A DNA stretch of 36,141 bases from the NCBI GenBank assembly GCA_903869185.1, contig CAIPYC010000087.1:1-36141 (forward strand), given 5' to 3'. The translations under genes were made by a program, and so were the position numbers. Origin of the DNA: an uncultured cyanobacterium. GTDB lineage: Bacteria > Cyanobacteriota > Cyanobacteriia > Cyanobacteriales > Microcystaceae. The notes under the pieces were generated by a model. It was not told the DNA's origin. It saw only the letters and a program-made list of their open reading frames with translations, and made no database searches. Below are positions 1-36,141 of this stretch, in pieces; the stretch's first letter is position 1, and every line of letters starts with the position of its first letter.

Positions 1-7
1 ATACTAT

Positions 8-544
8 ATGAACGGTTTGACTAGCTGTACTTGTCAGCGAGAACGTCTGTCTATTTTTATAGATGGCAACAATATGTTTTATGCTCAGCAAAAAAATGGT
101 TGGTTTTTTGATCCTCGTCGTGTTTTGGATCACTTTACCAATCTTCCTCATGTCTCTTTAATCAATGCTTTTTGGTACACTGGTCTAAAAGATTCTCAAG
201 ACCAAAGAGGTTTCCGCGATGCACTAATCTCTTTGGGTTATACAGTGAGAACTAAAATACTCAAAGAGTACTATGATGATAGCTCGGGGCGCTATTCTCA
301 AAAAGCCAACCTAGACATTGAAATAGTCGTAGATATGTTTAATACCGTAGATCAATATGATCGGGTCATTCTCTTTAGTGGCGATGGGGATTTTGAAAGA
401 GCGATTGAACTACTGAGATCTAAAAGTACCCATATAACAGTAGTTTCCACAGAAGGAATGATTGCCAGAGAACTTAGAAATGCTACAGATCGCTATATAG
501 ATCTCAATGAAATTCGCAATCAAATTGAAAAAGTGGATGGATAA
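8..544 (+). CDS. LabA-like NYN domain protein
   Basis: A 178-residue protein of the LabA/DUF88 branch of NYN (PIN-like) domains, a family of metal-dependent RNases or RNA-binding proteins; LabA itself acts in the output of the cyanobacterial circadian clock. The acidic metal-site motifs are visible: IDGNN near residues 18-22, NLDIEIVVDM with D103 and D109, and SGDGDF with D126 and D128. Length fits a stand-alone NYN protein with no extra C-terminal domain. The reading frame is open to the window edge, so a start upstream is possible, but the ATG used gives the N-terminus I would expect. It lies 45 bases before leuA on the same strand. Family assignment is firm; the specific role is not shown by the sequence. 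Confidence 0.85.
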   Translation: MNGLTSCTCQRERLSIFIDGNNMFYAQQKNGWFFDPRRVLDHFTNLPHVSLINAFWYTGLKDSQDQRGFRDALISLGYTVRTKILKEYYDDSSGRYSQKANLDIEIVVDMFNTVDQYDRVILFSGDGDFERAIELLRSKSTHITVVSTEGMIARELRNATDRYIDLNEIRNQIEKVDG

Positions 545-589
545 AGAGAAAAAGTTTACAATTACCTTATAAGGATATGGTTTAAGAAT

Positions 590-2179
590 ATGGACAATCA
601 AGGCGATCGTATAATTATCTTTGACACAACTCTGCGTGATGGGGAACAGTCTCCCGGAGCTACTCTTAATGTTGATGAGAAACTTACGATTGCCAAAGCA
701 CTAGCGAGATTAGGAGTAGATATCATTGAGGCTGGTTTTCCCTATTCAAGTCCCGGAGACTTTCAAGCTGTTGCAAAAATAGCCGAAACCGTCGGACTCG
801 AAAATGGTCCGGTCATTTGCGGGCTGGCCAGAGCAACATTTAATGATATTAAGACTGCCGCAGAAGCTCTCCGTCCTGCCTATAAAAAAAGAATACATAC
901 TTTTCTTGCTACTTCTGATATTCACCTGGAATATAAACTCAAAAAATCACGCGCCGATGTACTCAAGATAGTGCCTGAAATGGTTGCCTATGCCAAATCT
1001 TTGGTAGATGATGTGGAATTTTCACCAGAAGATGCCGGACGCAGCGATCCCGAATTTCTCTATCAAGTCCTCGAATCTGCTATCAAAGCCGGTGCGACCA
1101 CTGTTAACATACCAGATACCGTGGGCTATGTAACTCCTGGCGAATATGGATTGCTAATTAAGGGGATCAAAGAGAATGTTCCTAACATAGACCAGGCAAT
1201 TATTTCAGTACATGGTCATAACGATCTGGGTTTGGCGGTTGCCAATTTCCTAGAGGCAGTCAAAAACGGAGCCAGACAACTAGAATGTACCATTAACGGG
1301 ATAGGAGAGAGAGCTGGCAATGCTGCCCTAGAGGAATTGGTGATGGCCTTACACGTGCGCAGACAGTATTTCAATCCTTTTCTGGGCAGATCGGCTGAGT
1401 CTGCAGAGCCATTGACTCGAATCGATACTAAACAGATTTATAAAGTCTCTCGCCTGGTTTCCAACTTAACCGGTATGATTGTTCAACCCAATAAGGCAAT
1501 CGTAGGGGCCAATGCCTTTGCCCATGAATCTGGCATTCATCAAGATGGAGTCTTGAAAAACCCACTCACCTATGAGATCATCAATGCTGAATCAATTGGA
1601 CTTACCAACAACCAGTTGGTTCTGGGTAAACTTTCGGGCCGCAATGCTTTTCGCAATAGGCTCAAAGAAATCGGCTATGAACTCTCTGATCAAGATCTCA
1701 ACAAAGCCTTTGTCCGTTTTAAAGAAGTAGCTGATAAGAAAAAAGAAATAACCGATCGCGACCTAGAAGCAATCATCAGTGATGAAATCCAACAGCCACC
1801 AGAACTGTTCAAACTCGAGCTGGTGCAGGTTTCTTGCGGAGATCATGCCTCACCTACAGCTACTGTAACCTTGAGAGATGCCCAAGGAAAAGACCTCAGT
1901 GATGCGGCAATTGGTACTGGCCCGGTTGATGCAGTCTACAAGGCTATTAACAGAGTTATTGATATTCCAAATGAGTTAATAGAATTTTCCGTGCAGTCAG
2001 TCACTGAGGGAATAGATGCCATGGGTGAGGTAACTATCCGACTTCGCCATAAGGGTTTTATCTACTCTGGCCACGCGGCTAATACCGACATCATAGTTGC
2101 AGCAGCCAAAGCCTATATCAATGCGCTCAATCGTCTTTGCGCAGTGGCTAACAATCAACCTTCTTCTCTTGTTAACTGA
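590..2179 (+). CDS. leuA: 2-isopropylmalate synthase
   Basis: Condenses acetyl-CoA with 2-oxoisovalerate to give 2-isopropylmalate, the first committed step of leucine synthesis, in the cytosol. The 529-residue length is usual for bacterial LeuA. The DRE-TIM barrel begins with [11 protein letters not shown] (about 13-23), whose Arg-Asp bind substrate and metal. The metal-binding HGHNDLG lies at about 208-214 and GERAGNA follows near 243. The C-terminal third is the leucine-sensing LeuA dimer domain ([26 protein letters not shown] region), so feedback inhibition by leucine is expected from the family. It follows the LabA-like gene by 45 bases. No leucine-rich leader peptide is seen upstream. 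Homocitrate synthase and citramalate synthase are related, but length and motifs favour LeuA. Confidence 0.96.
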
Positions 2180-2261
2180 AAGCTTGACAAAAATATTTAT
2201 TAATCAGCGAGCACACTTTTAGTTAAGCTAAAGAATGGCCTAAATTGTATGAGAAATTGTC

Positions 2262-3311
2262 ATGAGTGAGAATAATACGCCCCTGTTGTTACGCGCAGCC
2301 AAAGGAGAGATTGTAGATCGCCCACCTGTCTGGATGATGCGTCAGGCAGGACGATATATGAAGGTTTACCGAGAACTGCGTGAGCGTTATCCTGGATTTC
2401 GGGAACGTTCAGAAAATGCTGACCTTGCTATTGAAATTTCGCTGCAGCCTTGGTCTGCCTTTGCCCCCGATGGGGTAATTCTCTTTTCTGATATTCTCAC
2501 CCCACTTCCAGGTATTGGCATTCCGTTTGATATCATCGAGAGCAAAGGACCAATCATTGATCCCCCTATTCGCAGCCAAGAGCAGATAGATAAACTGCAT
2601 TCTCTAGATCCGGCTAAGGATTTGCCGTTTATCAAAACTATTTTACAAACTCTCAGAAATGAAGTGGGTAATCGCTCAACCGTCTTGGGTTTTGTGGGAG
2701 CGCCTTGGACTCTTGCGGCTTATGCCATAGAAGGTAAAAGTTCTAAAGATTATTCTCAGATTAAAAGCATGGCCTTTTCCAGACCTGAGCTTTTGCATCA
2801 ACTCCTGAGTAAAATTGCCGATGCCATTGCAACCTATGCTTGTTATCAAATTGACTGTGGTGCCCAGGTAGTCCAACTATTTGACTCATGGGCCGGTCAG
2901 CTTTCGCCCCAAGACTATGACAAATTCGCGCTCCCCTATCAACAACAAGTGATCAAAAAGGTCAAACAGATCCATCCTGATACACCACTTATTCTTTATA
3001 TCAGTGGCAGCGCTGGTATTTTGGAGAGAATGGGTAGATCTGGGGTAGATATTGTAAGTGTTGATTGGACGTTAGATATGGCTGATGCTAAGGTCAGACT
3101 AGGCCAAGATTTCAAGGTACAAGGCAATCTTGATCCAGGTGTTCTTTTTGGCTCACAGGATCTAATCGCCAGCCGAATTGATGATACAGTCCGTAAAGCC
3201 GGTAATCGCGGACATATACTCAATCTAGGACATGGCGTATTGGTCGGAACTCCTGAAGAAAATGTGCGCTTCTTTTTTGAAACAGCCAAATCCCTATCCT
3301 ATTCCAAATAA
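2262..3311 (+). CDS. hemE: uroporphyrinogen decarboxylase
   Basis: Removes the four acetate carboxyls of uroporphyrinogen III to give coproporphyrinogen III, on the shared route to heme, chlorophyll and bilins. The 349-residue length is standard. Family signatures are intact: [14 protein letters not shown] near residues 21-34, [10 protein letters not shown] with the catalytic Asp at about 77, and the C-terminal [15 protein letters not shown] with the conserved His at about 324. No cofactor domain is expected. The ATG has only a weak upstream purine stretch. A good TTGACA lies at 2184-2189, but I see no matching -10. The gene supports pcyA and psbO, also in this window, through tetrapyrrole supply, though they are not in one operon. 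Confidence 0.97.
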
Positions 3312-3318
3312 AAACATT

Positions 3319-3346
3319 CCTAATCTAGACAAGTGTTCAGATTAGG
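3319..3346 (+). promoter_or_regulatory. strong intergenic hairpin between hemE and the SDR gene
   Basis: CCTAATCTAGAC, loop AAGT, GTTCAGATTAGG: a 12-bp stem with one A-C mismatch and one wobble, starting seven bases after the hemE stop. There is no T tract after the stem, so it is not a classic intrinsic terminator. It could protect the hemE 3' end or act as a processing site before the gene that starts 14 bases further on. Confidence 0.55.
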
Positions 3347-3360
3347 TTAAGCCAAAAAAT

Positions 3361-4299
3361 ATGCGTATATTCATAACAGGTGCCAGTGGCTGCATTGGGC
3401 ATTATGTGACAGAAAAGTTGATCCAATCTAGCAATCATGAATTGTTTCTTTTGGTTAGAAATCCTGAGCGCCTAAAATTTGATTTCAAGGCTCGTCCCAA
3501 TATTCATTTACTCAAAGGAGATCTAAGCAGGATTGAAGAATATGCTGAACTTTTGGGCACAATTGAAATTGCTATTCTTCTGGCGACTAGTTGGGGGGGT
3601 GAGGAAGAATCTTATCAGATTAATATTAATAAAACTCTAGCCCTGCTCAATTGTCTAAATCCGAGTATCTGCCAAAAGGTTATCTACTTTTCTACTGCCA
3701 GTATTTTAGGGCAGGATAACCAACCCCTCGCTCAAGCTGGAGAACTAGGCACTCTCTATGTACGTACGAAATACCTCTGTTATAGTCGGCTCAATGAGCT
3801 AGCTATTGCTCCCAAAATCACTACCCTTTTTCCAACACTGGTATTCGGAGGTGATGGAAACAAACCATATTCTCATATTTCAGGAGGTTTGCCCGATATC
3901 TTGAAATTGATCAATTTAATCCGTTATTTTAAGGCTGATGGCAGTTTTCATTTCATCCACAGTGAAGATATCGCCAGGATAGTTAATTACTTGGTAGATC
4001 ATCCACAGGAATATGGTGGAAAAACAATAGTTCTAGGTAACCAGTCTATTACCGTAGATGAGGCAGTAGAACAAATCTGTCAAGCAATAGGCAAAAAAAT
4101 CTATTTTCGTATTCCCCTTTCGTTGGGCTTGGCTGACTTTTTTATAATACTGTTTAGGCTCAAGATGGAACCTTGGGATAGATTCTGTCTCGACTATCGT
4201 CATTTCACCTATAATCCAACCACTACTCCTGCAACTTTTGGATTGGAAAACTATGCTCCGACAGTCAAGGATCTTCTAGAAACTAGAGGATTGTGTTAA
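3361..4299 (+). CDS. NAD(P)-dependent epimerase/dehydratase, atypical SDR
   Basis: A 312-residue extended short-chain dehydrogenase fold protein. The N-terminus MRIFITGASGCIG gives the glycine-rich dinucleotide-binding motif. A Y-x3-K pair, YVRTK at residues 133-137, is in the right place for the catalytic Tyr and Lys, preceded by a serine-containing STASILG stretch. The second half carries a substrate-binding region with FHFIHSEDIARIV, typical of epimerases. The substrate cannot be read from the sequence; sugar-nucleotide, flavonoid-like and chaperone-type atypical SDRs share this layout. The gene follows hemE by 49 bases across a hairpin, and its last 24 bases overlap the convergent trpF. 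Confidence 0.8.
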   Translation: MRIFITGASGCIGHYVTEKLIQSSNHELFLLVRNPERLKFDFKARPNIHLLKGDLSRIEEYAELLGTIEIAILLATSWGGEEESYQININKTLALLNCLNPSICQKVIYFSTASILGQDNQPLAQAGELGTLYVRTKYLCYSRLNELAIAPKITTLFPTLVFGGDGNKPYSHISGGLPDILKLINLIRYFKADGSFHFIHSEDIARIVNYLVDHPQEYGGKTIVLGNQSITVDEAVEQICQAIGKKIYFRIPLSLGLADFFIILFRLKMEPWDRFCLDYRHFTYNPTTTPATFGLENYAPTVKDLLETRGLC

Positions 4300-4914
4300 A
4301 CTCTCCAAGAGTTCTTTAATCTTTTCTATATTTTTATCACCGGGAGAGTTTTCTACCCCGCTGGAAAGATCAATTCCATTAGGATTAAGCTGAGTGAGGG
4401 CTTTGGTCACATTTTTAGGGGTGAGACCTCCAGCTAATAGCCAAGGCAGGGGAGGAGCAAAATTTTGCAGTTCGCACCAGTTGATTGTTTGACCGCTACC
4501 TCCTAATAGCTGAGGATGATAGGCATCTAAAAGCAGAGTATCGACGCATTCATAGTATGTTTTGAGTGTATCAAGAATATGTCTGTCCTTTATCCTAAAG
4601 ACCTTGATGATCTCCAATAGGGGTAATTGATCTTTAAGCTCAAGACAAAATTGAGGATCTTCTTGTCCGTGCAACTGTACTGCATTTAGTTTTCCGTATT
4701 CTACGGTTTCTATTATTGTTTTTAAGGAGGAATCAGCAAAAACACCAACGTAACTTTTCTCTCTGGGCAAATTGTCTAAAATTTTGTTAATCACTGATGG
4801 CTCAACAAACCGAGGAGAACTGGGGACACAGATGAAACCCAGTGTACAAATCCCCATCCCCAGAATTGAGTAAGCCTGTTCTGGCTTGGTAATACCACAA
4901 ATTTTAATACGCAT
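4276..4914 (-). CDS. trpF: phosphoribosylanthranilate isomerase
   Basis: Isomerises N-(5-phosphoribosyl)anthranilate to the carboxyphenylamino-deoxyribulose phosphate in tryptophan synthesis. This is a single-domain (beta-alpha)8 barrel of 212 residues, so it is not fused to TrpC. The N-terminal MRIKICGITK contains the general-base Cys at position 6. LLLDAYHPQLLGGSG supplies the general-acid Asp, and PWLLAGGLTPKNV and GIDLSSGVE form the phosphate-binding end. The frame stays open for another 49 codons upstream, but that stretch is not TrpF-like, so the ATG at 4914 is chosen. The gene stands alone rather than in a trp operon, as is usual in cyanobacteria. Its 3' end overlaps the convergent SDR gene by 24 bases. 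Confidence 0.94.
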   Translation of the reverse strand: MRIKICGITKPEQAYSILGMGICTLGFICVPSSPRFVEPSVINKILDNLPREKSYVGVFADSSLKTIIETVEYGKLNAVQLHGQEDPQFCLELKDQLPLLEIIKVFRIKDRHILDTLKTYYECVDTLLLDAYHPQLLGGSGQTINWCELQNFAPPLPWLLAGGLTPKNVTKALTQLNPNGIDLSSGVENSPGDKNIEKIKELLESLTQSSSF

Positions 4915-5113
4915 TTGTTGATTATTTAAACAAATATAGAGCAATTTTACTGGTAAATGGAACCACAAATAAAAAATAGATACATCCAATAGCAACAGTT
5001 TATACGCTGGTTGAATGACAAAACTCAACAAACATAATCGAAAGTGTCTTTTTTCGGTCAACTTTCCCCCTTCATCTTAATCGGCGATTTTCATCGATCC
5101 TAATCTTCGCCTA

Positions 5114-5236
5114 ATGCAACTCAAGCGCCGTAAAGCAAAATTAAATACTATTGTTTCGGTTAAACGCAAAGAAAAAATCCATCTATTGATTCTACTTGCG
5201 ATGGGCGCTGCTGGTGTGCTTACAATGGGTATTTGA
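5114..5236 (+). CDS. possible 40-residue basic single-span membrane peptide
   Basis: A short open frame with a very basic N-terminal half (MQLKRRKAKL, VKRKEK) followed by a hydrophobic segment, HLLILLAMGAAGVLTMG. It lies in the otherwise gene-free stretch between trpF (starting at 4914 on the other strand) and the DUF3782-like remnant. There is no clear ribosome-binding site, and I recognise no family. It may be a small membrane protein, a fragment of a larger decayed gene, or chance. The rest of 4915-5282 shows nothing else I can support. Confidence 0.22.
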   Translation: MQLKRRKAKLNTIVSVKRKEKIHLLILLAMGAAGVLTMGI

Positions 5237-5282
5237 ACTTTTAGTATTAAAATATTGGCTATAATTGCTATGTAGGTTATAA

Positions 5283-5645
5283 AGCCGAGTTGGGGCAAAA
5301 CTTGAACAAACAGTAGAAAGAAACAGCAAGGCAGTAGATAATCTGACTACACGGTGAGCTCGTTTGGTAAAAGAACTGGTAGAGCCTGCAGTTATTAGAT
5401 AGCCTTTCCCCATTATAAAAATTTCAAAGCTTATGGGGCTAGTTGCGAGAATTGAAATCAATGAAGGAATAGATCGCTACGCCTATAAAAAAGGATTATT
5501 TGTAATCAAACCAAGCGGGGATACTGTAGAAATCGTCAATGATGAGCAATTCAAACCAGGAGTTGGTAAAGCTCTAAAGTTTCTTTCTCCTTATGGGATC
5601 CCAGGGCAATCACATACAAAAGTTAATATTTGGTCAAAAGTTTGA
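5283..5645 (+). pseudogene. remnant of a DUF3782-like PD-(D/E)XK nuclease gene
   Basis: One frame carries pieces of a protein type common in filamentous and colonial cyanobacteria. First comes the coiled-coil tail GAKLEQTVERNSKAVDNLTT; then a TGA at 5355 where relatives have Trp (TTRWG); then RLVKELVEPAVIR; then a TAG at 5400. After that the frame jumps straight to the C-terminal ARIEINEGIDRYAYKKGLFV and IKPSGDTVEIVND. The nuclease core that normally lies between them (the IEIDILAVN..AIEVKS region) is missing, so there is an internal deletion as well as two stops. The 70-residue frame starting at 5433 is only the tail of this wreck. The upstream part of the gene is also gone: an in-frame stop sits at 5280. 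The assignment rests on remembered family motifs. Confidence 0.68.
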
Positions 5646-5698
5646 TTGGTAATGCTTTAATCATTAACATAATATGACTCTTAAATTACGCTGACCGG

Positions 5699-6103
5699 AT
5701 GGAAAATGATCTTGATCGTTCGTTGGAGGTTGATGTTTTAGCGGCAGCGCTAAGTCGGGACAATCAGGAATCAGGGGGATTGTTGGAATTTTTGGCTCAA
5801 AAGCTTGAACAATCTCTTGCTCAAAATACAACAGTGACCAGGGGTGGTTGGATTCTCTCCAAAGATCATCCAGTTGAGCAGATTGTAGTTCGCTTTAATG
5901 ATTATCACTATCAAATTATCCGCCAGAAAAACGGGGTTCTCTCTGCTAGTGTTATGAAATTAGGACGTGGAATTGTTCTTAAAACAACTACAATTGCCGT
6001 AGATCAATGGATCAATGAAATTGCCCGAGAAATCGTACAATTGTCCCAGAGTAGTGAACAAACCCGAAAAGCACTTAATCGTTTTGTTTTGGGAGAATTC
6101 TAA
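5699..6103 (+). CDS. hypothetical protein, first gene of the YbjQ-like cassette
   Basis: A 134-residue soluble protein that I do not recognise. The N-terminal half is helical and acidic (DLDRSLEVDVLAAALSRDNQ, then GLLEFLAQKLEQSLAQ). The middle has a short beta-rich stretch, VEQIVVRFNDYHYQIIRQ, and the C-terminus is again helical. There is no signal peptide, membrane span or metal-ligand cluster. Its TAA stop overlaps the ATG of the next gene by one base (TAATG), so translational coupling with the first double YbjQ-like protein is likely. That makes it a probable partner of those proteins. It starts 53 bases after the DUF3782-like remnant. Confidence 0.7.
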   Translation: MENDLDRSLEVDVLAAALSRDNQESGGLLEFLAQKLEQSLAQNTTVTRGGWILSKDHPVEQIVVRFNDYHYQIIRQKNGVLSASVMKLGRGIVLKTTTIAVDQWINEIAREIVQLSQSSEQTRKALNRFVLGEF

Positions 6104-7041
6104 TGCCTTTTTGGAAAGAATCAACCGAGGATAAGCAGCGTAAGGAAAAAAACGAAGCTTCCCAGAAGGCTCTTGAGCAGGGCCAAATTCCACCAACTGC
6201 TAAACATAGATTAGCAACACAACAACGAGAAAACCCTGGTTTTTTTACCAGTGATCTGACCATAAACGAGCATCTGCTCACTAGGGAATTGGGCTATCAA
6301 CCCCTCGGTTTGGTGATGGGTAGCACCTTTTATAAAGTCAGCTTTTGGGGCTATTACAACAGTTATTACAGCAGTAGTGGAGAACTTTCTGCTTTAAGTC
6401 AGGCTCAAATGACTGCTCGTTCATTGGCCATAAATCGACTTCAAGAGGAAGCAGCTTTGCTTGGTGCCCATGGCGTAATAGGGATAAGGCTGAAAATTGG
6501 CAACTATGATCCCGGCAGTCGCACGATTGAATTTACGGCAATTGGGACTGCGATCAAAATTCCCCAAAGACCACCAGAGGATGTGCCTTTTACCAGTGCT
6601 TTGAGTGGACAAGAGTTTTGGCAATTGTATCAAGCCGGCTATTATCCAAGGGGCTTGGTTATGGGGACTTGCTCTTACTATATTCATTCCGATTGGAATA
6701 CCACAAGAATTACCGGGGGTGGTCTTTTTGGTATGTTTGCTTTTCAAAATCAAGAATTAACACAATATACCAATGGATTTCAAATGGCTAGACATCTGGC
6801 GATGAGTAGACTTTCTAAAGATATCCAGAAACTTCAGGCCGAGGGCGCTATTGGTACAAATATTGAGATGGGGATTGAAGAGATTGAATATGAAGTTAAT
6901 GAGACGAAGTATCGAGATCTTTTGATTCATTTTTTAGCTTTAGGTACTGCTATTGTCAGTGATCACTCTAGCGTTAGATCTTCTCTAAAAAGTCCCTTGT
7001 TATATCTAGATCTGGCTACTGGAAAGACCAATAAAATCTAA
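6103..7041 (+). CDS. tandem two-domain YbjQ-like (heavy-metal-binding family) protein A
   Basis: A 312-residue protein with a charged linker (1-45) and two copies of a YbjQ-like domain (PF01906 type). Copy 1 spans about 46-160, from FFTSDLTINEHLL through GLVMGSTFY and LGAHGVIGIRL to FTAIGTAIK. Copy 2 spans about 164-290, from PFTSALSGQEFW through GLVMGTCSYY to FLALGTAIV. YbjQ proteins form homo-oligomeric rings of unknown function; the heavy-metal label comes from fold similarity. Cysteine is scarce and no obvious metal site is visible, so metal binding is not supported here. The start overlaps the stop of the preceding gene, and a close paralogue follows after 28 bases. Confidence 0.78.
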   Translation: MPFWKESTEDKQRKEKNEASQKALEQGQIPPTAKHRLATQQRENPGFFTSDLTINEHLLTRELGYQPLGLVMGSTFYKVSFWGYYNSYYSSSGELSALSQAQMTARSLAINRLQEEAALLGAHGVIGIRLKIGNYDPGSRTIEFTAIGTAIKIPQRPPEDVPFTSALSGQEFWQLYQAGYYPRGLVMGTCSYYIHSDWNTTRITGGGLFGMFAFQNQELTQYTNGFQMARHLAMSRLSKDIQKLQAEGAIGTNIEMGIEEIEYEVNETKYRDLLIHFLALGTAIVSDHSSVRSSLKSPLLYLDLATGKTNKI

Positions 7042-7069
7042 CTTTGAAAAATATTAACAGTAAAAAAAC

Positions 7070-7891
7070 ATGAATTCCAAACCATCCAACGATCTGCCCA
7101 GTCATGCCAACGAACGTATACAGGAGATGCGAGGTAATGATCCTAAGCATCGTCGATTGTTTACCAGTGATCTATCGGTCAATGAGTTTTTATTAGTCAA
7201 GGAAGCTGGTTTTGAACCAGTCGGCATGGTTGTTGGCTGCTCTATGTATCATATTGGTTATCAATGGGCTGGGGTTAACCAGAGTATGGAGATGACTGTA
7301 TTAACCCAGGCAATGTACCATGCTAGGGAATTGGCAATGAGCAGGATGGAAGAAGAAGCCGATGCCTTAGGGGCTGATGGAATTGTAGCAGTTCGATTGA
7401 CGGCCAAACATATGGAATGGGAACCCAATATGGCCGAATTTGTAGCAATTGGCACGGCAGTCCGCGCTTCTAATCGAGATATCTCTTATAGGACTCTTGA
7501 TAATAAACCATTTACCAGTGATTTATCTGGCCAGGATTTTTGGACATTGTTACGTGCAGGTTATCGTCCCTTAGGTATGGTCATGGGCAATTGTGTATAT
7601 CATGTAGCTTATCAAGGGATGGGTCAATGGTTCAAAAACCTCGGCAAAAATACAGAAATGACGAATTTTACTCAAGCTCTCTATGATGCCCGGGAACTGG
7701 CAATGGAGCGAATGCAAGCTGAAGCAATTCATTTAAAGGCTGAAGGGATTGTGGGAGTTCAACTAAATGAAGGCAGATACTCTTGGAGCTCTCATGTGAT
7801 AGAGTTTTTCGCCATTGGAACTGCGGTCTTGCCAATCCGTGAAGATCATCATATTCCTGCTCCACAATTGATGCTTTCGCTCAATGAATAA
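7070..7891 (+). CDS. tandem two-domain YbjQ-like (heavy-metal-binding family) protein B
   Basis: A 273-residue paralogue of the preceding gene with the same two-domain plan. Domain 1 runs from LFTSDLSVNEFLL through GMVVGCSMYHIGYQ and LGADGIVAVRL to FVAIGTAVR (about 29-135). Domain 2 runs from PFTSDLSGQDFW through GMVMGNCVYHVAYQ and LKAEGIVGVQL to FFAIGTAVL (about 145-255). First domains resemble each other between the two proteins (TSDL.NE) and second domains likewise (FTS.LSGQ.FW). So the internal duplication came first and the gene duplication later. It is 17 bases from the next gene, probably the same transcript. Function is unknown. Confidence 0.78.
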   Translation: MNSKPSNDLPSHANERIQEMRGNDPKHRRLFTSDLSVNEFLLVKEAGFEPVGMVVGCSMYHIGYQWAGVNQSMEMTVLTQAMYHARELAMSRMEEEADALGADGIVAVRLTAKHMEWEPNMAEFVAIGTAVRASNRDISYRTLDNKPFTSDLSGQDFWTLLRAGYRPLGMVMGNCVYHVAYQGMGQWFKNLGKNTEMTNFTQALYDARELAMERMQAEAIHLKAEGIVGVQLNEGRYSWSSHVIEFFAIGTAVLPIREDHHIPAPQLMLSLNE

Positions 7892-7908
7892 ATTAACAAT
7901 CTAAGCTT

Positions 7909-8544
7909 GTGAAAGTTATACGCATCAAATCGGGAGAATTAGTATATTCTACGCCAAGGGGAATCCTGCCAAGTGTAACTACTATTCTCAATGCAACTAT
8001 GCCAGCTCAGAAAAAAGAAAGCCTGCTCAACTGGCGCAAAAATTTAGGAGCCCAGGCAGAGCAAATTAGCCAACAAGCTCTCGCCAAAGGTCGCAGGGTT
8101 CACAAAATGATTGAAAAACAACTCAAGGGGGAACAGGTCGAATGTCCCGAGGAGTTAAATAAAATATGGGAGAAAGTCCAAGAAACCCTCTCGACTATTG
8201 ATCAAGTCAATGGACTTGAGGAGAAGGTTTATCATAGCGAGCTTCTATATGCCGGAAGGTTTGATCTGCTGGCTCAATGGTACGATGAACTGACTGTTGT
8301 AGACTTTAAAACCAGTGGCAGGGAAAAGGCAAGAGAGTGGCTCACCGATGAGTTTTTGCAACTTGCAGCCTATAGAGGAGCCTATCATAATATGCATAAT
8401 GATCGCCAAATTAGTCGAGGTGTCGTTATCGTAATCTCACCCGAAATCATTCAGAGCTTTGAATTAGATCTACTAGAATTAGATCACTACTGGGATCAGT
8501 GGCTCAAAAGACTAGAGCAATACAAACAAACTAGCCTGGAATAA
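7909..8544 (+). CDS. PD-(D/E)XK exonuclease-like protein
   Basis: A 211-residue single-domain nuclease of the PDDEXK_1/RecB-like group (also found in MGME1 exonucleases). The fold motifs appear in order: GRRVHKMIEKQLKG (the helical H/E motif, about 64-77), GRFDLL with D119, VVDFKTSG with D132 and K134 (the D...(D/E)xK catalytic set), and FLQLAAYRGAY supplying the usual Q-x3-Y. Translation probably starts at the GTG 17 bases after the YbjQ-like gene. There is no helicase domain, so it works alone or with a partner elsewhere. Its 3' end overlaps the convergent msrB by 14 bases. DNA is the likely substrate; polarity cannot be inferred. Confidence 0.8.
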   Translation: MKVIRIKSGELVYSTPRGILPSVTTILNATMPAQKKESLLNWRKNLGAQAEQISQQALAKGRRVHKMIEKQLKGEQVECPEELNKIWEKVQETLSTIDQVNGLEEKVYHSELLYAGRFDLLAQWYDELTVVDFKTSGREKAREWLTDEFLQLAAYRGAYHNMHNDRQISRGVVIVISPEIIQSFELDLLELDHYWDQWLKRLEQYKQTSLE

Positions 8545-9028
8545 ATTTGAAAGCAACGCCATTCATGCAATATCTTTTACCAGTTGGCTTTGGACCATCA
8601 TCAAATACATGTCCCAGATGACCACCACAACGACGGCAATGGACTTCTACTCTGGTCATAAACAAGGAGGTATCTACTGAAGTTCCAATTGCCCCTTTAA
8701 TAGGAGCATAGAAACTAGGCCAACCAGTACCACTGTCAAACTTCGTCTGGGAAGTAAATAAAGGTAATTCACATCCAGCACAAATATAAGTTCCTTTGCC
8801 ATATTCATGATCCAAGGGGCTGCTACCCGGTCTTTCTGTTCCTTCTTTTCTGAGAACTTCAAATTGTTCAGGAGTTAATATCTTTTTCCACTGAGCCTCG
8901 GTTTTAGTAATTTCAAAAGTTCCCTTTGGAATTGCCATAACTTTCTTTCTGCCAGATAAATCATCAGAAACACAGGCTGTGATAAATATTGCTACGCCGA
9001 CTTGCAAGAAATACCTTTTCTTCATCAT
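8531..9028 (-). CDS. msrB: peptide methionine (R)-S-oxide reductase, probable lipoprotein
   Basis: Reduces methionine-R-sulfoxide in proteins. The zinc site is formed by C83/C86 (CAGC) and C131/C134 (CRRC). The catalytic Cys is at 154 in RYCMNGVAFKF, with DSGTGWPSF upstream. The first 19 residues read as a signal peptide with a lipobox-like ITAC, so the enzyme is probably exported and lipid-anchored to the periplasmic side. It is the second gene of an msrA-msrB pair with a 12-base gap, which fits joint repair of both sulfoxide stereoisomers outside the cytoplasm. The reductant for a periplasmic Msr is normally a membrane or thioredoxin-like relay, and none is encoded here. Confidence 0.93.
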   Translation of the reverse strand: MMKKRYFLQVGVAIFITACVSDDLSGRKKVMAIPKGTFEITKTEAQWKKILTPEQFEVLRKEGTERPGSSPLDHEYGKGTYICAGCELPLFTSQTKFDSGTGWPSFYAPIKGAIGTSVDTSLFMTRVEVHCRRCGGHLGHVFDDGPKPTGKRYCMNGVAFKFIPG

Positions 9029-9040
9029 AAAATTTCTACT

Positions 9041-9742
9041 TTAATTCTTATAGAGATTAGGAAATTGACTCTTGAGTTGTTGAAGTTTCGGCAAATCGTT
9101 GATCACAACATAAGGATAGCTTGGATTGCGAGCAATGAAATCTTGATGATAATCTTCAGCAGCATAAAATTTATTAAGGCGAACTACCTGAGTAACAATA
9201 GGATTACCAAAAAGCTTTACTTTATTAAGCTGTAAGATGTAACTCTCGGCAACTTTTTTTTCCTCATTGTTGGTAAAAAATATCACTGAACGATATTGTG
9301 TACCCGAATCAGGTCCTTGACGGTTCAATTGAGTAGGATCATGCGCTACTGCAAAATATATCTTTAGAAGTTGGCCGTAGGAGATTTTGGAGAGATCATA
9401 GGTAATTTTTACCGACTCAGCATGACCTGTATCTCCACCACTTACAATTTCATAATGGGCCGTTTCTCCGCTACCACCGGCATAACCAGAAACTACTTTT
9501 GAAACACCTTTAAGATGCTCAAAAACAGCTTCCATTCCCCAAAAGCATCCCCCGGCGAGTACTAGAGTCTGTTCTTTGTTTACTTGAGATCTGGGAAGAT
9601 CAATCATGGGAGCAGGAAATGTATTTCCCTTGACTGTAGCCGAAAGATTACTGGCGGGGTTAGAAATAATCATCTGAGTTGTCACACTTACCAAAGCAAT
9701 TGTAGTGAAACAAACAAGGGCTATATTATTTAAGAGTTCCAA
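9041..9742 (-). CDS. msrA: peptide methionine (S)-S-oxide reductase, exported
   Basis: Reduces methionine-S-sulfoxide. The catalytic motif GGCFWGMEAVF places the active Cys at residue 66, followed by KVVSGYAGG. GHAESVKITYD and YRSVIFF are further MsrA signatures. An N-terminal hydrophobic stretch (about 5-25) with no lipobox suggests a cleaved or anchoring signal, so the protein is likely periplasmic. The start chosen is TTG, because it gives the full signal segment; the ATG at residue 24 would cut it off. It lies upstream of msrB with a 12-base gap and the two are almost certainly cotranscribed. Confidence 0.93.
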   Translation of the reverse strand: MELLNNIALVCFTTIALVSVTTQMIISNPASNLSATVKGNTFPAPMIDLPRSQVNKEQTLVLAGGCFWGMEAVFEHLKGVSKVVSGYAGGSGETAHYEIVSGGDTGHAESVKITYDLSKISYGQLLKIYFAVAHDPTQLNRQGPDSGTQYRSVIFFTNNEEKKVAESYILQLNKVKLFGNPIVTQVVRLNKFYAAEDYHQDFIARNPSYPYVVINDLPKLQQLKSQFPNLYKN

Positions 9743-9858
9743 TTTTCACCAAAACTGAAAAGATAGACTGAGCAACACGTTCAAGTGTTAAACTCATCCT
9801 AGCAGATTGCCAGAGAAATCGGGATGCGGAGTCACTACTCTTGTAAACAATGGACTGA

Positions 9859-10515
9859 GTGCAAATTCTGCCAATAATGTTTCGCTTATATAGATTGAGG
9901 ATTCACAAAGTGCAGTTAAAAAGTATTTCCTTGCCCTTGCAAAATTTACCAAGGTATCTGGTTGTCTTGCTCCATGGCTGGGGAGCTAATGCCTATGATT
10001 TGGTTAGTATTGCCGAAGAACTGAATTTGACAGATACCCAGTTTATCTTTCCCGAAGCTCCTTATCCTCACCCGCAAGTATCTGGTGGTAAAGCTTGGTA
10101 CGATTTGGAAACTTCTGATTACCAAGGTTTATCCGAGAGTCGTACTCTTTTGAGGGATTGGCTCATCTCTCTTGAGCAAAGTACAGGAATCTCTCTGGAG
10201 CGAACCTGGATGGTTGGTTTTTCCCAAGGCGGGGCAATGACTTTAGATGTAGGATTAGATCTTCCCTTATTAGGAATATGTAGCTTAAGTGGTTATCTTC
10301 AGAGAAATTTAGAGAGTATTAAATATAAAGATTCCCAGGTTTTGATAATTCATGGGGAGCAAGATCCGGTAGTACCAGTTCAAGAAGCCAGAAAAGCCTG
10401 CTCTCTTTTAAAGAACTTGGGTGCCAAAGTTGAATACCATGAGTTAAAAATGGGACATGAAATCTCCTTAGAAGCTATCAATTTGTTAAGAGAGTCTATC
10501 ATTGCAAGCTCCTAA
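9859..10515 (+). CDS. alpha/beta hydrolase, carboxylesterase/phospholipase family
   Basis: A 218-residue small esterase of the acyl-protein thioesterase/carboxylesterase type (PF02230 group). The oxyanion-hole region is LLHGWGANAYDL. The nucleophile is S122 in VGFSQGGAM, the acid is D169 in HGEQDPVVP and the base is H200 in KMGHEIS, so the triad is complete and correctly spaced. The natural substrate (short-chain esters, lysophospholipids) cannot be read from sequence. The start is uncertain: the GTG at 9859 gives an extra basic stretch, while the ATG at 9877 or the GTG at 9910 would give more typical lengths. It is followed after 54 bases by a DUF2555-like gene. Confidence 0.82.
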   Translation: MQILPIMFRLYRLRIHKVQLKSISLPLQNLPRYLVVLLHGWGANAYDLVSIAEELNLTDTQFIFPEAPYPHPQVSGGKAWYDLETSDYQGLSESRTLLRDWLISLEQSTGISLERTWMVGFSQGGAMTLDVGLDLPLLGICSLSGYLQRNLESIKYKDSQVLIIHGEQDPVVPVQEARKACSLLKNLGAKVEYHELKMGHEISLEAINLLRESIIASS

Positions 10516-10553
10516 ACGTATCCCAGCTTAGAATAATAATAGAAGAGAATGCT

Positions 10554-10561
10554 AAAGGAGG
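10554..10561 (+). promoter_or_regulatory. strong Shine-Dalgarno that fixes the DUF2555-like start
   Basis: AAAGGAGG lies eight bases before the ATG at 10570. It is the strongest ribosome-binding site I found in the window and rules out the in-frame ATG at 10549, which overlaps it. Confidence 0.8.
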
Positions 10562-10569
10562 TACGGCTG

Positions 10570-10770
10570 ATGATCGCTGTTAATGACATTGACAAGATGA
10601 CGGAACAGGATGTAGCTCGTCTGGCTCTGCGCTTGGAGCAGGACGATTATTCTAATCCGTTTGAGGCATTGCAAGATTGGCATTTGCTCAGAGCGATCGC
10701 TTTTCAGCGTGAAGATCTAGTTGAACCATACCTCTACCTATTAGACAACGAGACCTGTGATGAGTCCTAG
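10570..10770 (+). CDS. DUF2555-like small protein
   Basis: A 66-residue acidic soluble protein restricted, as far as I know, to cyanobacteria and some plastid lineages. The core TEQDVARLALRLEQDDY, then NPFEALQDWHLLRAIAFQ, then VEPYLYLLD matches my memory of DUF2555. The strong Shine-Dalgarno sequence sets the start at 10570. The coaBC start lies five bases after its stop, so the two are likely translationally coupled. Function is not established by the sequence. A HIP1 octamer lies inside the coding region. Confidence 0.8.
   Translation: MIAVNDIDKMTEQDVARLALRLEQDDYSNPFEALQDWHLLRAIAFQREDLVEPYLYLLDNETCDES
10693..10700. repeat. HIP1 octamer GCGATCGC
   Basis: Perfect copy of the highly iterated palindrome of many cyanobacterial genomes, here inside the DUF2555-like coding region. 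Confidence 0.85.
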
Positions 10771-10775
10771 CGGGA

Positions 10776-12023
10776 ATGCCTAGCGGGGGGAGGCTTTTAG
10801 TTGCAATCGGCGGAGGTATTGCTGCCTACAAAGTTTGCGAGGTGATCTCTGGTGTTTTTCAATCTGGCTATCAAGTAAAAGTCGTCCTGAGCCAGAGCGC
10901 ACTTAAGTTCATTACCCCTTTGAGTGTAGCTACTCTCTCTCGTAACCCGGCTTATACAGATGATCTTTTCTGGAGCGCTGACAATTCTCGTCCATTACAT
11001 ATTGAATTGGCTCAATGGGCCCAGCTGATTCTAATAGCCCCAATGACGGCCAACACTTTGGCAAAGTTGACACATGGTTTTGCTGATAATCTTTTAACCA
11101 ATACCATACTGGCTTCTGATTGTCCCGTATTGGCCGCTCCGGCTATGAACACCCTAATGTGGCAACAGATCTCGCTACAGAGAAACTGGCAAATGTTGCA
11201 AGAGGATCCTCGCTATCATAGTGTGGGTCCTTCTTCTGGAAGATTGGCCTGCGATGCCGTAGGTGCCGGGCGTATGGCCGAACCTGAATCCATCATAGCT
11301 GCGATAGAATCCTTGTTTCTCTCTGGTGGTAAAAGAGATCTTGTGGGTAAGAGTGTTTTGGTAACAGCAGGGGGAACCAGAGAATATTTGGATCGGGTTC
11401 GCTACCTGGGTAATCCCTCAACCGGGAGAATGGGGATAGCTTTGGCAACTGCCGCCCACTATCGCGGAGCCCAAGTCACCCTGATTGGCTCTAATCTAGA
11501 AAAAGAGAGATTGATTTGTTTACCGGAGATCTCAACCTTCAGTGCAGACAGCTCCCAAGAGATGCTCGAGATAATATTAGAGCAATTTAGTAGGATCGAA
11601 TGGCTCTTTATGGTGGCAGCGGTAGGTGATGTCAAGCCTGCTAACTATTATGGATATAAGCTAGCCAAAAGAGAAATCCCCAAACATCTAGAACTTGAGC
11701 CTGTAGTGGATATTTTACAAGCCTTGTCTCAGCATAAGACTGTTAGACAAACCATTATTGGCTTTGCTGCCCAGAGCGGAGATATTCTCACTCCTGCTCG
11801 TCAAAAACTAGAACGCAAACAATTAGATGTCATCTTAGCCAATCCAATTGATCAGATAGGGGCAGGATTTGGCAGTGAGAATAATCAGGGGATCATTTTA
11901 GACAGTAAAGGAAGGAAAAAAACAATTGAATCCTGTTCCAAGCTGGAGTTAGCCAATATCTTACTGGATTTTGTTCAAGAATATGTAGATTTGTCAGTAG
12001 GAGAAAATGCTAGATCTTTATAA
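10776..12023 (+). CDS. coaBC: bifunctional phosphopantothenoylcysteine decarboxylase/phosphopantothenate-cysteine ligase
   Basis: Catalyses two steps of coenzyme A synthesis. The N-terminal CoaC flavoprotein (about 1-180) shows GGIAAYKVCEVI, the catalytic-His segment PLHIELAQWA and the substrate-binding motif APAMNTLMW, with a conserved Cys in RLACDAVGAGRM. The C-terminal CoaB ligase (about 185-410) shows VLVTAGGTREYLD, VRYLGNPSTGRMG and the KRE and NP elements. Its 415 residues are normal for the fusion. The ATG is five bases after the DUF2555-like gene. The 3' end overlaps the start of the FTR1-like gene by 17 bases, so all three may share one transcript. Confidence 0.95.
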   Translation: MPSGGRLLVAIGGGIAAYKVCEVISGVFQSGYQVKVVLSQSALKFITPLSVATLSRNPAYTDDLFWSADNSRPLHIELAQWAQLILIAPMTANTLAKLTHGFADNLLTNTILASDCPVLAAPAMNTLMWQQISLQRNWQMLQEDPRYHSVGPSSGRLACDAVGAGRMAEPESIIAAIESLFLSGGKRDLVGKSVLVTAGGTREYLDRVRYLGNPSTGRMGIALATAAHYRGAQVTLIGSNLEKERLICLPEISTFSADSSQEMLEIILEQFSRIEWLFMVAAVGDVKPANYYGYKLAKREIPKHLELEPVVDILQALSQHKTVRQTIIGFAAQSGDILTPARQKLERKQLDVILANPIDQIGAGFGSENNQGIILDSKGRKKTIESCSKLELANILLDFVQEYVDLSVGENARSL

Positions 12024-12930
12024 GGCTTTGCCGACTTTTGTAGTAACGCTAAGAGAGGGTTTTGAAGCTGCTTTGGTAGTGGGTATTGTTTTGGCTTGCC
12101 TCAAAAAAGCCAATCAGGTTTCTGCTATAGCATGGGTATATCGTGGGGTCGTTGGGGGCTTACTAGCTAGTATCTTAATTGGCCTATCTCTCGGGGGAGT
12201 TTTGGAGGGAGCTAGTAAATTAACCGGATCCTACAACACTATTGTCAGAGAATATCTAGCAGGTATTTTAGGAGTTGTTGCCTGTATCCTATTGAGCTGG
12301 ATGTTGTTTTGGATGAGTCAAAAAGCTAAATCCATGCGCTCTGAGATTGAGAGTCTGATTGACAATAGCTTGAACCACAATGGGGATCGGGAAATATTTT
12401 CGATTGTTTTTGTTGCTGTTTTGCGTGAAGGCTTTGAATCTGTCATTTTTGTATTAGCTCAACTCGAAGGAAGCATTTGGCAGGCTGGACCTATAATAGG
12501 CGCATTTGCTGGCTTGCTAGTTGCTGTTCTAATGGCTTTTTTGCTCTTGAGATGGGGAATTGCCATCAACATCAAGCTCTTTTTTCAGGTGATGGGAATC
12601 TTGTTGATTTTGATTGTAGGTGGTCTAGTGGTAGGGGTTCTCAATCAGTTCAATATTGCAACTACATTACTATCCCAATTAGATCCTAGTAAATCCAACT
12701 GGTGCATATTTAAAGATTCTTGTATTCTGGGCCGGCAGGTTTGGGATGCGAGCTCTTTTCTGCCAGATCGGCAGTTTCCCGGTATTATCCTAAAATCTCT
12801 CTTTGGTTACCACGAAGTGATTTACTCCCTACAATTAATTCTTTATTTAGTATTAGTTGGGAGCTTAACTTTCTTTTATTTTAGAAGTCTTCTGCCTTCT
12901 GTCAATAAAGAACAAATCAAGTCCTGCTAA
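12007..12930 (+). CDS. FTR1-family high-affinity iron permease
   Basis: A 307-residue polytopic membrane protein with about seven spans. Both diagnostic REGxE motifs are present: TLREGFEAALVVG with R16-E20, and VLREGFESVIFV near residue 140. These are the acidic clusters proposed to coordinate iron during ferric transport in Ftr1/EfeU proteins. There is no EfeO, EfeB or multicopper oxidase gene beside it, so the electron and iron donor partners are elsewhere. The start overlaps coaBC by 17 bases. The last 66 bases overlap the convergent lnt gene, the largest such overlap here. No Fur-like box precedes it, since it sits behind coaBC. Confidence 0.88.
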   Translation: MLDLYKALPTFVVTLREGFEAALVVGIVLACLKKANQVSAIAWVYRGVVGGLLASILIGLSLGGVLEGASKLTGSYNTIVREYLAGILGVVACILLSWMLFWMSQKAKSMRSEIESLIDNSLNHNGDREIFSIVFVAVLREGFESVIFVLAQLEGSIWQAGPIIGAFAGLLVAVLMAFLLLRWGIAINIKLFFQVMGILLILIVGGLVVGVLNQFNIATTLLSQLDPSKSNWCIFKDSCILGRQVWDASSFLPDRQFPGIILKSLFGYHEVIYSLQLILYLVLVGSLTFFYFRSLLPSVNKEQIKSC

Positions 12931-14403
12931 TAACAACAGACTCCAGTTCAAAGAGTCACCATAGAGAACATAGGGCGTCTGGCTGTTTTGAGTATAGATT
13001 GTATCAACAAAGGTTTGATAGTGATTGAGCGATGATCTCCAAATTAAATCCCCCCTGGGCGAAATGATGGCTGAGTAACCAGTATTAGTGGCTCTAGCGC
13101 TCCAGCGATCGTTCTCAATGGCTCGTATAACATCTTGGGCATGGTGCTGGGCAGGCATCGCCTTGCTATAGTGGGCATCATTGGATACTGTGACAATATA
13201 GAGTCCACCTGCTCTGGTCTGCCTGCGAAATAGCTCGGGATAAGCCGATTCATAGCAGATACCTACAATCACCTTGCCAAAAGGAGTATTGAGTATTTGA
13301 TCTTCTGATCCTGCTTGCAAGCTATTTTTCAGGGGAGAAAGCCGCTGTATGACTTTACTTAAAATCTCCTCAAATGGTATGTATTCCCCTAAAGGTACTA
13401 ATTTGGTCTTGTCATATCTTCCCAAAAGCTGACCATCTGAGTTGACCATAAATAGACTATTGGTATAGCCACCTTTAGCCCTGCCAAAGCCACCTAGTAA
13501 AACGGGTACTTTGTTTTCTAGAATAGCCCGGTAGAATGAGCCATTTTTGATTTGACTATCCCAAGCAAAAGGCAACGCCGTCTCTGGTGTGATCACTATC
13601 TGCGCGCCCTGCTCGGTAAGTTGTTCATATCCTGTAGTATATCCAGCGATCGCTTTTTTAAAACCTGCAGGATAGAGCTTGATCTCATTGGCAATATTGC
13701 CTTGAATCAGTCCAATTTTAAAAGAATGCTCAGAAGATAAAGGTCTTTGATAAAGTACTAGTCCCGCAGCCCAAGCCAAGCTATAAATTCCGATAGCTCC
13801 AAGTACTCTATAAATACTTTTTTTGCTGTTAGTTCGATAAAAGAGAAAAGATTGGGCCAATAGAATGTTGACAATAACCAGCAGCGCACTAATAGCAGAT
13901 GGTCCAGTGAGTGAGCCTAGTTGCAATATATTCAGATTATGAGGACTTTGGGTTAAGGCAAGAGAGCTCCAATAAAGAGGAGTGTGGCTATAGAGCGATT
14001 CTAAAGCCAACCAAAGAGCAACACTAGATAAAATATGGGATCTTTTTTTGGTTATGGTTCTACCTACAAAAGTAAGACATACACACCATAGTACGACAAG
14101 GCTAGCCCCCCATAAGCTCACAAAGAGCCAGCAACCCAAGGCAATCAAGATACTATAAAACCAAGGAACCCCCAGCCATGTCATAGGGTGAATACCAAAA
14201 ATCCAGCACAGAACCAGCCCATGATAGCCTAGTCCCCAGGAAAGCCCCAAAAGTATATTATTGCGATACGATTTGCTACGGCTAAGTGACCAGTAAAGCG
14301 GAGCAAGACCAAACCAAGGCAAAATCCACCAGCCAAAAGGTTCACAGCCAAGTGCGCACAGAAGTCCACCGATAAAAACCACCACAAGCGCAGTAATCGA
14401 CAC
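12865..14403 (-). CDS. lnt: apolipoprotein N-acyltransferase
   Basis: Adds the third acyl chain to the N-terminal Cys of lipoproteins in the cytoplasmic membrane. At 512 residues it has the usual plan: about six N-terminal spans (1-215), then a nitrilase-like periplasmic domain, then a last span. The catalytic triad is readable: Glu in VITPETALPFAW (near 270), Lys in RYDKTKLVPLGEYIPFE (near 333) and Cys in VIVGICYESAYPE (near 383). RANTGYSAIISPRG is also typical. The start is GTG, since a stop codon lies two codons further upstream. Likely clients in this window are MsrB and perhaps PsbO, both with lipobox-like signals. The C-terminal coding end overlaps the FTR1 gene by 66 bases. Confidence 0.93.
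   Translation of the reverse strand: MSITALVVVFIGGLLCALGCEPFGWWILPWFGLAPLYWSLSRSKSYRNNILLGLSWGLGYHGLVLCWIFGIHPMTWLGVPWFYSILIALGCWLFVSLWGASLVVLWCVCLTFVGRTITKKRSHILSSVALWLALESLYSHTPLYWSSLALTQSPHNLNILQLGSLTGPSAISALLVIVNILLAQSFLFYRTNSKKSIYRVLGAIGIYSLAWAAGLVLYQRPLSSEHSFKIGLIQGNIANEIKLYPAGFKKAIAGYTTGYEQLTEQGAQIVITPETALPFAWDSQIKNGSFYRAILENKVPVLLGGFGRAKGGYTNSLFMVNSDGQLLGRYDKTKLVPLGEYIPFEEILSKVIQRLSPLKNSLQAGSEDQILNTPFGKVIVGICYESAYPELFRRQTRAGGLYIVTVSNDAHYSKAMPAQHHAQDVIRAIENDRWSARATNTGYSAIISPRGDLIWRSSLNHYQTFVDTIYTQNSQTPYVLYGDSLNWSLLLLAGLDLFFIDRRQKTSKIKES
13646..13653. repeat. HIP1 octamer GCGATCGC
   Basis: Perfect HIP1 palindrome inside lnt. Confidence 0.85.
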
Positions 14404-14412
14404 TGACTAACC

Positions 14413-14511
14413 TTACTGTTGTGTTGTTCTAATCTTGGTCAGGTATTTGTCCAGAGCGAGAGCAAGATATATCAACAACAAATAGGCAGCAGCGGAAACC
14501 AAAATACCCAC
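14413..14511 (-). CDS. possible 32-residue single-span membrane protein upstream of lnt
   Basis: An open frame with a GTG start preceded by AGGTAA at seven bases' spacing, a good ribosome-binding site. The product is MGILVSAAAYLLLIYLALAL followed by DKYLTKIRTTQQ: one membrane span and a short basic tail, the style of small thylakoid subunits (photosystem, cytochrome b6f or NDH small subunits). It does not match any of those I can recall. It ends nine bases before the lnt start on the same strand, so coupling is possible. It is too short to be certain. Confidence 0.42.
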   Translation of the reverse strand: MGILVSAAAYLLLIYLALALDKYLTKIRTTQQ

Positions 14512-14666
14512 AAAAGTTACCTAGGATTTAATTTTTTAAAGCTTTAAGAACTGAGCTTGGCTAAGGATTACAAGCCTTTTTTGTAGCTCAAGATCATGAT
14601 AACATGGTCAGAACGATTAAAATAATGAATAATTAAGATTTTTTAAAGAATTGGATAGGCAAAATT

Positions 14667-16079
14667 GTGATAAAGAATAATCACTCTGAAACAGGCTTCA
14701 CGCAGGGATCCGAAGATGTTGCGAGAATTGTTCGTAAACAGAAAGAGTTCTTTGCCAGCGCTCAAACTAGATCAATTGACTTTCGTCTAGAACAATTAAA
14801 ACAACTAAAGAGTGCGGTTATACAATATCAGTCCAAAATCGTCGAAGCTGTCAAGTCGGATTTGGGACGTCCCGAGTTTGAAGCCTATTTTGAGATTGCC
14901 TCTTTAGCAGAAATTAACTTGGCACTCAAACAGCTCAAAAACTGGAGCAAGCCTAAAAAGGTGGCAACCCCCATAGAACAGTTTCCCTCATCGGCCTGGA
15001 TAGAGCCTCAGCCTCTAGGTGTAGTATTGATTATTGCTCCCTGGAATTATCCTTTTCAGTTGACCATTTCTCCCCTGGTCGGGGCGATAGCATCTGGCAA
15101 CTGTGCAATTGTCAAGCCTTCCGAATATGCGCCACATACTTCCTCGGTGGTAGCCGAAATGATCCAAGACTGCCTTGATCCCGAGCATGTAGCAGTAATA
15201 GAGGGAGGGCTCAGCATCAGCCAGCAGTTACTTTCTGAAAAATTCGATCATATCTTCTTTACTGGCAGTAGTAATGTCGGAAGAGTTGTAATGAAAGCTG
15301 CCGCCGAACACCTGACCCCAGTTACTTTAGAACTCGGTGGTAAAAGTCCCTGTATAGTTGATAGCCAGGCTAACCTATCTGTAGCAGCAAAAAGAATTAC
15401 TTGGGGCAAATTCATCAATGCTGGCCAAACCTGCGTTGCCCCGGATTATCTCTTGATAGATTGCAAGGTTAAAGAGGAGTTTTTAGCTTTAATCAAAAAA
15501 AACATCACTGATTTCTATGGACAAGAACCATTGACTAGTCCAGATTACGGCCGGATAATCAATCAAAAACATTTGAATCGCTTGTCCGGTTTTCTTCAGG
15601 ATGGACAGATTGTCTGTGGCGGGCAGGTCAATCCTCAAGAACTTTACATTGCTCCTACCATCGTAGATCAGGTGCAGTGGTCTGACTCTGTGATGCAAGA
15701 AGAGATCTTTGGTCCTATTTTGCCGGTGATTGAATATGAAAATTTGGACCAAGCTATCGCCTCGGTCAATGAACGACCTAAACCTTTAGCGCTATACTTT
15801 TTCTCAAAAAACCCCGCTAAAATTCAGCAAGTTCTGCACTCTACCTCTTCGGGCGGGGTCTGTATTAACGATGTAGTAATGCATTTGGCAATACAAGATC
15901 TCCCTTTTGGTGGAGTAGGTGAAAGCGGGATGGGTAGCTATCAGGGAAAAGCGAGCTTTGATAATTTTTCCCATTACCGAAGTATCTTGAAAAAAGCATT
16001 CTGGCTGGATTTGGATTGGCGCTATGCTCCCTACAAAGCAAGCAATCTAAAGCAGATCAAGTCCTTAGTTTCTCGATGA
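14667..16079 (+). CDS. NAD(P)-dependent aldehyde dehydrogenase, class 3-like
   Basis: Oxidises aldehydes to acids. At 470 residues and with C-terminal features of the fatty-aldehyde/class 3 group, it resembles the cyanobacterial long-chain aldehyde dehydrogenase (AldE-type). The catalytic Cys is C256 in NAGQTCVAPDY and the general-base Glu is E222 in TLELGGKSP. The cofactor site includes APWNYPFQLTISPLVGAIAS, KPSE and FTGSSNVGR. The C-terminal region (from about 440) is short and basic and may aid membrane contact. Translation probably begins at the GTG. The next gene starts 12 bases downstream, so cotranscription is likely although their functions do not obviously connect. Confidence 0.92.
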   Translation: MIKNNHSETGFTQGSEDVARIVRKQKEFFASAQTRSIDFRLEQLKQLKSAVIQYQSKIVEAVKSDLGRPEFEAYFEIASLAEINLALKQLKNWSKPKKVATPIEQFPSSAWIEPQPLGVVLIIAPWNYPFQLTISPLVGAIASGNCAIVKPSEYAPHTSSVVAEMIQDCLDPEHVAVIEGGLSISQQLLSEKFDHIFFTGSSNVGRVVMKAAAEHLTPVTLELGGKSPCIVDSQANLSVAAKRITWGKFINAGQTCVAPDYLLIDCKVKEEFLALIKKNITDFYGQEPLTSPDYGRIINQKHLNRLSGFLQDGQIVCGGQVNPQELYIAPTIVDQVQWSDSVMQEEIFGPILPVIEYENLDQAIASVNERPKPLALYFFSKNPAKIQQVLHSTSSGGVCINDVVMHLAIQDLPFGGVGESGMGSYQGKASFDNFSHYRSILKKAFWLDLDWRYAPYKASNLKQIKSLVSR

Positions 16080-16091
16080 AAAGCATTCTAG

Positions 16092-17459
16092 TTGGAAGAA
16101 AAAGTTGAACAAGAGAGGATCTCATTTATCATGAAACCGAAAGACTGGGATCTTTTTCTTGAATATATAGTAGATGAATATCACTTGCAGGGACGCCTAA
16201 AGGAACTATTTAAAGTACGTTTCGCTTTTGAAAATTGGCGTAAACCAGATATGGAAATCTGGGAATTGGCCGAGGCTCCAAGTCTTGAAACCTACAAAAA
16301 ACAGATGACGCAGCTTTATAGCTTTTTTTCTTACCTACAACCAAATGGCTGCCCTGAACTAGATCCTACTAATAAAGGACCTGGCAAGTTCGATATTTTA
16401 CGTGGTTGGTTGAGAGATATGCTTTATCCTCAATGGGCCAGGCAAAAGCCAACTGAGCCAAATATTATTTCTTCTAGTAAGTTTGGTTATATTCCTTATC
16501 TGGTGGATCAAATAGCTCCTGAAATGCAAGTTCCTGGTTCACTTCTGCGCATTAGGGCACCGGAAAAGATGGGCAAGACTATCTTGGTGAGAGAACTTCT
16601 TAGGCAAGCTTCCACAATGGATTACAAAATTGTCTATCTAAACCTGCATAATGCTGAGGCGGATATTTTTAGCAGTTTAGATAGATTTTTACGTTGGTTT
16701 TGTGCCAATATCAGTCTAGAATTAGCTCTCCCGCCACTATTGGATGACTATTGGGATAAGGAACTCTTCGGTTCTCTGGTAAGCTGTAAAAGTTATTTTC
16801 AAGGATATATACTTGCCAAGCTTGAGCAACCTTTAGTCATTGGCCTAGATAATCTAGATCGGATCTTTGCTTATCCTCTGATTGCTGCTGATTTTTTACC
16901 AATGTTGCGCTACTGGCATGAAGAATCTAAAACAGAAGCTCTCTGGCAAAAATTACGTTTGGTATTGGCCCTGTCTTCAGAGATATATGTCGAATTAGAT
17001 ATCCATCAATCGCCTTTTAATGTCGGTAAGCTCGTTAAAATCCAAGGTTTTGAACTCGGGGAGTTGATGATGCTTGCTCAGAGTTATCAACTAGAACTTC
17101 CTGATGAGTTTGCCCAAAAGTTACTATCCTTGACAGGAGGGCACCCTTACTTGCTTAAGTTGGCTCTTGAAGCTCTTGTTTCTTCCGATATGACTACAAG
17201 CGAGATATTAAGTCAATCTTCAACCCATGGCAGTATTTACGGAGAATATTTACATCGTCTTTGGGACAGGCTGCAGCAAGATTCTACCTTACTATCGGCT
17301 TTTAATGAAATAATCCAGGCAACCGGCAACTCATTTTTAGATCCAGATCTAGCCTATAAACTAGAAAGTATGGGTTTAATTAAACTACAAGGCAATGAAG
17401 CAATAGTAGCTTGTCAGCTTTATAAAGAATACTTTAAGAACAGATTGCAACTTGATTAA
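16092..17459 (+). CDS. HTH-AAA-like (AAA_35 type) ATPase
   Basis: A protein of about 455 residues. The N-terminus (about 15-90) looks like a degenerate helix-turn-helix (EIWELAEAPSLETYKKQMTQLYSFF). The rest is an AAA-like domain of the kind common in large cyanobacterial genomes. The Walker A is APEKMGKT (156-163), with Ala in place of the first Gly. The Walker B is LVIGLDNLDRIF, with D253 but Asn at the catalytic Glu position. A TGGHPYLLKLA motif marks the C-terminal lid, and a winged-helix-like end (MGLIKLQGNEAIVACQLYKEYF) follows. The start is TTG at 16092 or, more conservatively, ATG at 16131. Its role is probably regulatory or signalling; no effector domain is attached. The 3' end overlaps the opposing small gene by four bases. 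Confidence 0.78.
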   Translation: MEEKVEQERISFIMKPKDWDLFLEYIVDEYHLQGRLKELFKVRFAFENWRKPDMEIWELAEAPSLETYKKQMTQLYSFFSYLQPNGCPELDPTNKGPGKFDILRGWLRDMLYPQWARQKPTEPNIISSSKFGYIPYLVDQIAPEMQVPGSLLRIRAPEKMGKTILVRELLRQASTMDYKIVYLNLHNAEADIFSSLDRFLRWFCANISLELALPPLLDDYWDKELFGSLVSCKSYFQGYILAKLEQPLVIGLDNLDRIFAYPLIAADFLPMLRYWHEESKTEALWQKLRLVLALSSEIYVELDIHQSPFNVGKLVKIQGFELGELMMLAQSYQLELPDEFAQKLLSLTGGHPYLLKLALEALVSSDMTTSEILSQSSTHGSIYGEYLHRLWDRLQQDSTLLSAFNEIIQATGNSFLDPDLAYKLESMGLIKLQGNEAIVACQLYKEYFKNRLQLD

Positions 17460-17632
17460 TGTTCCAGTTGTCTGGCTTCCACTACTATACCAGCAGAGAG
17501 ATAGTGATTAAATTCATTGACTTTGTCTTGAACTGCGAAGCGACTAGGTTGATAAAAAAGATTGGAGATCATCACACTAGAAGCCACGACAACTAAAACT
17601 GAACTAACATAATTTCTAATAACTAAAGTCAT
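17456..17632 (-). CDS. small single-span membrane protein, hypothetical
   Basis: A 58-residue protein with one hydrophobic segment (YVSSVLVVVASSVMISNLFY, about 8-27) and a short polar tail. The ATG at 17632 is preceded by the purine-rich AAAGAACA and preferred over an in-frame ATG 14 codons upstream, which adds only a basic polar leader. I recognise no family. It is transcribed away from the secreted repeat protein, across a dyad-rich intergenic region, and its end overlaps the ATPase gene by four bases. Confidence 0.5.
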   Translation of the reverse strand: MTLVIRNYVSSVLVVVASSVMISNLFYQPSRFAVQDKVNEFNHYLSAGIVVEARQLEH

Positions 17633-17688
17633 TGTTCTTTCTTTTGTTTTTATTTGATAATTCTTAGAATACAAAGAACAATCTGGTT

Positions 17689-17838
17689 ATGTCAGTCCCA
17701 TAGAAATTCTCTTTAAAGTAGAAATAAGTAGAACAAGAATTCAAAGAAACTTCTACTTCCATATCTTTCTATCTACATGGAAAATAAATCCACAAAAATA
17801 ACTATTATATTGGGACTGACATCACTGGGGCTGACCAT
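17689..17838. repeat. dyad-rich intergenic element (12-bp inverted repeat with a nested hairpin)
   Basis: ATGTCAGTCCCA at 17689-17700 is mirrored exactly by TGGGACTGACAT at 17811-17822. A degenerate direct copy, TGGGGCTGACCAT, follows at 17826-17838. Between the arms, AAGTAGAA occurs at 17716-17723 and 17726-17733, and its reverse complement TTCTACTT at 17751-17758. The element lies between two divergent small genes. It may hold paired operators for both promoters, or be a small palindromic mobile element; no target-site duplication is visible. Confidence 0.6.
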
Positions 17839-17882
17839 CTATTGTTGAGCTATGGATAAATTAAACCCAGAGGTCTTCAAAA

Positions 17883-18203
17883 GTGTTTAAAATCAAACAA
17901 GTTTTTCCAAAATATATCAAGTTGAGTCTATTGTTGACAATGACCCTATCTTCAATTGCAACTATGGCCAGGGCAGATGATTTTAGTCTTCGTTTTGGTA
18001 TAGGCTCAAATGGAGTTGCCGTTAGGGATCGGCCAGATGAATGGAGAGAACATCAATGGACAGAACATCAATGGAGAGAGCAGCAATGGAGAGAGCAGCA
18101 ATGGAGAGAACACCAATGGAGAGAGCAACAATTTTGGCGTTGGCGTCAGCATCAACTTAGGGAGCAGTACGAAGGAGCTAGATATAATGAGGGACGATTT
18201 TGA
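17883..18203 (+). CDS. secreted Trp/Arg/Gln pentapeptide-repeat protein
   Basis: A 106-residue protein with a clear signal peptide (basic start, hydrophobic LSLLLTMTLSSIATM, cleavage likely after ARA near residue 31). A short DDFSLRFGIGSNGVAVRDRP segment follows, then a run of E-(H/Q)-Q-W-(R/T) units from about 56 to 85. The tail is rich in Arg, Gln and Tyr. The repeat would be extended, cationic/aromatic and glutamine-rich. It may bind polyanions or the envelope, which is inference only. The start is GTG with AGAGG nine bases upstream and is needed for the signal peptide. It is divergent from the small membrane protein and followed by a convergent membrane protein gene. Confidence 0.65.
   Translation: MFKIKQVFPKYIKLSLLLTMTLSSIATMARADDFSLRFGIGSNGVAVRDRPDEWREHQWTEHQWREQQWREQQWREHQWREQQFWRWRQHQLREQYEGARYNEGRF
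18048..18122 (+). repeat. five 15-bp tandem units in the secreted repeat gene
   Basis: Units of the form GAA-CAN-CAA-TGG-AGA (with CAG variants and one ACA) occupy 18048-18122, with a partial sixth at 18123-18131. They keep the reading frame and encode E(H/Q)QW(R/T). Near identity at the DNA level suggests recent slippage expansion. Confidence 0.85.
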
Positions 18204-18246
18204 TACCTCAAGCCCACAAGACTTCCTTAAAGACCCATGACAAATT

Positions 18247-19347
18247 CTAAATTTTGATAAAGACCTTGTGATGATAGAGAAAATAGGCCACTATCAGCCA
18301 AAATATTACCATTGATAAAGCCAGTAGCAAAGATGCATTTTCTGGATTGAGCCAACTCAAAAACAGATGTTCATAAAGCCATTGATAGCTAGACATAGTG
18401 CCTATATTGGTCTTTACCAAGATTTTAATTTCTAGCACAGAAGCAATGAAGATAAATATAGAATTGAGTCCCAAAATCTCAAAAGGCTTTCCCCAGTTGT
18501 ATTTTCTGACCTGGCTCGTTTCATGGCATAGCGACAATCCTAAGAGCGACCAGCCCGCACTATAAAGGACATAAGAACTTGTCCAGAGTTGTTTATTAAT
18601 TGGAAAAAAAAGACCCCAGATGGTTCCAATGATGATCCCAGCTAAGCCCATGATAAATAGATTCATACTAGTGCGCGAATCTTCTTTTTGCTTTGATAGC
18701 CAATTGCCACTCAGATAGCCGAGCAATACTGTTACTAAAGCAGGGGGAGTACTAAACAAACCTTCTGGATCACCCATATGGTGAAACTGTCCGCCTTTAT
18801 AAAGATGGGCTTTACTCAAAATATGGCTATCTATATAGGAGCCCAGGTTACCAATTGGGCTCAAATCACCTGCTATATGCCCTGGTAAAGGAAGGAAAGT
18901 TAAAACCAAATAATAAATAACCAAAATAGCCAGAGAGATCAACTTGATCGCCCTAGTAGAACAATTGAGAATCAAGATGCTCGAGAGTAAATAGCATAGT
19001 GCTATTCTTTGTAGTACGCCAAGTATACGAATATTGTTTAAATCATAATTATAAAAACCATTTAGAAACAGCCCAAAACAAAAGAGAATCAAGCTGCGGC
19101 GAATGATTTTTACATAGAGTCTAGAATCAGGTTTGCACTCTGGTGAGAGATATTTACCCAGAGTAAAGGGCAAGACCATCCCAGCGACAAATAAAAAAGC
19201 AGGAAACACCAAATCAGCCACAGTGCAGCCATTCCAGGAAGAGTGATCCAGATTGGAATAGGGTTTGGGAGCTAGACTGACAAAATTAACCAGGATCATT
19301 GCCGCAATAGCAATTCCTCGAAAGATGTCTATATAAATTAACCGCAT
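18247..19347 (-). CDS. DUF5009/HGSNAT-like membrane acyltransferase
   Basis: A 366-residue integral membrane protein with about ten spans. It starts with MRLIYIDIFRGIAIAAMILV, the R-G-hydrophobic motif of the heparan-glucosaminide N-acetyltransferase-like/DUF5009 family. VADLVFPAFLFVAGM and RILGVLQRIALCYLLSS are also family motifs. Members move acetyl groups across a membrane onto sugars of envelope or exopolysaccharide; the acceptor here is unknown. Its ATG directly abuts a terminator-like hairpin downstream of the NRP-repeat gene, so it may depend on read-through or on its own promoter inside that gene. Its 3' end lies 43 bases from the convergent secreted repeat gene. Confidence 0.83.
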   Translation of the reverse strand: MRLIYIDIFRGIAIAAMILVNFVSLAPKPYSNLDHSSWNGCTVADLVFPAFLFVAGMVLPFTLGKYLSPECKPDSRLYVKIIRRSLILFCFGLFLNGFYNYDLNNIRILGVLQRIALCYLLSSILILNCSTRAIKLISLAILVIYYLVLTFLPLPGHIAGDLSPIGNLGSYIDSHILSKAHLYKGGQFHHMGDPEGLFSTPPALVTVLLGYLSGNWLSKQKEDSRTSMNLFIMGLAGIIIGTIWGLFFPINKQLWTSSYVLYSAGWSLLGLSLCHETSQVRKYNWGKPFEILGLNSIFIFIASVLEIKILVKTNIGTMSSYQWLYEHLFLSWLNPENASLLLALSMVIFWLIVAYFLYHHKVFIKI

Positions 19348-19370
19348 AAAAAGGGGACAAATTGCCCCCT
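19348..19370 (-). terminator. terminator-like hairpin between NRP-repeat gene and acyltransferase
   Basis: On the minus strand AGGGG, a loop of nine bases, CCCCT and a run of T directly precede the ATG of the membrane acyltransferase gene. The G-rich arm is also the only purine-rich stretch that could serve as its ribosome-binding site. The hairpin could therefore end transcription of the upstream gene or mask translation of the downstream one. Confidence 0.55.
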
Positions 19371-19376
19371 AAATTC

Positions 19377-19748
19377 CTAATCTAGATAACCCATTAATAA
19401 AGAGGGATCATCAATTTCATTGGAAGCCACAGGACGATTACCCATTACAGAATAGGTATCACTGATTTTCAGATGGCTAACGGCAATAGGACGATTGCCA
19501 GAAATAGTCAAAGTTCCGCTCATTTCAACATCACTGGCAACTACCGGTCTTGTAGTGCCGACTGAATTATAGGTTTTTACAACATTGAGATGACTAGCTT
19601 CAATTGGCCGGTTGTTAGGAAGATTTCGCAGTTTAGAGGTATCTTGCAATGAAAGAGCAAGTACATCTGGTTTGGCCTTGGCATTCGCCTTGGTTTTGGC
19701 TGTTTCTGTTGTCGGGGTTTGTAGTACTTCTTCTTTCTCTATAGTCAT
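19377..19748 (-). CDS. NRP-repeat protein with MGYLD tail, unknown function
   Basis: A 123-residue protein without signal peptide or membrane span. Residues 1-40 are a low-complexity, Ala/Lys/Thr-rich linker (ETAKTKANAKAKPDV). It is followed by four related units of about 19-20 residues: NRPIEASHLNVVKTYNSVG, TRPVVASDVEMSGTLTISG, NRPIAVSHLKISDTYSVMG and NRPVASNEIDDPSLLMGYLD. I have seen this N-R-P-(V/I) repeat and LMGYLD ending in hypothetical proteins of other cyanobacteria, but no function is known to me. The regular spacing suggests a small beta-solenoid or a binding scaffold. AGGAG lies four bases before the ATG. It is 93 bases downstream of modBC on the same strand. Confidence 0.65.
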   Translation of the reverse strand: MTIEKEEVLQTPTTETAKTKANAKAKPDVLALSLQDTSKLRNLPNNRPIEASHLNVVKTYNSVGTTRPVVASDVEMSGTLTISGNRPIAVSHLKISDTYSVMGNRPVASNEIDDPSLLMGYLD

Positions 19749-19841
19749 AGTTCTCCTAAAAATCTATCTTTATTTTTTTTAAGATTGTCTTTCCTCTATT
19801 TTAGACTAGCTTTGCTCTATGGCATATTTGTTAGGTTAAAT

Positions 19842-21692
19842 CTATCGCAATAACAATATCTTGGCAGGATCGAGCGTAATATAAAAAGGAAAAGATTGAC
19901 TACTGATTTCGTACCATTTATCTTTAACGATTTCAACCTGCAGATGATAATCTTGCTTGCTACTAGAAGGTTCATTGAGTTTAAAAAAAAGAGTTAAGCT
20001 ATGATATCCTTCAATCTGGTTAGCCAGCCAACAGATAAATGTATTAACTTGATTGGGTTCTTTGGTCACTTTGATATGATGAGCACGAATACCGACATAG
20101 AAAAAATCAGCTGGAATTGACTCACTGATTTTTAAATTAACTTTCCAATCGAGAGCCACAATTTCCTGCTGGTTGAGCAAATTGGCACGTGAAAAGTTTT
20201 TACATCCTGTTATTTTGGCTACTGAGATACTCTTGGGATGTTCAAAAATCTGTAACTTTGAACCTTGGGCAATCATCTTTCCCTTTTCTATCACCAATAG
20301 ATTGTCACAAATTCGATAAGCTTCATCCATATTATGGGTAACCAATACTTTCACACCATCATAATTATTCAGCGTTGTTATGATTTGACGTTCCAACTGA
20401 TTTCTCAAATGGGTATCTAGGGCAGAAAAAGGTTCATCCAGCAATAAGACATCCGGTTCACCGGCTAAAGCTCGCGCTATGGCTACTCTTTGCTGTTGAC
20501 CTCCTGATAATTGATGCGGGTAAAGATTCTCCATACCCTGTAAGTGGAGCATTTTCAACTGCGATGCTATTTTGTGATCAATCATCTTGGGGTTTATTTT
20601 TCCAGATAGACCAAAAGCTATATTTTCTGCAATCGTCATATGGGGAAAAAGTGCATAATTCTGCACTACATAACCAACTCGACGTAGACGAGCGGGAATA
20701 TTGATTTGCTTATCTGAATCAAAAACAACCTTGCCATTGACCACAATGAGTCCTTGGGAGGGTTTTTCTGTGCCGGCAATTAAACGCAAGAGCATACTTT
20801 TGCCAGCACCCGAAGTGCCCAGTAAGCCAATTGGTTGATTGCTGGAGACACTAAATTGGGTAGATATAGAAAAACCGATTAGATTTTTTTGAATATCAAC
20901 ATATAGACCAGTACTTTGAGGATCATGATTAAGCTCTTTGGAAATGGCGAAATCCCTATCCTCCCAAGGAGTGATCCAGTCTTGTGTGATGTCAGGATTG
21001 GATATATCTGCATATGTCGCTCTGCTGGTGAAGTTTTGATTTCGTTGTTGTTTGGAGAGATTGACAGCGAAGATTCCTGACAGGGAGATAAGCATTATAA
21101 TCCCAACCCAGATCCAACCCTCATTGGTTTGTCCGGATTCTACAGCATAGTAGATAGCCATTGGAATTGTCTGAGTTTCTCCCGGGATATTACCCGCTAG
21201 CATCAAGGTTGCTCCAAATTCTCCAAGAGCACGAGCAAAGGCTAGAGTGATACCGGCTAAAACTCCAGGAAATGATAGAGGCAAGAGAATTCGCCAAAAA
21301 ATCTTTCTCTCAGATGCACCTAAAGTTCTGGCAACTTGTAAAAGATCATTATCGACCTGCTCAAAGGCTCCCAATGTGGTTTTGTACATTAAAGGAAAAG
21401 CTACTACCGTTGCCGAGATTACCGCAGCATACCAAGTAAAAACTATACTAAAACCTAGCCAACTGGTTATATGCCCAATCGGTCCGTTTCTTCCACATAG
21501 ACGGAGTAAAAGAAATCCAACTACAGTAGGCGGTAAGATCAAAGGAGCTATTAAAAAAGCATCAATTAAGGATTTCCAGCGTCCTTGATATTTCAACATC
21601 CAATAGGCTAAGGCAATCCCTAGAAGAAAGATGATAACAATTGCCAGAGCAGCTACCTTAAGTGAGATCCAAAGGGGAGAAAAATCAGACAT
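19842..21692 (-). CDS. modBC: molybdate ABC transporter, fused permease and ATPase (ModB-ModC)
   Basis: Imports molybdate with ModA. The first about 230 residues are a ModB-type permease with about five spans and the EAA-loop motif ALGEFGATLMLAGNIPGET. The rest is ModC. It has Walker A GTSGAGKS near 291-298 (Thr replaces the usual Pro), the signature LSGGQQQRVAIARAL near 395, Walker B VLLLDEPFSALD and a switch His in VLVTHNMDEAY. A C-terminal TOBE-like region follows, from about 520. Permease-ATPase fusion for molybdate is known in cyanobacteria. The 616-residue length fits the fusion. It follows modA by 31 bases. Molybdenum is needed for nitrate reductase and, in diazotrophs, nitrogenase. 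Confidence 0.93.
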   Translation of the reverse strand: MSDFSPLWISLKVAALAIVIIFLLGIALAYWMLKYQGRWKSLIDAFLIAPLILPPTVVGFLLLRLCGRNGPIGHITSWLGFSIVFTWYAAVISATVVAFPLMYKTTLGAFEQVDNDLLQVARTLGASERKIFWRILLPLSFPGVLAGITLAFARALGEFGATLMLAGNIPGETQTIPMAIYYAVESGQTNEGWIWVGIIMLISLSGIFAVNLSKQQRNQNFTSRATYADISNPDITQDWITPWEDRDFAISKELNHDPQSTGLYVDIQKNLIGFSISTQFSVSSNQPIGLLGTSGAGKSMLLRLIAGTEKPSQGLIVVNGKVVFDSDKQINIPARLRRVGYVVQNYALFPHMTIAENIAFGLSGKINPKMIDHKIASQLKMLHLQGMENLYPHQLSGGQQQRVAIARALAGEPDVLLLDEPFSALDTHLRNQLERQIITTLNNYDGVKVLVTHNMDEAYRICDNLLVIEKGKMIAQGSKLQIFEHPKSISVAKITGCKNFSRANLLNQQEIVALDWKVNLKISESIPADFFYVGIRAHHIKVTKEPNQVNTFICWLANQIEGYHSLTLFFKLNEPSSSKQDYHLQVEIVKDKWYEISSQSFPFYITLDPAKILLLR

Positions 21693-21723
21693 AATCTATA
21701 ATCGCGAAAATTCCGAGATCTTG

Positions 21724-22512
21724 TCAAAGTACTCCAAAACCATGTTTTTGGAAAATCTTTCTAGCCACTGAGCTGCTCAAAAATTGGACAAAAATTCTAG
21801 AAGCTTGAGGATTTTTGCTGCTTTGAATTATGGCCATAGAATAGATTATGGGAGAATGCAGATTTTCGGCAGAGATAGTGACTATTTTTACTTTATTGCT
21901 GATTCTGGCATCGGTAGCATAGACAAGACCGGCATCAACATTTCCCATCTCTACAAGAGAAAGTACCTCCCTGACCGAATTGGCATAGACCAGTTTAGGC
22001 TGAAGTTGTCCTGATATTTTCAATCTATTAAAAACTTGTACACTATAAAATCCACAGGGAACAACATGAGGCTCTCCAATAGCAATTTTTTTTACATCGC
22101 TTCTGATAAGAGAGCTAAAGTTTTTGATTTTAGAGTCCGTATCGTTACTGGGAATTATTAAGGCTAAACGATTAGTGAGTAGGTTTTTTCTGGTATCTTT
22201 ATCGATCAATCTTTTACCAGCCAAGGCATCCATTTCTCTAGATGCTGCCGAAATAAAAACATCAACAGGCGCGCCCTGTTCGATCTGTTGTTGTAAAGAG
22301 CCTGAACTTCCCAAGTTAAATTCAACTTTGATAGAGGAATGGTTTTTTTGAAATTGAACTTTTATTTCTTGTAGAGCATCTTTGAGGCTAGCAGCAGCTG
22401 AAACCAAAATAGTACTATTTGTTTGGGCTAATGAACTGAAACTTAGAGTTTTCAATAAAAATGAACTGGTAAAAAATATTGCAATAAAATAAAGCAGATA
22501 TCTTTTCTTCAT
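21724..22512 (-). CDS. modA: molybdate-binding periplasmic protein
   Basis: Captures molybdate or tungstate for the ModBC transporter. A 262-residue substrate-binding protein with an N-terminal signal (basic KKR, hydrophobic stretch, cleavage likely near SLAQ about residue 30). The ModA motifs are present: ILVSAAASLKDALQEI, FNLGSSGSLQQQIEQGAPVDVFISA, the ligand-contact region VVPCGFYS and GNVDAGLVYATDA. The start is the ATG 23 bases after the small anchor protein stop. Gene order ATPase, small protein, modA, modBC with gaps of 31 bases or fewer suggests one transcript. Confidence 0.93.
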   Translation of the reverse strand: MKKRYLLYFIAIFFTSSFLLKTLSFSSLAQTNSTILVSAAASLKDALQEIKVQFQKNHSSIKVEFNLGSSGSLQQQIEQGAPVDVFISAASREMDALAGKRLIDKDTRKNLLTNRLALIIPSNDTDSKIKNFSSLIRSDVKKIAIGEPHVVPCGFYSVQVFNRLKISGQLQPKLVYANSVREVLSLVEMGNVDAGLVYATDARISNKVKIVTISAENLHSPIIYSMAIIQSSKNPQASRIFVQFLSSSVARKIFQKHGFGVL

Positions 22513-22535
22513 AGGTTTTTAGATTATTATTAAAT

Positions 22536-22733
22536 CTATTTTTTGGGGCGATATAAAAACCACCAGAGCTCTAGTCCTATTATACTGATTCCAATTAAGG
22601 TTACTATTGCTTTGGAAGTAAGTGGCTGTGCAATATATTTAAAAGTATTTGCCGGTTGAATAGAGTAAGCCTTTAGTGCAAAGCTCAGACACAGTCCAGT
22701 CAACGCCGAGATAATCGTTCCTCTTTTAAGCAT
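22536..22733 (-). CDS. small membrane anchor protein, possible truncated cupredoxin partner
   Basis: A 65-residue protein with two hydrophobic segments (about 5-20 and TLIGISIIGLELWWFLY at about 44-60). The ELWWFL end resembles the N-terminal anchor of cyanobacterial membrane-bound cupredoxin-like proteins found near copper ATPases, but here a stop codon follows RPKK and no copper-binding domain remains. The ATG at 22733 is preferred over one 14 codons upstream, which would overlap the ATPase gene. It is tightly packed between the ATPase (4-base gap) and modA (23-base gap). The cupredoxin link is from memory and moderate at best. Confidence 0.6.
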   Translation of the reverse strand: MLKRGTIISALTGLCLSFALKAYSIQPANTFKYIAQPLTSKAIVTLIGISIIGLELWWFLYRPKK

Positions 22734-22737
22734 TCGT

Positions 22738-24966
22738 TTAATTTTTAGGTTGAAAATTGCGCAAACGCAAGGCATTGCTTACTACCGAAAAAGAACTAAA
22801 GGCCATTGCTCCTCCAGCTAAAACAGGATTGAGTAGCCAGCCAAAGATTGGAAATAAAATGCCGGCGGCAATGGGAATACCTGCAACGTTGTATATATAG
22901 GCAAAAAAGAGATTCTCTCGGATATTGCGCATTGTAGCTCTGCTTAGCTCAATTGCAGTAACAATACCCTGGAGATCTCCGGAAATCAAGGTAATATCAG
23001 CGGCCGAGATAGCCACATCAGTTCCAGTGCCAATAGCTATTCCCACATCAGACTGAGCTAAAGCCGGCGCATCGTTGATTCCATCTCCTATCATGGCAAC
23101 AACCTTACCTTGAGATTGCAAATACTTAATTTGATCTAACTTATCCTGGGGTTTGACTTGGGAGAGGACATGAAATATCCCAACCTCCCGGGCAATGGAT
23201 GCAGCGGTGAGTTCATTGTCACCAGTAAGCATGAATATCTCTATCCCCATTCTTTTAAGACTTTCGACGACTTTAGCTGCATTGGGCTTTAAGGCATCAG
23301 TGATTCCTATAATTGCCTCGATCTCTTTATCTATGCTCACAAAAACTACGGTTTTCTGCGCAGATTCCCAAGTGCTTTTATAGTTTTTAAAGTAACTGCA
23401 ATCAATACCCAAATCCTCAAGCCAATCTTGAGTGCCAATGCGCACTGATTTGTCTGCCAAAACAGCCTGTACCCCGCAACCAGCAATTGCCTTGAAATCT
23501 TCGGTATCTATGGGACTAACTTGCTGAGTTTGCCCATAATGCACTATTGCTCTAGCTAAAGGATGCTCTGATTTACTTTCTAGCGAAACTGCAGCTTGTA
23601 ATATATTAAGCTCATCAGCTTGGCGCGTTATGTAATTGGTAACAGTTGGCTTTCCTTGGGTTAAGGTACCTGTTTTATCCAGGACTATAGTATTGATTTT
23701 GTGGGTGAGCTCGAGGATGTCTCCTCCCTTAATTAAGATCCCGTGTTCTGCTCCTTTGCCTGTGCCCACCATAATAGCCGTTGGAGTAGCCAAACCCAAT
23801 GCGCAGGGACAAGCGATGATCAATACACTAACCGAAGTGATCACCGCTAGAGAGAGATTTCCCATGACGTTATACCAAACTATAAAAGTTAAGATCGCCG
23901 TAGCAATCACCACTGGCACAAAATAGGCTGTGATTCTATCTGCCATTTTTTGGATAGGTGCTTTGGATCCTTGTGCCTGTCGAACCATGACAATGATCTT
24001 AGACAGGAAAGTATTCTTCCCAACCTGAGTAGCTCTAAACTGAAAGCTACCGGAGCCATTGAGCGTCGCGCCAATTACTTGATCTCCAATTTGTTTTTTT
24101 ACTGGCTTACTTTCTCCTGTGACCATCGCTTCATCTACAGAAGAAGAGCCTTGAGTAATTTGTCCATCTACTGGAATACTTTCGCCTGGACGTACCAAAA
24201 GGATATCCCCAACAACCACATCCACAATCTCTATATCTACTATTTGTTCATTGCGAATCACTCTAGCCGATTTGGGTGCTAAGGCTGCTAGTTTGGCGAT
24301 CGCCTCTGAAGTCTTGTCTTTGGATCTACTTTCCAAGAAATGACCCAAAAGAATCAACGTAACAACTGTAGATGCAGCTTCGTAATAGAGATGGGTAGTC
24401 AGTCCTTGGGCTATAAATAAACTAGGAAAGAAAGTCACCCAGAGCGAATAAATATAAGCTGCCCCAGTTCCCAGAGCAATTAAGGTGTCCATGGAAGCGC
24501 TACGCCGTAGCAGTGATTTGTAGCCTCTGAGAAAAAAACCTCCACCACACCAGAAAAGAACAATACTAGTGAGAAATAGCTGTAAATATGGATTACTTAA
24601 CCAAGGGGGAATCCAGTCTATCTCGATTCCTGTCATCATAGGCAGGGAACCAATAATCAAGAGCGAACTGATTACTACAGCTACAGAGATCCTGCGCTGT
24701 AAAAGTAAATATTGAGATTTTTCTTGCTCATTGGATTGACCGATGGGGAGATCCTGCATGGGATAAGCATGATAACCTGCTTTTTCAACAGCGCCTTGAA
24801 TCTCAGTCAAATTAGTTAGTCGATGATCGTAGCGCACATCGGCCTGTCCGGCAGCAAAATTAACCTGGCATTGCTCGACTCCTGGAACTAAAGAGATCGC
24901 TCTTTCAATATTGTTCGCACACGAAGCGCAACTCATTCCACTTAGTTGGAGATTGATTGTATCCAT
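22738..24966 (-). CDS. copper-transporting P1B-type ATPase
   Basis: Moves Cu(I) across the plasma or thylakoid membrane at the cost of ATP. In order: an N-terminal HMA domain with GMSCASC (C13, C16), TGES in the actuator domain, the transmembrane metal motif [10 protein letters not shown] (Cys near 384 and 386), the phosphorylation site [11 protein letters not shown] (Asp near 429), the HP motif SEHPLARAI, and [20 protein letters not shown]. The last span carries the [16 protein letters not shown] motif typical of Cu(I) pumps. At 742 residues it matches cyanobacterial CtaA and PacS, but sequence alone does not tell import (CtaA) from thylakoid delivery (PacS), so no symbol is given. It heads the minus-strand run that includes modA and modBC. 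Confidence 0.93.
24296..24303. repeat. HIP1 octamer GCGATCGC
   Basis: Perfect HIP1 palindrome inside the copper ATPase gene. Confidence 0.85.
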
Positions 24967-25322
24967 AATTGAAGCCTTGTTTTCTCAAAGTGGAAATATA
25001 GCCCCCGGCAGTATCATGTAGCTATTTTAAAAGTATAATATTACTCAATACGGTTTTACGATAAAACTTTGAGAAATATCAAAGAGTGAAATAGTATATC
25101 TCTTTTTAATTCAGCATATTTTTTATGTGATCTCTTTTTTGTTTCTAATAGGTTAAAGGATTTAAGTCGATTTTTTATATAAGCTTTTGTAAAACACAAT
25201 TTCTCTTCAAGAATAATTGAAAAGCTTATTTGGCGAATATTAGAGATATGCTAACTATCGAAAATGAGCGAACCGAGAGCGGTTAAGCTAAATTTAACTA
25301 AATGTTTTGATAATCATTAAAC
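24967..25322. other. 356-base AT-rich divergent intergenic region with an 11-bp inverted repeat
   Basis: No gene is visible. TTTCTCAAAGT at 24981-24991 is matched exactly by its reverse complement ACTTTGAGAAA at 25066-25076, close to the copper ATPase start. This could be a regulator site or an RNA structure. The rest is AT-rich and presumably holds the two divergent promoters, but no -35/-10 pair stands out. Confidence 0.5.
25303..25321 (+). promoter_or_regulatory. Fur-box-like site before a small membrane protein gene
   Basis: GATAATCATTA at 25309-25319 is an exact core match to the classic Fur consensus, with 13 of 19 positions overall by my count. It ends one base before the ATG at 25323, so binding would block translation initiation or transcription. 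The site is AT-rich, so chance is possible. Confidence 0.35.
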
Positions 25323-25718
25323 ATGTCTGGTAACCATCGTCAAAAAATTACTGCGCTCTGGACTTCATTTTTACTAGGTATTCTTTTTCACAATGAGCTG
25401 GGATTGATGCCGCTATTTCACAACATGAAAGTAGAGCAATCTGAAGTCAAAGGGAATCTTGATGCAGTATTTGGTTTTATGCTGTTGTTTTTTATAATTC
25501 CAATGGTGTTGATTGTAATTCCCAGCTTTACGGAAAACAAAGCTTATCGTAAATGGCACTTTGGACTCACTATCGCCTATACCCTGATGAACTTGGCTCA
25601 CTTGATTGCCGATATTGTAGTTCATGAGCCCTGGTATCAATTGATTTTAATGTTTCTTTTATTGTTCATTGGACTGACTCTCAATGTGATCTCATTTCAA
25701 TGGATCAAGTCTAGGTAG
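25323..25718 (+). CDS. four-span membrane protein, hypothetical
   Basis: A 131-residue protein with about four transmembrane segments (near 12-30, 46-68, 80-98 and 106-125). Histidines sit at or near the membrane: [13 protein letters not shown] at the first loop and [15 protein letters not shown] around the third span. I recognise no family. Its position opposite a copper ATPase, the membrane histidines and the Fur-box-like site would fit a metal-related role, but that is inference. The 3' end overlaps the convergent pcyA by eight bases. No Shine-Dalgarno sequence is evident. Confidence 0.6.
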
Positions 25719-26424
25719 GCAGATCAAAGAGAACCATATTCATATACCTCTGGGCCCACTGTTCTCCGAAGGCTTTATCTAAAATTCTTCTGGTCTTATC
25801 GTTTTCTTGTTGCTGAGAACAATAGTATTGCTGGGAGGCTCTATTTAATTCAGTTTGGGACTGGTTCCCTGCACTTGTATTTAGAGATTGATAACAGTGA
25901 ATCTTCAGATAATCAGCAACCCTCTGCAGAAAAAGTTGTTCTTCCCAGGCATTGACAGGTCGCACAAATAAACAATAGGGAGAAAAGATGTTGCCCCACT
26001 CTGGCAATTCTCTAGGTTGAGAAAATTCAACAGGTTTTAAGCCCGAGAGCTCTTTAACATAAGCTTGGGATAAACCATTGATGGGTGAGAGATCGACAAT
26101 AGCTGCGCTGATTCCCCCCTTACCTGAGACAATATCACAGCCAAACATCGGCAGATGATACTCCACATTGGGAAACATGACACAGTGGAGAATATCCAAG
26201 CCGGTACCGACTTTAGCCAGCTCCAGATGCATTTTGCGAAATTGGTTGTTTTGGAAACAACGGTTTTCAATCAATAATCTTTCTCCCTCAAGTTTGCCTT
26301 CAATATAGCCAAAGTCCTCTGGAAGATTGTAGGGTTCTGGTGAAAGAGATTGCCAGCTTTCAATGATTAAATCGGACAAGCCAGTGATCAGCGGATGAAG
26401 AGATGCTTTGAAGGATTCAGACAT
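25711..26424 (-). CDS. pcyA: phycocyanobilin:ferredoxin oxidoreductase
   Basis: Reduces biliverdin IXalpha by four electrons from ferredoxin to phycocyanobilin, the chromophore of phycobiliproteins and of phytochrome-like sensors. The 237 residues are normal length. Conserved catalytic positions are present: E68 in HLELAKVG, H80 in [10 protein letters not shown] and D97 in [12 protein letters not shown], matching Glu76, His88 and Asp105 of the Synechocystis enzyme by spacing. [12 protein letters not shown] is also a bilin-reductase signature. The presence of a complete pcyA implies phycobilisomes or bilin photoreceptors. The gene is convergent with, and overlaps by eight bases, the small membrane protein gene. 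Confidence 0.95.
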
Positions 26425-26489
26425 ATAAATATAATCGTTATTCAGGATTTAGGATAAACGGTCTTCTGTCTATTGGTATATTGGATAGC

Positions 26490-26503
26490 CGACAAGATTG
26501 TCG
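26490..26503. promoter_or_regulatory. short palindrome upstream of gcvP
   Basis: CGACAAGATTGTCG forms six paired bases either side of GA, in the 123-base divergent region between pcyA and gcvP. It is a possible operator; no glycine riboswitch fold is seen in this short leader. Confidence 0.35.
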
Positions 26504-26547
26504 AAAAGTTGTTACATTATTTAATAAAACAAGTTAACGCTTAGACA

Positions 26548-29400
26548 ATGGTAGAAAGCAATAGTACAAAATATCTGGATTTATTTTCCAATAGGCATAT
26601 TGGTCCGAGCTCTAGGCAGATTGAAAGCATGCTCGAGAGTTTAGGCTATCAAAGCTTAGAAAATTTGGTGGCCAATGCTGTACCCTCAACTATTGCTCTT
26701 AAAAGATCCCTCTCACTGCCCCCTTCTCAATCCGAAGCCAAAGCCCTCGAAAGTCTCCAGAATATTGCCAGAGAGAATCAGATTTTCAAATCATATTTAG
26801 GCTGCGGTTATTATAACTGTCATATCCCTGGGGTGATCCAGCGCAACATTCTAGAATGCCCAGGCTGGTACACTGCCTATACTCCCTATCAAGCCGAGAT
26901 TGCTCAGGGTAGATTGGAAGCTCTTTTAAACTTTCAAACCATGATCATCGAGCTGACAGGGCTGGAAATTGCCAATGCTTCTCTTTTGGATGAGGGGACC
27001 GCAGCAGCTGAGGCGATGATGATGAGCCATTCTATTTCCAAAAACAAGGCAGAATCTTTTTTTGTATCCCAATATTGTCATCCACAGACTATAGAAGTGC
27101 TCAGAACCAGGGCAGAGCCGATTGGGATCAGGCTGATTGTATCTGATGAGCAAGAATTTGACTTTGCCGAACCTATTTTTGGCGCTCTTTTACAATATCC
27201 CAATACCCACGGTACGATTGTTGACTACAGTGGGTTCATTGAGAGGGCTCATCAGTCCAAAGCCCTTGTTACCATTGCGGCAGACCTGTTGAGCCTGACT
27301 CTTCTCAAGCCACCAGGAGAACTTGGAGCAGATATAGCCGTCGGTAGTACCCAGCGACTAGGCTTACCCCTTGGCTATGGAGGTCCCCATGCAGCCTATT
27401 TTGCCACCAAAGATATTTATAAAAGACAGATTCCAGGCCGTATAGTGGGAATCTCTAAAGATCGCATGGGCAATAGAGCGCTGCGATTGGCTCTACAAAC
27501 CAGAGAGCAGCATATCAAAAGAGACAGGGCCACTAGTAATATATGTACGGCCCAGGTATTGCCAGCAGTACTAGCTTCAATGTATGTCGTTTACCATGGA
27601 CCAGAGGGACTTTTAAAGATTGCTACTAAAATCGGTTTACTCGCAAGACTACTGGCCCAAGGACTCAGTAGATTAGGTTACCAAATTAAAAATGAGTTTT
27701 ATTTTGATACTGTTTCTATCGAAGTCCAATCTGTCAGGGAAATCCTGGAAGCAGCTCTGACTGAAAAAATCAACCTACGTCAATTGGATGAGAAAACCAT
27801 CAGCATAGCTCTAGATGAAACTACTCAACTTGAAGATATAGAAATTCTCTGGCGAATCTTTGCCCAAGGTAGAGAATTGACATTTTCTGCAGATCAACTG
27901 GAAGTATCCTTACAATTTGGCGAAAATTCTATTCGAGATAGTAAATACCTCCAGGAGCCTGTTTTTAACCTTTATCACAGCGAAACAGAACTACTGCGCT
28001 ATATCCACCAGTTAGAGAGCAAAGATATTTCCCTTAATAGCTCAATGATTCCCTTGGGCTCTTGCACGATGAAATTGAATGCAACTTCTGAGATGATTCC
28101 CATCACTTGGCCAGAATTTGCTCAGATTCATCCACATTCACCATTAGAGCAAACCAAGGGATACCAGATTCTCTTTGCCCAATTAGAACAGTATCTTGCC
28201 GAAATCACTGGTTTTAGTGCAATTTCCCTCCAGCCTAATGCTGGTTCACAGGGGGAATATGCGGGATTGCAAGTTATCCGTCAATATCATCATTCGAGGG
28301 GGCAGCAACAGCGCCATATCTGTCTGATTCCCGAATCGGCCCATGGGACCAACCCGGCCAGCGCTGTCATGTGTGGTATGAAAGTAGTGCCAATTGCATG
28401 TGACTCTCAAGGAAATATAGATATCCAGGATCTTCAGGATAAAGCCGAGCAACATAGCGGGGAATTGGCGGCCTTGATGATCACATATCCCTCAACCCAT
28501 GGTGTATTTGAAGAGGGAATCAGTCAAATTTGCCAGATTATTCATGATCATGGCGGGCAGATCTATATGGATGGAGCCAATATGAATGCCCAAGTTGGAC
28601 TATGTAGGCCTGCTGATTTTGGAGCAGATGTCTGTCATCTCAACCTACATAAAACCTTCTGCATTCCTCATGGTGGAGGTGGACCTGGCATGGGACCGAT
28701 AGGAGTCAAACCCCATCTTGCGCCCTTTTTACCTAGAACACCACTTCTTTCAAATGACGAAAATTCTATTGGTTTGATTTCCTCAGCTTACTGGGGAAGT
28801 GCCAGTATCTTGCCAATTTCCTGGATGTATATCAGGATGATGGGAGCAGATGGGCTGACCAAAGCTACATCGACGGCGATCCTCAATGCCAACTATATGG
28901 CTCAGCGCTTGGGTCTTTACTATCGAGTTCTCTTTACTGGCCAATACAATCTGGTTGCCCATGAATGTGTAATTGATCTGCGCCCACTCAAGAAATTAGC
29001 CGCAATTGAAGTCGAGGATGTAGCCAAACGTCTTATGGATTATGGTTTTCATGCCCCTACAGTCTCTTGGCCTGTACCAGGGACTATGATGATTGAACCT
29101 ACCGAAAGTGAATCCAAAACCGAGATGGATCGTTTTTGCGATGCCATGATCAGTATTTACAATGAAGCCAAGCAGATTGCCTCAGGAGAGCTGGACTTGG
29201 TGGATAATCCTCTAAAAAATGCGCCACATACTGCCCAAATGCTGATTACCGGCGAGTGGACGCACCCCTACTCGAGAGAGATGGCAGCATATCCTCCCGG
29301 TGTCGAATATAAATACTGGCCCCCCGTGGGCAGGATCGACAATGCCTACGGTGATCGCAACCTGGTTTGCTCCTGCAGTCCAATGGAAGAATACGCTTGA
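26548..29400 (+). CDS. gcvP: glycine dehydrogenase (decarboxylating), P protein
   Basis: The PLP-dependent P protein of the glycine cleavage system; it decarboxylates glycine and loads the aminomethyl group onto lipoyl-GcvH. It is important in photorespiratory glycine turnover in cyanobacteria. This is the fused homodimeric form at 950 residues, with an N-terminal half ([19 protein letters not shown]) and a C-terminal half. The PLP-binding Lys is K702 in [33 protein letters not shown] is also diagnostic. gcvT and gcvH are not adjacent. The downstream kinase-like gene starts 37 bases after the stop. Confidence 0.97.
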
Positions 29401-29437
29401 AGTCTTGGACTATAGTGGAGATGGGGAGTTTTTATTT

Positions 29438-30961
29438 ATGCTGTTTCCCATCTTGCTTGAGCAAATGCAAAGCGATCTGGCCTATCCTCATTCTGTTCAA
29501 TTACCCATCAAGGTTATACAGACACATGCTGCTGCAGTTTTTTTAACCGGGGATTACGCCTATAAGCTCAAAAAAACGGTAGATTTTGGTTTTCTGGATT
29601 ATTCTACTCTAGCCAAGAGAAAATATTATCTCGAGCGGGAATTGGAGCTAAATCAACCGATTGCCCCGGAAATTTACCTAGAAGTTCTAACTATCAATTG
29701 CGACGATCATCAGCTAAAAATCAAGGGAAAGGGGGAAATAGTTGAATATGTCCTCAAAATGCGCCAGTTTCCCCAGGATTGTCTGTTGATTAGTCTATTT
29801 GAAGCGGGCAAGCTGGAGGAAATCCACTTAAAAGAACTGGCAAGCATAGTGGCCAATTTTCATCTTCACAGTAAAACCAATGACTATATAAGCAGTTTTG
29901 GAGATCCGATCAATATCAAGAAATCTCTAGATCAAAACTACAGTCAAACCCAAAAATATATTGGTAAAGCGCAAACTCAGCAGCAGTATGAGCAGACTGT
30001 ATCTTATAGTGAATTTTTTTTCCAGAACAAAAGTGAAGTTTTAAAAAATCGCCAAAGCCAGCATAAAATCCGCGAATGTCACGGAGATCTCCATCTTAAA
30101 AATATCTGTCTCTGGCACGATAAAATTCAACTGTTTGATCGTATTGAATTCAATGATGATTTTCGCTTTGTCGATACCATGTACGATATTGCCTTTACTG
30201 TCATGGATCTCGAATCCAGGGGTCGCAGTGATCTGAGCAATGTTTTTCTCAACACATATCTTGAGCTCACTGGGGATTGGTCCGGACTGGAGGTATTGCC
30301 CCTTTACCTTTGCCGTCAAGCATATGTCAGGGCCAAGGTAAATTCTTTTTTGCTCGATGATCCTGAAATTTCTGCCCAAGAACAAGAGAACGCAACCAAA
30401 ACCGCTTCACTGTACTATAAATTGGCTTGGCAATATTGTCAAAAAAATACAGCCAAATTGATCTTGATGTCGGGACCTTCTGGTTCTGGCAAGTCTACAG
30501 TTGCTCGCTACCTGGCCAAACATCTCAATGCCATACATATACGCTCTGATGCTGTTCGCAAACATCTAGCTCAATTGGATCTCCAGACAAGGGGATCAGA
30601 AAATCTCTATAGTAGCCAAATGAACCAAATGACTTATCAAAAACTTATAGAGCTGGGAAATCTAGCAATTGAAAATGGATTTTCTGCGATTTTGGATGCC
30701 AAATTTGATCGCCATCGTTGGCGTGAGCTAGCCCACCAAGTCCAATTGATAATCTATTGCAACGCCCCGACTGAAGTTTTGCAAAAACGAGTGGAACTGC
30801 GCAAGCACGATGTTTCTGATGCTACCAAAGAGTTGCTAGAAAGTCAGCTATCTGGCGCTGAGCCCTTTACCCTAGATGAACAGGATATTTTGCTGGTACT
30901 AGATACTACAGGGAATTGGCAAGAGGAGTTAAATCACTTCTTCGATTCTCCAATATCATAG
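29438..30961 (+). CDS. phosphotransferase-like/AAA_33 kinase two-domain protein
   Basis: A 507-residue fusion. The N-terminal about 320 residues are an aminoglycoside-phosphotransferase-like kinase: catalytic loop CHGDLHLKNI (H215-G-D217) and the metal motif FDRIEFNDDFRFVD. The C-terminal part is a small P-loop kinase with Walker A SGPSGSGKST (346-353) and RSDAVRK, a layout shared with gluconate- and zeta-toxin-like kinases. Such fusions are widespread and mostly uncharacterised; the substrate is unknown. The start is ATG 29438 with GGGGAG upstream. The frame is open further back into gcvP, but that part is not conserved-looking. The glycine-zipper gene follows 15 bases later. Confidence 0.83.
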   Translation: MLFPILLEQMQSDLAYPHSVQLPIKVIQTHAAAVFLTGDYAYKLKKTVDFGFLDYSTLAKRKYYLERELELNQPIAPEIYLEVLTINCDDHQLKIKGKGEIVEYVLKMRQFPQDCLLISLFEAGKLEEIHLKELASIVANFHLHSKTNDYISSFGDPINIKKSLDQNYSQTQKYIGKAQTQQQYEQTVSYSEFFFQNKSEVLKNRQSQHKIRECHGDLHLKNICLWHDKIQLFDRIEFNDDFRFVDTMYDIAFTVMDLESRGRSDLSNVFLNTYLELTGDWSGLEVLPLYLCRQAYVRAKVNSFLLDDPEISAQEQENATKTASLYYKLAWQYCQKNTAKLILMSGPSGSGKSTVARYLAKHLNAIHIRSDAVRKHLAQLDLQTRGSENLYSSQMNQMTYQKLIELGNLAIENGFSAILDAKFDRHRWRELAHQVQLIIYCNAPTEVLQKRVELRKHDVSDATKELLESQLSGAEPFTLDEQDILLVLDTTGNWQEELNHFFDSPIS

Positions 30962-30976
30962 GAGATATGCTCTTGA

Positions 30977-31714
30977 ATGATAAGGAGATACCCCAACCAC
31001 ATGGTAGATGATAACAAAGCGCTACATTGGCCAGGGACATTTGGGGATCTGGTAGATAATGTTGTAAAAAAAACAGAACGGATTGGTCAGATGGTGGATC
31101 CAGCTTCTATAGGCGGCGCCTTTGTCGGTATGTCGGCCGGTGAAGTATTCGGCGCGGCTGTTGGTGGACTGGTTGGTTCAGTAATTGGACCAGAGGGAAC
31201 CGTTCTAGGCGCCAGTATAGGTTCTCTAGCTGGTAACTATATCGGTGCAAAATTGGGCTCTGATGTTGGCCGTGGAATGAGTCAACCAGGTAAAGATACA
31301 GCGCAATCGCTTGTGAGCTTTGTGGGAATCAAAAGCGGAGAAAATCTGGGAACTACTGCGGGTATTGTAAGCGGCGCTACTATAGGTACATTAATAGCAG
31401 GTCCAATCGGCGGGGTGATTGGCAGTATTTTTGGAGATGCCTTGGGCGGACAATTGGGAGAAGATATCTCCATTGGTCTGCAAAGAAAATTAAATCCACA
31501 GAACAATGAAGAACCAAAATTGCAAACTACTCTGCCAGATTGGATCGGCAATACAATACAGAATTTTATGGGAGAAAGCGGAACGATGCTCTTAGGCAGA
31601 ACCATTGGAGGGCGACTTGCCGGACCTGCTGGCGCTGAAATTGGCCAGACCCTAGGTACTATCACTGGTAAAAAGATCTCTTGGTCTGCTCTAGATGTTT
31701 CTAGAAAAACTTAA
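30977..31714 (+). CDS. glycine-zipper protein, hypothetical
   Basis: A 245-residue protein with long Gly/Ala-rich helices: IGGAFVGMSAGEVFGAAVGG onward (about 46-95), GTTAGIVSGATIGTLIAGPI (about 124-165) and GRTIGGRLAGPAGAEIGQTL (about 207-230). The G-x3-G spacing marks glycine-zipper segments that pack in membranes or between oligomers. The N-terminal LHWPGTFGDLVDNVVKKTE is charged and soluble-looking, and no signal peptide is present. The ATG at 31001 (preceded by AAGGAG at 13 bases) is an alternative start. Function is unknown. The gene is close behind the kinase gene, and its end overlaps the convergent methyltransferase by 24 bases. Confidence 0.7.
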   Translation: MIRRYPNHMVDDNKALHWPGTFGDLVDNVVKKTERIGQMVDPASIGGAFVGMSAGEVFGAAVGGLVGSVIGPEGTVLGASIGSLAGNYIGAKLGSDVGRGMSQPGKDTAQSLVSFVGIKSGENLGTTAGIVSGATIGTLIAGPIGGVIGSIFGDALGGQLGEDISIGLQRKLNPQNNEEPKLQTTLPDWIGNTIQNFMGESGTMLLGRTIGGRLAGPAGAEIGQTLGTITGKKISWSALDVSRKT

Positions 31715-32413
31715 AGTGGCCATAGTTTTGCTCTCGTCTTGGTAGAGATATTCTACTTTCTTGAAATTGTTCTTATAGCCCATTGCAATCAAGTCTTCTT
31801 TTGTTTCGGGAAAGTCGCTGGAACTAACGTGGCTTTCAACTATCAAGTAATCATCTGAGGTAAATTCAACCCAATCGCGTTTCATGTCATTGAAATAGCG
31901 GCGCAGGAAATCTTGGCGATCTTCATTGTCTCTGCGCACAATATCTATCAAAATGAACTTACCTTGGGGATGCAAAAAGTTAAAAACTTCTCCAATGAAA
32001 TGATCTTTTTGAGCATAAGTAAGATGGTGCAAAGCAAAGGCTATTAAAATACAATCGAAGCTATTATATTGATCTCGGGTCAATTGTTCAGCCAAGGGGT
32101 TAAAATCCGCTTCAACCAAAACAGTTGGACAGCCAAGAGATTTTAGATTCTTGCCAGCGAGTTCTAAGGCTACAGGAGATATATCAATGCCATGATAACT
32201 GGAGATATCCAGATTGGACAGGGCTTTTGTTGTGAACCTGGCATCCCCGCAACCTATTTCAAGGAAGGTGATTGGCGCTTTAAAACTACTCTCTAGAATA
32301 ATGGACAGGGATTGATATATTCCCTGGTGCCCCATATAGTCATAATCTAGAATTTTTTGGTAGACTTGCCATTGCTCTGAGAAAAACTCTTGTGGATACA
32401 TTATTTTGGACAT
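31691..32413 (-). CDS. class I SAM-dependent methyltransferase
   Basis: A 240-residue Rossmann-fold methyltransferase. Motif I is TFLEIGCGDARFT (about 49-61), the acidic ribose contact is GIDISPVALELA, motif II/III is VEADFN, and motif IV is FDCILIAFALHHL. It belongs to the small-molecule/ubiquinone-type group by appearance, but the substrate is not readable. It lies downstream of psbO on the same strand behind a strong terminator, so it is probably transcribed separately. Its 3' end overlaps the glycine-zipper gene by 24 bases. Confidence 0.83.
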   Translation of the reverse strand: MSKIMYPQEFFSEQWQVYQKILDYDYMGHQGIYQSLSIILESSFKAPITFLEIGCGDARFTTKALSNLDISSYHGIDISPVALELAGKNLKSLGCPTVLVEADFNPLAEQLTRDQYNSFDCILIAFALHHLTYAQKDHFIGEVFNFLHPQGKFILIDIVRRDNEDRQDFLRRYFNDMKRDWVEFTSDDYLIVESHVSSSDFPETKEDLIAMGYKNNFKKVEYLYQDESKTMATLSFSRNI

Positions 32414-32432
32414 TGGCTACTCTCTGAGTCAT

Positions 32433-32470
32433 AAAAAAAAGAGAGGAGAATAAATGATCTCCTCTTTTTA
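32433..32470 (-). terminator. intrinsic terminator of psbO
   Basis: AGAGGAGA and TCTCCTCT form an 8-bp stem around an eight-base loop, 17 or more bases after the psbO stop on the minus strand. The stem is followed by a run of eight T on that strand. A weaker T run lies on the other side. Confidence 0.85.
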
Positions 32471-32486
32471 AGCTTGATTCAATCAA

Positions 32487-33320
32487 TTAAGATTCGGCTG
32501 CTACGCGGGCATAGAATACACCACGAACTTTTACATCCAGAGGCTCTTTGGCGCCTAGATCAGTATCGGAGGGCTGTTTTCCTTCAAATACACCAGAGAT
32601 TTCGCCGGTTTCAGCGTCAATCTTGGTGACCTGAAGAGACATATTGCCTTTGCCAAGTCCTGTTCTTTTGGTATTCAACCTCTTGTATTCACTATCATCT
32701 CCACTAGATGGCAAAGCTACAGCAGTATCATATCCAGTATAAAGACCGCGACCTTTGGGATCGAGGAAACCGGCACCACGATAGGAAGGAACCTTATAAT
32801 CTCCAACAAAATCAGTAGAAGTTGTCAAAGCGGTAAAACCAGGCTCAGTTTTGCCAGTAAAGCTTTTTAAAGTAAAGAAGAAGGGTACTTCCTCTCCGCC
32901 AGGTAGCAGAACTGTAATGGGTTGGAAGTCTATGCCGTCTTTTTCTATAAAAGTCAAAACACCGTTGCTATCCAAGGTAATAGAACCTGAAATCTGCTCC
33001 AGGCTGGATGTTTCTCTTGTAAGTACCTTACCTTTTATATATTCCGCGCTCTGTCGCTTATTGGCGGGTTCTTCCTTGACAAAAAACTCTTGTGGTTCTA
33101 AACACAGATCAGAGACAAGATAGGTTTTGTTAGGCTCGAGAGTAACTGAGCCTCTGGTAAAAGATGCTATCTCAGGACATGTGTTAGCCAATCCTGTACC
33201 AACAATCTCATCGTATGTCATGTTTGTTTTATCAATTGCTTCGGCTGGACCATCACTACAAGCAGTGAGAAAGCCCAGACACAATGCCAAAAAGGCCACA
33301 AGCAATGCACGAAATTTCAT
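32487..33320 (-). CDS. psbO: photosystem II manganese-stabilizing protein PsbO
   Basis: Extrinsic 33-kDa protein that shields the Mn4CaO5 cluster of photosystem II on the lumenal side. 277 residues with a signal peptide MKFRALLVAFLALCLGFLTAC; the LTAC at 18-21 looks like a lipobox, as in some cyanobacterial PsbO precursors. MTYDEIVGTGLANTCPEI, the second Cys of the disulfide in SDLCLEPQEFFVKEE, the PFFFTLKSFTG strand region and the GKGNMSLQVTKIDAETGEISGVFE end are all typical. The ATG at 33320 is chosen (GAGG upstream); the frame extends 18 codons further but includes the promoter. Strong promoter and terminator mark it as a single-gene unit. It shows the organism has oxygenic photosynthesis. 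Confidence 0.97.
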   Translation of the reverse strand: MKFRALLVAFLALCLGFLTACSDGPAEAIDKTNMTYDEIVGTGLANTCPEIASFTRGSVTLEPNKTYLVSDLCLEPQEFFVKEEPANKRQSAEYIKGKVLTRETSSLEQISGSITLDSNGVLTFIEKDGIDFQPITVLLPGGEEVPFFFTLKSFTGKTEPGFTALTTSTDFVGDYKVPSYRGAGFLDPKGRGLYTGYDTAVALPSSGDDSEYKRLNTKRTGLGKGNMSLQVTKIDAETGEISGVFEGKQPSDTDLGAKEPLDVKVRGVFYARVAAES

Positions 33321-33345
33321 GTTTAACCTCGTTTTTTCAATTTCT

Positions 33346-33374
33346 AAAATATAAAATCCCAACTCTAGGGTCAA
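33346..33374 (-). promoter_or_regulatory. sigma-70 type promoter of psbO
   Basis: On the minus strand TTGACC (33369-33374), a 17-base spacer and TATTTT (33346-33351). It lies about 25 bases before the ATG, so the leader is short. Confidence 0.65.
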
Positions 33375-33467
33375 GTGTAACTTTGTTTCCTAATCTCTAT
33401 CTATCAAGACTCTTAGTGTATTTTAGGGCAAAATGGCTATCATAGTTCAAGCTCGTTACACGCTAAT

Positions 33468-34307
33468 TCACATCTTATCAACAATTTCTTCAAATCTAGA
33501 TTGCCCATATCTCATGATACTCAATAGATCATCTGACTTATTAGCCGGACGTTCTTTGTTCTCATCCAGGCTCATAGTCAGGGCCGCTTTGTAACCAGCT
33601 TGGGCTACTTGATCTTTGACTGAATCAATATAATCTCCTTCGGGATAAGTAAAATAATCTATAGGTACGCCCAGGTGGCTTTCCAATACCCGTTTTGATT
33701 CGCGCAGTTCATAATCAGCCTTTTGCGGGCTAAGCTTATCGAGTCGCAGATGATTGACCGTATGAGAAGCTACAGTGACCAGTCCGCTCTGGGACATTTC
33801 TTCGACTTGGCTCCAATTGGCTTTTGGCTTACCTTCTCGGCTGCCTACATAGTTGGTATGAATTGACCAAACTGCTGGATAATTATATTTTTTTAGCAAG
33901 GGGAAAGCATAGAGGTATTCACCGAGATAGTTATCATCAAAACTCAAAAGAATTGGCCTAGGCGGCAGAGGCGATCCGCTCTGGAGATGATCAACTAGTT
34001 GCTTTAGGGTAATTGGAGTAATTTTCTTTTGCCGAAGGGTTTGGAATTCCTTTTCCAGATGCTTAGGGGTGATATCCCAATCCACATCTTTAACAGGAAG
34101 AACATCATGGTACATAATTATAGGTATATCCAGCGCTCTGGCTTTAGGATTGATTTGCGGAAAAGGTACCCCAGAATCTACAGGCTTGAGAGGTTGGACA
34201 ACTTTAACAACAGTCTCTTGTTTATGTGTGTTTAAGAATGTGGAGACGACCACGCCTAGCATTATTCCCAATACAACCAAAATCAACCAAGGAAAAGTCC
34301 TGCGCAT
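33468..34307 (-). CDS. polysaccharide deacetylase (NodB-like), membrane-anchored
   Basis: A 279-residue protein with an N-terminal signal anchor (FPWLILVVLGIMLGVVVSTF) and a NodB homology domain facing the periplasm. Motif 1 is LLSFDDNYLGEY with D124/D125 (Asn replaces the usual Gly), and motif 2 is SHTVNH with metal ligands H182 and H186. YFTYPEGDY corresponds to motif 3. The family removes N-acetyl or O-acetyl groups from peptidoglycan or exopolysaccharide using a divalent metal. It is divergent from the PFE-CTERM/HpsJ-like unit, which would suit an envelope theme but proves nothing. Confidence 0.85.
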   Translation of the reverse strand: MRRTFPWLILVVLGIMLGVVVSTFLNTHKQETVVKVVQPLKPVDSGVPFPQINPKARALDIPIIMYHDVLPVKDVDWDITPKHLEKEFQTLRQKKITPITLKQLVDHLQSGSPLPPRPILLSFDDNYLGEYLYAFPLLKKYNYPAVWSIHTNYVGSREGKPKANWSQVEEMSQSGLVTVASHTVNHLRLDKLSPQKADYELRESKRVLESHLGVPIDYFTYPEGDYIDSVKDQVAQAGYKAALTMSLDENKERPANKSDDLLSIMRYGQSRFEEIVDKM

Positions 34308-34381
34308 ATAAAAAAGTTTAATTAAATAGTTGAATTATGTCTCATAAAAAAAATATTAGAATAAGACGACTCAAAAGGTAA

Positions 34382-34461
34382 AGTAGGATTGATTTTCCAA
34401 TGATTAAAAATATACATTTTTTATGTTTTTATGGCTAAATCAAACAACCTATACATAACTT
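34382..34461 (+). repeat. promoter/leader repeat, copy 1 (before PFE-CTERM gene)
   Basis: An 80-base block aligned without gaps to 36062-36141 (offset 1680), with about 59 of 80 positions identical by my count. It contains TTGATT (34389-34394), 16 bases, TATACA (34411-34416), a plausible promoter whose two boxes are kept in copy 2. The highly conserved core is ATTAAAAATAT followed by CATTTTTTAT. Identity falls off sharply upstream. Confidence 0.7.
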
Positions 34462-34475
34462 ATACATGCATGTAT
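34462..34475. promoter_or_regulatory. 14-bp perfect palindrome in the PFE-CTERM leader
   Basis: ATACATGCATGTAT, directly after the repeated block and 55 bases before the ATG. It is a candidate operator or start of a leader hairpin. The second copy would lie just beyond the window edge, so conservation cannot be tested here. Confidence 0.45.
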
Positions 34476-34530
34476 TAAAACAATCTGTTATGGTGTGTTC
34501 ATTAATCTCTGTGATAAGGATATTTTATCT

Positions 34531-35199
34531 ATGAAATTCGACAAAATTGCTGCTTCTGCATTTTTAGTTGCTTGCGGTAGTCTTCTAAATTCCGGGTCAG
34601 CTCATGCATTAGCTTATACATTGGGAACCCCATACGCTCTAAACGATAGTGCTTGGACAAGTGGAGCAACAATCACTAATGGTACTGATCTAATAACTTT
34701 TACGTTGCAAAGTTACACCGGCCTGCACGCTAACGACACTGTTGATATAAGCTGGGATGGAACATTCTATAACCTCAACATTGATCATGGCCCAAATAAT
34801 TCCGTAACAACAACTACTCCTGGTAGTGGTACTTTCACTTGGAACATTACTGCTAACAAGGAATTTAATACTGCAAAAGCGAATGCGCTCTACAATCTTT
34901 CTACCGTTGGTACTACAGTATTGCATTCGGTTTATAGTCCCGGTGGTCCCATTCTAGACATCCTAGCTAATGGTGCTAATGACGGGCCTACGCCTTTTGC
35001 CGCTGGAGTCACATCCACAACTCTTGTTTCAACTGTCAATGATCCTGGTACTTTTGTAAAACAGATTAACAATGGCGTCTCATTAAAAAACGTACCTTTT
35101 GAATTCTCCCCTGAACAGGGATTCATGTTGGGTGTGCCTTTATTCCTCGGATTGAGACAACTCAAAAAAAGAACTGCTGCCAAAAAACAAATTAGCTAA
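34531..35199 (+). CDS. PFE-CTERM sorting-signal surface protein
   Basis: A 222-residue exported protein with a signal peptide (cleavage likely after SAHA, residue 25; an LVAC at 12-15 makes a lipoprotein signal a weaker alternative). The middle is Ser/Thr/Asn/Gly-rich and beta-like (TNGTDLITFTLQSYTG, VDISWDGTFYNL). The end is the cyanobacterial PFE-CTERM variant of PEP-CTERM signals: VPFEFSPEQGFMLGVPLFLG with PFE at 189-191, a short hydrophobic helix and basic RQLKKRTAAKK. Such tails are thought to be handled by exosortase-like systems. The start is the ATG at 34531 with AAGGA ten bases upstream, not the GTG 12 codons earlier. An HpsJ-like gene follows. Confidence 0.78.
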   Translation: MKFDKIAASAFLVACGSLLNSGSAHALAYTLGTPYALNDSAWTSGATITNGTDLITFTLQSYTGLHANDTVDISWDGTFYNLNIDHGPNNSVTTTTPGSGTFTWNITANKEFNTAKANALYNLSTVGTTVLHSVYSPGGPILDILANGANDGPTPFAAGVTSTTLVSTVNDPGTFVKQINNGVSLKNVPFEFSPEQGFMLGVPLFLGLRQLKKRTAAKKQIS

Positions 35200-35226
35200 T
35201 AGTCAATCGATCCCTTAAAACTTCCA

Positions 35227-35258
35227 AGACTCAGATATCCACAAGGATATTTGGGTCT
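35227..35258 (+). promoter_or_regulatory. 14-bp-stem hairpin between the PFE-CTERM and HpsJ-like genes
   Basis: AGACTCAGATATCC, loop ACAA, GGATATTTGGGTCT: fourteen consecutive pairs, two of them G-T. It lies 27 bases after one stop and 29 bases before the next ATG. No T run follows, so it may set unequal expression by partial termination or RNA protection. Confidence 0.7.
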
Positions 35259-35287
35259 GTGATTTCTAGAAAAGCACTACGTAAAAC

Positions 35288-36031
35288 ATGAAAACAAATA
35301 AATCCTTCTCCTTTGAAGCCACCGAAGATACCCAGGTAAGAACATTGCAAGTATTGAGGACAATCGGTTGCTTTATATTTGTATTTACCTTATTGGATTA
35401 TCTCGACATAATCATACCATTGCAATTATTCAATCCGGTCTGGGAGTTTTCTAAAATTGGGCAGCTCGTTGAACAGGTGTGGGCTCCTCTGTTTGGGTTC
35501 TTTTTGGTGTTTTTTTATTTAAAAGAACATGAAGTGAGCTTTGAACAAGCCAGATTGCTTAATTTCTTTTCCTATATAGCTTTGCTACTTTCTATATTTT
35601 ATTTTGCCCTCTTTCCCCTAGTTCTTGCAGATACTTATAAACTAAATACCCAGCTCAGCTCTACCAATAAGGTACAGGTTGCCCAGTTTGATACTGGTTT
35701 GGAGAATGTCAGAAAGTTGATAGCCAGCGCAACCACGCCAGAGCAACTAGCTTCCTTATCCAAAAGAGCCAGTCTAGGGGATGAAGATATATTAGGCAGT
35801 CACAATACTTTCGAACATATGAAAGTTGAGATATCTCAAAAGCTGGAAAACGATCAAATCAAGTATCATAAAGCCAATGCCAGTGAACATAGAACGCAGA
35901 TGCTTGGATTTTTTAAAAAAGCTACTAAATATATATTGGGCACATTACTAAGTGCAGCCTGCATGTTCATGATCTTCCAAATGACCAGATGGTCTAGAGT
36001 GATCTATAAAGAATATAAAGAAAATAATTGA
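35288..36031 (+). CDS. HpsJ-like membrane protein
   Basis: A 247-residue membrane protein with spans near 24-46, 64-84, 95-117 and 213-233. A long polar loop (about 120-205) rich in charged helix lies between spans 3 and 4 (STNKVQVAQFDTGLENVRKL, then LGSHNTFEHMKVEISQKLEN). The layout and the start of the first spans match my memory of HpsJ-family proteins, first named in hormogonium polysaccharide loci and often found beside cyanobacterial sorting-signal systems. The specific function is unknown. Its gene follows the PFE-CTERM gene by 88 bases across a strong hairpin. The promoter repeat recurs 31 bases after its stop. Confidence 0.68.
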   Translation: MKTNKSFSFEATEDTQVRTLQVLRTIGCFIFVFTLLDYLDIIIPLQLFNPVWEFSKIGQLVEQVWAPLFGFFLVFFYLKEHEVSFEQARLLNFFSYIALLLSIFYFALFPLVLADTYKLNTQLSSTNKVQVAQFDTGLENVRKLIASATTPEQLASLSKRASLGDEDILGSHNTFEHMKVEISQKLENDQIKYHKANASEHRTQMLGFFKKATKYILGTLLSAACMFMIFQMTRWSRVIYKEYKENN

Positions 36032-36061
36032 TCTTTTGTCTTCATTGGGCAAATCCAGAGC

Positions 36062-36141
36062 AGTATACTTGACTTTCTCATAATTAAAAATATGCAATTT
36101 TTATAATTTTCTGGTTTAATCAAGCAATTTATACTTGCCTG
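36062..36141 (+). repeat. promoter/leader repeat, copy 2 (runs off the window)
   Basis: Ungapped match to 34382-34461. The promoter-like boxes are kept: TTGACT (36069-36074), 16 bases, TATGCA (36091-36096). The match is still good at the last base, so the repeat probably continues and leads into another gene of the same kind. Confidence 0.65.

Follow-up and report, generated by a model that had tools for sequence, protein, structure and literature searches.

Tandem units of a PFE-CTERM-like substrate and a candidate HpsJ-like partner in a lake cyanobacterium, with a substrate passenger probably exchanged between species

At the right end of the window, that is, the whole stretch of 36,141 nucleotides analysed here, and across the contig break that follows it, we found what appears to be a two-gene cassette, coding for a surface protein and its presumed membrane partner, in two tandem units that end at rimM. 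The passenger of the first substrate (P1) shows far lower synonymous divergence from its counterpart in a congener than the sorting tail of the same gene, and we consider it fairly probable that the units are substrate-partner cassettes of cyanoexosortase A whose passengers have crossed between species, with recombination at the conserved ends. The mosaic and the exchange are absent from the original prediction, because other genomes were needed to see them.

Family names and gene order suggest how such a cassette would work. The substrate would be exported through its signal peptide by the general pathway. Its sorting tail would then keep it in the inner membrane until cyanoexosortase A, whose gene lies elsewhere in the genome, processes it, presumably with help from the HpsJ-like inner-membrane protein of the same cassette. 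Homologous recombination between conserved ends, the simplest mechanism, would put a passenger from a foreign lineage onto native export parts, and phages, grazers or surface chemistry could supply the selection.

Organization of the array

The window corresponds to contig C87 in a cyanobacterial assembly of 2.76 Mb (G000); we compared it with a congener (G002) and a third genome of the genus (G001). Its last 141 bases are exactly the first 141 bases of contig C37, the sole contig among the matches listed, where a second PFE-CTERM-like gene (P2, starting at joined position 36200), a second HpsJ-like gene and rimM follow (Table 1). The original prediction had expected a second PFE-CTERM gene about 115 bases past the second -10-like box of a repeated leader; reading onward past the window edge, a sorting-tail gene of this kind does follow the second leader, 103 bases past that box, and the second HpsJ-like gene comes after it. 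The join of C87 and C37 is supported by the same order before rimM in G002, where contig CAISPN010000047.1 (uncultured cyanobacterium isolate Umea_bin-05048) carries substrate, HpsJ remnant, substrate, HpsJ and rimM. The remnant in the first unit of G002 (L089, about 6720-6960, minus strand) keeps both ends and has its middle deleted. To the left of the array synteny with G002 is lost; there, the deacetylase gene adjoins a putative phosphohexomutase (our own reading), with no sorting-tail gene between them. G001 gave no match to the sorting tail and a weak HpsJ match of 54 bits. On C37, a secreted-looking protein rich in KPKPKA-type repeats is encoded at L009 4050-4823.

Table 1. Coordinates of the array features in the window and on contig C37 (L009)
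Feature	Position	Strand	Remarks
Leader copy 1	34382..34461	+	box-like hexamers at 34389-34394 and 34411-34416; 59/80 identical to copy 2
Substrate gene 1 (P1)	34531..35199	+	ORF, 222 aa, PFE-CTERM-like surface protein
Signal-peptide-like start of P1, aa 1-26	34531..34608	+	basic-hydrophobic start common to four array substrates (alignment)
Variable passenger of P1, aa 27-187	34609..35091	+	dS 0.17 to the second array substrate of G002
Sorting tail of P1, aa 188-222	35092..35196	+	VPFEF, hydrophobic stretch, basic end
Terminator-like hairpin between substrate and HpsJ	35227..35258	+	14-pair stem
HpsJ-like gene 1	35288..36031	+	247 aa, predicted helical membrane protein; HpsJ_like_A 177.7 bits
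Leader copy 2	36062..36141	+	cut by window edge; unit goes on in C37
Substrate gene 2 (P2)	C37 200-787		195 aa; same sorting tail as P1
HpsJ-like gene 2	C37 877-1632
rimM	C37, from 1775

Substrate proteins and their sorting tails

For P1, the ATG at 34531 is the more likely start than the GTG at 34495 of the ORF list, since it is the one aligned with the starts of its relatives. Both substrates have the C-terminal layout of PFE_CTERM (NCBIfam NF050011), namely a PFE motif, then a hydrophobic stretch and, at the very end, basic residues, and both end in VPFEFSPEQGFMLGVPLFLGLRQLKKRTAAKKQIS; the tail DNA of P1 is 95% identical to that of the second unit. Their scores of 10.6 (P1) and 11.3 bits lie under the 24-bit cut-off of this family, and we therefore name them PFE-CTERM-like. 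With Pfam, neither the substrates nor HpsJ had a match that exceeded the gathering score, a PDB sequence search with the substrate gave nothing below 0.18, and the AlphaFold model of the substrate had a mean pLDDT of 31.5. Among 388 genomes of the order, the P1 query had matches in two, G000 and G002, and the P2 query in the same two; P1 had no match among phage and plasmid records.

PFD-type substrates (L017 3046-3780 and 1818-2501, and L056 221-1012; L128, L130 and L135 in G002) were seen to extend past the sorting tail into a second tail, which is hydrophobic and basic and ends like LLAMGAAGVLKWRADRDKDAA in G000 and LLGMGAAGVRKWREQKDKDAA in G002. At L017 1818-2501 the second tail alone is retained. 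An NCBIfam scan of two of these proteins gave no match.

HpsJ-like genes and exosortase context

Both HpsJ-like proteins, at 177.7 and 183.2 bits, pass the cut-off of 140 for HpsJ_like_A (NCBIfam NF050013), a family described as "cyanoexosortase A-associated". The proposal of a unit made of a sorting-signal substrate and a partner is reasonable on this ground, and the putative partner role itself is suggested by family names and gene order. The AlphaFold model of HpsJ is all helical at low confidence (mean pLDDT 59), and the best hit of its profile in a PDB sequence search was ATP synthase subunit b (0.0011), others being weaker. A hairpin formed at the equivalent place in each of the four folded spacers between substrate and HpsJ (z -2.4 to -5.4); it is possibly an attenuator, which could hold the level of the partner low.

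CrtA is encoded on contig C196 of G000 (252 bits), with none beside the array, and a third HpsJ_like_A of this genome lies on C171 beside a CrtA-like fusion protein. The 536-aa ORF at L018 3613-5223, next to HpsJ_like_A, fuses a CrtA-like exosortase with a cyanosortA_assc domain, and a similar fusion is present in G002 (L088). The array shares features with the cyanoexosortase A clusters (CrtA, cyanosortA_assc and HpsJ_like_A; TIGR03763, TIGR04153 and NF050013), in that its HpsJ proteins score above the family cut-off and CrtA is present in the genome. It differs from them because HpsJ is paired with a substrate, in tandem, with no exosortase nearby, whereas elsewhere CrtA is in the locus for 51 of the 67 HpsJ_A genes sampled outside the genus. 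These genes come from a non-random survey of 72 loci, 66 of them outside the genus, picked among the matches listed for high score or multi-copy genomes; HpsJ_A matches at E 1e-40 or better are found in 152 of 291 genomes of the order.

The pairing of substrate and HpsJ is not general, given that only 7 of the 67 HpsJ_A genes outside the genus have a sorting-tail gene as their immediate upstream neighbour on the same strand, as compared to 11 of 449 other genes at the same loci. Among the HpsJ_A genes outside the genus with no CrtA nearby, the share was 2 of 16. The three HpsJ copies from the arrays grouped as one clade (100/99) in a 36-row tree, inside a group of copies from the genus. Seven HpsJ_A matches were found in G002: one beside the CrtA fusion (C99), one on C79 at 75 bits, and five distant from an exosortase. 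Three of these five have a sorting tail directly upstream, namely those on C47 (the array), C74, where the upstream gene is a frameshifted PFD-type gene, and C112, where the tail was placed by position and a stop lies inside the match; the other two (C121 and C119) have none directly upstream.

Probable exchange of the P1 passenger between species

P1 and the second substrate of G002 are 70% identical as proteins, and their passenger DNA is 81% identical. Over aa 1-187 the comparison gave dS 0.185 with a third-position identity of 0.865, while 14 control genes of the window compared with the same genome gave dS 0.65-2.69 and third-position identities of 0.46-0.68, and eight genes at the rimM and C171 locus gave dS 0.89-1.86. 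Within the same gene, the tail (aa 188-222) has dS 1.1 to G002, and the HpsJ that follows has 1.59. A change-point search over P1 and HpsJ placed the low-dS block at aa 18-188, ending one residue before PFEF, and none of 300 permutations was as strong; the exchange border in P1 thus appears to lie at the sorting motif. The same codon is used at 93 of the 105 identical residues of the passenger, with 0.38 expected, which excludes codon bias as the cause; the tail has 18 of 29, and the share in rimM, HpsJ, the CrtA fusion, typA and ppa is 53-66%.

In most passenger segments dN roughly matches or exceeds dS, in keeping with relaxed or diversifying selection. These values, the plain duplication of the units and a probable distant homology of the P1 and P2 passengers would agree with a history of tandem duplication in which the exposed domain then diverged fast, owing to relaxed or positive selection and not to any interspecies exchange. 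We rate this explanation as unlikely, since selection on the protein cannot bring dS down to 0.19 while 22 other genes have 0.65-2.69, and the low-dS block stops at the sorting motif. The homology in question was seen with longer passenger queries, which matched P1 to P2 at 35-36% over about 110-120 residues (E about 1e-6 to 1e-7), so that the two passengers are likely homologous over part of their length. Their C-terminal parts are related; for their N-terminal parts homology was not detected, as 780 of 2000 shuffles aligned as well. We accordingly describe the passengers as different, rather than proven unrelated.

Constant parts within each genome

The two units of G000 are 69.6% identical over 224 bp of leader and signal region and 86.5% identical over 1084 bp from the passenger end through tail, spacer and HpsJ. 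In G002, tail, spacer and the start of HpsJ are 97.4% identical between units over 312 bp, and the passengers differ. The two HpsJ genes of G000 differ from each other by dS 0.24 and from that of G002 by 1.57-1.59; likewise, the tails have dS 0.19-0.21 within a genome and 1.2 between species. The constant parts appear to have been homogenised within each genome or separately duplicated in each. Separate recent duplications, which could give this within-genome likeness, count against the cassette reading, as do the scores of both substrates under the PFE_CTERM cut-off.

A second probable exchange and the remaining substrates

A second case concerns the PFD-type gene next to CrtA (C196 of G000, L017 3046-3780) and a gene on C45 of G002. 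The latter adjoins a putative tldD-like gene (our own reading), so this pair is not syntenic. Its dS is 0.96 over aa 1-30, 0.15-0.31 over aa 31-177 and 0.79-3.15 in the tail, and the low-dS block covers aa 49-183 and stops five residues past the start of the tail; again, 0 of 300 permutations were as strong. The tails in the two cases are short, with 29 and 51 informative residues, and the assemblies of both genomes derive from mixed samples.

Chimeric assembly or a binning error, by which the passenger of one organism was joined to the tail of another, has to be weighed. Both genomes are fragmented, and the array itself is interrupted by the assembly break at the window end. Over at least 46 bases immediately ahead of the border between passenger and tail, P1 is identical to its G002 counterpart, a stretch that could aid recombination but also the formation of a chimera. 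However, the passenger DNA is 81% identical between the genomes, so neither is the sequence of the other, the G002 gene sits inside a 75.7 kb contig, and a second gene shows the same layout at unrelated places. An artefact of this kind is, in our judgement, quite improbable.

We compared nine other substrates of G000 with G002. For those on C203, C76, C78 and C68 the bodies are saturated or nearly so; those on C38 and C54 could be aligned over 53 and 64 aa only, with dS of 0.59 and 0.46, under the lowest control. C196b gave a 30% whole-protein match only, and this comparison yielded no match for the substrate on C192 or for the P2 body. Exchange is thus well supported by these sequence comparisons for two genes, rather than for all. 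It is possible, although we would put it short of an even chance, that the genus has a constant/variable system in which signal peptide, tail and HpsJ are native and homogenised in each genome, while species pass mature passengers to one another through recombination at conserved ends. The force behind this modular exchange of surface proteins may perhaps be surface-recognising phages or grazers.

Relation to known systems

Exosortase substrates have unrelated bodies on common tails. In the study of PEP-CTERM/EpsH (Haft 2006, PMC1569441), tails are more alike within than between species and bodies are fast-evolving, a pattern explained there by paralogous expansion, duplication and loss; a sigma-54-type motif upstream of PEP-CTERM genes is given for proteobacteria only. 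The array resembles the system in its C-terminal motif, hydrophobic stretch, basic end and duplication-driven expansion, and it differs in that two bodies here have lower interspecies synonymous divergence than their own tails. In Nostoc punctiforme, the exosortase CrtB is required for normal extracellular amounts of PEP-CTERM protein and is tied to polysaccharide, motility and biofilm (PMC12188702); the exosortase there is CrtB, not CrtA, and HpsJ, CrtA and a tandem arrangement are absent from the main text. Our searches of the openly licensed literature gave no report of passenger exchange, and no mention of "PFE-CTERM" or of "PEP-CTERM" together with "gene conversion". Among the papers listed that contain HpsJ, the titles pointed to unrelated subjects, and in one that also mentions hormogonium polysaccharide hpsJ appears as an item of a table.

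Both genes suggest that it is the body that moves, with exchange borders at or near the export modules. If seen in more genomes, this would explain the diversification of surface proteins that are exosortase substrates. The array also isolates one substrate and one HpsJ-like partner from the exosortase, which makes the role of HpsJ-like proteins open to testing.

The leader repeat

BLAST with a leader query of 119 bases returned the query itself and otherwise matches of E at least 0.29; it missed the second copy and was thus too insensitive, and the upstream regions were therefore compared directly. The best ungapped pairing of 80-mers joined 34382-34461 with 36062-36141 at 59 of 80 identical, the value first described, and 0 of 1000 dinucleotide shuffles reached it (mean 38.7, maximum 46); 157 AT-rich pieces of the same genome had at most 45 identical against the second upstream region. 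The leader repeat is confirmed as real. The second copy begins after a gap of 30 bases from the end of the first HpsJ gene (36031). Both copies keep TTGA(T/C)T, 16 bases and TAT(A/G)CA, as stated before, with TTGATT-16-TATACA at 34389 and TTGACT-16-TATGCA at 36069, and no further TTGAYT-N16-TATRCA occurs on either strand of the joined window and C37. Rfam gave 0 matches within 32000-36141.

The original prediction further took the leader for a functional promoter, copied so as to co-regulate a family of surface proteins. Duplication beyond chance and the preserved sigma-70-like box pair speak for it, but the boxes are conserved no better than the rest of the leader (10/12 as compared to 49/68, Fisher p 0.50) and the pair is not among the predictions of a consensus promoter scan, so the promoter identity stays a guess. 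The family claim found no support in the wider comparison: the leader has no counterpart upstream of nine other sorting-tail genes in the genome, where the best 60-mers reach only 28-32 (47 between the two copies), and it is not recognisable in the two array leaders of G002 (31-35). We give this reading a very slim chance; the leader, which may still drive the two array units, appears to have moved as a piece of the duplicated leader-substrate-HpsJ unit rather than as a family promoter. Elsewhere, two sorting-tail genes on different contigs (L021 5901-6944 and L023 5863-6474) have an upstream stretch with 55 of 60 identical bases and different bodies, another case of common ends with differing passengers.
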